Position numbers and translations under genes: made by a program. From Tetraselmis striata (Eukaryota; Chlorophyta; Chlorodendrophyceae; Chlorodendrales; Chlorodendraceae), in the NCBI GenBank assembly GCA_006384855.1, contig VCJN01001388.1:62001-126000 (forward strand): a stretch of 64,000 bases of DNA, in the 5' to 3' direction. Positions 1 to 64,000 of the stretch are shown piece after piece. The notes beneath the pieces were generated by a model that saw only the letters and a program-made list of their open reading frames with translations, searched no databases and was not told the origin of the DNA. Within the stretch, counting starts at the first letter, position 1, and each line of letters opens with the position of its first letter.

Positions 1-222
1 CATGTGCGAGTAGTACTGCTACCATACCGCAATACGAGTACGAGTACGGGAGGTATCGCAACTATCATCCGCCGCCGGCGCGCGGTTATCTCCACAGGAC
101 CGCCATCAAGAAAAGAGCGCACCCTGCTCCACTACAAGTAGTTTTCTTCCGGGCGGCATGACGGTGTTGCCATGCCTGCTGATACCCCTGGCCGGCGCTC
201 CCCCATGGTGTGCGTTACGCAG

Positions 223-512
223 GCAGCGCTCCCGGCCAGCAGCCCGGACCGTTGCAGGGCTGGATGGCGCAGACAGAGCAGCTGCACTTCAGCCTCCAGG
301 GCAAGGCCCGCGAGGCGCGCGAGGTGCTCATCACGCGGCTGGAGAGCGCGCTGGAGCGCATCAGCGCTGCGGAGTCCGCCCTGGCAGAGAAGAATCGAGA
401 GATCAAGGCGCTGAAAGCCGAGAAGCGGGTGTTGAGCCCAGGCACGCCAGGCTCAACCACAAGCACAAGCAGCGTCACCAGCTCAGCGCCCCGGCAACGT
501 GGCGCCCCCTAA
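223..512 (+). CDS. C-terminal exon of a coiled-coil protein (partial)
   Basis: An acceptor-like CAG at 220-222 opens a frame that runs to a TAA at 510-512. The translation has a heptad-like stretch rich in Glu, Ala, Leu and Arg (reading about QTEQLHFSLQGKAREAREVL onward), which predicts an alpha-helical coiled coil of about 60 residues. It is followed by a Ser/Thr/Pro/Gly-rich tail. No catalytic motif is visible. The upstream exons would lie left of the window, so this is probably the last exon of a truncated view, but a pseudogene fragment cannot be excluded because the next 6 kb is repeat relics. Function unknown. Confidence 0.4.
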
Positions 513-985
513 CTACCCTAAGTCGCATGGCCCCAAATCTGCTATGATAAGCTGCCTGGCTGGAGGTGTGTTGTTTTCCCTCGTCGTCTGCGATGCGCAG
601 ACATTGACGCGCCTCCTATGATATGGTCTCGATGATCTGTAATGAAAGTGTTTAGCTGCCCTATATCCGCCATGCACGTAAATTGAATGTGCCTGCTGTG
701 TATGTATTGCCAAATGACCACCGCCAAGATTGAACATGCAAATCAATCATTTGATGCAGGGATGACGATATGATCAGAATGTCGGCCCCCCGGAGAGTAA
801 TTTCCCAGAGAATACGTGTCACAGCGCAGCTGAGGGGGGCTCACATTGGAGAAATAGCGAAATGTAAACATCGCGGTACGTTTCTCAGTACGTTAAAACA
901 TTACCGACTAAATGGCATGCATCTTAGTTCCCCGATGTAATCCGCTTTTGCGTGGCTATGTCGCATTTTCTGGGGCTCGAGAACG
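513..985. other. Spacer, no recognised gene
   Basis: Nothing with recognisable coding character was seen on either strand; short open frames here have no family resemblance. It is probably the 3' flank of the coiled-coil exon running into repeat DNA. Confidence 0.4.
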
Positions 986-989
986 GCGT

Positions 990-1275
990 ACTTTTTTCGC
1001 CCCCGGGACAAGACTAACACCAGTGAAACCTTGCCAAAGCGTCTGTACAGCGGCCATTTAGGCAGCGATATACTTGCGGAAAGCCCTGGCTAGGCAACGC
1101 TCCGTTATAGTCATCAAGCAAATTGCCGAAGCATTCTGCAGGACTAATTGACGGCCAGGGACGGAATTTCCAACATTGTTGGATCACCGTCTAAACAACC
1201 GCCGTCATAATACCCGGCACTGACCACGGAAGGTCCGCCCTGCCCGTGTGGGCGTCGGCCCATTCGAGATAATTA
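990..1275 (+). repeat. Dispersed repeat, two-part (A+B), fullest copy
   Basis: Part A (about 1000-1070, starting at a CCCCCGGGACA-type motif and including GTGAAACC and GGCAGCGAT) recurs at 40968-41030, 41566-41640 and 61742-61812. Part B (about 1085-1275, including CGCTCCGTTATAGTCA and CAAATTGCCGAAGCATT) recurs at 42988-43050 and 61830-61925, and as an inverted copy at 63235-63412. Part B extends to a CACTGACCACG block that is also found in the inverted copy. The family is unnamed; it may be the end of a larger mobile element. Confidence 0.7.
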
Positions 1276-2150
1276 TGCGAGTTGGGGCAAGTCCCATCCC
1301 GCGGACCAAAGGATTTTGGGATTGCGATACATGTGCAACAAGGCAACAAGGCAATGTGAGGGAAGGCCCGACGCTATACCTGCAATAATTCCCATTCCCA
1401 GTAAAATCCAGAGCGCCGTGAAGGGAGCAAAGGACCCCGCCCAAAATAAAGGCACCGAAGTCCTCGTGTGTTGACGCAATAACATGATTACTAGTAAAAT
1501 CCCAAAACTCCGGAGCCGCCAACCTCAAATTAAGGCGGTGATACCCCACCGCAGGTACTCCACCAATATAGTCTTAGATTTCACTTCCACCAGCACATGC
1601 ATGGCAGTGTTCAAGGAACCGCTCAAGCATGGCATGAATCCGAGCCAATCGGCGGGCAGTGGAAAATAGCGACTACTCGAATGCGTAATTGTATCATAAT
1701 GTGCAGCCGGTTCACAACCCCCGCGGGGACACCCATACTTTACTGTGGCAACGGGAGTGACGCATAAGACGCATGAGCATACATACCATAGGTGTCAGTG
1801 CGCGCTAACGCTGCTGACGATTCGCAACGCGCCTATACCGATGCCTTTACTGGTCAAGCGTTATCGCGCGCGGCTAGTGACCTCCACTCAAGTGGAAGGT
1901 GCGCCACCTCAGCTAGCCCTACTACGGTCTCCCTAGCCAGTCAATCTAACCACCGCACAGTCCACGTGGTAGGGCGCGCCCAACTTGGCTCATATACGAA
2001 GTGAGTTATACTTGTATTCAAGTCGGATGCGTTAAGGAAAGCCCGAGCCCGGCCGTAGCCTCTATGGGCGCAACATCCAATTCACGCATCATCGGTGAAG
2101 CGGCCACCCCAGAGAAGTTTTTACCCATCCCAATAAGGCACCGCAAGCAC
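1276..2150. other. Spacer, no recognised gene
   Basis: About 0.9 kb with no frame resembling a known family on either strand. It lies between the dispersed repeat and the 3' end of the reverse-strand LINE relic and may be decayed element sequence. Confidence 0.35.
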
Positions 2151-3830
2151 TTATTGAGTACGGTTTGCGCCGCTAGTTCTATCCATTCCCCTTACTTCAC
2201 ACCCGCAAGTTAGAACCGGTAGTATACATGTTTTAACGACACACACACGCACATCCAGAGGAATATTGCCCTGTGCACCAAGTAATAATACCGAATTGAG
2301 CACCTCAATGGCGCGCTTACCCGTCTTAACCCAGTCAAATACTATGTGCCGCATACTTAAATCCGAGTTACTTAATGACTGTACCCAAATACCTATATTC
2401 ATTTACAACCGGTAACCCCCCCCCTCGCTCCCCCCCACCCCCGCGCGCCAAGCTACCATCGGGTAGCTTGTCCACGAAACGCGGTCTCGTCGGAATATCG
2501 GCCTAATGTCATTACCCCACACTTAGAAGTCCCCCAAACCCCATAAAACAGTCCTTCGCCCACTGGGAAAAGTGGGCAAACGTGGCGGCATGAATGTTAT
2601 CGAACGAGCTTGTGAGACCAACAACGTCGTCCGGGTATAACTGACATGGCACCCGCAGCAGTGCGTGGTAGGTAGCATCACCGCTAATGTGTCGGCGCAC
2701 CATGGTATACCACACCCTAGATGTTCTACTCCATCGAACATGTCGCTAATAAATAAATATGTTAAATAGGATGTGGGGAGTGGGGCACCCTTGTCGGAGC
2801 CCACGCGCTATGGGTATGGGGTCTGATAGTGCTCCCGATGCCACCCTTGTCTTAACCTGTAACATACTATCCGTATATACAGTTTTAATGACTATACGCA
2901 TATCACCCGTAAACCCTATGGCTTAGAGTTTTAAGAATAAAAGCTCATGATGTACGGGGTTATATGCCCTCCTAAAGTCAAGAAATCCCGCGTAATATGT
3001 GGATAGACATAGCACTTGGCGACGAGCCGCGATATCGAACAAGCTGGCGGCTTGCATGGGACCCTCCTCATTCCGCATAGAACCCGCTTGCCAACGGCGG
3101 ATTATCCCTTTAGCCCGGCAAACGTCATGCAAGCGTTGGGTACTTACGGTCATAAGGTGTGTCATAGCGGCACCCATAATCGTAATACGCGTATAATCGT
3201 CCATCACGGTCGAGCCGCTTCTTTGGCACCGATACTACGGCCGAGCTACGCCATTGCTGGGGGAAACCGTTCGTAGTCCATATCCCGTTTTAAATTAAGA
3301 TCATCAGTGTCTTGCCAAAATGGCTAGTCGGGGCGTATATAGCCGATTTTAAAACCTCCGCAGTAATCCGCCCATCCAGCCCCTAGGCCTTGCAATTTTT
3401 TTAACGCCTTAGAGACTTGACGAGTTCCTCCCACGCTATATAGACCCATGCTATAGGTCAATGGGTGAGTGACGATGTACCATGGCGGTGTTCCCACGCC
3501 TCATGGTATATCGCAACCCGTTGTGCTAGAGGGTGGGGTCGCGCAGCAGCTCCCAGCTCCCGATAGGGCCACGCCCATCACGCATTGATATCGCCCGGCT
3601 AGGTATGAAATACTCCCGATACCGGATCGCATACGGCTGGCTAGTCGCTCGCGCCCTCGAATGAACCTTGCCCCTTCCGGAGAGAACGCGCCCACTTCCA
3701 GAACTCCCATCTCCCACCACCCTTCTTAAAATCTTGGACCGCTGTCTGCACGGTCCGCTCCCTCTGGTCGAGGCGGTTATTACGTAATAGTGTCTGGACC
3801 CTATGCCGTGCATCAGCATAATGTGCCAAT
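2151..3830 (-). mobile_element. Non-LTR (LINE) reverse transcriptase relic
   Basis: Three reverse-strand frames follow in the order of a LINE reverse transcriptase. The 2923-3207 frame has an RRWQAGSM block and then FLDFRRAYN-PVHHELL, matching the motif usually read as FLDFKKAYDSV-H. The 2512-2804 frame has LYPDDVV at the YADD active-site position. The 2151-2402 frame ends in VVKTCILPVLTCGCEV, the typical thumb-region block. The 3641-3829 frame resembles the linker between endonuclease and RT. Frames are broken by shifts, and the catalytic YADD reads YPDD, so the copy is dead. The upstream 5' half up to about 4.5 kb is too degraded to assign. Confidence 0.75.
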
Positions 3831-4944
3831 AACGCTGCCTAGAGCGGCATCATTTAATTCCCGAGGGCCGCCCCTAGTCCCCCGGCACGACAAAAAGGCC
3901 ATGCGCCGACGATTATCGCCCCTATGATAGACCGTTGCATCGGCGGCCCTGGGCAACGACGCCTGGACTTGGTTGCAGCCCATACCCCGCGCGCCGCCGG
4001 CCATACTACTTGCTTGGATACATTGGTCGGCGCCGGTGTCTAGGGACCCCCCCCTCCCAAGGGCCCGCCGTCGGTAGGTGGATCATCCAAAGGAGCGAGC
4101 ACCGCGAACGGATTACCGGTGACGAAATCATGGAACGGCTTCGGCCCTTCAGAAGGAGAGTCGCCGTGGGCCAATTTGGGAATGGACCTTGCAAACAAGC
4201 GTTGGTTCATGCATGGGAGGTAGACGGGTATCCTCAGGGATAGCGGTCACATGGGAAGAAAACATGACAGGGAAGTGATCGGAGGTGTCCCAAGAGTAGT
4301 CCACCCATGCCGAGGGCGAGGGAGGGGGGGGGGGGGCTATGGTTGGTTGGGGGGGGGGGGGGGGGGAGGGGGTGCAATTGAGTGGTCGGCGTTCGCGCGC
4401 CGATACGTTCCGCGGCCGCATGGGCACCGCCAACGCCGGAGTTGAGCCGCCAACTCCCTTTCATCCATGTTCCACTGCTCCCCCCCCCCCCCCTCCCCCC
4501 CCCCCTTTCCCCAACACGATCAAATCGCTCGGACAACTCGTACAAAGCCGCGCCAACTCTGCGCGCATGCGGTCCCGGTGTGTTTCCCCATGTGAGCCGG
4601 TGGGCGAATAGGCCGAGATAAATATTGTGGCCGCACAGTCACTGCTCCCCCTCCCCCCTCACCCGGACAAATGTCCATCATGGGTGGGGCGCGCCGACTG
4701 CCCGCGCCCGATACGGCGACCGGGCTAACACACAACACCCACGTTCCGATGCAACGCGGTCACTGAACGAAAAGTACTCGGAGTATCCATTAAAACGCAC
4801 TCGCATATTGGTCGCCATAACCGCGCTCTCCCGAACGAGCATGACATCTACAGATCGCTCGATAAACATCGCGCCAACATCCTCCACCTTAGGACATCCT
4901 ATTTACATTAAACGTCGCAACGCACAAATGGGCCGGCATAGGAG
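3831..4944. other. Degraded repeat DNA with poly-G and poly-C tracts
   Basis: No supported gene. Overlapping open frames at 4149-4545 are artefacts of long G runs (4321-4371) and C runs (4481-4505). It may include the decayed 5' half of the reverse-strand LINE. Confidence 0.4.
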
Positions 4945-5396
4945 GGAAGGGGGAAGGCGGCAAGGGGTGGAGAGGAGGGGGAGGGCGGGCGGCGTGGTGA
5001 TCCCATTACGAGCGATGTCCCCGCGAGTACCATCCCCACCGGCCTTCAAAACGTTGTAAACGCTCGCCGACATGCGCACCCTGCCTTTGGGTATAATAAT
5101 AAACATCAAAGCGCACTAGCCCATCCCGCTCCAACACACTACCGATCTTCGGAATGGCCGAGGGCCGGCCATTAAACCCCCGAACGACGCGGTTTTAAAA
5201 GGCATGTAGTGGCGAAGCCCCCCCCTAACAACACACACTACGCATGGACGCCCCAGCGTCCCCAATCCGGTGCCCAACCGTCCAGGGGCGAACCCCGTCA
5301 CTATGACGGCTGCACCCGGTGGCGCGCGGGTGCCCATCCCGGGGCCAACCCTGCCGGAGCAACGGTTATGTTACACCGGGCGGGAAAACTCGGTAA
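4945..5396 (-). repeat. Dispersed repeat C, inverted partner of 60507-60950
   Basis: The reverse complement matches 60507-60950 across most of its length. Shared blocks include GGCCGGCCCTCGGCCATTCC, a GGGCTAGTGCGCTTTGATGT block, and the block around GCGAGCGTTTACAACGTTTTG. Both copies contain a C/G-rich low-complexity stretch at the same relative position. No coding potential was recognised. The two copies face in opposite directions 55 kb apart. Confidence 0.75.
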
Positions 5397-5950
5397 TGCG
5401 GTAGGGTCATGACAAACATTCGAGGCTGCCGAGAGCTACGAAGAGAGCGGCCATGTGGGCTCCATGACATCCAAAGATACTCCTCCTGGGCCGGTAGACG
5501 CCGGTCATCATGCTTGAGGTACTCGTTTGTAAGGTCGGTACTCATGGGAAAGAGCCCATGCACTCGAATGACCGGTCGAACGGCCTCGTAACCAGACTCT
5601 GCTCGTTGCAGTAGCTCTGGCGCCGCGAGGTAGTCGTCCTTGTCACTCACGGATTTTGCTCCGACACGGCCGCTTTGGGCTAGCTCTAGCAAGTCGGGAC
5701 GCTCTGCGGCTCCCCCGCTGTTTGTCGGCTGTCCTGCGACGCGCTGCCCGGAACCAGAGCCATGTACTCCGTCCCCGTCAACAACACGGTCATGAGCCGT
5801 CAATTGAGCTATCGCTGTTCCAAGCTCGCGCAGCAATGTAGACTGGGCCTTCATGTATACTTGTAGCGATTTGAGCGTGAGTCGACTAAACGACGGGTTC
5901 TTCTCCATATGACATGATGACACACGGAGGTACGCGGATGAGAATTTCAC
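5366..5950 (-). CDS. 194-aa ORF of unknown function, probably element-derived
   Basis: The longest clean frame of the first 6 kb. It has a mixed, charged composition with no recognised domain. It sits directly beside dispersed repeat C and upstream (in its own sense) of sequence that recurs at the right end of the window, so a transposon accessory ORF or a relic is more likely than a host gene. No splice signals or promoter were identified. Confidence 0.2.
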   Translation of the reverse strand: MKFSSAYLRVSSCHMEKNPSFSRLTLKSLQVYMKAQSTLLRELGTAIAQLTAHDRVVDGDGVHGSGSGQRVAGQPTNSGGAAERPDLLELAQSGRVGAKSVSDKDDYLAAPELLQRAESGYEAVRPVIRVHGLFPMSTDLTNEYLKHDDRRLPAQEEYLWMSWSPHGRSLRSSRQPRMFVMTLPHYRVFPPGVT

Positions 5951-5959
5951 ACACGGGTG

Positions 5960-6180
5960 GTGAGCCGGTCGTGGTCTTGAACAACATGGGGTGACTTTGC
6001 TCGCAACAAGTTGCGAGGCAGTTAATCGTTGCGTTTAATGCAGCGAAAGTGGAAGATGGCATGCTCAACTGTTATTTATGGCTGCTTTTATGTTTACTCG
6101 TGCTGCACCCAAAAAGGGCGCAACGACAAGTGCCTAGTAATCCGTACCACTTGGCAGCACGGTAGCCGGAAAACGAACAC
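5960..6180 (+). repeat. Repeat D, direct copy at 63690-63940
   Basis: Blocks such as TGGCTGCTTTTATG, ACTCGTGCTGCACCCAA and AAGGGCGCAAC occur in the same order in both places. The right-hand copy carries a short open frame (63680-63943) with a hydrophobic C-terminal stretch, while this copy is interrupted, so neither is a supported gene. Confidence 0.65.
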
Positions 6181-6697
6181 GGCGAGGCATCCCAGTTTAA
6201 ATACATAATATCCACCTTCGCACAGGTAAGGATAATACTATTCATCTTATATATGGATGGTACCAGTACTGGTGCGAACTAAAAAAAAGCAGCAATAGTT
6301 CCACCTACTACTAAAAGCACATGCTATATACCATCACCTCCGATGATCAACCCACGACCATGGTTGCCCAACGCCACCTCAGCCGTGCGATTCGCTTGCG
6401 TGACTTCGTGGCCCTCGATCTCAACTTCCATCGTACTGGTGCCCCGACTTGATACCCTGCGCATGCGGGCCGGGCTCCCTATCGCTTTCTAATCGGATCA
6501 CGAGTCAGCCCGCAAGATTCCCCGGGCACTGGGCCTTTGCCCGCGCGGAGGTTCCGCGCTTGTCACTTGCCTTGGCCCCACGTGTGGTATTGATCCCTTA
6601 TGGCTTCGCTCTACGGATGGCTCGAACCGGAGCGCTACGGATTTCATCGTGGACCATCTACCCATATGCCCCGTAGCGAACTACAGTCAAGCACCGC

Positions 6698-7402
6698 ATG
6701 CATACCGCTTTGAAGAATCTGTGGGCATCTGTGGCAATTGATGCGGGGGCGGTGCTTGACCGGGACCGTTCGGGAGCCGGCGACTTGACCCTTGAGACGA
6801 GTGGGCTGCGCCCAGCGGACCGCTCGCGGCCGTCGGACTTGACGGTGGCGGGGTGGGGGGGGGGGGGGGGGGCGTGCGATTACATGATCGACTTCGCGTG
6901 CGTGTCCTCCACGACCCCCACTTGGAGCAACAACCCCCGCTGGTGCACCCGGGGAATCGCGGCGACCGAGGCGGAGCAAGGTAAGTTGGCAGCGGACCGG
7001 GCGTCTTCCGCCCCAGTGCACGGTGTTGACCGGTACTACCCTTTTGTGGTTGAGGACCGCGGCCGTCTCGGGAAGTCCGCTTTGACGGTGGTCTACATCT
7101 TCGCGGTGCTGTTGGATGTGCGCAACTTCCCTGGCGGTCCTTCCGCCCCGACCTCATGCTTCCTTCGTGGTCAATCCGTTCAGGCACTTCGGAACTTTGT
7201 CGCTAGCCAACCTGATGAGTTCCGCCGTCACCTGTCGCGCACACGGCGGGGGCTGTTGCAACGGGTCTCGGCTTGCGTGCATGGTACCCTGGGCGGCATT
7301 ATTATTCTCTCTGCCGGTGTGCAGATGGCCAAGTCTGATGCGTGGGCTCGTGCCCATTCTGTGTCTTCTCATGTTAATGCTTCCACCTCGCAGTCGCTGT
7401 AG
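6698..7402 (+). mobile_element. LINE ORF2 C-terminal end (5'-truncated copy 1)
   Basis: A continuous 234-residue frame. It contains SGLRPADRSRPSDLTV, an AATEAEQGKLA block and FVVEDRGRLG, followed by an arginine-rich tail. This matches the region after the RT thumb in many plant and algal LINE ORF2 proteins, where 'D-v-v-NP ... AA--AE--K ... F-PfvvE--G-lg' is usual. A G18-type tract at about 6849-6871 encodes a Gly run inside the frame. The tail after the stop (to about 7470) is conserved with the second copy at 55008. No upstream RT core in the same frame was found, so the copy is 5'-truncated, the usual outcome of target-primed insertion. Confidence 0.7.
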
Positions 7403-7470
7403 AGGACCTTTCTGATTGCGCATTTTTGGTGATTTCCTGATATCGCCTGCTGCTGCTAGCTCATGTAATT

Positions 7471-7967
7471 AATATACGATCACCTGAAGGCGGCACGCAT
7501 CCCGCAGGAGGCGGGATGAATGAGTGATCGATGCGCGCACCGTTCCGAGGCCGGGCCACGCGTGCACGTGTGTGCGAGGGTGATCCCCGGACGACGTATC
7601 CCCGAAAACGTTCCTCGTACGGCGTAATGCGCAGCTCAAAGCTCAGTTTTGCTCAGGGTTTGCGCGCTTGAGGGTGACACAAAAATCTGATACTATGCGC
7701 GGTGAAGAGCTGGCTTCGTCGCATCAGCAGCCGGAGTACGGGTACTACCGGTATCGGTACCTGTAGCGACAAGCAGCGGCGCGCGCTTGCGAGCGCTGAT
7801 GACAAAAAATGTATTATATTTTATGCTTGAATAATCCACGAGCAGTGGCTTGTCGCCACGGAGACCCCGCAGAGCAGCGACATGGTAACAACGTCGAACG
7901 AACGAAGCTGGACAAGGCAAAAACGCAGAGACTACAGGCCGGTTCACAGGCAAGTAGGGTAACAAAT
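7471..7967. promoter_or_regulatory. Upstream region of the coiled-coil gene
   Basis: About 0.5 kb between the LINE tail and the next start codon. An AT-rich stretch near 7811-7825 (TATTATATTTTAT) stands out in GC-rich surroundings about 150 bp before the ATG and could be a core promoter element. This is inference from composition only. Confidence 0.25.
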
Positions 7968-9268
7968 ATGGGCCGCCTGCTAGACTCCGAGCCGTCGCGG
8001 GAGCCGCGGCTGGCAGCCGCAGCATGGGGCGCGACCGGCGCGGTGGCTGGGCTTGTGTGCGCCGGCGCGGTCCGCGCGCTGCTGTCGTCCTCCGCGCGGC
8101 TGCGCCGCTGCGGCCGCGGCCGCCGGCGACACAGCAGCGGGCTTGAGCCGGCGGCCGCCAGCGCCGCGGTAGTGGCTGGCAGCCCACACTCCAACCTCCT
8201 AGCGAGGCTGCTCGAGGAGAACATGAAGCTGCGCGATGCGATCGCCTATTCGTCCTCCGCAACAGCTGCTGCTACGGCCTCGGCGGCGGTGGCCGATCGG
8301 CCCTTCGCACGGGTACGACCCTACAAGAAATCCCCAGCGAAATACCGCGACCTCCCCAGCAATGCGACCGCCGGCGCCCACTGCAGCTGCAGGACCTCTG
8401 CACCCCACCTATCTGCGATCGCGCCGGCTGCCCAGCTCGGTGTTGCAGCAGTACCTCGGGACGTCAGTTGCCGCTGTCTTGTCGCCACCTCGGACCGGCG
8501 GTCGAGCAGGTCGATATGTAGATATAATCTATAGGCATATCTAGCGCCGTGTCGCTCTATATCAGGCGCAGTGGGTGGGTCGTGGGTTTAAAGAGCCCAT
8601 CCACCCAGCTATGTTGCAACCGACCCGCCGACCGCCAGCACGTGGGTGTGTCGCAGCTGGCCAGGTGAGAGGTAGGCAGGCAGGCAGGCAGGTGTTGATG
8701 TAGGGGGCAGGCGGGCTGACGCGGGGCGCCGCGCCGCGCCGAGCCGCCGCAGGCACGGGAGGCGGCTGCCAGCATGCACGAGCTAAGCAACCTGCGGCGC
8801 AGCAACCAGCTCCTGGCGGCTCAGGTGGACCAGCTGGAGCAGGAGCTGTGGGTGCTCAAGGTGGAGGAGACGGCGACGGTGTCCGAGCTGCGGCGCGACC
8901 TGGAGGAGGTCATGCGCTGCGCGGAGCTGATGGAGCAGGAGTACAGCGCGCTGGAGGCGGAGCACGAGGCGCAGCAGCGGCAAGCTGCCAGGGGGGCGCC
9001 TACCAAGCAGCTGCTGCGCAGCGAGGAGTCTGCGATGGGGGCGCACCTGCTGGGCACGCCGGGGCGCTCCCGGGCCAACAGCCCCGACATCGCCGCCTCC
9101 CCGACGGCCACCAGGGCGGCCGGCAGCGGACGCGAGGCGCAGCCCGGGAGCCCACACGCCGTCATTGCCAACCTGCAGCACCGCCTGGCCAACTCCCCCA
9201 GCCGACAGCAGCGGCACCTGAACGCCAAGCTCGGTGGCAGCGGCCTGCAGCGCAGCTCCGCCAAGTAG
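7968..9268 (+). CDS. Coiled-coil protein with N-terminal hydrophobic segment
   Basis: Modelled as two exons, 7968-8312 and 8753-9268, with an intron from GTACGA to GCCGCAG; both ends are phase 0 and give 286 residues. Residues 15-35 are Ala/Gly/Val-rich and hydrophobic, which could be a membrane anchor or part of a targeting peptide. A Leu-rich segment (LLARLLEENMKLRDAI) starts a coiled coil that resumes in exon 2 with a long run of heptads rich in Leu, Glu and Gln (for example NQLLAAQVDQLEQELWVLK). The tail is Ser/Pro/Ala-rich with SP and TP sites. No enzyme motif is visible, so an anchored scaffold or tether is the most that can be inferred. An alternative donor at 8664 (AGGTGAG) would add a middle exon. 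The start was chosen because the ATG precedes the hydrophobic segment; an in-frame upstream extension to 7809 exists but looks like untranslated sequence. Confidence 0.5.
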
Positions 9269-9560
9269 GGGGTGGGGGGGGGGGGGGGGGTGGGGGGGGG
9301 GGGCATCCGGGGGCATCCCAGCCGCCCACCCAGCAAAGCAGCGACCAATTTATGGCACAAATGCCCCGGCGACCGCCCGCGCCCACCGCCTCTCCCAACG
9401 TGACCGCCCAGAGGACACCCTTGCCCTGTTGATCCACCGGCCAACACAATCTGAGACACAGCTGAAAATGCGCCGTAAATTTTGAAACCGAACGACACAA
9501 TTCCGACACTCTGCGGTGCTGCTACCCCCCCCCCCCCCCCCCCCCCCCCCTCCGGCGCCG
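9269..9560. repeat. Poly-G and poly-C tracts
   Basis: Directly after the stop codon of the coiled-coil gene lie interrupted G runs (9269-9302), and about 220 bp further a long C run (about 9524-9550). They generate spurious Gly- and Pro-rich frames. Similar tracts recur throughout the window. Confidence 0.8.
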
Positions 9561-9784
9561 GGTTGCTCCATTCAGGGCAATGCGATGGACCCCGGTCCAT
9601 GTGCATAATACACGGTGATGCACATGTGCCCGCGCCGTCACCTGCGGGATCACCTGCGAGCGGCCCATCACTGTCTCCGCCGGGAGCTGTTGTTGCTGCT
9701 GCTTTGGGCTGGCTGGTCATGCCGCGACCCCCACTCGCACTTTACGCTATCACGGGTGCCGGAGTGGTTATAACAACACTCCGA

Positions 9785-9905
9785 ATATGAACCCGCCCTG
9801 CCTGCCGGAGGTCAAACGTAGACGGAACTATAGCGGAAACTACAGCGGATGTTCGCATAGGCTGCATCCAAGCCTCAGTGTTGGGCTACTAATGACACCG
9901 GTTCT
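9785..9905 (+). repeat. Dispersed element E, intergenic copy
   Basis: Begins AACCCGCCCTGCCTGCC, continues with GAGGTCAAACGTAGAC, and includes a CATAGGCTGCAT block. The same blocks occur in order at 17127-17275 and 18530-18620 (same strand), and at 28165-28305 and 29965-30120 (opposite strand). It is short (about 120-150 bp) and non-coding, so SINE- or MITE-like. Confidence 0.65.
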
Positions 9906-10269
9906 GGTGCGGTTGGCGGCACCCATAACAGTCGGCCGCAACGCACTACCTTCAGCGCTTGACACACGGGGTGTAGTGCGCATAGACAGCGGACAGGAGA
10001 TGACGGAGGCCAGCAGCGAGACCGGGAACCAGTGGCAGGCGTGTCGGGCCATGCGTCACCACACGAGGACGCCCGGGGTCCCACTCGAGTATAGATGTGA
10101 AGTCGGCGCCCCGCCAAGGCTGAGTGTGTGCGCTTTGAGGATTCGATCGCCGCAGACACTGGCATGCGTCGGCCGTTTGATGAAGGGAACGCAACAGTGG
10201 CGGCACGCACGGCAAGTTGGAGAGCTTTCGCCGGAGAAGAAATACACTGCTATTATACAGCACTCCACA

Positions 10270-10505
10270 TAAGCCCTTGCTCATAGAAACCCGCGGGTAT
10301 CCTCGCCTTGGTGCCCGCCAGGCCATGGGGCTACGGGGGCATGGAGCCTCGCGTCTCAGTGGATGCGAGCCTCCTACGCCAAGGAGGCAGCCGTTTTCGT
10401 CCGGTCATTGCACTTATGGAAATGTTTTTTCGGCAATGGCGTTGTTTGGCACAAGGCTATATAGAACCACCGAAACACGGTCAACGCACATGGGAGCAAC
10501 ATGTT
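10270..10505 (+). repeat. Dispersed repeat F, direct copy at 41650-41885
   Basis: The two copies share ordered blocks over about 235 bp. Examples are TCATAGAAACCCGCGGGTAT against CACATAGAAATCCGCGCGTTT, CTACGCCAAGGAGGCAGCCG against TTACGCCAAGGAGGCAGCCG, and TTCGGCAATGGCGTTG against TTCGGCAATGGCATTG. No coding capacity was recognised. Confidence 0.7.
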
Positions 10506-12941
10506 TATCGACTAGAAGTCTAGAAGCGCCCCAAGAGAAAACACACCCAAGAGAAACATGCAGCGACTTTTGTGGCAAGCTGTACATATGCCCGTTGAAA
10601 CTCCCTCCCCCCCCCCCCCCCCCCCCCCCCCCGCCCGGGGGGGCGTCATCTGAAGCGCGCCCACCACCTCAACATCGCCCCTCTCTCGCAGCAGAGGCAA
10701 ACGGGGTGCCGTCGACTGTGGCCGTGTTCACATCCGCCCCAGCCATCAGCGGCAGGTCCACGTGATTTGCGCTGCGGTGATGAGAGTATGCTCCACGGGG
10801 CCGCGCCGGGCGCGCTCGCCTCGTCACCCGTTGCACTGAACGAGAGGAAGAGAGCGGGGCGACGACACATGTCGGCGCTCTGTGGGTCGTCTGCCTGGTC
10901 GACTACGTTCATTCCCCTAACGCGAGGCCCTACTTGCACAGTGTTGCGTCGCAGGTCGCGGAGCGTGCACAACTGCGCGAGAAGACAGTCGCTAGAGCCG
11001 GCACGGGTATTACTGTGAGGTCGTCGTTTGTTGCATCCGTACTGCTATGAAGCAGAGCAGTCGCAAGATTCAGGATAATGTTGTAACGCTGGACCACACT
11101 ACGCCGCCAGAACGAATCCACGTTGTAGCAACCTCGACCGTCAGGTTACTGGCGCGTACATGGTCCCGCCGCTGTGTGCGAGGTAGCAACGAGGGAGCTC
11201 GTCGGGTGGCAGCAGTTCGGGTGCAGGTTTTTGATAACTTGCCACGCAGCGACACTTAATTTCTCCTTGGCATATGAATGCCCCCTGCCATGCTGTCATA
11301 CTACCGCAGCGCTACTGATGCGACACGACCGCCGAAACTACTCACTCAGCCTGCTGGCGCGAGGGCGGGGGCGGCTAGCTGGTGCTGACGAGAAATAGGT
11401 CGCCATGATGACGCCTCGGGAGAGCCTAGCAGCGCGGCAGGCGGCGCGCGCGGCGGCAGTATATTGCACATTATACAGTTTTCCACGAAAGAAATACTTC
11501 ACCAGCTGCGAGACCCGCGCATGGATGATGACTGCATTAGACACCGGGAGTGCAGAGCTACCGCAGAAACGGATGAGCGCTGCAGTGGATCCTCCAGCAC
11601 CACCTATGTAGTGCTGGAGTGTACGGAACTAGAGAGGTCGACGGTCAGCTGGCAGCTTGCGCCCTATGCGACGAGCCGCAGCCAGCACTCCAAATAAAAT
11701 CTTGCAGAGGCCGCCGGGCGCGTTGTGCTAGACTTAGCTGCGACCGCTACCAGCACTAGCAGTATTGTGACTACGAATAGCGGCGCGCGAGCTGTCTGCC
11801 TGCTGATACTAATAACCTGTGACTCGCTTAAGTACTTTACAATGACAATCCTCAAATAGGGCGGCGGGGTCGACGACTGCATCCAACGCGACCGACCGTC
11901 CGCAGACGATCCCTGCGAGAGCGCGAGCTGGAAACAAGTAATTCGTCTGTGTAGCCCCTGCTACTATATTTAGCGGTTTCAAGATATAGTACTACCGCCG
12001 CCAGTATGATAAGCAATAACTACTAACATCACTACCCGCTGTAAATAAATAAATGGATTGATGTATATATATGCGAATGTTATAATGGTTCGAATGCTGT
12101 CTAGAAGCCTATAAATATATATATACTACTATGAACCTGCAGTACTGCTACTAGATATTGCATTGGCGACTTATATAATACATATTGCTGTAATCATTTA
12201 TTCAAGAGGGGACTGGGACAGCGTTTCTGGTGGCGTCTGTAACATGTAGGCTCCTTGTCCTATTCAGCTTGGGTGGGCGGTAGTAGCGAGTAGCTGCTGC
12301 TACTAGTATTTAGTTCTATTACATTATTGGGTGATACGAGAGATGGAGGACGAGAAAGACACAGGTCATCAGATAGCGGTCATCCCTGAATCCCTGCATG
12401 CAGGCAGCGACGGGGGCGCGCAGAGAACGCATATATCATTCGGTGGCTGTGGCCCCCCACCCCAACCCATTGGGTATATGCGGCTGCAGCCCAAGCGGCT
12501 GTTAAATACATTATACATATGTTCAGTCAGTAGCAGCAGGGGAAAAGTAGTATTTTCGGGTTCCGCGCCGCCTCATTAAAGTTATATTTCACCATATCAG
12601 CACAATCCTTGTCACATCGCGGCTTATCGATTGCTCACCGCATCTGGAACACGGCCCACCTGATTATGACCGGATTATAACTCACTAAAGGCCTTGCCCG
12701 GCTTAGGAAATGATCATCACACAGACAGCACAATAGGAGGGGCAAATGCGCACGGCTGGCCTGGCGGGTACAATATTGCATTGATTTCTTGGCGACCCTA
12801 GCTTGGGCGCCTCTGGCGAGTTGGGCGTCCCTGGCTGATTGCTTCGAGCGCCCATCAACCCTCTCGCTGTCACCCAAAAAGGCGGCGACGTAAGCACGGG
12901 GCGGACAGCCAACACGGAGGAGCGCATTGGGTGCCTGGCCT
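10506..12941. other. Spacer, no recognised gene
   Basis: About 2.4 kb downstream of the M16 peptidase gene (on its strand). It holds a C26-type tract at about 10605-10632 and moderately AT-rich DNA at 11940-12330. The open frames at 10217-10765, 10646-10972, 11047-11700 and 12331-12579 resemble no family I know. The part next to 12942 presumably contains the peptidase 3' UTR. Confidence 0.4.
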
Positions 12942-24095
<11,154 letters not shown>

Positions 24096-24753
24096 GCCAT
24101 CCTCGCCGACACAGGTCTGACTCTTGCGCGGCGGCGTCCGCCTCTTCGCCCTCGACGGACTGAGGTCGAAATTCAGCCGTCGCGGGCGACGACGACAAGC
24201 AGAAGATCCACCGCGCGTGCTGCGCGCGCACAATTCAAGCGCCGGACCTCCCTTCTGCTCGGAAACGCGGAACGGCCTACAGGGTACTGTATCCGCGGTC
24301 GGGCGGGTAGTTGGGGACGCACTGCCGGCGGGGAACCGACCAACCGACGCCGCCAGCGCAAGATTGTGCCGAAGCAATATCGACAGGGGCGGGCGGCGGG
24401 GGCTACCCTGACGTCTGCAGGCATGTCGGCGATCGCCAGCAATCGCGCGCATTACGAACCCATCCAACCGGAAGACGAAGCTCGGCACAGTGGCACACGC
24501 ATACACAAACTCACTCGCGCTTGCCCGCAGGCCCGCATGGATACACAAGCACGCCCGTAGCCGGTCCAAGTACAAGCACGTCAAGGCCGACGCAGTTGCC
24601 AGCACGTTGGTTTGTCCGGGAGGCTCGAGCTCGATCGTCCTGCTGCGGCCCACAGTGGCGACAGCGGCGGTCCGCCGGCCCCGGCGCACCGCTGTCCGCG
24701 TCCCCCCGTGCGGTCGCAACGCGTGCGGAAACCACCGTGGCTCCAAATAGCAT
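24096..24753. promoter_or_regulatory. Bidirectional promoter region
   Basis: The M16 gene (reverse) and the SET-methyltransferase gene (forward) start 0.66 kb apart, or 0.88 kb if the M16 start is 23873. The interval is GC-rich, has no clear TATA box, and its open frames look like shadows. A shared promoter is inferred from the geometry only. Confidence 0.35.
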
Positions 24754-27700
24754 TTGGGGATGGCTGCGACGTCGGCACGGGCCGGCTGGGTTGGGGACGG
24801 GTGCTCAGTTGTGGGGCACCTCGGGGCTGGCGCCGGGACGCCATCGCCGACCAGCGAAACCGCGCTCGGCCGCTCGGCCGAGCCGAGCACCCGCCCATGT
24901 GCGGGTTCCACGCGCCGCCGGCTCTCCCTGAGCCTCTCCGCGCTGAAATCCACGCCTCCAGCACACGGAGGCCGCACCCAGGCCAGGGCCGCCACCCCCT
25001 GCTGCTCATCCCGGCAGGCGGAGGGGGCAGGGACGGCAAACGGAAACCCTGCCGCCGGTCCCTCGGCGATAGCCCGGCGCCTCGAGGCGGATGAGTGCGC
25101 TGCGGGCGGCGAGGCGCCATCGCCTGGCTGCCTAGCAACGGAATGTCATCCCGAGGCGAATAGCAACCGCCTGCCGGCCGGCTCCACACGCCGCCGACTC
25201 TCCCTCAAACTATCCGCGCTGGCGGCCTCACCGCAAACAGGCGGCAGCCGGGACAGAGCAGCGAGCTGGGCGGCTGGTGCACCGGGGTCATCCCCAATTG
25301 GGGGGGGTGTGGCTGGAGCGCTGCCAGCCTCCCCTTCCGCGTGCTGCTCCTCGCTGGTTGGAGCGGCTTCCGCCCCCCCCGGATCCGGACCCTCAGCCGG
25401 TGTCGGCATCCAGGATCCAGCTGGGAGCGGGCCTTCGCCCAGCAGCAGCCGGGGGCTGGCCGCCAGGGGCTTGGTCACGCCGCAGCGCAGCTTGCATGTT
25501 AGGAGCCCCTCACGTGGCACCGAGGGCGGCGCAGCGCAGCGGTCGTCCGAGTGCATCGTTCTGTCCTCCAGCGAGGACGAAGATGCTTTCCAGCCTCGGA
25601 GAATCAGCGCCCGGAAGCGGCGGCGCAAACCCCCCATTCGTATGCCGATCCAGCGCCTCTGCACAGGCAACACCTCTGACAGCGAAGCGCCGGTGGGGCA
25701 GGTCAGCCCGCCCCCCCTGCGCCTTACCATCACCATCCACCCACACCCGGCTGTGAACGTCACTTTTTCCAGGCTGGGAATGAGCACGGTTAGAGGCGCG
25801 GCGGGGCGCTGCCTCATGCGATGTGCTCCCGCCTGGCAGAGGCCGGGGAAGGCGCCGCGGCCCAATGGATCCATGGAGCAGCCGAGCCCCAACCCGAAGA
25901 GGCGCATAGGTGCGTTTGTGGCGCTCCCGCATGTTGCTGGGGACTGGCTCTAGGGTGCGCAGCGTCGCCTGAGCCGCATGCCCGCTGTGCGGCGCAGCTG
26001 CGGCGGCCGGCACCACCAGCAGGGCGGCGGAGCGCTGCTTGTGTCAGGACATCGCCAATGGGAAGGTGACTGGCACGCCTGCCTTCCGGCGGGGCGTGCA
26101 GAGTGTGCAGCTACAATGCTCCGCTTGCCCGCCATCATGCTGGGCCCGATGCCATGCGCAATGAGCGGGACTTGTCGCAGACTGAGGTCCTGCCAGCGGG
26201 GGTACAGCCATGCAGTGAGGCTCCATGCTGGAGTCACATCGCATTACTGGAATATTACTGATTACTGGAATATGCTCGCTCTGTCTCGTTCTCTAGAGAG
26301 AGAGGGAGAGAGAGAGGGCGGGTGGGGGGGAGAGGGGAGGGAGAGAGAGACCTTGCATGGAGCTGTAGGAGGTTTGAGGGCACCACTCTTGCTCTCTAAT
26401 TTCTACCGTGCAAGGCTGGATTTGCTGCCAATCATGATGCAGACCTTCACTCTTACACTTTGCAAATAGCACGCGATCTGTCTGCACGTAGGCCCTACTC
26501 TCTCACACGTGCGGCTATATAAAGAGTTGACCACCTCGCAGACCACTGTCGGTTAAACGCAGCCTGGTTCTTATGTCTTCGCATGGCCGGGATAGCCCTG
26601 TGAGTATGCCACCGTCTCAGACTGCCGAATGAGTAGTGGTGGGTCCACAGCTCTACGGTCAGCGTCCTACCAGGATCAGCAGCAGGGACTGCGGTCTTTT
26701 CCGGTTTCCGTGGTCGATCAGCCTTTGCTATGGTTCTGCTGTGTTTTCGTTTGACGGGCGGGTTTTTATTCGATGTGTACATACCATCGCGTCGGCACCC
26801 GTGCGCTGCCGGTGTGTGATGTATCGCATCAATCAGCCTGGTGTCCGGAGCCAAGGCGCCACAGGGCTCTATCAGCTGCACCACGTTGGACTGCTCCTGC
26901 TCGGCCCTGCTGAATGACTGCCATGTGTGGCGCATGTGTGGCCCGTGCTTGGCCACCCTGCCGGCGGCGGCGCGCAGGAAGCGCAGCCCATCCCGGTCTT
27001 CAACGGCATCGATGACGAGCCTGCGCCGAAATTCCAGTGAGTATCAGTCTCGGGGCTGCACGCCCTGCTGCCGGCGGCACACCCCCCATAATGGCACCCC
27101 ATGTGTCTCTGTGGGCTCTGTGGCTGCTTTACTGCGCAACTTGCCATGCATCGCCACAGGGACGGGTCGCGCCGCTTGACTCCCCTCCTCCTCCCCTCCC
27201 GTCCCAGGTACATTACTCAGGTGCACATGCACACAAAGGCGTGGCAGGTGGTCAGGGAGGCGGCCGCAAGTGACTGGAAGTTCTGCATCCCATCGGGCCC
27301 CTTCCTGCCGGCGCCGGCGAGCCGCATGTATGACAAGTGCGGTCGCTTGACAAGCGATCACGGAGACTACCTCTACCTGGGCATCGATGAGGTGCGCGAC
27401 GTTGCGATGAGCTGGTTCGATGTGCGCATGCTGGTACGTTTGGGAAAAGCAGGAGAGGCCAATTGTATGCGCTCCCGTACTTTCTTGAGAATGATGACGG
27501 TTTCCCAGCCATCGTCCTAGCATGTATAGATTACATCATGTTTGTCATGATTTTAATTTGGTGCGGGAATCGTCGAATTCTTGGATAGTCGCAGCTTACA
27601 TAATATGGCCTTGAGAACCCATCACACGTGCAGACCCCTGTAGTTGCCCGCGCGCTTGAGACTAGATACCCGGCAGGTTTGCATCAACCGCCTTCATGGC

Positions 27701-30700
27701 GGAGCCGGCCTTTGTTCATTTGGAAGCTCTTGAATAAGATTAGTCACGCAGGTACGCTACCGCCGGATTGGTGCAAGAACCACACTGATGCGGGCGAACT
27801 GTGGAAGTGCTTAGCCGCCCCTCACCTCTTATCCTTCAACTATGGAAACGGCAATATTCGTAGCCGTCGTTGTCGATGCCAGGGGGTGGAAGCCGTAATA
27901 ACCCATGGGATGACACGCCAAAAGTGTGCCCCTCACAAACACATGAAGTGCCATACCTCATCGGCTCGACTGGTTCAAAACTTCCAAGTTCAAAACCGAT
28001 CCAAATGGACGGGGAGCAACATTACCAGCAGACCATGTGGTGCGCATCTGGCGAATTTCCTTGCAGCCTTTTCCTTTCTAGTCTGGCGTGCCTCCAGAGA
28101 GGTCCACGAAAACTTAAATTACAGGCACAGTGATCTTGCGCGCAGCTCCAGGGCAATCTTTTAGTATACAGGTGCCGACGCTCCTATAAAAGAACTCCTA
28201 TTCTGAGCCTGAATCTGGGCTTGCATGCAGCCTATAAACAAAAACATGCGCTATTATAGTTTCGTCCACATGTGACTTCAGACAGGGCAGGCAGGTTATT
28301 ATTCGCAGTGTTCTTGTTCCTGCCCCGGCGCCCGTACAGCTGCATCTGACACTGTCGTCGGCGGCCGGTCATCTCCCCGCGCGCTCCTCCCGTCTCTCCC
28401 CCCAGAGGGGAGCCAAGCCAGAGCACCAAGTCACAAGCAACGGCGTCAGGCTCCCGCTGCAGGTGTTCAAGGTCAGCCAAGAGAAGGGCTGGGGGCTGCG
28501 CTGCTGTGCGGACATCCCTGCCGGCACCTTTGTGTGCGAGTACATGGGCGAGCTCATCTCGGAGAAGGAGGCGGTGAGCCGCCTGCCGCACCCCGCGCCC
28601 CCCCCCCCCCCCCCCTTCCGGCTCCCCCCCCCTCCTCGGCGCCCGTTCCGCCTGCCCTACCAGCCATTCCTTTGGCGGCGTGGTGTTCCTCATAGTATTT
28701 GGCAGAGAATAAATGTACATAGCCGGTGCGAGTGCGGGTGCCGACGCATGTAGAAGAACCCGTAATATATATGAGCCCCGCTTGCTGGAATGAGAAATGC
28801 GAATGGAAACATTCGGTTTAGTTCCGTTACAGTTTTGTGCATATTTTGACCTCTGACACTTAGAGCAGGTTTTCATTTGCCGATGATTCGCATCCTACCA
28901 ACTAACCGGTCCAGTAGGATGGAAGTTCGGCAATAAGAAATAGAATAAAAATCGAATAGAATTAGAAAATGTGTTGATGATTTGTTTTTGAAAGAAACTG
29001 ACAGATACATCTTCGCCGTTTTGCGAAGTAGTTTCGTAAAGCATTAAGTACATTGATTGAGTTTGTATTGCCCATTTGTGAAGGAAAACTGTATGTGCAT
29101 TGTTTGAATTTAGATCGCGATACAGGAAGAGGGCCGATGCATCACGATATGATTACATTATCAAGTACGTACGGCTACTCGTAATGTCTTACTCATTATC
29201 GTATCGTCGTAATCCTTCATTTATGAATGGTATTATTATAGGTTATGATTAACACGTACACAGCGCATATATACTGGTACGGACTATACATAGAGTGCTC
29301 GGTAAGGACTACGAACGCCGCGTCATCAAGCACTGCAAACATGAATGATCACACACTCCTTTGTATCGCGTTCAAACAATCTACTACGATGAAATCGGTT
29401 CAGCAATAACAAGAAAAAAAGAATGCTCTAGAGAGTAGCGGAATAAAATAGAAATAGGTAAACGCTAGAGGGGTGGCAAATGAAAGGCGCCGCCGTTTGA
29501 ACCCTGTGCTGCCTACCTCTAGTTACTATTCTTTTGGTGTCAGCACTCGTGCGCCGACTGCCCACTGTTTTTTTTATTGAAGCCTAGGAACTGTGTGTAG
29601 CAGCTCGCACTCGCGCTGTTTGAAAAGTTGCGAGATAGATGTCCAAACCCCGTCGCCTGGATGCCCTGGGCGGGTGCCGCAGAACAAGAAGGGCCGCCCA
29701 GATAAGTACCTCTACTGCCTGGAGCACTACGAGCTGGTCTGCGACGACGAGGTGAAGGAGGACCCCTCCCGCAAGGAATACGCGGAGCAGCGCTGCTTGC
29801 CGGTCCTCACGGCGCCACCCACGCTGGACGCGCTGCGCAAGGGGAACGTCAGCCGATTCCTGAACCACGACGACAACGGCAACGTCGACGTGGCGGTGGT
29901 CTTCTCCAGCAAACTGCACAGCACCGTGTACTTCAGGTGCGGGCCAGCACATCGGGTGGACGCTAGGGGTAAGGGTTACCAACGCATCTATAAGAACGCC
30001 TGTTAAGAGCCTCGAATCGGGCTCGCATGCAACCTTAAAGGAGATTCGCTTGACTTCCGCCATGCCTTTGTCTACGTTTGACCTCTGGCAGGCAGGTCGG
30101 GCGGCTCGGATTTGCAGTGTTGTTAGTACCCCGCCGGCATCCATTTCCCTTATCCCTTTCTGTTGAGTGGCCGAAATTCGACACCGGTGCGACCTGTGTT
30201 CTATACAGTATTGGAATCCGGAGCGGCCAAACCTGAAATGCAATGGGTCGACCCGTGTGGAATTCCGTCGATAAGTATTCGGTAGCGAAACCCTAAAACG
30301 ATGTTGGGGGGTAGTTTCCAATGCCATGCCATGCCGTACTCGCAGCTCTTAGCTGAATGGCACAATGGATAGCATTGCGTGACTTCGGGCTTTCTTCCAT
30401 TGAACTCGCAAGGCTGCTATGGGACAGCATGGAGTGGAGGGTACTCGTCTCCAGAAGTTCACAATCCCATCATGGACACGGTTTTGGATGCCTGGCCCGC
30501 TGTGTTGCTGAGGGAGGCGGGGCTGCGTGCGCCACTCGCGGGCCAGGATATGCTTCTTCGCCTTTCAAGACATCCCGGCCTACACCGAGCTGACCTACAA
30601 CTACAGATACACCGAGGACACTTGTCCCGAGTGGCTGGTGCGCCTTCTTGTCTGCCCCCTCCCCCTCTTGCTGATCGCACAAGTCCTCTCGGCTTCATCC

Positions 30701-33697
30701 CCTTGACCCCCTCCCCCCTCCCCCCCCCCCCCCCTCTTCCCCCGGCTGCGGCATGGCCCCTGAGGAAACATGCCGCCACGTGCGCAGGAGCGGTATCGCG
30801 CCAGGCAGGGCCACGGCGGCGCCAGCGCCATCAAGCCCTGTGACAAGACGCGACACCCATCCCGGCCGCCGGACTTTATCCAGATCGGCAACCGCTCCCG
30901 CCGCAACGCAAGCAAGCTGAAATCGCCCGCCGCCACGACCCCCACGCAGGAGCCGGGACGCCGACCCCGGGAAGGCTGCACTTCCAGCGGCGGCAGGAGC
31001 CATGCTGGCCAGGCGAACCCCAGCGACCAGGCGGTGGCAGCAGCGGCAGCTGACTCTCAGGGCACGGACATGCCGAGGTGAGACATGCGCACTCTTGAGC
31101 GCTGTTCATCCCTACTGGGCCGTGGGGCGTCATGCGTCGCATGCTGGTTACTGTGCTTGACGAGGCGCTGGCGTGCCCCCCTCCCCCGGGGCCCCTTTGG
31201 CATCCAGGAACGTCAAGCGGTATGGGAACAAGCACTGCTGGGTGGTTCTAGACAAGAGCAAGGAGCCAGGCGCGGATGCGGATGTCCACTTGGGCCGCTA
31301 CACGCTAGACGAGCTTCAGCATGTCCGCCGCCCTGCCAATGCTACCCCCTGTCATTCATCATATAACATCCAATGTTCTTACCCCCCCCCCCCCCCCCCA
31401 CATACACACACCAAAAAGAGGAGTGCATCCCCAAGCATCGATTCACCGAAGCATCTCCCATACGTGCCTTCCAATGTGTGCTCCGTGCTCGCCGCTAACG
31501 GGATCAAATGCGCGCCCCTAGGCTGCGCACGCTGCGGACATTGGGCTCCTGCTCCTGCGGCGGCAGCAACGCGGCCTGAACTACCAGGCGCGCGTGTATG
31601 CTGACCTCATGGCGCGGAACGGGTGCCCCCTGGCGCATTCCGCCGACTCGGCGGCGGCGGCGCCAGCGCACCAGATGCCGGAGACACGCCTGCCCGCCGA
31701 TGAGCTGCAGCTCGTCTTTGAGGACGTTCACCAGCGGCTGCGGGCCGGCCCCCACGCGCGCGCGATGCTCGACGACGGTGCAGCCGCCGGGCAAGGCGGC
31801 GCAGGGCACCCGCGGCCGCCTGCCCGCCAGAACCTTGGCCGCCGCGGGCGAAGGTCTCAACGCGCAACAGCATCCAAGTGGGATGAGGTGAGGGCGGCAG
31901 CCCTCCCTCATGCTGACCGTGCTGTTCCGCGCGGAGGTGGCCCTGCTCTCTGCGCCGGTGGCATCGGAACTGGGCGTCAGCGGGTGCGATATTCCTGTGT
32001 TGTGGTGCAGGCGCCCGTGGAGGGGTCGGCTGCGATGGATCCGTTGGAGGGGGGTGACTTTATCAACCTTGTGACGCCCTGTGGCAGCGACTGCGAGGAG
32101 GGGGAGGAGCCCGAGGCGCAACCGGAGGAAATGGCGGAGGACGAGGGTGAGGAGGGGGGCGCGGGCGAGGGGCAGGAGAGGGGCTCGCCCTCCAGCGCCT
32201 CCAGCTTGGCGAATGCGTTGTCTGCCGCAGAGCATGGCGGCGCTGGCGGCGCCCTGCCGCCCGCCTCTTCTCTAGTGGTACAGAGCACCAGGACGCCAGG
32301 GGAGCCAGAGTCCAGCCGGGCGGCGTCCGCGAGCAAGTCCGGCGACAAGGGCGCCGTGCCCCACGACCACGACCAGGCGCGGAGGCGAGCGCCCCCCTGC
32401 CCCGGGCGTCCTCCCGTGGGAACGGCCTTTGTGAAGCACCTCGAGACGCGCGGGCGAGGCGGAGAGCGCCAGGAGGTCGAGGTGCTGTCGGCGGGCTTTG
32501 TGCTCAAGGACTTCATGGACGCCACGGACGACGTCGCATCGCTGGCGCGCTCCGCTGACAAGGCCATCAGCCTGGTGTTTGCAGACTGTCCGCGCGCCCC
32601 GCCCGCTGGACAGGCTGGCAACAGCGCCGGCGCCGGCGGCGAGCCCTGGGGCCGGCGGGAGTTCACCCGCTCGGTGGTGTTGCCACTGATCGTCAACGGC
32701 GGGAGCCTGGCCGGGGTGCGCTTCGCGTGGTTCGTGGCTCCCGCCCAGCTGGGGGCGCTGCTGGACGTCTGCGAGAGCCACAGCCTGAAGTTCGAGACCT
32801 TCACGTGGGTGCAGCCTCCCGCAGCCGATGCTGGCCGGGGCGTGTGCTGCAACACGGAGCACTTTGTGGTGGCCTGCCCTGAGGGGGAGGACCTCGCTGC
32901 GTTCTGGGAGGAGGCCGACCCGGGCCGCTACTGCACGGGTCAGCACTTTGACTGCGTGACCGCCGCTGAGCGCGTGCGGGGCGGGTGCGGCGAGCCGCTC
33001 AACCCGCGCCAGAAGCCGGTGGGCCTCTTGATGCGCGTCCTGGACATGTGCGTGGACGAGACCCCGCTGGTGGTGGACCTCACGTGCGGAACCGGCACGA
33101 TGGCGGTAAGCGCTGACGCCCCGGCCGCTGGCACAGCGCAGGATTCTGCCGCATCATATGTCCAACCGTACAAACACAAACAGTCTGCACATAAAGGACG
33201 TTTTTGACCCCCTCCCTAATACCCCCCTCCCAATAATAGCGAATACATCACGAATATTAAGACGCGAATGAGCAAAACACTTCATATTTTGCCCCCCGCG
33301 AACCGTATGCAATCGCATACATTTAACGTGCCATTCAAGCTGGGCTGAACTCAGTTCTTGCGGTCGGTGCTGATGCTGGTGATGTGTGATTGAGAGCCAG
33401 CCACCTACGAGGACCATCATCGCATGGCATGGCTTGTCTGTTTTCAAGTTCTAAATTACACTGCTGCTCAGGTCGCCGCAAGCGCAAGGCGCTGCCGGTC
33501 GTTAGCACCTCCGCCGTCGGGAGCGGCCGTACTCGGGGCTGGGTGTGCGCCCGCACCGCCCGCCGCCGCCGCACGTCATTCTGGTGGACGTGGACCCTGT
33601 GCAGCTGGAGGCGGCGAGGGCGCGGCTGTGCAGCTGGGGGAAGGAGCGAGGCCGGCGAGTGCTGGATGGAGACTGGGCTACCGGCACGTGGACCTGA
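24754..33697 (+). CDS. SUVR-like SET protein fused to a beta-class amino-methyltransferase-like domain
   Basis: Twelve phase-consistent exons: 24754-25909, 25998-26065, 26978-27036, 27208-27433, 28406-28573, 29683-29936, 30547-30637, 30788-31077, 31208-31322, 31522-31887, 32011-33105, 33506-33697; 1359 residues. The N-terminal 385 residues are low-complexity, with two GSTRRRLSL repeats and a SUMO-interaction-like IVLSSSEDED (about 267-276). Exons 2-4 give DIANGKE, PIPVFNGIDDEP and FQYI, the start of a SUVR-type pre-SET. SET follows: GWGLRCCADIPAGTFVCEY, GNVSRFLNH, ELTYNY. The C-terminal third carries, in beta-class order, LVFADCPR (motif IV place), LNPRQKP, VDLTCGTGT (motif I) and LVDVDP (motif II). 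Expected role: chromatin regulation in the nucleus. Odd points: the pre-SET and post-SET cysteine clusters are missing, NHSC reads NHDD, and DPPY reads DCPR. A weak donor at 31323 joins the halves; they could be two genes, although the phases support one. Confidence 0.72.
26066..26977. other. Long intron of the SET gene with a TATA-like motif
   Basis: 912 nt. It holds a (GAGA)n purine stretch at 26295-26350 and a CTATATAAAG motif near 26513-26522. The latter could mark an internal promoter for a shorter transcript that starts just before the pre-SET exons; this is speculation from one motif. Confidence 0.35.
28165..28305 (-). repeat. Dispersed element E copy in a SET-gene intron
   Basis: The reverse complement reads CCTGCCTGCCCTGTCTGAAG, then GTGGACGAAACTATA, a TATAGGCTGCATGCAAGCCC block and TATAGGAGCGTCGGCAC, in the same order as the other copies. 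Confidence 0.7.
28740..29580. other. AT-rich part of a SET-gene intron
   Basis: Most of the 1.1 kb intron between the two SET exons. The sequence is much more AT-rich than the exons, with no supported frame or recognised repeat. Confidence 0.4.
29965..30120 (-). repeat. Dispersed element E copy in a second SET-gene intron
   Basis: The reverse complement reads GACCTGCCTGCCAGAGGTCA, AACGTAGACAAAGGC, TTGCATGCGAGCCCGATTC and TCTTATAGATGCGTTGG, matching element E block by block. Confidence 0.7.
30353..30425 (+). other. tRNA-Arg-like sequence (possible SINE head)
   Basis: TGGCACAATGGATAGCAT fits an A box of tRNA-Arg type, and TGACTTCGGGC could be an anticodon arm with TCG. The B box region (CATTGAACTCG) is poor, and an acceptor stem does not pair convincingly. 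It lies in a SET-gene intron. Either a decayed tRNA-derived element or chance. Confidence 0.25.
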
Positions 33698-34558
33698 GAG
33701 CACAACACATTGAGCCCTGTTTTATTATTATACCCAGCGCAAGATTCACGACCACTGCTCGGTAGCGCGTGGTAATCGTTGCTTTTCATTGTGATGATAA
33801 TAATGAATATAGAAGGAACGAAATATGCCATGTCTGTTATTTTAATCAAGCTTGAGATTTGTTACTCTGCCCTTGTACTTGACGGCGAGTTTTAATAAGG
33901 GAAGCTCGGGCAATGATTAAGACAGGGCAGATCGGGACACGATTATCGGGATGATGTTGCAAGGTGGTGGTTCGAGGTACGTAGAATAGGGATGTCTTCC
34001 TTGAGAAGTGATACTACGCGAATTGCTACCAGAGGAGAAGGCCCTGCAATAACTGCCGGCATACCCCAATGTAGTGAGCATTACTTATTGAATGGCAGTA
34101 TATCACCTACCGCTCCAATAACACAGTGGGATTGGGTTGCCTGCTGGGCCTGGACAGCTCGCCGCAAAGATATAGTTACAGAAGTGGTGACAGCTGACCC
34201 GCTGTGATTCTCAGCCAAATAAATGCACGCCGCTGCTGCAACTTCAATCTGGGCGCCATCCCGCGGTGACACAACGCCAAAAGGCAGCTGTGCGGGTGTG
34301 CTACTGGGCAATATACTAGATACTCTCCCTTTAGGTGTGCGTGTGGTGATGTGCTAGAATTATATTTGGTTTATATTATGTTGTATTTTATATTTATATT
34401 TGTTGTAGAACTCAAACTATATTATGCGGCGACACTGCCGCTGCCCCCGCGCATTAGTGGTCCTGATACCTGTACACCGCCGTGGGCCGCTTCAGTGTGC
34501 CGCCCAGCGCAACAGTGGCATGCTGGCACGAACACGCAGAGCGACCCTGCTGGCAGCA
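33698..34558. other. Convergent intergenic region
   Basis: About 0.86 kb between the ends of the forward SET gene and the reverse TIR-WD40 gene. It must hold both 3' ends. It is moderately AT-rich with no supported frame; a TGTAA-type word on the reverse strand near 34166-34171 could be an algal poly(A) signal. Confidence 0.4.
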
Positions 34559-37500
34559 TCACGCCACGCAGCCCGGGGTCAGGGGGGGATCCTCCGGCCG
34601 GCACGTCTGGCCGTCGATGGATGACGCCAGCGCAATGTCGCGGACGTCCAACAGGCCCATCTTTGAGAGGTCGCCCTCGTCCAGCTGCCCGTACGTCATG
34701 CGGCGCAGCAGGTCCAGCTGCTGCTGGAAGTCCACCAGAAAGTAGGACACAAAGAAGGTGTAGGGCGCCTCGCCCGCCGGGTGCTCCACCTGCCCGGCTG
34801 GTGACCGGCGAGCACATGCCAGCCGCGGCGTCTCGAGCGAGATCCAGCGGACCCACTGGCAGTGCTCCGCCAGCACCCACACCGCCGCCTCCTCGCCTGC
34901 CGCCTCGGGGACCGTCCACAGCCGCACGGTGCTATCCAGGGACGCACTGGCCAGGTGGCGGCCGTCCTCGGCCCAGGACAACCCATGTACAGCTCCCGTG
35001 TGGCCGGACAGGGTGGAATGCAGGTGAAGCGGCCGCCCCTCGCCTGGGACCTCATGCACCAGCACCACTGCATCCTTGCTGCCACTGGCAAGCAGTCCCG
35101 CGGATGACCAGGCGAGGCTGGACAGGTGGTGCGTGTGCTCGGCCATCTCGCGGACGCCCACCAGCTCCAGCGACACCGACTGCCCGAGCGCCCACGCGCT
35201 GACGGACCGCCGGAGCGTCCACACGCGCACGGTGTTGTCCTCCGACCCACTGGCCAGGAGCACCGTGCCGTCGCTCTTCTCCGTCCAACAGGTCAGCTCG
35301 ACGACGTCGGTGTGACCCTCGAGCAGCAGGCCGTCCCCGCCGCCAGAGCCCACTGGCAGAACGGCGACGGTCTTGTTGGAACTTCCGGCGCTGATGAAGC
35401 GCCCGTCGGCGGACCAAGCCACACCTGCACCACAGACATGCAAGCACCGGGGTCAGTACTTTGCCACAGTTTCACCGTCACGACATGTATCCAACTCAGC
35501 ATGGTATCCGTGCAAAACCTCATTTGGTGGTAATATTGTGTTGGATGGATGAAGTCTATGTGCGCGTCCTTCCGCTGAATATTCGGAGTGCACCGATAAT
35601 ATCACTACATATATACATATATATGTGTGTGTATGTACATGTACATGTATATATATAAATGTATCTAGATGTGTATATATGAAATATTAATACATTCACA
35701 AATATGTGAAATACATATAAATATCATTGTGTTTAAAAAACATCTAAATAAGATATAAAAATATATGTTTTTTATCGAATGATAGCAATGAATCAACGAT
35801 CACTTTCGAGCGGAAAGAGTGTCAGCATGATGTTATGGTTTAAGCGAAATCAGTAGCGGGAGACGTACCGCGCAGCTTGGAAGAGGAGTCCAGCTCTGCC
35901 GCGGCTGAGGACGTTCTGTTCCGTTCCGTGTTGCGCCACTGGTGGGTGACCTCCCAGCTGCCGGTGGTGTCGCTCCATGACCACACCGTCATCCCCGCAA
36001 AGTCGTCGCCCGCTGCCAGCATGTCGGCACCGGGGCTGATGGCCACCGAGCGGGACGGGACGCTTCGTATTTCCGACTGCGGGATGCGGAGCGCGCCGCT
36101 CAGCTCGAACGCCCCCACGACTCCAGTCTCCGGGTCCACCTTCCGCCGCCATACGCAGACGTAGCCCCAGTAGGCAGACGCCGCGTAGGTGTGGCCATCG
36201 GCGCTGAAGTCGCTGCCGCGCACAGCAAATTCCTCGGGATAGTACCCAGTGCAGTTCATGAAGAAGCGCTCGGGACCGTCCAGGGTGAGGTCCTCCGCGG
36301 CACGCCAGCCTCGCACCTCGTTGGACGCGGTGCCCATGACGAGCACGTCGCTGTGCTGCGGATGAATGTCGACGGAGAAGAGTGCGACATCTCCGTCCTC
36401 GTACGTCGCCTCTCTCGTCAGCGTCGCTGTGCCCGCCACGTCATCCACCACCACGCTGCTCACGCCCACGACGTGCGCCACGGTGGCCAGACTCTTCCCA
36501 TCCGACGACCAAGCCAGGTCCCTGATGTCGTCAGGGTGCGGTACCTCCTTGCCAAGCAGGGGCAGCTCAGCCGAGTCGCCGTTGCTGTCGAGTTGCGGCG
36601 CCGCCCACAAGCACAGCTCGCCCGTATCACCCGTACTCGCGAGAATGGTTCCATCGGGGGACCAAGCAACGTTGGTGATGTCCGCGGTGTGGTTCAGTCC
36701 GATGGCCTGGAGCATAACTGGGGGCTTGTTGTCGTCAAAGTACCACAGCTCGACCATGTCCGCAAGTCCACCAGAGGCCAGCAGTGGCATGTGCGGCGCG
36801 AACGACAGCGAACGTATCGCGGCCGGATTTTTAGCGCCCTCTTTGATGCGCGTCACAACCTCCTGGAAGACTACGTCGCCGCTGACGGTGCCGCTGGAGA
36901 GCGCGTCCTTGATGCGCCACACCCTGATGTGGCCATCGTCGTCGCTGCTGGCCAGTAGAGCGCCGTCGCCAGACCAAGCAAGTCCAACGACATCGTTCCC
37001 GTGGCCAGTCAGACGGAAGTGGTTGACCCAGCAGCTGCTGCCTGGCGGCTGTCCCCAGACAAACACCGAACCGACCGAGCCGCAGCTGGTTGCCAGCAGA
37101 CCAGTGTTGCTCCAAGCCAGAGCCCTGATCTGCTTGCCATTGCACTTGTCCAGCACTGCTGGCTCCGCGGTGCTGGGGAGCGGGAGCTCATTTGGCGTAC
37201 GCGGCTCTGCCATCACCCTGCACAGAGCACAGGCACCCACTATGATCAGAATGCCTAGCGCGTAGGTGGCACAAGCTTTTCAACGACGGTGCCTGGCCGA
37301 AGTGTTATGCCACCCTTCCAGCGTTTTTTTCTGTTCTTTTATATTCTGGTATCGTTCTACTCATCATTGCTGAAACAGTGTCATCGGAATACACTGTTTG
37401 GATGCGCTATATTGAGGATTACGTAATTACTCAGTAGATAGTCGCTAGTCGTACCGCCGGCACCACCCCGCCGGTGTCATCAGGCGTCGAAAAAGTACAC

Positions 37501-40320
37501 GTAGTAATCGTTGCCTTTATGATTAACTCAATCCTATTGTTGGGCATCGGTACGCATTCCTTTATCGGTATATATATGATTACAAACAATGCACTCATTG
37601 CTTTCCGAAATCAATTTTCAAACCGACTAATTAGATGTATCTGTCACCTTTCTTTCAAAATATTCCAAACCCTCAACACATTTCCTACTCCATTCTCTTC
37701 CTGTTCTATTCTAAATGCCGCACTTTCGCCCTATTATACTGCTGCGTCAGCAATTAGAAATTTGCAAATAAAACCATTGCACTGTGTAGACCCATACGGT
37801 ATTGTCAAAGCCAAAGGCAGAGCCATGTGAGAGTATAGCCTACAGTACTGTCTGGCACACCATCGCAATGCTGCATGCATGCCACTCCCTCCCCTGCGCA
37901 TATTGCGTATGTATATAGATATATAATAAATGTATAATAGATGTATAGATATATATATGTTGCCTGCGTGGCCCCCGCCGCTCACCTGATCCGCGCTGTG
38001 CCGTCGTAGCTAGCGCTTGCCAGGAACTTGCCGCTGGGGTCGAAGGCCACGCGGGAGACCCGGTCTCCGTGGCCCTTGAGGTCAAAGAACCAGGGGCGCT
38101 GCATCATGTAGCTCACGGCCGCCGTCAGCGCGGGCATCACCAGGGATGGGTAGCCAATACACTGCGCAATCTCCGCAGCGCGCAGCAGCGCATGCAGCTC
38201 CGCTGTCTCCCGCGGCTCGGCGATGTCAGAGAGCAGCAGCACCGTGGCGATGGCTTGCTGCCTCACCGCCACTTTCTGAAGCCTCACGGCCTCGCGGGTC
38301 TTGCTCTCTGCTTGGAGGTAGGACACCCCGGCGAACACCGCCAAGATGGTGATGACCGCAAAGAGCGCGATGCCTCCGGCACGCAGCAGCTTGCGCCGGA
38401 AGCGCGCCTGGTGGCTGGAGGCAGCCACGTAGCCGAGCATTTGCTCCGTCGGCTCCGGGAAGGCGCTGGCAGCCGCGGCCACCTTGACCCAGTCCTTCCA
38501 GTACACCGCTGCAGAGCCCTTCAGCAGCATGTGGAGTGGCCGCCCCGCAGCGTGCCAGGTATCCGCGCGCGTGCACAGATCCGCGTGCTCCTTGCTGTAC
38601 GCCAGGTCCTTGCTCACGTACTCCCTAAAGCGCTCATCCACGGCGCCTGCGCCGAGATTGGCCTCGTCGATGTCTCTGCACGGGCAGAAGTTGATGGCGG
38701 AGAGCAAGCAGAAGATTCGGCGGACCTCCTCCTGCGAGAACGGCACCGCCTTGGGTCCGAATGGCTGCCCATCGTAGCGGCACAGGGCGGTGCCTACAGC
38801 CGGCTCGCGGCTCCACGCATGCTCGGGGCCCTCCACCATGGCCAACATCTCCCAAGCATCCTGATCCAGAATACCGAGCACAAGAGGCTTATTATAATGA
38901 ATGGCGTATGCCAGCTCCTGCGTGTCACACAGCAGCGGCATGTGGAATCAGTGCGATGTGGCCCTGACTACACGAGATGCCGCCAGCATAAAAAGCACAG
39001 CATACAGCACCAGCGAAAAACACGCTCGTACCTCAAGGCAGTTGTAAGACAGCAGGTACTCGCGATCGATGATGCAGACCATCTGTGGGCGGCATGTCAC
39101 ACCGAGCAACGTCATGGCAAGTTGTCCATTGGAAGCAGTGCCGATTTCGACACCTTGCAAGCGTAGGATGTCGAGCAGGTCAGAACATAGATGGGACCGC
39201 AGAGCATGTTTCAAATTGACAGCAAATTCGCGCACAGCATGGGACCCACCTTTGCGCAGCTTTCGATGGCCTCGCCGATCTCCTTTCTCCAGGGGACAGG
39301 CCCTTGGGCGCACAAATCCAGAAAGTCCGCCCAGATCACCACGCCCTACGCAAATCGTCGGTAGCAAATAAGGGAATGGCCACTTTGATCAGCATGTGTC
39401 CCCAGCCAGCGGATAGCAACTGTCCTTCCTCCTCGATCACTACCATTAACGCAAAAGGACGGTCCACTCACATCGTTACCCGTAAGGGCAGCACAGAGTC
39501 GTTTCTTGCGGAGCTGAGACTCCTGCCCACGCCTGAAGGGTGAGGGGGTGGCAAGGGCCAAAATCAGCACGTGTCTGCTGTAGTAACTCGCAGTACACTA
39601 TGATAACGTACGAGAGGGGGCGAGGTATCCGACGCACATACATGCCCTTCAGCTTGATGGTACGCGCAGTATCAGAAGCTGCTCGATCCGGGTTCGATAA
39701 ATGGAGTTGGCTTATCGTACACAGAATAAATCGTAACGATATGTCCCCAACACACGCCAGGCGAAAAGACAAGTGTTAGTGGCGCCGTTGGAATGTCCGC
39801 TCGGCCAAGGGCGACGAGCTATGCACACCGCCATCGATAGACGTGAAGCCAATCATGCAAAGAAGAGAGCTACTGGCATTAGGATAAGGCTGTGGTACCA
39901 GCAGTGGCTGAAGAAGACCTTCGACACGGCCTGCGTCTCGGCGGTTCTGCCGAGGAAGGCCCCTCGCGTAGCGGCGCCGGACGAGACCCATCGCGTCAGG
40001 TTGCTATCGCGTCGACGCTCCTCCTCAGCGCGAAAGGTTTTGTCGTCTAAATTCCAATGCTCATCTGACGAGGCCGTCTTGCTGCCCTGCTTCGACAGCG
40101 GACTCCCCTGCTCGTTGATGGAGGTGGTCAGCCTCTGCGTGTCCGCGGGGGAGAGTGGCTCCGGCAGACTGCCGGCGTCGTACGGCGGCAAATTAACACT
40201 GCCCTGTAGTGGGAGCAGCTCGACGCCGGCTGACCAAAGGATGGGAGGCGAGTTGCGCCGCTCGGCCGTCACTGCCGGCTCGTGCTGACTCTCCTTCACG
40301 CCCCCCTCCTTATCGCTCAT
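34559..40320 (-). CDS. TIR - transmembrane - double WD40 propeller protein
   Basis: Seven phase-consistent exons: 40320-39899, 39532-39472, 39345-39250, 39082-39032, 38917-37986, 37217-35869, 35424-34559; 1258 residues. The N-terminal 130 residues are polar and disordered-looking. A TIR domain follows: KVFFSHCW (about 134-141), GVVIWADFL, PWRKEIGEAI, then SYNCLEELAYAI (205-216), where E211 sits at the catalytic glutamate of TIR NADases. The next linker has YVSKDLAYSKEHADL (310 on) and FPEPTEQ, a pattern I associate with bacterial TIR-WD40 proteins. A hydrophobic helix (about 388-410, IALFAVITILAVFAGVSYL) is followed by a charged helix and an ALLRAAE segment. About 14 WD40-like repeats (487-1190) would make two seven-bladed propellers. 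Inferred role: membrane-anchored sensor whose propellers bind a ligand and whose TIR cleaves NAD+ or signals. No homologous neighbour or operon is present; its start is the first Met of exon 1. Confidence 0.85.
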
Positions 40321-40967
40321 GGTTGCCTCCGATCGTGTAATCGTGTTCCCAGCCTATGTCCGATCGCGGACAAACTTAAGCGCCGCCGTTCCAGGGACCA
40401 GCGGCCGCGGCGCGCCGGGGATCGAGCACACTTCCTGTGCCTAATGGATGTATATGCTGTCTGCCGTCCCGTCAAAGGCGACGCTGACCAGCTGCGAATG
40501 GAGAAGGGGTCGGTGTGCGTGCGCGGACAGTGGCGTCGAATAGCCTGTTCCTTCCGAGCCGGTGGTCGACGACGGCCGGCGTGCTTTGGTCAGACGTCGA
40601 GCCTGCTCTCCCATTTCGAAGTGCTGGTTGTACTTGTACAGTACCGACGGCGGAACCCGCAGGAGTTGCTAGTTCTCGTATTTCATTATTGAATCGGGCT
40701 TCAGCGGCGGGGGCGCATCTACAGGTCCGCGCGTACCCTCGCGTGCATGCCTTGCAATATAGATGAAGTGTTTGAAGTTTGGTGACGTACAGGATGACAG
40801 CGATTTAGAGACTATTTATATCATCGCTGCTAGTCGCTATTAATATAGAAATCCTTGAGGCGGGTGCAATCGTACAGCAACCTACTTCGTTGGTCGTTAT
40901 CATTTTCATCAGCATGTACGGGCAGTCGCAATCAATTAAGGATTGACGACGAGGATTATGCATTTCT
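40321..40967. promoter_or_regulatory. Upstream region of the TIR-WD40 gene
   Basis: Presumed promoter and 5' UTR of the reverse-strand TIR gene. No TATA box was identified close to the start. The forward frame at 40282-40692 overlaps the TIR start codon and looks like a shadow. Confidence 0.3.
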
Positions 40968-41885
40968 TTTTTCGTCCCCGGGACAGTGAAACCCTTGCAG
41001 CGTCTCTACGATACGGCCGTTTAGGCAGCAATTCAGGATTATGCACTATTACGCGCGCTACACTGTGACTGTTGCCATTGCGGCAAGGAATAGCGCTAGT
41101 CGTCGACGCGTGTTTTTCATAATAATCGAAAACCCACTCTGGCTGATCGGCACAAGCGCCGCTTAAATAAAGCGGCACGAGGCGGCGGGTGCTGCTGGTC
41201 TTTTTTTTTCCGCCCCCGGGACAGGACTGGCTGCTGGTACCCACTGCCGGTACTGAATCAGACGATACTCCTGACGCATATATAGAATTTTCAGTACGAG
41301 CTGGTACGAGCATAAATATTCGACACACGCCGTTCGACACATGTTCCAGTTAGTCCAGTGTTTATTTTTCAGTACTGCTTTTAGTTTTTTTGGGTCTAGT
41401 GTCTATTACAGGGTATTTATTCCAGTGTCTAGAGGCAGTACTACTTTCAGTACTGCTTTTAGTAGTAGGTGGATTTGTTACTGCCCTTTTGTAATTCACA
41501 CCAGTTAGTCCAGTAGTCGCTAGTGTCAGGAGTAGCTGCTACTCTACAGCAGTACGATCATTGTTTTCCGCCCCCGGCACAGGACTGGCACCAGTGAAAC
41601 CCTTGCAGCGTCTCTACGACGGCCGTTTAGGCAGCGATCTACACCAGTGCACGTAAGTCTTTGCACATAGAAATCCGCGCGTTTCCTCGCCTCGGTGCCC
41701 AAGCCATGGGGCCACGGGGCCATGGAGCCTTGTAATCCAGTGTATGCAAGCCTCTTACGCCAAGGAGGCAGCCGTTTCTCCCGGTTATCGCACTTTTAGA
41801 ATTGTTCTTCGGCAATGGCATTGCTTGGCACATAGCTAAAACCACAGAAAACGGGCGATGAATAGGGGGCAACTTGTTGGAGGCG
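40968..41885 (+). repeat. Cluster of dispersed repeats A and F
   Basis: Part A of the first dispersed repeat occurs at 40968-41030 and 41566-41640, with a short piece at 41206-41228 (CCGCCCCCGGGACAGGACTG). Repeat F follows at 41650-41885. No gene is supported here. Confidence 0.65.
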
Positions 41886-42432
41886 TAGCTACCATCCTTC
41901 GCATATGCCCGCGCGCTGCCGGTGGTGGGTGGACGTATGCGTGCGCTGTAAGACCACCGAGATTGAGCCCAATCCATGCACGCTACCGATGCAATGCATG
42001 ATATTTCCATGAGAGTGTGCCAGTAATCTCGTCGTCGTGATGGGGCCAATCATCCCACATTTTTCCAAGCTGCAAGATAAGCGCCGTTGGCCGCGCCTCC
42101 CTGGGTGAAAGTAGCAAAAATAAAGTGCCTTCGATTCCATAGGTGCATGCTTATATCGCCCGCACCGTAGGCTAAGCGCCGGCCGGCCCCCTCGGCAGCA
42201 ATGTCGCCACTGCTGCACAGGTATGCGCGCATGTTGTCACACATGTCACCCATCATCCAAAGAAAAAAGCCAAACTGATGACGGGGTCCGCGCGATGTGG
42301 AGACCTATCAAAGGGGTCCTCGCACCTGGGAGCTTGCGTGGAAGGGCACATTGCATGCCCCCATCATGCGCCCCCATCCAAAGTGAGTGGGCTGGCTGGG
42401 ATACCAGAACAGGGGGGTAAACTTTGACATGC

Positions 42433-42551
42433 CATAACATTTCGGCGTTTTATCAGATTGGGCTGAAAATGAGTGCGTTGAAAAGCGCAGGTCACGGGCG
42501 TTCCATCGCACTAATTTTAAGCCCAATCCGATAAAACGCCGAAATGTTATG
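42433..42551. mobile_element. Foldback (MITE-like) element with about 38-bp inverted ends
   Basis: The left arm CATAACATTTCGGCGTTTTA and following bases up to the GGGCT block are mirrored by the right arm, which ends CGCCGAAATGTTATG, with about two mismatches. The inner 40 bp is unpaired. There is no coding capacity. A transcript would form a very strong hairpin. Confidence 0.8.
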
Positions 42552-44250
42552 AATTAAAACGTGATTGCAATATTACTGCTTCTTGCATGGCGAACGGCCA
42601 GTTTGCGAATGTCACATGTAGCCCGCTAGCTGACCATAGACTCCAAACCATGTGCCGCGCGGCATGGGGTAGGTGGCCAAGGCATGTATCTCGGCGACCA
42701 TGGGAGAAAAACACGGTTCTTTATGTCCAAATGTCGGCGTGCCGTGCGCTCAAACCGTTCACAACCCGGCCGTGGAGCACTTGTTACACTGGTAGTGCCG
42801 CATAACATGCGACGCGTGCGCCACGCGCAACGTCGCATTGGCCCCAGCACACCATGTGCACGCTCTTTCATGGTTATCCTCGCAATGGCTGCAACAGCGT
42901 AGACTATGCGTGGGTTTACCGACTAGACGCGGGCAAACCCAAATCATACCCATCTAAACATGCATAGACTTATTATGTGGGATGCTGTTGTTCCGGAGAG
43001 CCCTGGGTAGGCGACGCTCCGTCAACCAGCAAATTGCCGAAGCATTCTGAAACACTAATTAAATGTCAGATAATAATATTGATCATCATCATCATCTATA
43101 TGTCGTATTCATCGCACAGCAATAATCACCATATTTAGCGACTACAATTCGGGCAATGTGACGAAGTTTCATACCTGAGAGATGCTCTGTCAGATGCACA
43201 GGTGACAAGAGACTACATAGTTATGGTAGGAAACAGAGAAGTGGTTACAAGAAGCATGTGACGATGATAATTATACTCCGCAGCAGCTAGAATTCTAGTA
43301 GGCCGTGCTATCAGTGGGCACTTGCCTCATGAATAATGTGTAACTTTGAGAGCTAACTGTTAAAGCCGTTGCACAGTCAATAACGAACATCTGGTCGTTA
43401 GTATCTGCAAGCTGATTGGAAGATACGCATTGTGCAGATGTGGGATTATTATATATATGAAGTAACTTGACAGTTGAATCAGCGATGCGTCGGTTTTTCA
43501 GAAAATTTTATAAGAACGGGTTCTATATCACTGGCCTACAGTTCCATGAATTGCATTGCCAGCGCTTTTAAGTACCATCAGCGAGCGTTTGCATTGCCAG
43601 CGCTTTGAAGTACCAGAGTTTTCTTTCCATTACCAGCAGCGAGTAGCGAGTACCAGTACCAATACGAATACCAATACCAGCAGTACCAACAGTACCAGCA
43701 TGGAGTAGCGAGTACCAGTACCAGCAGCGAGCGCTCGCATTGCCAGCGCTTTGAAGTACCAGAGTTTTTTTCCATTACCAGCAGCGAGTAGCGAGTACCA
43801 GTACTCATAGCCTCCCAATCGTGAGATCGTAATCGGACGGCTGTGTAATTAAGGACCGTGCGTGGGCGGGCGGGCGGGCGGGTGGGTGGATTATAGTACT
43901 TAGTAGTACATGCCAGTAGATAAGCGCTTTAGTCATGCACCTATTGGTCCGATCCGCTGCACTATACGGGTACCCGTACGGCAATAAAGCTCACCGCCGA
44001 AAAATCGACGCTTCGCTGGACAATGATGGATATTCAGTGCTGACTTATGAGTTCCGTCGACTGTTCAGCCTTTGAATGGACATGGATGTGTAGCGCCGAT
44101 ATTTAACATGCGCAAAGTATTATACGATTTATTTTACTCGTATAGAACATCCTTTAGTTATTTTATCACCCCTCCTCGCTGAAGGCATGGGTTGTGATAA
44201 ATCGGTAGAAGAGGAGAGGTATACGCTCAGCAGTTCAGAGCGAAAAAAAT
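42552..44250. other. Spacer with repeat B fragment and local duplications
   Basis: Contains a part-B repeat fragment (42988-43050), an imperfect duplication built on AGCGAGTAGCGAGTACC-type words with TTGCCAGCGCTTTGAAGTAC (43568-43815), and a (CGGG)n run (43864-43890). No gene was recognised. Confidence 0.5.
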
Positions 44251-44255
44251 ACTCA

Positions 44256-46400
44256 TCACCACATTGGACAGGTTTCAAACTGCGGGTTGTTCACGGGCTT
44301 AGTGAAGATGTCCGCGAGCATTGAGGGGATGGGCTCATAGTAGATCCGGATGATGCCGTCCTTGTGTGCGTCGCACACAAAGTGGAGGCGGATATTCAGG
44401 TGCTTGGTGCGGTTGGAGGTGCAGTATGTTGTGGCGATGGCAATGCATGCCTGGCTGTCTTCTCCAATTGGAGTGGGCACTACATGTGGCAACCCGAACT
44501 CTCCCAACATCTACCGTTGGGTAGTTGGCGTCTTTGTATCCACAGAGGCGCAGCTCGTCTCTTTAAAGATGAGTCCACTACGGGCATGGGTGCGCTTCAG
44601 GTAGCGTAGGTATGTCTTGGCATCCTCGCGGTGCGCAACAATGGGTTATTTGGTCATGCATCGGCACATGCGGTTGACAGTCTCGGTGATGTCCGGTCTT
44701 GTTGCCAGAGACGCATACAAGAGGGCGCCCACAAGACTGCGATAGTGCGACGCCATTGTGTCATCCAGCAGCACGGACTCGCGTGGATCGTTGGCTGAGG
44801 TAGGTGTGATGATGGCTTGCTTCCAGTCTTCCATGCCAAAGCGTTGCATGAGATCCTTGATGCACTTCCTCTAATTGATAGTGACTGTGTTGGCATGCGC
44901 TCCACTGCCATGCCTAGGAGCCACTTGCAGGTGCCAAGATCCTTGATGTCGAAGGTTGCACCAAGGGCTGCCTTGAAGTCAGCAATCCAGCTAGGTGACA
45001 GAGTTGCTACAGATCAGAATATCGTCGACGTAGACTGCGACGATGTTGACGATCTCGCTGCCATCTACATAGTATCACGGTAGATATAGGCTCCTGGATA
45101 AATGCGCAGTTGTACGCAGCCTTGATTGCAAAGGAACTCGAATAGACAGTAGGACCCACCAGTTGCGAGGGGCTTATTTCAAACCATAGATGGCCTTCTT
45201 GAGTAGACAAACTAGACGTGGGGAGTCATTAGGGCTGCGCTGCTCAAACCCGGCAGGCTGATCCATGTCGATGTCCCCCTTCAAGTCGGCGTAGATGAAG
45301 GCGCAGTCCACATCGGTTTGCTCACATTGGAGGTTGAAGTAGGCGACGAGGTAGAAGATAAAACGCATGGTAGTGAACTTGACCGTGGATGCAAACGTCT
45401 CGGTGAAGTCCAGTCCGTGTACTTGCGAGAAGCCCTTGGCGCACAGCCTCGCCGTTTAGCGTGCTGCCATCTGCATGATGCTTTGTTTTGAACACCCACT
45501 TGTATTTGACAGTCCCGCGGCCGCCTGGCAGGGGGAAAAGTTCCCACGTCCTGCGATTCATGAGAAAGTTATACTCGGAATGCTGGATGGCAATTTCCCA
45601 CTTAGCGGCATCAGGAGAGGCGATGGCCTCCGTGCATGTTTGCGAGTCGCCCGGTGATTCGCCTGCAACAAGTGGTAATGGTCTCGCAGTGAGTCTCTGA
45701 CATGCGGGACAGCATTATCCAAGGTGAGACGGCTCCTGTGGAGAGCATTTGAGCAGCGCTGGCGAACTCTTCACGACGACCCTTGATGAAGGCGACGACC
45801 ACGGTGGACTCGTCATGGGGTTTGTTTAGCTGATCCAGCTCCATGACCACCAGGTTGAGCATGTTTTCATAGTCAATGAGATCCTCGGTTGGCCGCATGC
45901 GCAGGTAGAGAGCTTCGTTGTGGACAGCACGCGGAAACGGGCTGCGGAGAGGAAGGCGAGAAGAGCGTCAGCGGCTAGGCACCCACGCACGCTTGGGAGG
46001 TGCACTCGAGAAGAAGCGAAGGAGTACGGTCTTGGCTTCTCTGTTTTGAACCACCTGATTGAGCATGGACAAGACACTTGGATGATGGTGTAATGATGAT
46101 GTGTCAGGAGTTCCCTAGAATTCTGCAAAGGTGGCCTTGGTACTGACTTTTGTCTTAAATTGCAACCACCATACTAGGAAGAAGGTTGGGTTCTTGGCAT
46201 CAAGAAGGGTGAGGTGCTTGAAGTCTTTGTATCGAAGGAGATTGTCGGGTGGAGCACTCGGCGAGGAGCCATCGGAGGTCGGCATGACAGCGAGACCAGC
46301 TGAGATGAGGGTCACAGGGCGGGCCCACAAATATTTTGTTGTTCAAAGCGCAGGTGATGTTGCAGAAGGAGGTGTAGAAAAAGTTGTAGATAGCAAGGAG
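44256..46400 (-). mobile_element. Ty1/copia retrotransposon relic
   Basis: Reverse-strand frames in copia order. The gag-like frames at 46115-46330 and 45611-45898 resemble the UBN2 type (DYENMLNLVVMELDQL). RT follows: a W-LFPLPGGR block and VKYKWVFKTKHHADGS (45322-45561), then QTDVDCAFIYADLKGDIDM, QPAGFEQRS and CLLKKAIYGLK (45174-45368). Further on is YRSLVGALLYASLATRPDI (44646-44849), and RNase H ends with HLNIRLHFVCDAHKDG and MLADIFTKPVNNPQFETC (44256-44510). Frames are broken by shifts. Protease and integrase, expected between gag and RT, are not visible in the short gap, so the copy is internally deleted. No LTR pair was identified. Confidence 0.8.
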
Positions 46401-46663
46401 GAGAGAAGATAAAGGCCACTCTGCCGCCCCTCACCGCGGCCAGAAAAGTGCCGGCCCCGGCGTCATGTTGCTCCTCAGATCTGCCGGTGTCCATGGTGGC
46501 TGTGGTGGTGTCCTCCTGGAGGGCCTGCTCTTCACGCCACTGTGGGCGCGGGCCGGCAGTTGGCCTAGTGGTGGGTCGTCCGGTCGTCGGAGTGACGGTC
46601 CACCGTTTCGCAGGAGGAACACGCTACCATTACCAATACGCGCGCCGACTCGCACAAATCAAA

Positions 46664-47605
46664 CATGTCTATTAGGCAACATCTTAAAACGGGTGGTCTG
46701 TCTGAAAGAATCAATGCCATTGTCTGTGAACTTGCTCGAGCGTTTTATGTTTTTGATGGCACCAATTGGATTTATCAATTGCCGTTGATTGAGTTTTCAT
46801 ATATATCTCATCTTGCACTTGGTATTGATGAACATGTACCGTTTGAGGCAAATTGCGGATCTAATCCTGAAACACCTCCATACTTGTTTGCCACGAGGCC
46901 AACAATACTTGTGTCAGTATGTGCTCAGCCGAAAATCCAGGATATGAAACACATCCAGGACCGACTCAAATCATGTCGATTCATAAGGATGAACTGACAG
47001 ATTGTTCTTCGTATGGAGAGGCAACCGACAGATGTTTCACTTTTCAATGTTGGAGATAAAGTGAGTAGTATCGTCACTTGCTTGTTGAAAATCAAAGGTC
47101 AACCAAACCATAAGTTAAATGGATAGACAGTTGGGTCCTTTTTCCGATTGTTGAGATCGACAGTTCGCAATTATTGTAGTTCCCGGATGCAATTGCCTCC
47201 GAGAATGAAGCTGCATCTGGTTCTCCGTGTGAATAGTTTTCGGCCTTGTCCGACTGCACCTTGTCGATCGGTTGTGCCAATAGTCACGGGTTCCGAGGAC
47301 GACCATGACACCTATGAATTTGAGATTGAGAAGATATCCGCCGTCAAAGTCGGCTTGCTGCCAGGATGCAGAGGATCTTAATTACATTCTTGGTACACTT
47401 TGCATATCCAGCTATTGCTCTTGTATGGCATCGTTTGTTTGATATTAATGTAGAACGGACTGTTGCTTTGCAAAGTTTTCTGGATACGCCAATGTGGCTA
47501 CATTTTACTGAGTTTGATGAGTTTCTGCAGCATGCGGCTAAATATCCGGCTCGAATCCAAACTGTAAAATATATACTTCTTCGCTGCCATGCATATGCAC
47601 GATGA
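46664..47605 (+). mobile_element. Ty3/gypsy integrase C-terminus relic (copy 1)
   Basis: The 46665-46997 frame contains GGLSERINAIVCELARAF and LPLIEFSYISHLALGIDEHVPFE, matching the end of a gypsy integrase core. After a stop the 47148-47381 frame has PPRMKLHLVLRVNSFRPC and EIEKISAVK, the GPY-like/chromodomain junction. The 47366-47605 frame carries WHRLFDINV and FTEFDEFLQHAAKYP, a chromodomain-like tail. A homologous copy lies inverted at 57840-58880. The RT half is absent. Confidence 0.75.
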
Positions 47606-49090
47606 ATAAAACATATAGGGGGCGGGGCACTTTTTGGAACCACCAGTAGCAAATTGCCGTCTACGCCTTGGCAACCCCACCATACGGTGGCCTCAGCCAC
47701 CCTCTGTGTAGTGCTATGATGTTGATGCACTACTGTTGTATGTCACTGCTACTTGCTACCACTATTGTTGCTGCTTTGGCTGCTTTTCTGCATTGCTAAC
47801 TCCCGGCTGCGCAATGATGCCTGCCTTTCCACTTCTCGCATCATCACAGCATAGTTGGCCTTCGCGCCCCTCAAGATCACCTCGTAGCCGGCACGCTCGC
47901 ATGTTTTGCATAGGTAATGCACCGGCACCGCGCAATTTTCCGTCATCGTGCTGCTTATTGGCTCCACCCATGCCGCCATCGCTGTAAATATCCCGCATAA
48001 TATGTCGCAGCGCCGATCGCCCCACCGCGCCGGCTGTGGCGGTCCGCCGGCCCCCCGTGCCGCTCGCCTCCGCAGCGCGCCTCTTCGCTACAGCCGTCCG
48101 TCCATGGTCTTACGCCCGAGATGGCCGCCAGCCGATTCCTCTCGCTGCATGGCTGCGACTCTCTCAAGGCACTCCGACTTCGGTCTCCTAGCCCATGAGG
48201 TGCTGCCATACCCTGGCCTCTTCGCGCCGGAACGTCCGCCCCGACTTTTAAGTGCATGGCTCCCGTCCCATCGTCGCGCTGCCTCGTCGCCCTCGCCCGG
48301 TTTGGGGGCTGGGCGAGTATTGCATTCGTAATCCCCGTACTGCCAATTCGCGGTAGTCGTTGCTCGTACTGGCGGCCGCCCGCAGTAATCCGGGAATTAC
48401 GACGCTACTTATCACGTGATGGAAAGAGGCGGGATTTGGAAACGAAAGAGGATATGGCCAGAAACTTGAGCCGTAATTCCACTTCATGTGTTCCCTTACT
48501 ACTGTAATGGTTAGAGATGGCAGTAGGCCCTAAGAACAACCCAGTCTGAGCGATGGAGAGCTGCAACATGCTAGCACCTCGTACTCAAATAAGTTCCATT
48601 TCAATTTGTTTTGCATAGGGGCAAAACTGTGATGTACTATACAATATGTAACTCATCATCCACAAGTCTTCCGCCCGCATCACGTGTCCATCAACGTAAT
48701 GCAACATCAGTGAGCGCAGCATAGCAAGCATGAAGGGGGCAGCAAAGATGGCAACAAGCCTCACTTCATAACCATGCACACACTGCACACAAGGTGGGGA
48801 TATTACTCCATGGTGGGCTCTTCTTGTTTGTGATGTACTTTATGTCCACCGGAGCAGCACATGTCAAGCGGTCATCACATACAAAGGAGGCGTGATGAGG
48901 CTAGTCCTCATTCAGGGGTTGCATGCCACACATGATAATTCAGATGAATTCTGACCATCTGCAAGGCCATTGGCAGCCAGCCCAGTACTGCTCTAGTACT
49001 GAATACGAAGTTTCGCCCCGAGATAAGAAATATTCCCCTCAGTTTCTCCAGAAACCGAGGAAACATGACATTTATTGGGAACTGCCCTAT
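47606..49090. other. Spacer, no recognised gene
   Basis: Reverse frames at 47749-48025 and 47955-48257 have moderately protein-like composition (for example CKTCERAGYEVILRGAK) but match no family I recognise. There are no convincing splice signals. Could be element remains. Confidence 0.35.
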
Positions 49091-49104
49091 TAGCGGTATA
49101 TATA

Positions 49105-49376
49105 TGTTAAGATCCATGTGGACATGCGGGCCATGTGTACATGGAGCGGTCCATGTGAACATGGAGCCTCCATTGACCCATGTCCGCATGGCCCGTACCA
49201 TGTACACATGGAGTTAACCGAAAACGGTCCATGTAAACACGGGTCGTTGGTTGACCCATGTACACATGGACTGCCCTCGACAAACGACCATGTACACACG
49301 GACCGGCCCATGTACGCATGGAGCGCGGTACTTGGACCATTTACACATGGATCCACGCTATCCAGCGCATGTGTGA
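49105..49376. repeat. Palindrome cluster, CCATGTnnACATGG type (cluster 1)
   Basis: About ten 14-bp words close to CCATGTNNACATGG spaced 20-35 bp apart, for example CCATGTGTACATGG, CCATGTGAACATGG and CCATGTACACATGG. It begins after TATATATGTTAAGATCC, the same word that starts the larger palindrome element at 50640. Tandem His-Val/Met-Thr-Trp frames on both strands are a by-product. Confidence 0.8.
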
Positions 49377-50354
49377 TATGGTAAGTTTTCGTCCGCATTT
49401 GAAGGCAAGATTAATTCGATTTCAATTAAGTTCAAATTAATTAAGTAGCAGATGCAATTAACTTTAAATTAGAGTGAAATTAAAGAGAGACTTCGATTAA
49501 ATTTTATTTTATTCTAGAATTTAGTTCATTACACGAAATGGGGTGGCAGCTCCCTGAGCGCTTGTGCCAGCACCATGGTCCTCAATGTTCGGACAACAGT
49601 TGTTAATATCAGGGTGACACCTAGAGTTGCATCTCCTACCAGCTTTGCGGCAATTGCACACACTGGTGGCACAGTCACGGCCCTTTACACGTGCAATTGA
49701 TCATTCCTTGGCCCCCAAAAAGTGACACTGATCTTACACCTTTGAGGGAGATCTTCTTCCATGATGCTTGGTCGCTCCCCTTCTCTACCACACCCGCCAA
49801 GCGCACCCGCGCGGGTGCAATGTTGCGCAACTGATCCAGATCTTGCTGCCCATATGTGGTCTTGATAACACCCGCGTCCACAACCACTATGTAAGAATTT
49901 CATTCTGTGACCTGCACAACAGGGGGTTGGGGGAGGGTATTTGAGAAAGAAGATGTGCGCGTCATCACTAGGACACATCAAGCATGCATTGCCTCAACTA
50001 ACCTCCGTACGGTCGATCTTCGGCCGGCCCATCCTCCGGTGCGGCAGTGCCTGCGGTAGCATCACTATTGCGTAATCCCATAGTACCGACCAGAGCCGGC
50101 CAGAGGTTGTCCCGGAAAGGGGATTGCGCAGCTGCGATTGAGCGCGTTACTGTGGGGACGAGTGAGCACGACCTGTCCGCATGGGGTTTTATTAGCGACT
50201 GTACCTGGCGCCCGATCGTAGCTCCCGCGCCGGCACGGCACTCGTCCGCAGAATGGCGGGCGCCGCAGCGCCAACCAGCACCTGCCCGTACAAAGGTCGG
50301 GTCGTAGCCGCGATCTGGCGCCTACCCGAACAGCACCTTACCCGCCACCGTGCG
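49377..50354. other. Spacer between palindrome clusters
   Basis: The first part is very A/T-rich (49400-49530); the rest has no supported gene. The 49675-49981 reverse frames and the 50047-50307 forward frame have no recognised similarity. Confidence 0.35.
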
Positions 50355-50604
50355 TCGTGGCCATGTGCAGATGGGCTTGCCTAGAGCGGCCCATTTGAAC
50401 ATGGGACGCGACTGACGTTCCATGCTAATATGGTTCGACCCATGTGCACATGGGCCGACAGACGGCCCATGTCCACACGGACAATCATGACCCGGATTGC
50501 TCCATGTGTACATTGTACGGGGCCATGTGGACATGGGTCAATGGAGGCTCCATGTCCACATGCATGGACCGCTCCATGTACACATTGACCGCATGTCCAC
50601 ATGG

Positions 50605-50610
<6 letters not shown>
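50355..50610. repeat. Palindrome cluster, CCATGTnnACATGG type (cluster 2)
   Basis: About ten further imperfect CCATGTNNACATGG words (for example CCATGTGCACATGG, CCATGTGGACATGG), ending at a (TA)n run at 50608-50640. Confidence 0.8.
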
Positions 50611-50639
<29 letters not shown>

Positions 50640-50652
<13 letters not shown>

Positions 50653-51350
50653 GTATATATATGTTAAGACCCATGTACGAAAATGCCCCGTGTACACACA
50701 GGTCGCCCTGTGTATACACATGTCATCAATTTGACCTGTGCATACACAAGTCATATTTTTAATTGACCCGTGTACACACATGTCATTATTTTGCATGTGT
50801 ATATACATGTCGAGACCGTAATGACCTGCTGTGTACACGGGTCATGTTTACTTCGATCGCGACCTGTGTACACACATGTCATTTTTTATGACCCGTGTAC
50901 AAACATGTCAAAGTGATCATAACCCGTGTACACACATGTCATTACGGTATCGACATGTGTATACACGGGCCACCAATGATACCTAAGACCCGACATCTTG
51001 TTTGCGCATGGGGCATCTGTGAAATGGTCTGGGTGAAAACATGTAGCGTACTTGGATCATATGTCATATGACATGTGTACAAACAAGGCAGCGATGTTCG
51101 CACTTGGGTCATTTCTATGACCTGTGTGTATACATGGCGATTTCAAGTGACATGTGTATACACGGGTCAAGGTCAAAATGACATGTGTGTACACAGGTCA
51201 ATGCAAGTGACCTGTGTGTACAAGGTAATGCCATGTGTATACACAGGGGCACCTATATGCGCTGTGTATACACAGGGCATTTTGACCATGACCTGTGTAT
51301 ACACAGGGCATTTTCGTACATGGGTCTTAACATACATATATTCTATTACA
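50640..51350. mobile_element. MITE-like element packed with 18-20 bp palindromes
   Basis: Ends are inverted repeats of about 35-45 bp: the left begins ATATGTTAAGACCCATGTAC, then GAAAATGCCC; the right is its mirror (GGGCATTTTCG, then TACATGGGTCTTAACATA). Inside lie about 18 imperfect palindromes close to GACCTGTGTATACACAGGTC, with variants GACATGTGTATACACGGGTC and CCCGTGTACACACATGTC, separated by 10-30 bp of unrelated sequence. No coding capacity. It is probably related to clusters 1 and 2 through the shared GTTAAGA(C/T)CCATGT start. Confidence 0.8.
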
Positions 51351-51505
51351 TTCTATAATTGCCGGACTTACAGCATCATACTTGAAACATTTTAGCGACC
51401 TACGCAAAATGATGGTCGCTACGGCTACATTTTTTGCCACGACGATCAGAGGCGATCCACGATCTCTGTTCCTCGAACTGAGGAAGACCACGACGATCCG
51501 CGACA

Positions 51506-51515
51506 CCCCCCCCCG

Positions 51516-51547
<32 letters not shown>

Positions 51548-51611
51548 ACCTTTAAATAGGACGTGACAGCAGCTGCAGCGGACCCCATAGCAGGTGATTT
51601 CCGTTGCACCC
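51506..51611 (+). promoter_or_regulatory. Poly-C tract and TATA-like box before the hydrolase gene
   Basis: A run of about 43 C with one G (51506-51549) is followed at once by TTTAAATAGG, a TATA-like word 54-61 bp upstream of the ATG at 51612. Position and composition fit a core promoter; this is inference. Confidence 0.45.
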
Positions 51612-53491
51612 ATGTTGCCTTGCTGCGCCGCACTTGTCGGGCGGGCGTGCCCGCCGGTAGCTTCGATCGCCGGCAGTCCCTCGCCGCGGCGCGCCGCACC
51701 CACGCTCTCCGCGCGCCTTCCTGCTCAGCACCGCAGCCGACCCGCGGTCCGCGGGACCGAACAGCAGGAGGGGCAAACTTTGCGGCGGCTGGCCTCCGCT
51801 CAGGAGCCTGTCGCAGCCCCGGAGGCGGCGCAGCAGCCGTGGGAGAGTCGCGAGTGGGAATGGAAGAATGGTTGGCGGATAAAGTATGCGGTGCGCGACT
51901 GCACGCCGCCCAACTGGACCCCCGCCTGGCCTTTGCCGCGGTAGCAGCCTCACAGGCTGACGCGGGCTGCGCTGCGCTGCGGACCAGGTGGCGGGCGAGG
52001 GGCCGCCGCTGCTGCTGGTGCACGGCTTTGGCGCCAGTTTAGGCCAGTTCCGGAAGAACATCCCAGTGCTGGCGGACGCAGGGTACAAGGTGCGCTGCAG
52101 GCTTGCCACCGATTGCCACCAAGGTTCATGTGTGAGATGACGTCCATGCCACCTAACAATGACCATTAACTGTCATAGCCTACTGCAGTAAATACCAAGA
52201 GAACTGCTTCCGTGATGAGTGTTTTTCAATCTTGTGCATGATTGAAGTTTCCCATCTGCGCTTCCCCGGGGGATGTAAGCGACATGGCGCCACCACCTTT
52301 GCCTCTGGGAACTGCGTTGCGCCAGGCGGGTGCCCGCTGCCTCATCAAGCTGCCAAATAAGCGATCCGATTGCGCCCGCCGCCGCAGGTGTACGCGGTGG
52401 ACCTTCTGGGCTTCGGCGGCTCCTCCAAGCCGGCGGAGCTCCAGTTTACCATGCAGGTGTGGGCGGAGCAGCTGGTGGACTTCGTGGGACAGGTCATCCA
52501 GGCTGACGCCGGGCCCGACGTGGGTGTCGTGATGGTGGGCAACTCCCTGGGCAGCCTGGCCGCCATCATGGCCAACAGCGTGCTGCCTGCCAAGGCGGTC
52601 CGTGGTACAGTGCTACTCAACTGCGCCGCGGGCATGAACAACAAGGTACCGCATTCCCCGTCTGTTGGACGGGTCATCTGCCCCCCTGTGTCCTCCTAGC
52701 TGGAAAGCTAGCACGGCGTTGCACCTGACGCGGCCTCGTGCCCGGGGCGCCCGGCCATCCCCGCGCCGCAGGCTGTCAAGGGCGACTGGCGCATCCAGCT
52801 GGCGATGCCGCTGTTCCTGCTCATTGACTTCATCCTCAAGTCCGCGGTGGGGCGCACGCTGTTTGACAACGTGCGCCAGCCGGAGAACATCCGCGGTGCG
52901 CTGCAGAGCCTCTACTCCTCCGCGGACAGCGTGGACCAGGAGCTGGTGGATCTCTTCTATCAGCCCTCCTGCGATGAGGGCGCTGCGGACGTCTTCATCT
53001 CCGTGTACACAGGTGCCCCCCGAATGCCCATTTGGGGCTGCCGCGAGGGAAGTCCCATGCTCCGGCATCGGCAGAGAGAGTGCGGCATGTGCCTGACGAG
53101 GCACGCTGCCATCTCGCATCTGCAGGCCCGGAGGGCGGCCCCTCCCCGCTGGACGTCCTGCCAGCGTTGCAGGGCCCGCTGCTGGTGCTGTGGGGCGAGG
53201 AGGACAGGCTGACGCCCCGCGACGGGCCCGTGGGCCGTGCGTTTGAGGCGCTGCCGGAGCTGCGGCCCGCAACGGCGTTTGTGCCGCTCCCGGACTGCGG
53301 CCACTGCCTGCACGACGACCGGTGCGGGCGCCTGCCCTCCGCTGCCCCTCCTCTCCAGCTTCCTGCCTGGCGCGATGGGCGAGCGGCCAGCCCATGTGCT
53401 CACCCCTTCCCTCCTGGCATGCTGCTTTGCCTTCCTCAGGCCTGACCTGGTGCACGCGGAGCTGCTCCCATGGCTGGCGGCTCTCCCGTGA
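51612..53491 (+). CDS. Alpha/beta hydrolase, probably plastid (pheophytinase-related clade)
   Basis: Six phase-consistent exons: 51612-51890, 51988-52089, 52388-52645, 52772-53012, 53126-53321, 53440-53491; 375 residues, the normal length for the clade. Residues 1-80 are rich in Ala, Arg, Ser and Pro with few acidic residues at the start, as in a chloroplast transit peptide. The fold landmarks are HGFGAS (oxyanion loop, H105), YAVDLLGFGGSSKP, the nucleophile elbow GNSLGS with Ser180, Asp320 in GEEDRLTP, and His353 in DCGHC, so the catalytic triad is complete. The HGFGAS-FRKNIPVLA and VDLLGFGGSSKP wording is that of plastid hydrolases related to pheophytinase, which removes phytol from pheophytin, but the substrate cannot be read from the sequence. 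GTG ATT upstream (51594) is not a likely start. Confidence 0.88.
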
Positions 53492-55007
53492 ACGGATCCG
53501 CCTCACTGCAAGGCCGGGGGATGCTGCGTGCTGCAGTCAACAGAGTCAAACGTTGTTGGCAAGGCGGCGTGGCTTCCTACACGCGGGCGCGCACTCCTAG
53601 CCACGCCGAATGCACGCGTGGCTCTTGCGGGGCGTTCCATGTCTGGTGTTTATCGTCACGCGCATGGCACCGCTCTCCGGTAGCAGCCAATGCGCCATGT
53701 GCCGCATGTGAACCTTTCTCTGGACGCAGCTACTTTGGCATCGTAGCTGTAGAGCAGTGACCTGCATCCACATCTGTGGCTCTTGGCAACTTGACGACTC
53801 TGTCTGTGTGCTCACACCGGAAGTAGCATGTGCCATCCTCACAGGGGTCAGATGGACCCCTGGAGAAGTGCTGGCATTGATGTGCAAGAGTTGTTACGAA
53901 TCGCCGTGTGCAGTGCACGTGGAGCGCAGTCTTACTTGCCGGGAACTGTGCAAAGAAGAAACGCGTGCTTCTGACTGCTGAAACGCGGATAATTGAGATA
54001 GCATATTGCTGCCTTGGAAGAAAAAGAGTGCTGGTGCCTGCAGTACTGTATTGTAATTGTGACACACCCAGGCGGGCATCCTGCCCCTGGGAAGGAAGGG
54101 GGGGGGGGGGGGGGGGGGGGTCTGAATTTCACTACGTCTGTTCTGAACGCGCAATAGGTTGTACATATATATAATATTGTCGACTATGTAATCATATGTA
54201 TATACATGTATAAATACATGTGTGTGTACATACATATATATATATATGGATAGATAGATAGGTACATGTATGTATATACATGTTTTTTATATTTGTGTCT
54301 ATATGTATACCTATATATAGCGATACAGATCCACACATATACATATATACATACACACACAAATATATTTACATATATGTATGTATATGTGTATACGTAT
54401 ATACACGCGTACATATACATATATACGTGTATATACATGTGTGTGTATATGTATATGTGTATGTATATATGTTCATGTATTTACACATACATATATATTC
54501 TTATGTCTATATATGTACATATTCTTCGGTAACCTAGCTTAAATTGCGATAATGAAACAGCAGGACCATCATCATCAGCTGGATGAGAATCCTGGATGAG
54601 ATTGGGCACATATAAGGGATGAATTATAGAGCAGTGTATATTCCCGAAAGCAAAATGTAAGTCTATAAAAAGAAATAGTATAAGCGCGATGCGAGAGAAA
54701 CTTCCACTGCATGTACGTTCTATATATACTAGCGCATAGGTGGCATAAACTTAAATTGCGGGACCTGCCCTGACCGTGTTTTACCACCTTTCTAGAATTC
54801 TCCAATTATGTCCTGCTACTGTTATATGTAGTCTCTCTATAGCGGACAATTATTATCCAGTCAAAATATATTCATGGTATAGTAGGATATTGATTGCTGA
54901 AGTTGCATCACAAGGAAGTGATATATATGTGATAAATATATTTGCTAGCTAGATTGCGATATCTAGATTACGGTATTTAAGTATACTATTGATTAATATG
55001 CTTGATT
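53492..55007. other. Downstream spacer with poly-G and TA-rich microsatellites
   Basis: After the hydrolase stop: a G22-type tract (about 54099-54120) and a long (TA/CATA)-rich stretch (54170-54525) that gives artificial Tyr/Ile/His-rich frames. TGTAATTGTG near 54051 could contain an algal poly(A) signal but is 560 bp past the stop. No further gene seen. Confidence 0.45.
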
Positions 55008-55690
55008 ATGACCCTTGAGACGAGTGGGCTGCGCCCAGCGGACCGCTCGCGGCCGTCGGACTTGACGCTGGCGGGGTGGGGGGGGGGGGGGGGGGCGTGC
55101 GATTACATGATCGACTTCGCGTGCGTGTCCTCCACGACCCCCACTTGGAGCAACGACCCCCGCTGGTGCACCCCGGGAATCGCGGCGACCGAGGCGGAGC
55201 ATGGTAAGTTGGCAGCGGACCGGGCGTCTTCCGTACCCAGTGCAGGGTGTTCACCGGTACTGCCCTTTTGTGGTTGAGGACCGCGGCCGTCTCGGGAAGT
55301 CCGCTTTGACGGTGGTCTACATCTTCGCTGTGCTGTTGGGTGTGCGCAACTTCCCTGGCGGTCCTTCCGCCCCGACCTCATGCTTCCTTCGTGGTCAATC
55401 CGTTCAGGCACTTCGGAACTTTGTCGCCAGCCAACCCGCTGAGTTCCGCCGTCACCTGTCGCGCATACGGCGGGGGCTGTTGCAGCGGGTCTCGGCTTGC
55501 GTGCATGGTACCATGGGTGGCATTCTCGCTGCCGGTGTGCAGATGGCCAAGTATGATGCGCGGGCTCGTGCCCATTCTGCGTCTTCTCATGTTGTTGCTT
55601 CCACCTCGAAGTTGTTGTAGAGGACCTTTCTGATTGTCCTTTTTTTTTTTGGTGATTCCCTAATATCGCCTTCTGCTGCTAGCTCATGTT
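55008..55690 (+). mobile_element. LINE ORF2 C-terminal end (5'-truncated copy 2)
   Basis: Near-identical to 6784-7470, from GACCCTTGAGACGAGTGGGC through the stop and the 3' tail AGAGGACCTTTCTGATTG. An extra base near 55234 (GTACCC against GCCCC in copy 1) shifts the frame, splitting the protein into 55002-55277 and 55201-55620. The left edge joins AT-rich unrelated DNA abruptly, as expected of a 5'-truncated insertion. Confidence 0.8.
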
Positions 55691-56346
55691 ATTATATTGA
55701 TTATGCTTGGTACTACTACTCATTATAATGGGTATTATTCATTATGCTAGCTATATTATGTATCAGCTTTGTGTGATTATGCCGATCGATACCGATCTGG
55801 CCCTATATATAGGTTCAGCAATAATTTCATGAAGGTGTTTTTTTGCGAATAATTCCTGTATACCAGTACGAATCGACTCGTATTTCTTTCACGGTACCCG
55901 TTTCGACTCCCCGTGTTTCGATACCCGTTAGGCCAATAAGAATTGTGCGTTTTAGGTGCCATATCTCGCTCCAAACAGGAAATAAAGGGGTGTAAAAAAT
56001 TGATAGCTGCTCCTGCATGGCCCAAAGTTTTGATGCTAGAACTTTCCACTTTGCTTGCCAGCTCACACTAACCGTCGTACCGTACGCACCACAAAACCCT
56101 CGCCAGCACTGCCGCCGCCGGCGCCACCTCCGGCGCGGCTAGGCCAGCATGTTGTTGTCGGCCCGAGCGAAAGAACTGTCAGTCTACAACCACGCCTACC
56201 TTACGTCGCCAGCCTTATTCGGCTTGAGTAGCGGACGCCATGACGGTATCCACCAGGCACACCGTTAAGGTGGAGAGGAAGTGGGACGGCATAGTGCTTT
56301 CCGCTAGGCCCGTGCTCTATCCCCTAAAGCAGGATTGGCTAGAGGC

Positions 56347-56640
56347 ATGCTAGAATATGCAGTGAACGACCTGGACCCTAGCCTATTCTTTGAGCTCGTT
56401 GAACACGTTGCGGTGGCCGTCGTGGAGCATGAGTTGTTCAGCTCGCCATCCTCGGGCAAGAAGAAACGGCGTTTGACTGGCGAGTCCGGTGGCAGCCGCA
56501 TGCTCTAGGACAACATGTGGGATGCGATGGAAGAAATGCCCACTCGGCATTTCAAGTTCTCCTGGTGGCACACGCCAGAAGGGGGAGGGACAGCCATTGG
56601 ACAGTACTTTAATCGTGTGGTTGTGCTGTGCATGATGCCC
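56347..56640 (+). pseudogene. Interrupted ORF of unknown origin
   Basis: An ATG at 56347 opens a frame (LDPSLFFELVEHVAVAVVEH) that meets a TAG near 56508 and continues in frame as DNMWDAMEEMPTRHFKF to about 56640. Composition is protein-like (acidic helix, then a KKKRR basic cluster), which suggests a decayed coding sequence, perhaps from a DNA transposon, but no family was recognised. Confidence 0.3.
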
Positions 56641-57837
56641 TCATACCTTGATATGCACACCTACATGTATGGCAGCTATATATGCACAATATATGGACAA
56701 CTGCAACACTTTTCCCTGGACACTGATGATGTTGATAGTACTCTACACAGTACATCAGCCACCTACAAAACTTCGGGAGGGGGGGGGGGGGTGGGTCATA
56801 TCAGAGGGGGGGGGGGGGGGGTACCTAAAACACACTTACAATTCTTACTGGCGTTATTGCCCGTTTCGACTCGTTGTGCATGATCGTCGCAGTAGCTAGA
56901 TGTATGCTGCGTGGTGATAACTCGTCGCAATCGTGTACGCTATCTTATTGGCTGGGCTGCATCGGTGCGCATTCATGTAACTTGATCTAATATAAAAATA
57001 TAGGTGTATTTTCTTAATATATGGGCAGCACACAATAAGAAAACGTCATGAGTGCTATCCGAATATACTCGCATTACGACTGCGATGTACTTGTTAGTTC
57101 TCTTTCAAGAAAAGGCAACCTATCAACACATATTCTATTATATTCTACTCTACTATGTTATATCTTGTTCTATTATACGTTTCTTATATTGTTTTTCTAA
57201 TGTATTTGCCCAACTTGCTTAATCGTAATAGACTGGTGAGTCCGCTACTACTACCATGTACCAATTATGTACCCCGCTGTAGGAAATCACAGGTCATATA
57301 ATCGACGTCATATCCTAAAGCAGGGTTTCCTCTAGATGTAATATAGTTGCGAATCTTTGCTGGTTGCCGACAGGTAGCGACTACTGATCTTGTCATACGG
57401 ATTTCGAGTCCCATCCTTGATAAATAGTTCTTTCGTCTCTGTTGCTACTATCTCTACAAGTGCTGCGGGTATAATAATAAGGATGCGAGTATACCACATA
57501 TCCTTATAGCCAGCATTGGTCCTAATGTGTAAATAATAAAAGTGCGCGCAACTACAAATCGACGGCCGCTGATAAATACAGCAGAAACTAAGTAAACTTC
57601 GCCCCGGGTCACCGGCAGAAGCCGCCCTAGCACTTGACCTCTTTCGCCAACGCCTGCAGTTGTAGGTCTGGCCGTAGTAATTAGACCGTTGCATCATTCG
57701 AACCCCGAAGGGCTCATGTATAATTCGGGTAAAGCCGGGACACGGACCCGGTCGATACTGCCCTGAAGTGACAGAGCCGGTTCAACCACATAGGCGTACC
57801 CATAAAACTTTGTAAAGCGACCGCCCATTTCATCACA
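56641..57837. other. Spacer with two G tracts
   Basis: Two poly-G runs (56777-56791, 56806-56821) and then AT-rich DNA. The 57332-57697 reverse frame has no recognised similarity. Confidence 0.4.
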
Positions 57838-58885
57838 TCAAACAAACGATGCCACACATGCGCGATCGCATGATCTGCAAAGTGCACCAAAATGTAATTG
57901 AGATGCTTCGCGGCCAGGCATCAAGCCACCTTTCACTGCGGATATCTTTTCAATTTCTAATTCCTGGCTGTCAGGGTCTTCCTCAGAACCCGTGACCATT
58001 GGCACAATCGGTCGAATATATGCAGTCTGACAAGGCCTCAAACTATTAACATGGAAAACCGGATGCAACCTCATTCTCAGAGGTTACTATGACCGGAAAT
58101 AATAATTGTCAATTTTCGATCGCAACAATCGGAAAAGGACCCAACTGCCTATCCATTAACTTTTGGTTAGGCTGGCCTTTGATTTTCAACAAGATGGTAA
58201 CGATACTCACTTTATCTCCAACATGCAAAACGGAAACATCCCTCTGTTGCCTCTCGGTAGGACGAACAGTAATCTCATTCTAATATTGAATTTCCAAAAT
58301 CGATTTCACTAACTCACGGATGTCTTTTATGTCATCCCGAATTTTCTGTTGAGCATTGACTGATACACGTATTGTTAGCCTCATGGCAAGTAATAAGTCA
58401 AAAGGCGCTTCAGGATTAAATCCGTGATTAACCTCAAATGATGCATCGTCAATACCAAGTGCACGATTAGAATTATACGAAAATCCCATTAATTAACGGC
58501 AATTGATCAACCTATTGGTGCCCTCAAAGCAACAAAACGCTCGTGCCAACTCACAGCCAATAGCGCGAATTCTTTCAGTCAGACCACCCGTTTCATGATG
58601 TTAGCCGCAAGACATATTTAATTTAGACCCAAGGCGACGCCACAAAGTCTGCCAAAAGATGAAATAAATCTCGGATCACGGTCGAAAAATATAGAACCCT
58701 TGCTAAACCATGTAGCGTCTATGCTTCCTTCAGAAACAATTCAGCCGAGTATTCACCAGTCATATAGTTTTACTCGTCGGAATATGCTTGACGGGTTAAG
58801 TGGCATACAACCAACATTGCATCAAAACCATTGCCCATAGGTAAATCGATAATGAAATCCAAACCATATGATCAACATTACCGAG
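57838..58885 (-). mobile_element. Ty3/gypsy integrase relic (copy 2)
   Basis: Reading the reverse strand from 58885 down: an integrase core in broken frames (LPMGNGFDAMLVVCHLTR, then FFDRDPRFISSFGRLCG, then HETGGLTERIRAIGCELARAF), FSYNSNRALGIDDASFEVN, KIRDDIKDI, and MRLHPVFHVNSLRPC with ELEIEKISAVKGG. Several stops and frameshifts make it non-functional. It ends exactly where the 230-bp direct repeat begins at 58889. Confidence 0.75.
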
Positions 58886-58888
58886 ATT

Positions 58889-59115
58889 TCCCTGAACGGC
58901 TCAACCGCGGAGGTGATGGTGAGTGGAAGTGCTCGGAGCATCTTACAGTGGGAGCAGCGAGCCGGGCTCGAGCTGCGGGGACTGTGGACAGGAAGAGAGT
59001 GAAAGCAGAGCCACCGGCGGGCCGGGAGACAGGCACGCGCGCGCAAAGGCGCGCGGGAAATGTGCCCGGCCGGTGCTAGGGTATCGGCCGGTGCTAGGGT
59101 ATCGGGCAGATTCCA
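58889..59115 (+). repeat. 230-bp direct repeat, left copy
   Basis: From CCTGAACGGCTCAACCGCGG to the GGGCAGATTCCAACAT block, nearly base-for-base the same as 60281-60511. It contains a short tandem unit, GGCCGGTGCTAGGGTATC, twice. Confidence 0.9.
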
Positions 59116-60280
59116 ACATCCCCCCCTCAATTGTACACGGGGGTCATCTCCGCTTGACCGTTGTGTGCAATTGGAACAATATTGAGAATCTAGCGCAAAT
59201 ACTACAGTACTGAACAGCTTAATAGCGACTACTCTATACATCCTTGATAGCTTCCGGGCAACGCGCTTCCGCGAGCACTGCTCCATGCTGTACTGTCGCC
59301 CCACTGTGGAGCTGCGAGCCGGAGCTGGCTGGTGATGAAGCCGCGAGGGCGTCATCCTCGTACCCTGTGCGATGCCGGGCAGTGCGCTCCGCAAGATGCT
59401 TCTGGCAGCCTCTCCGCGAGCGGGGGGGCTGCTGAGCACGAGCTGCTGGTAGCCAACGCGCAGGCGGGGCGGCACGGGGCGGGCTGCTCGTAGCTGAGCT
59501 GCTGGCACCCAGTAGCAGTGCTGCCTCGCAGTTGCTAGCCCCATACGCGCGGTCGGCGAGTAGCCAGCACCACCACAATGGTCGTACGTTCACTCCGTCG
59601 AAGGTGGCAGGCGGGACGTGATAGGCGGGACCTGGGTAGGTAGGCGCCTGGGCGGTTCGCGTGTGGTTCTCGCTGCGCCGATCTTGGATGGCTGGTAAAC
59701 GACGCGCTCCGCTGAAACGCTCCACTGTGTTATCGCTGTCCGGGGTCCAAGGGTCCGCACAGCAGCTCCGCGACGGTCGTCCGGCGGTCCCTCCAGTAAG
59801 CAAAAGCCACCAGCGGGCTCGCAGGTCGTTTCGCCGTATGCCTCCGGTATTGCTAGTGGAACCACGACGTGTGACTGCCTGGCTCGACGCAAGGTGTGTT
59901 TTCGAATTCTATTTTTGAAGTTTGAATCTAAAAGCTAAGTACAGCAGTGGTTCGACAAAGTCCCGGGGACTTGTCTGTTGAGCGCAGCCCCGGAGGCTGG
60001 CTCTCTCGGGCCGGTAGGCGGAACCCCGATACGGTATGTTGAGCGCAACCCCGGAGGCTGGCTCACTCGGGCCGGTAGGCGGAACCCCGATACGGTGTCG
60101 GGAGGGTTGTGTACTGGCCCCGGAGGCTCAGCGTGCATCCCTCGCCCCTTGCGGGCTAGTTTTCGGCGCCCTTGTGGCAGCCGCCTCGGCCGTTTTTCGA
60201 ACGACTCCGGACGTGCGCCGAACGCACGGACTTCTCCTTGTACCCTGCTCGCGCCCACGTGACGTGTGAGGGCCCATAAC
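59116..60280. other. Interval between the 230-bp direct repeats
   Basis: 1.17 kb, GC-rich, without a recognised domain on either strand (frames at 59234-59803 and 59935-60627 look like shadows). It includes a 62-bp tandem duplication at 59976-60100, each unit running from TGTTGAGCGCA to CCCCGATACGGT. Confidence 0.5.
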
Positions 60281-60511
60281 CTGAACGGCTCAACCGCGGA
60301 GGTGATGGTGAGTGGAAGTGCTCGGAGCATCTTACAGTGGGAGCAGCGAGCCGGGCTCGAGCTGCGGGGACTGTGGACAGGAAGAGAGTGAAAGCAGAGC
60401 CACCGGCGGGCCGGGAGACAGGCACGCGCGCGAAAAGGCGCGCGGGAAATGTGCCCGGCCGGTGCTAGGGTATCGGCCGGTGCTAGGGTATCGGGCAGAT
60501 TCCAACATTCC
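60281..60511 (+). repeat. 230-bp direct repeat, right copy
   Basis: Partner of 58889-59115 in the same orientation. Only a handful of differences were seen, for example CGCGCGAAAAGG for CGCGCGCAAAGG. Confidence 0.9.
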
Positions 60512-60950
60512 CGCCTGGTATAACATAACCGTAGCTCCGGTATAGGGTTGGCCCCGATATGGGCAACCGTGCGCCGCCGCGTGCAGCCGTCATAGTGACG
60601 GGGGTTCGCCCTTGGACGGTTGGGCACTTGGCCGGGGGCGCTGGGGCGTCCCTGCGTCGTGTGTGTTGTTGGGGGGACCCTTCGCCACTACTTGCCTTTT
60701 GGAGCCGCGTCGATCGGGAGTTTAATGGCCGGCCCTCGGCCATTCCGAAGATCGATCGTGTGTTGCAGCGGGATGCATGGGCTAGTGCGCTTTGATGTGT
60801 AGTATACCCAAGGGCAGGGTGCGCATGTCCGCGAGCGTTTACAACGTTTTGCATGCATGTGGGGGTGGTACTTGCGGGAACACCGCTCGTACTGGGATCG
60901 CCACGCCACCCCCCCCCCCCCCCTCCCTCCCCACTACCCCTCGCCTTGGT
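60507..60950 (+). repeat. Dispersed repeat C, inverted partner of 4945-5396
   Basis: Begins at TTCCCGCCTGGTATAACATA directly after the 230-bp repeat and matches the reverse complement of 4945-5396. It contains a C tract at 60911-60922. Confidence 0.75.
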
Positions 60951-61734
60951 AATCTGACTTGGCCTAACATCTCAGGTATCCCATGAAGCCAGATGTCGAG
61001 AGCGTTGACGTCGTCGTTGTTGACGTGAGGATGCTGCTGTGCAGACTTAAGCGGCGGCTCGGATAACTTCGCCTCGGGTTTTCGTACCAAGGTACATGTC
61101 GCGATACTTCCAGACGGCCGAACTATATGTCGAGACGTTGACAGCCATATATAGTTGTTGGCAACCTACCACAAGGTGACTCGTCGCAGCCAAAACGAAA
61201 CGGTACAATAATAGGTACGCCATGGTAACTCTTGCTTGTCCCCATTCCAGAAGACGACACCGCCTTATACACGATCGACTACCATTTATCGACGACTGCC
61301 GAGTGTAGAGCTTGCTATGCGACATGCCGAAATAGGGAACGGCACGACACCTTTTACCCCGCAGACGCGAAGCTATCTCGGTCGTGGTATAGGACGGGCG
61401 ATCATTTGCAAGGGTCGATGGTGATTCGATTAGGAAAACGCGGACCGCACTACTCGCATTGCGGGGGGTGTCGTGGGGCCCGGCTAGCCCGACGAATCCC
61501 CGTAGAGCCCGGTGACGACTACACTACAGCTAGTATTAGTGCAAGGCCCGCCCGCGGGACTAAAAGGCAAGTGATGTTCCGGTAAATAATCGTACCGAGG
61601 ACGCGCGCACGCATGCGCGCAGCCGCGCCAGCCGCGCCGTCGACTTGCTGGTGCTTTCGCAGTGTTTCGCATGACTGTGCGAAGTCTACCCGATACAAAA
61701 GATTACGGCGGGCTGTACTCGTACCGCTACTACG
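60951..61734. other. Spacer, no recognised gene
   Basis: The 61232-61585 forward frame (117 codons) has no recognised similarity. Probably decayed element DNA. Confidence 0.35.
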
Positions 61735-61930
61735 TTTTTTTGGCCCCCGGAGCAAGACTGGCACCAATGAAACCCTTGCAGCGTCTCTACGACGGCCGTT
61801 TAGACAGCGACCCAGTTACGGACGAAAGCCCGGGGTAGGCGACGCTCCGTTATAGTCAACAAGCAAATTGCCGAAGCATTGTGCAAGACTAATTGGAGGC
61901 CAATGGTAGAATTTCCAACGCTACTACGTT
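61735..61930 (+). repeat. Dispersed repeat A+B, second direct copy
   Basis: Carries part A (CCCCCGGAGCAAGACTGGC, CTTGCAGCGTCTCTACGACG) and part B (GGCGACGCTCCGTTATAGTC, AAATTGCCGAAGCATTG) as at 990-1160, and stops after GAATTTCCAACG. Confidence 0.75.
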
Positions 61931-63234
61931 CTTCGCCCATCGTCGGTCGTTCATAGTCATCGTCTCTGACGCCCGCCCATCTCACCACCGTAGCAACAAC
62001 CGTGAAGGCACCCTAGTCCCTTCTCCACATGAAGTCCCTCGAGCCGGATGCACACCCCAGACAATCGGCGGACGGTGGCGCTCTGCAGAAAACCATTTGC
62101 TACACGCTAACTGATGCGAGAAGTACGGACTCTTGTCTTGGGTGATCAACAAGTGCGAATAAGTGCTGCCCCGAGTTCTCGCGTGTGGCGATGAGTCAAC
62201 GACGAAGACTGCCGATTGTGTGCTTGCTATGTGGTGCATGTGCTGGAGTCAAGGAGCCCCGGACGGAGCCGGTAGCAACCAAGTCCGTGGAGTAGCGACA
62301 AGGCAAGGGCCAATGGGTTAGTAGGCTCCTTGAGGCTGTTTGCGACGGCATGACGTATGAGTCGGGACGTCGTGGCAAGAGAACGGGCAATTAGAGGACA
62401 CTACCGCTCGCCGATGTCAGCGACATTGCCCCTAGCATCACCTAAAGGACTAGCCCCTCGGCCACTCATGGCAGCAACTTGGGCAACAACCGTCTCGATT
62501 CACTTGCTGGCGGCTCCGAGCGAGTTGGCAAGTCGTGGGAACTTAGCAGCTGCGGTTGCGCGAGCGAAAACTGTGCGCCTCATCACGTCACTAATTATGC
62601 AACAAACGAGGAGTACTTGCAGTGGGAGACTTGAAGAATCTTGAGCAACACTCGCTCCGAAACCAATGCCATTGTCTCAACAATAGAGAGACTAAAACAA
62701 ACAGGTGAGAGTGGTGTGCAGTGGTGGTGCAAAGACGAGATAGAGATTTCAGTGTTGTTGAGAATACAAATACGACTGGTTACAAGGTTGCCACCGCCTG
62801 GTGCTATATAATTATATACTATGGCTGGCGTCGGCACTGGTCGCCAAACCATGCTGTCCTATAGGAGCACGCTCACCGCAAAGAGCGTCACCGTGGAGAG
62901 TCGAACATAAGATAAACCTCTTGCCTCGTTATGGTATGGCAGTACTTCGTATATTGTCGGGTACTGACAAATACCGAGAGCAGACATGTGAGGACCCCGG
63001 ATAATCAATACCCGGTGCTCGCCCTCGTACTAGTGTATGTTGCACCCGTAGAATGTGACATTATTCTTCGCAGTACTGGTACCCGTACATTAATATGCCA
63101 AAGATAGTTCAGGACGAGTTACACAATTCATAACAGTCACACACTCCCGAAATGCTTTGCTCAAACGGAATGGCGCTTGCCCCTATTGGCATTTTTCTGC
63201 ATTTTTTCAGGGGACATGACTAGCAACTCACATT
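61931..63234. other. Spacer, no recognised gene
   Basis: No supported gene. The 62357-62644 frame and its complement are unassigned. The reverse strand near 62640-62760 resembles the pyrimidine-rich leader of an LTR element but without firm motifs. Confidence 0.3.
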
Positions 63235-63412
63235 ACTCGAATGGGTCGACGCCCAAACGAGTAGGGTAGACCTTTCGTGGTCAGTGCCGGATATTTTGAT
63301 GGCAGTGTTCCAAGACGGTGATCTAACAATGATGTTGTTGGAAATTTTATCACCGGCCTTCAATTGATCTTCCGGAATGCTTCGGCAATTTGCTTGATGA
63401 CTACTATCTCAC
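63235..63412 (-). repeat. Dispersed repeat B, inverted copy
   Basis: The reverse complement matches 1085-1275 through the CAAATTGCCGAAGCATTC, GGAAATTCC-side and CACTGACCACG blocks, so the two copies face each other across 62 kb. Confidence 0.7.
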
Positions 63413-63689
63413 GAAGCGTCGCATACCGAAGGGCCCGGGTTGTATATTATGTAGGGAACCCCGCCTACCGGCTTTATCCTCTCCCGCAGGAAAATTTTCA
63501 AAAATACGGTGAAAAATACGTATTTTTGCGTCATTGCACCTGTGTACTACATGATAGCCGCGCTTGTTTATGAGCTGGAAAGACCAATGAAATTCATAAT
63601 GGAGAGAATGCTTATGTCCAGCGGGTGTAGGGCGGACCTCAAAGTGGACGACCTGACGCACAGACATGGATTTTGACCCTTGGACATTT

Positions 63690-63940
63690 CAAAGTTGAGT
63701 CTGGTTTTGCCAAAAAGGTCGCGCATGCTGTTTCACACGGTCAAGAGCCGAAATTGGCAGGATGGTTTAGCGAAAGCGTGGAGGGAAAACGGAGTCAGGG
63801 GGGGCGCTGCGTGGAACGCAGCGAAAACTGGAAGATGGCAGGCTCAGCTGTTCTGGCTGCTTTTATGTCTACTCGTGCTGCACCCAACAAGGGCGCAACA
63901 ACAGTTACTAGTTCCCGTACCACTGAGCATCACTTGTAGC
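63690..63940 (+). repeat. Repeat D, second copy
   Basis: Direct copy of 5960-6180. A frame at 63680-63943 ends in a hydrophobic stretch (LFWLLLCLLVLHP), but the homologous copy is broken, so coding status is doubtful. Confidence 0.6.
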
Positions 63941-64000
63941 TAAAAAGCGGTTAGGTCAAGGATGGAAACCCCATAAACTAGTTTAGATCATTTCAAAGTT

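Follow-up and report, generated by a model that had tools for sequence, protein, structure and literature searches.

The 64,000 nucleotide window of Tetraselmis striata DNA analysed here carries a gene whose predicted product comprises, in order, a TIR domain, a linker, one transmembrane helix, a stalk and a WD40 array. The gene is a member of a sizeable, expanded TIR-linker-helix-WD40 family in T. striata and, on profile comparison, the linker of its protein shares homology with the linker of bacterial TIR proteins, the majority of which bear WD40 repeats. The best explanation of these results, and the one towards which we lean, is a single-pass membrane TIR-NADase receptor of bacterial ancestry that has expanded in T. 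striata. No published description of an algal TIR-linker-helix-WD40 receptor was found in the literature searched.

Gene structure and the Tetraselmis striata family

The gene was rebuilt from the sequence on the minus strand (40320-34559; all features below are on this strand) and comprises seven exons separated by six introns, all GT-AG. Its 3777 nt CDS has one terminal stop and encodes 1258 aa, in exact agreement with the seven-exon, 1258-aa model proposed earlier. Exon 1 (39899..40320) encodes an N-terminal tail of ~130 aa and the start of the TIR domain (FFSHCW), the start codon being the first Met in the open frame (context GGCAACCATGAGC). The TIR domain continues through exons 2 (39472..39532), 3 (39250..39345; WADFLDL..GPVPWRKEI) and 4 (39032..39082; MVCIIDREYLLSYNCLE). 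Exon 5 (37986..38917) contains the end of the TIR domain, the linker, the transmembrane helix, the stalk and WD40 repeat 1, followed by further WD40 repeats in exon 6 (35869..37217) and by WD40 repeats, a C-terminal tail and the stop codon in exon 7 (34559..35424). The G+C content of the CDS (65.4 %; 81.4 % at third positions) differs from that of the introns (45.5 %), which argues that the exon model did not arise by chance. The exon structure is also backed by paralog P0001 (63 % identity to the window protein over the covered portion of TIR-linker), which has the same intron positions (CLE/EL, phase 0; exon 5/6, phase 2; exon 6/7, phase 1). The loci of P0126, P0001 and P0004 likewise have a phase 0 intron following CLE (CLK, CLQ).

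The TIR domain (aa 134-227; 38867..39921, across exons 1-5) matched Pfam TIR_2 over aa 135-228 with an E value of 2.2e-8 and 35.1 bits against a cut-off of 28. The linker spans aa 265-392 (38372..38755) and includes a conserved core common to bacteria (aa 314-378; 38608-38414). Hydropathy analysis identified only one strong hydrophobic helix, the predicted transmembrane helix at aa 393-411 (38315..38371; hydropathy 2.48 over 19 aa), followed by the post-membrane stalk (aa 412-489; 38081..38314), defined from the sequence. The WD40 array (aa 490-1181; 34793..38080, exons 5-7; Pfam WD40 E 1.7e-50) contains about 14 WD-like repeats as counted by eye, and the C-terminal tail (aa 1182-1258; 34562..34792; DFQQQLDLLRRMTYGQLDEGDL) is kept in P0001. 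AlphaFold modelling of P0001 gave low confidence (pLDDT 53, pTM 0.37); Foldseek matches to the model were tandem-propeller proteins, which is compatible with two propellers but is little proof of them. For bacterial P0006, the model (pLDDT 87, pTM 0.72) displayed an alpha/beta N-terminal domain, a helical linker, a long helix and strands up to residue 1026, the predicted strand region matching tandem propellers; the model is good, but the protein is bacterial rather than algal.

A search of the T. striata genome, in which 106 of 468 candidates were scored, returned 77 matches that we grouped by hand into 38 places, some of them allelic. WD40 repeats were present downstream of the TIR in 21 of the 24 places fetched. 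At three paralogous loci every residue agrees with an existing record: a protein listed under the name T. striata (1993/1993), a transcript from MMETSP (1379/1379) and a spliced protein from JGI (1097/1097). As these matches cross introns, the family is not contamination, in line with the earlier note, and the TIR and WD40 exons of these paralogs lie on one transcript. The concern that the two parts might belong to separate transcripts is thus settled for the paralogs, whilst their joining in the window gene is predicted from its exon model. The single gene recognized earlier is real, but is rather one member of a multigene family, and its neighbours, previously described as ordinary eukaryotic genes, could not be substantiated as such: ten long frames scanned yielded one weak match and no firm identity.

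Bacterial relatives and evolutionary origin

With the TIR, helix and WD40 removed, the linker alone matched the bacterial linker with an hhalign probability of 97.6 and an E value of 4.4e-12, which holds for a single comparison; 100 column-shuffled controls scored at most 4.7. When the TIR, linker and helix of one bacterial protein served as the query, 2117 of the 7994 proteins scored matched at E <= 0.001, and the named organisms among these relatives were cyanobacterial or Solirubrobacteraceae. Precomputed Pfam lists placed a propeller-type family in 115 of the 120 matches listed (the exceptions being P0075, P0076, P0078, P0085 and P0104), and a helix was present in the first 1000 aa of 119 out of 121 bacterial proteins. 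The bacterial members P0005, P0006 and P0107 share with the window protein the order of TIR, homologous linker, one helix and WD40 array, at ~20-25 % identity across TIR-linker. The algal form stands apart by an insert around INFCPCRD, an N-terminal tail and introns, and its paralog P0004 also by an LNR domain; many cyanobacterial members bear three TIR-linker units. We found no family name for these bacterial proteins. The layout of TIR, membrane helix and WD40 was otherwise met in this analysis only in bacteria. That both homology and architecture are shared with bacterial TIR-linker-helix-WD40 proteins appears almost certain, and the architecture was rightly called bacterial in type.

Similarity outside these parts was less clear. 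The post-membrane stalks of alga and bacteria gave a non-significant hhalign probability of 2.2 (22 of 121 bacterial stalks used), and a homologous stalk was not treated as defining for the bacterial class. The C-terminal tail scored 57 against the bacterial CxxCG..LT..ER tail (P0006-type; 24 bacterial tails; controls at most 1.05), but this match is confounded by overlap with the last WD blade and the link between the tails is only suggestive.

Transfer from bacteria to the alga is, in our assessment, quite probable; we infer its direction, the alga-bacteria tree being unrooted and nearly all of its bacteria stemming from one bacterial query. Scanning prokaryote species genomes with an algal-only profile produced one weak TIR match to the algal form, in a scan that requires one of two short algal patterns and could therefore miss a donor. 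The lack of a close prokaryotic relative in this pattern-limited scan, the long branch between algae and bacteria in the unrooted tree, and the introns and large family, indicative of long residence, would all suit an architecture that is old in eukaryotes and vertically kept, or one that bacteria acquired from algae. We regard this as improbable, given that the 2117 bacterial matches stand against just seven algal-type proteins (three identical to the T. striata genome, four from ENA or JGI contigs) and that a protein search with all 6899 candidates scored returned four matches including the query, at a limited sensitivity by which other eukaryotes may be missed.

Carriage of the gene or family by a large DNA virus was suggested by a copy on C613 (L032), an intronless 1054 aa TIR-linker-helix-WD40 frame that lies among other long open frames in a region dense with genes. 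It formed the deepest algal branch in a midpoint-rooted tree, the other 17 rows grouping at 99/97. A retrocopy, or an intronless gene of long standing, would also account for L032, however, and two pattern-limited scans of viral contigs, the second with the L032 protein, found no relatives. Capsid model PF04451 found nothing, in a search where no control scored either, and PF16903 matched a single stop-interrupted fragment, which lies on a different contig. A viral origin therefore seems very unlikely to us, and bacterial ancestry remains our preferred reading.

Probable membrane orientation, predicted catalytic residue and proposed function

As the protein has one helix only, its TIR and WD40 parts would lie on opposite sides of the membrane if that helix spans it. 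Flank charge was scored as the count of K+R in the 20 residues before and the 20 residues after the helix. It was greater before the helix in 107 of 119 bacterial proteins and lower in 5, and the algal family likewise carried the more positive flank ahead of the helix in seven of eight proteins; the window gene itself gave a weak signal, its flanks displaying K+R of 5 vs 5 and acids of 0 vs 2. Glycosylation sequons in these eight algal proteins, four of which lack the N-terminus and one of which (P0002) has a tail resembling intron read-through, numbered 39 after the helix vs 21.7 expected (Poisson 0.0005; 0.003 without the near-copy P0128) and 5 before it vs 7.1 expected. The window gene alone was weak here too, with 4 vs 2.4 expected (P 0.22). 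Paralog P0004 contains an LNR/Notch domain downstream of the WD40s (E 2.7e-8), also present in its precomputed Pfam list. Together, the charge pattern, the sequons and the LNR domain of one paralog suggest a cytosolic TIR with WD40 outside, and we consider the outside placement of WD40 reasonably likely. Most eukaryotic WD40 propellers are intracellular, and this, along with the equal flank charges of the window gene, would fit a cytosolic array for which the helix is a tether, the protein acting inside the cell as a scaffold or death effector, much as STAND proteins with WD40 do. Such an arrangement is rather doubtful: it is at odds with the separation that a single helix would impose if it spans the membrane, with the positive-inside bias in bacterial and algal proteins, with the sequon excess and with the LNR domain.

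Alignment with AbTIR and Cat1 placed the predicted catalytic glutamate, E211 (NCLEEL; codon 38915..38917), in the same column as the E of AbTIR WTNYEL and Cat1 WCWDEL. The C and E of this C..E motif were invariant across an eight-sequence alga-bacteria alignment. Among 29 algal rows the column held E in 23, a gap in 4 and other letters in 2, both of the latter at exon junctions; in one (L026) the next exon begins QEL, so that E is present, and in the other (L043) the exon carrying the position lies outside the stretch covered. The Trp of WxxxE is replaced by Asn207 in the window protein. In BtpA/BtpB, according to the available part of one report (PMC7188309), WxxxE carries the essential E. 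Cat1 (PDB 9mud) was also the only solved structure that the algal TIR-linker profile hit at E <= 0.1 (E 2.5e-4). On this comparative evidence, the protein is probably an NAD+-cleaving enzyme acting via E211.

In the mechanism that we propose, the TIR would face the cytosol and the WD40 propellers would face outward, either at the cell surface or into a lumen inside the cell. By binding a ligand or by clustering, the propellers would draw the TIR domains together, and the assembled TIRs would use E211 to cleave NAD+. The outcome would be a signal of the cyclic-ADP-ribose type or a loss of NAD+, either of which could lead to a defence or cell-death response. We infer such a role with confidence and doubt in equal measure. 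An immune or cell-death function had been put forward earlier. Neither that nor an anti-phage role gained support from a search of PADLOC defence models (including Thoeris/CBASS): the algal TIR-linker matched 0 families at E <= 0.01, and there was no NCBIfam match either. In P0005 and P0006, the stretches that scored best against defence-system models fell within the TIR portion, no further than residue 149.

Assembly by itself can be enough for a TIR to signal, and the results include no pathogen link. The WD40 repeats of the window gene are well diverged from each other (mean pairwise identity 0.16 across 5 repeats found), as expected for one fixed ligand. These points would suit a receptor for self/non-self or mating recognition or for environmental signalling, with the TIR as a scaffold or mild signal-maker. 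We consider this unlikely, though worth weighing, since the catalytic glutamate is retained in the family rows covering that position and, in one allelic pair, the TIR and linker are under strong constraint (dN/dS of 0.09 vs 0.41 in WD40). Family size and a change in repeat number within another pair, L038 and L039 (9 vs 14), resemble recognition repertoires, for which self-recognition fits too. The single allelic pair for which dN/dS was scored showed no positive selection on WD40. Amino-acid differences clustered at two repeat registers (10/44), a pattern picked after looking and only a hint.

A bolder and less probable picture goes beyond the preferred reading of a TIR-NADase receptor. In it, T. 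striata would carry a whole set of TIR-NADase receptors at the cell surface, distinct from both NLRs and Toll-like receptors and opposite in polarity to TLRs. The whole architecture would have been taken from bacteria, expanded and diversified, with repeat arrays varying between near-identical copies in some cases; in one member, leucine-rich repeats may have replaced WD40. A small DNA virus of T. striata, TsV-N1, is known (PMC4517135), and the defence hypothesis is therefore testable in a laboratory system. If this reading is true, a bacterial-type TIR architecture serves as a green-algal receptor family, a TIR receptor class outside NLRs is added to the plant lineage, and the family offers a test case for eukaryotic domestication of a possibly lethal NADase.

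Comparison with known TIR systems

Beyond the bacterial proteins described above, the closest points of comparison share some features with the window protein. Cat1 is a CRISPR-associated TIR whose match to the algal TIR-linker is devoid of WD40, and to our knowledge it is not a membrane receptor. SARM1 has a TIR with a WxxxE-type glutamate, as does the window protein, in which no ARM or SAM domains were seen; excerpts of one paper (PMC13142454) mention green-algal TIRs that resemble SARM1, and these may be different genes. The same excerpts present Dictyostelium TirBCD as eukaryotic TIRs gained from bacteria, a parallel to the origin proposed for the algal gene, and TirC as a toxic NADase with a predicted membrane helix. 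In that case the TIR domain came across with no known regulatory domains, and those excerpts (PMC13142454) make no mention of WD40.

TIR-NB-ARC-WD40 proteins of the alga Chondrus crispus combine TIR and WD40 in one protein as the window protein does, and a transmembrane-type domain is reported in many, as far as the available sections of PMC7145615 and PMC9806590 describe. Unlike the window protein, they carry an NB-ARC ATPase, a distinction drawn from those partial descriptions rather than from sequences; NB-ARC was absent from the window protein's best 25 of 38 Pfam families. Plant TIR-NB-LRR proteins share the TIR with its catalytic glutamate region, but the window gene shows no NB-ARC or LRR and has a membrane helix. 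Four conserved plant TIR groups are described in the available sections of PMC9806590, none of which contains chlorophyte TIRs.

The architecture suggests a kind of receptor so far undescribed in plants or animals. Animal Toll-like receptors are likewise membrane receptors, with the TIR on the presumed cytosolic side, yet their order is LRR ectodomain, helix and TIR, whereas that of the window protein is reversed, running from TIR through the helix to WD40.

Gene structure and transcript support

The earlier note had proposed a seven-exon gene encoding, in order, a TIR domain, a linker, a transmembrane helix, a charged helix and two WD40 propellers within 1258 aa. A rebuilt model, Pfam matches and the helix bore out its coordinates (40320–34559, minus strand), exon number, length and domain order. 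The exons lie at 40320–39899, 39532–39472, 39345–39250, 39082–39032, 38917–37986, 37217–35869 and 35424–34559, all joined across six GT-AG introns into a 3777 nt product, and the fifth opens with the codon of the predicted catalytic glutamate, E211. Third-position G+C was 81.4 % in the coding sequence, and intron G+C was 45.5 %. The protein matched TIR_2 (2.2e-8) and WD40 (1.7e-50), with one hydrophobic helix at aa 393–411, and counting by eye gave 14 WD40 repeats, as the earlier note had claimed. On the plus strand, a long open frame at 31522–33204 weakly resembled a DNA-methylase-type family (N6_N4_Mtase, E 0.0078, under the cut-off); it may be one exon of a spliced gene that converges on the receptor gene.

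No entry for the protein of the window gene itself turned up in the protein database searched. In three paralogs, TIR and WD40 exons share one transcript. P0004 (EukProt name jgi/Tetstr1 TSEL_026073, where Tetstr1 denotes Tetraselmis striata in JGI naming) was identical to locus L035 at 1993/1993 residues over eight exons, with 7/7 introns fitting fully. P0126, an MMETSP transcript flagged complete, was identical to L029 at 1379/1379 residues over ten exons, the best junction of one of its nine introns fitting 17 of 21 residues only. P0001 (JGI) was identical to L021 at 1097/1097 residues over five exons; its source contig (4264 bases) is shorter than the 4934 bases it spans in L021 (positions 2549–7482) and it therefore derives from spliced RNA, although a GT-AG pair was not found for one of its four introns. 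A phase-0 intron after CLE, CLK or CLQ was common to these three and the window gene.

Family members and their WD40 arrays

A search of the 224 Mb T. striata assembly with the window TIR-linker (the TIR domain and the region up to the helix), in which 106 of 468 first-look candidates were scored, gave 77 matches. These were grouped by hand into 38 places including the window gene, some matching over a short part only. The gene count is below 38, since at least five near-identical pairs among these places are probably alleles. Sequence was read at 24 of the remaining 37 places, the near-identical pairs included, and WD40 repeats followed the TIR-linker in 21 (16/20 by our own repeat model, L032 by Pfam, and 4/4 more). 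L023 had one weak WD40 repeat, and none was seen after the TIR-linker of L040. The TIR-linker-helix paralog L022 (G000:C2495:41080-51079) is followed not by WD40 but by leucine-rich-repeat (RNI)-like exons, with LRR_6 under the Pfam cut-off; judged from genomic sequence, these exons are a candidate part of the paralog. L037 (G000:C2168) contained stop codons within one matched TIR-linker stretch; these could mark a pseudogene or reflect a match that runs across an intron. TIR_2 was also present at eleven places absent from the TIR-linker match list (contigs C2592, C40, C1400, C765, C828, C645, C2490, C1704, C200 (two) and C2273), and a solved-structure search with the TIR pieces of L002 and L003 gave no match.

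L032 (G000:C613:96599-106598) is an intronless 1054 aa TIR-linker-helix-WD40 frame in a region of long open frames, next to a WD40-like frame of 838 aa and another frame of 363 aa. It formed the deepest branch on the algal side of the tree, and could have a viral origin, be a retrocopy or be an old gene. Elsewhere in the assembly, a giant-virus-type capsid domain fragment (PF16903, E 1.7e-24) with one internal stop was identified at G000:C2306:108648-109034.

The allelic pair L035/L036, with 59 differences over 1505 intron sites, displayed a dN/dS of 0.09 in TIR plus linker versus 0.41 in WD40. Within the near-identical pair L038 (C224) and L039 (C2104), L039 has an additional 2.2 kb at the start of the array and 14 repeats versus nine in L038, and repeat number may vary between alleles. 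Mean repeat identity was 0.52 in P0004, 0.59 in L039 and 0.16 in the window gene, for which the script found five repeats. The repeats of P0004 and of L039 thus resemble one another, but those of the window gene do not. Taken together, some members have the look of recognition arrays that change fast, but the window gene has that of a settled receptor. The best matches of the low-confidence P0001 model (pLDDT 53) included tandem-propeller proteins such as AIP1, Utp21 and Apaf-1, which fits two propellers.

Predicted catalytic glutamate and orientation

E211 aligned in one column with the glutamates of AbTIR (WTNYEL) and Cat1 (WCWDEL), the latter aligning also with the algal profile alone; this glutamate is E208 in AbTIR and E642 in SARM1. 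Glutamate occupied the column in 23/29 algal rows, with gaps in four and other letters at exon junctions in two: in L026 the next exon opens QEL, and in L043 the matching exon is outside coverage. The WxxxE glutamate is essential in BtpA/BtpB (PMC7188309). By extension from TIR proteins in general, the algal receptors would cluster, act as NADases and take part in defence and cell death.

Charge pattern, a surplus of sequons beyond the helix and the P0004 LNR domain favour a TIR inside and WD40 outside the membrane; the window gene taken alone gave weak charge and sequon values. P0004 (L035, G000:C1817) has approximately 17–21 similar WD40 repeats by script, mostly in one exon, followed by a proline-rich stretch, the LNR/Notch domain and an additional region at the C-terminus. 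In P0003, P0126, P0127 (LGWNATSWKDCSQC and LGYTAASWDTTSPYSCC) and P0128, inserts rich in cysteine lie between WD40 repeats and would suit an extracellular setting.

Bacterial relatives and probable ancestry

Residues 1–330 of bacterial P0006 retrieved 2117 proteins at E 0.001 among 7994 scored. By our own reading, 115 of 120 listed relatives carried a propeller-type Pfam family and five had none listed, so not all matches are TIR-WD40 proteins; P0116, among those listed, had no TIR family listed. Organism names, where given, were cyanobacterial or Solirubrobacteraceae. The P0006 AlphaFold model (pLDDT 87) runs from an alpha/beta domain through a helical linker and a long helix to strands matching tandem propellers. 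In a single comparison, the pre-helix linkers of five algal and 121 bacterial proteins matched with probability 97.6 (E 4.4e-12; maximum of 100 column-shuffled controls, 4.7), and the post-helix stalk gave no match between alga and bacteria (2.2).

Of the 29 algal rows, 18 entered the tree. They were joined by 45 from bacteria, which remained from 47 of 121 taken at even steps and by name after two without a clear helix were dropped. Algae and bacteria fell on opposite sides of a 100/100 branch. As the tree is unrooted, we infer transfer from bacteria to the alga from numbers, thousands bacterial versus few algal. No recent donor was in view among prokaryote species genomes scanned with two short algal patterns, which gave one weak TIR match.

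No description of a Tetraselmis TIR-WD40 family was found in the literature searched, where subscription papers were mostly outside coverage. An atlas of eukaryotic TIRs built from EukProt left a number of eukaryotic clades without characterisation, and the present sequences may be in it unnamed; WD40 and Tetraselmis are absent from the main text of that preprint (PMC13142454). Other sources describe TIR-NB-ARC-WD40 proteins in Chondrus crispus (PMC7145615, PMC9806590), NB-ARC-WD40 proteins in Pyropia (PMC6928737), 16 chlorophyte TIR domains in one survey (PMC7075850) and bacterial conflict systems (PMC7159879, PMC8195603, PMC10907252).

In sum, this green alga most likely has a family of membrane TIR receptors whose ancestry is bacterial. 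The observation in the earlier note was confirmed and its interpretation, a possible immune or cell-death sensor acquired from bacteria, supported in part. The domain order of bacterial P0005 and P0006 is the same as in the alga, and the cyanobacterial relatives looked at often carry three TIR-linker units.
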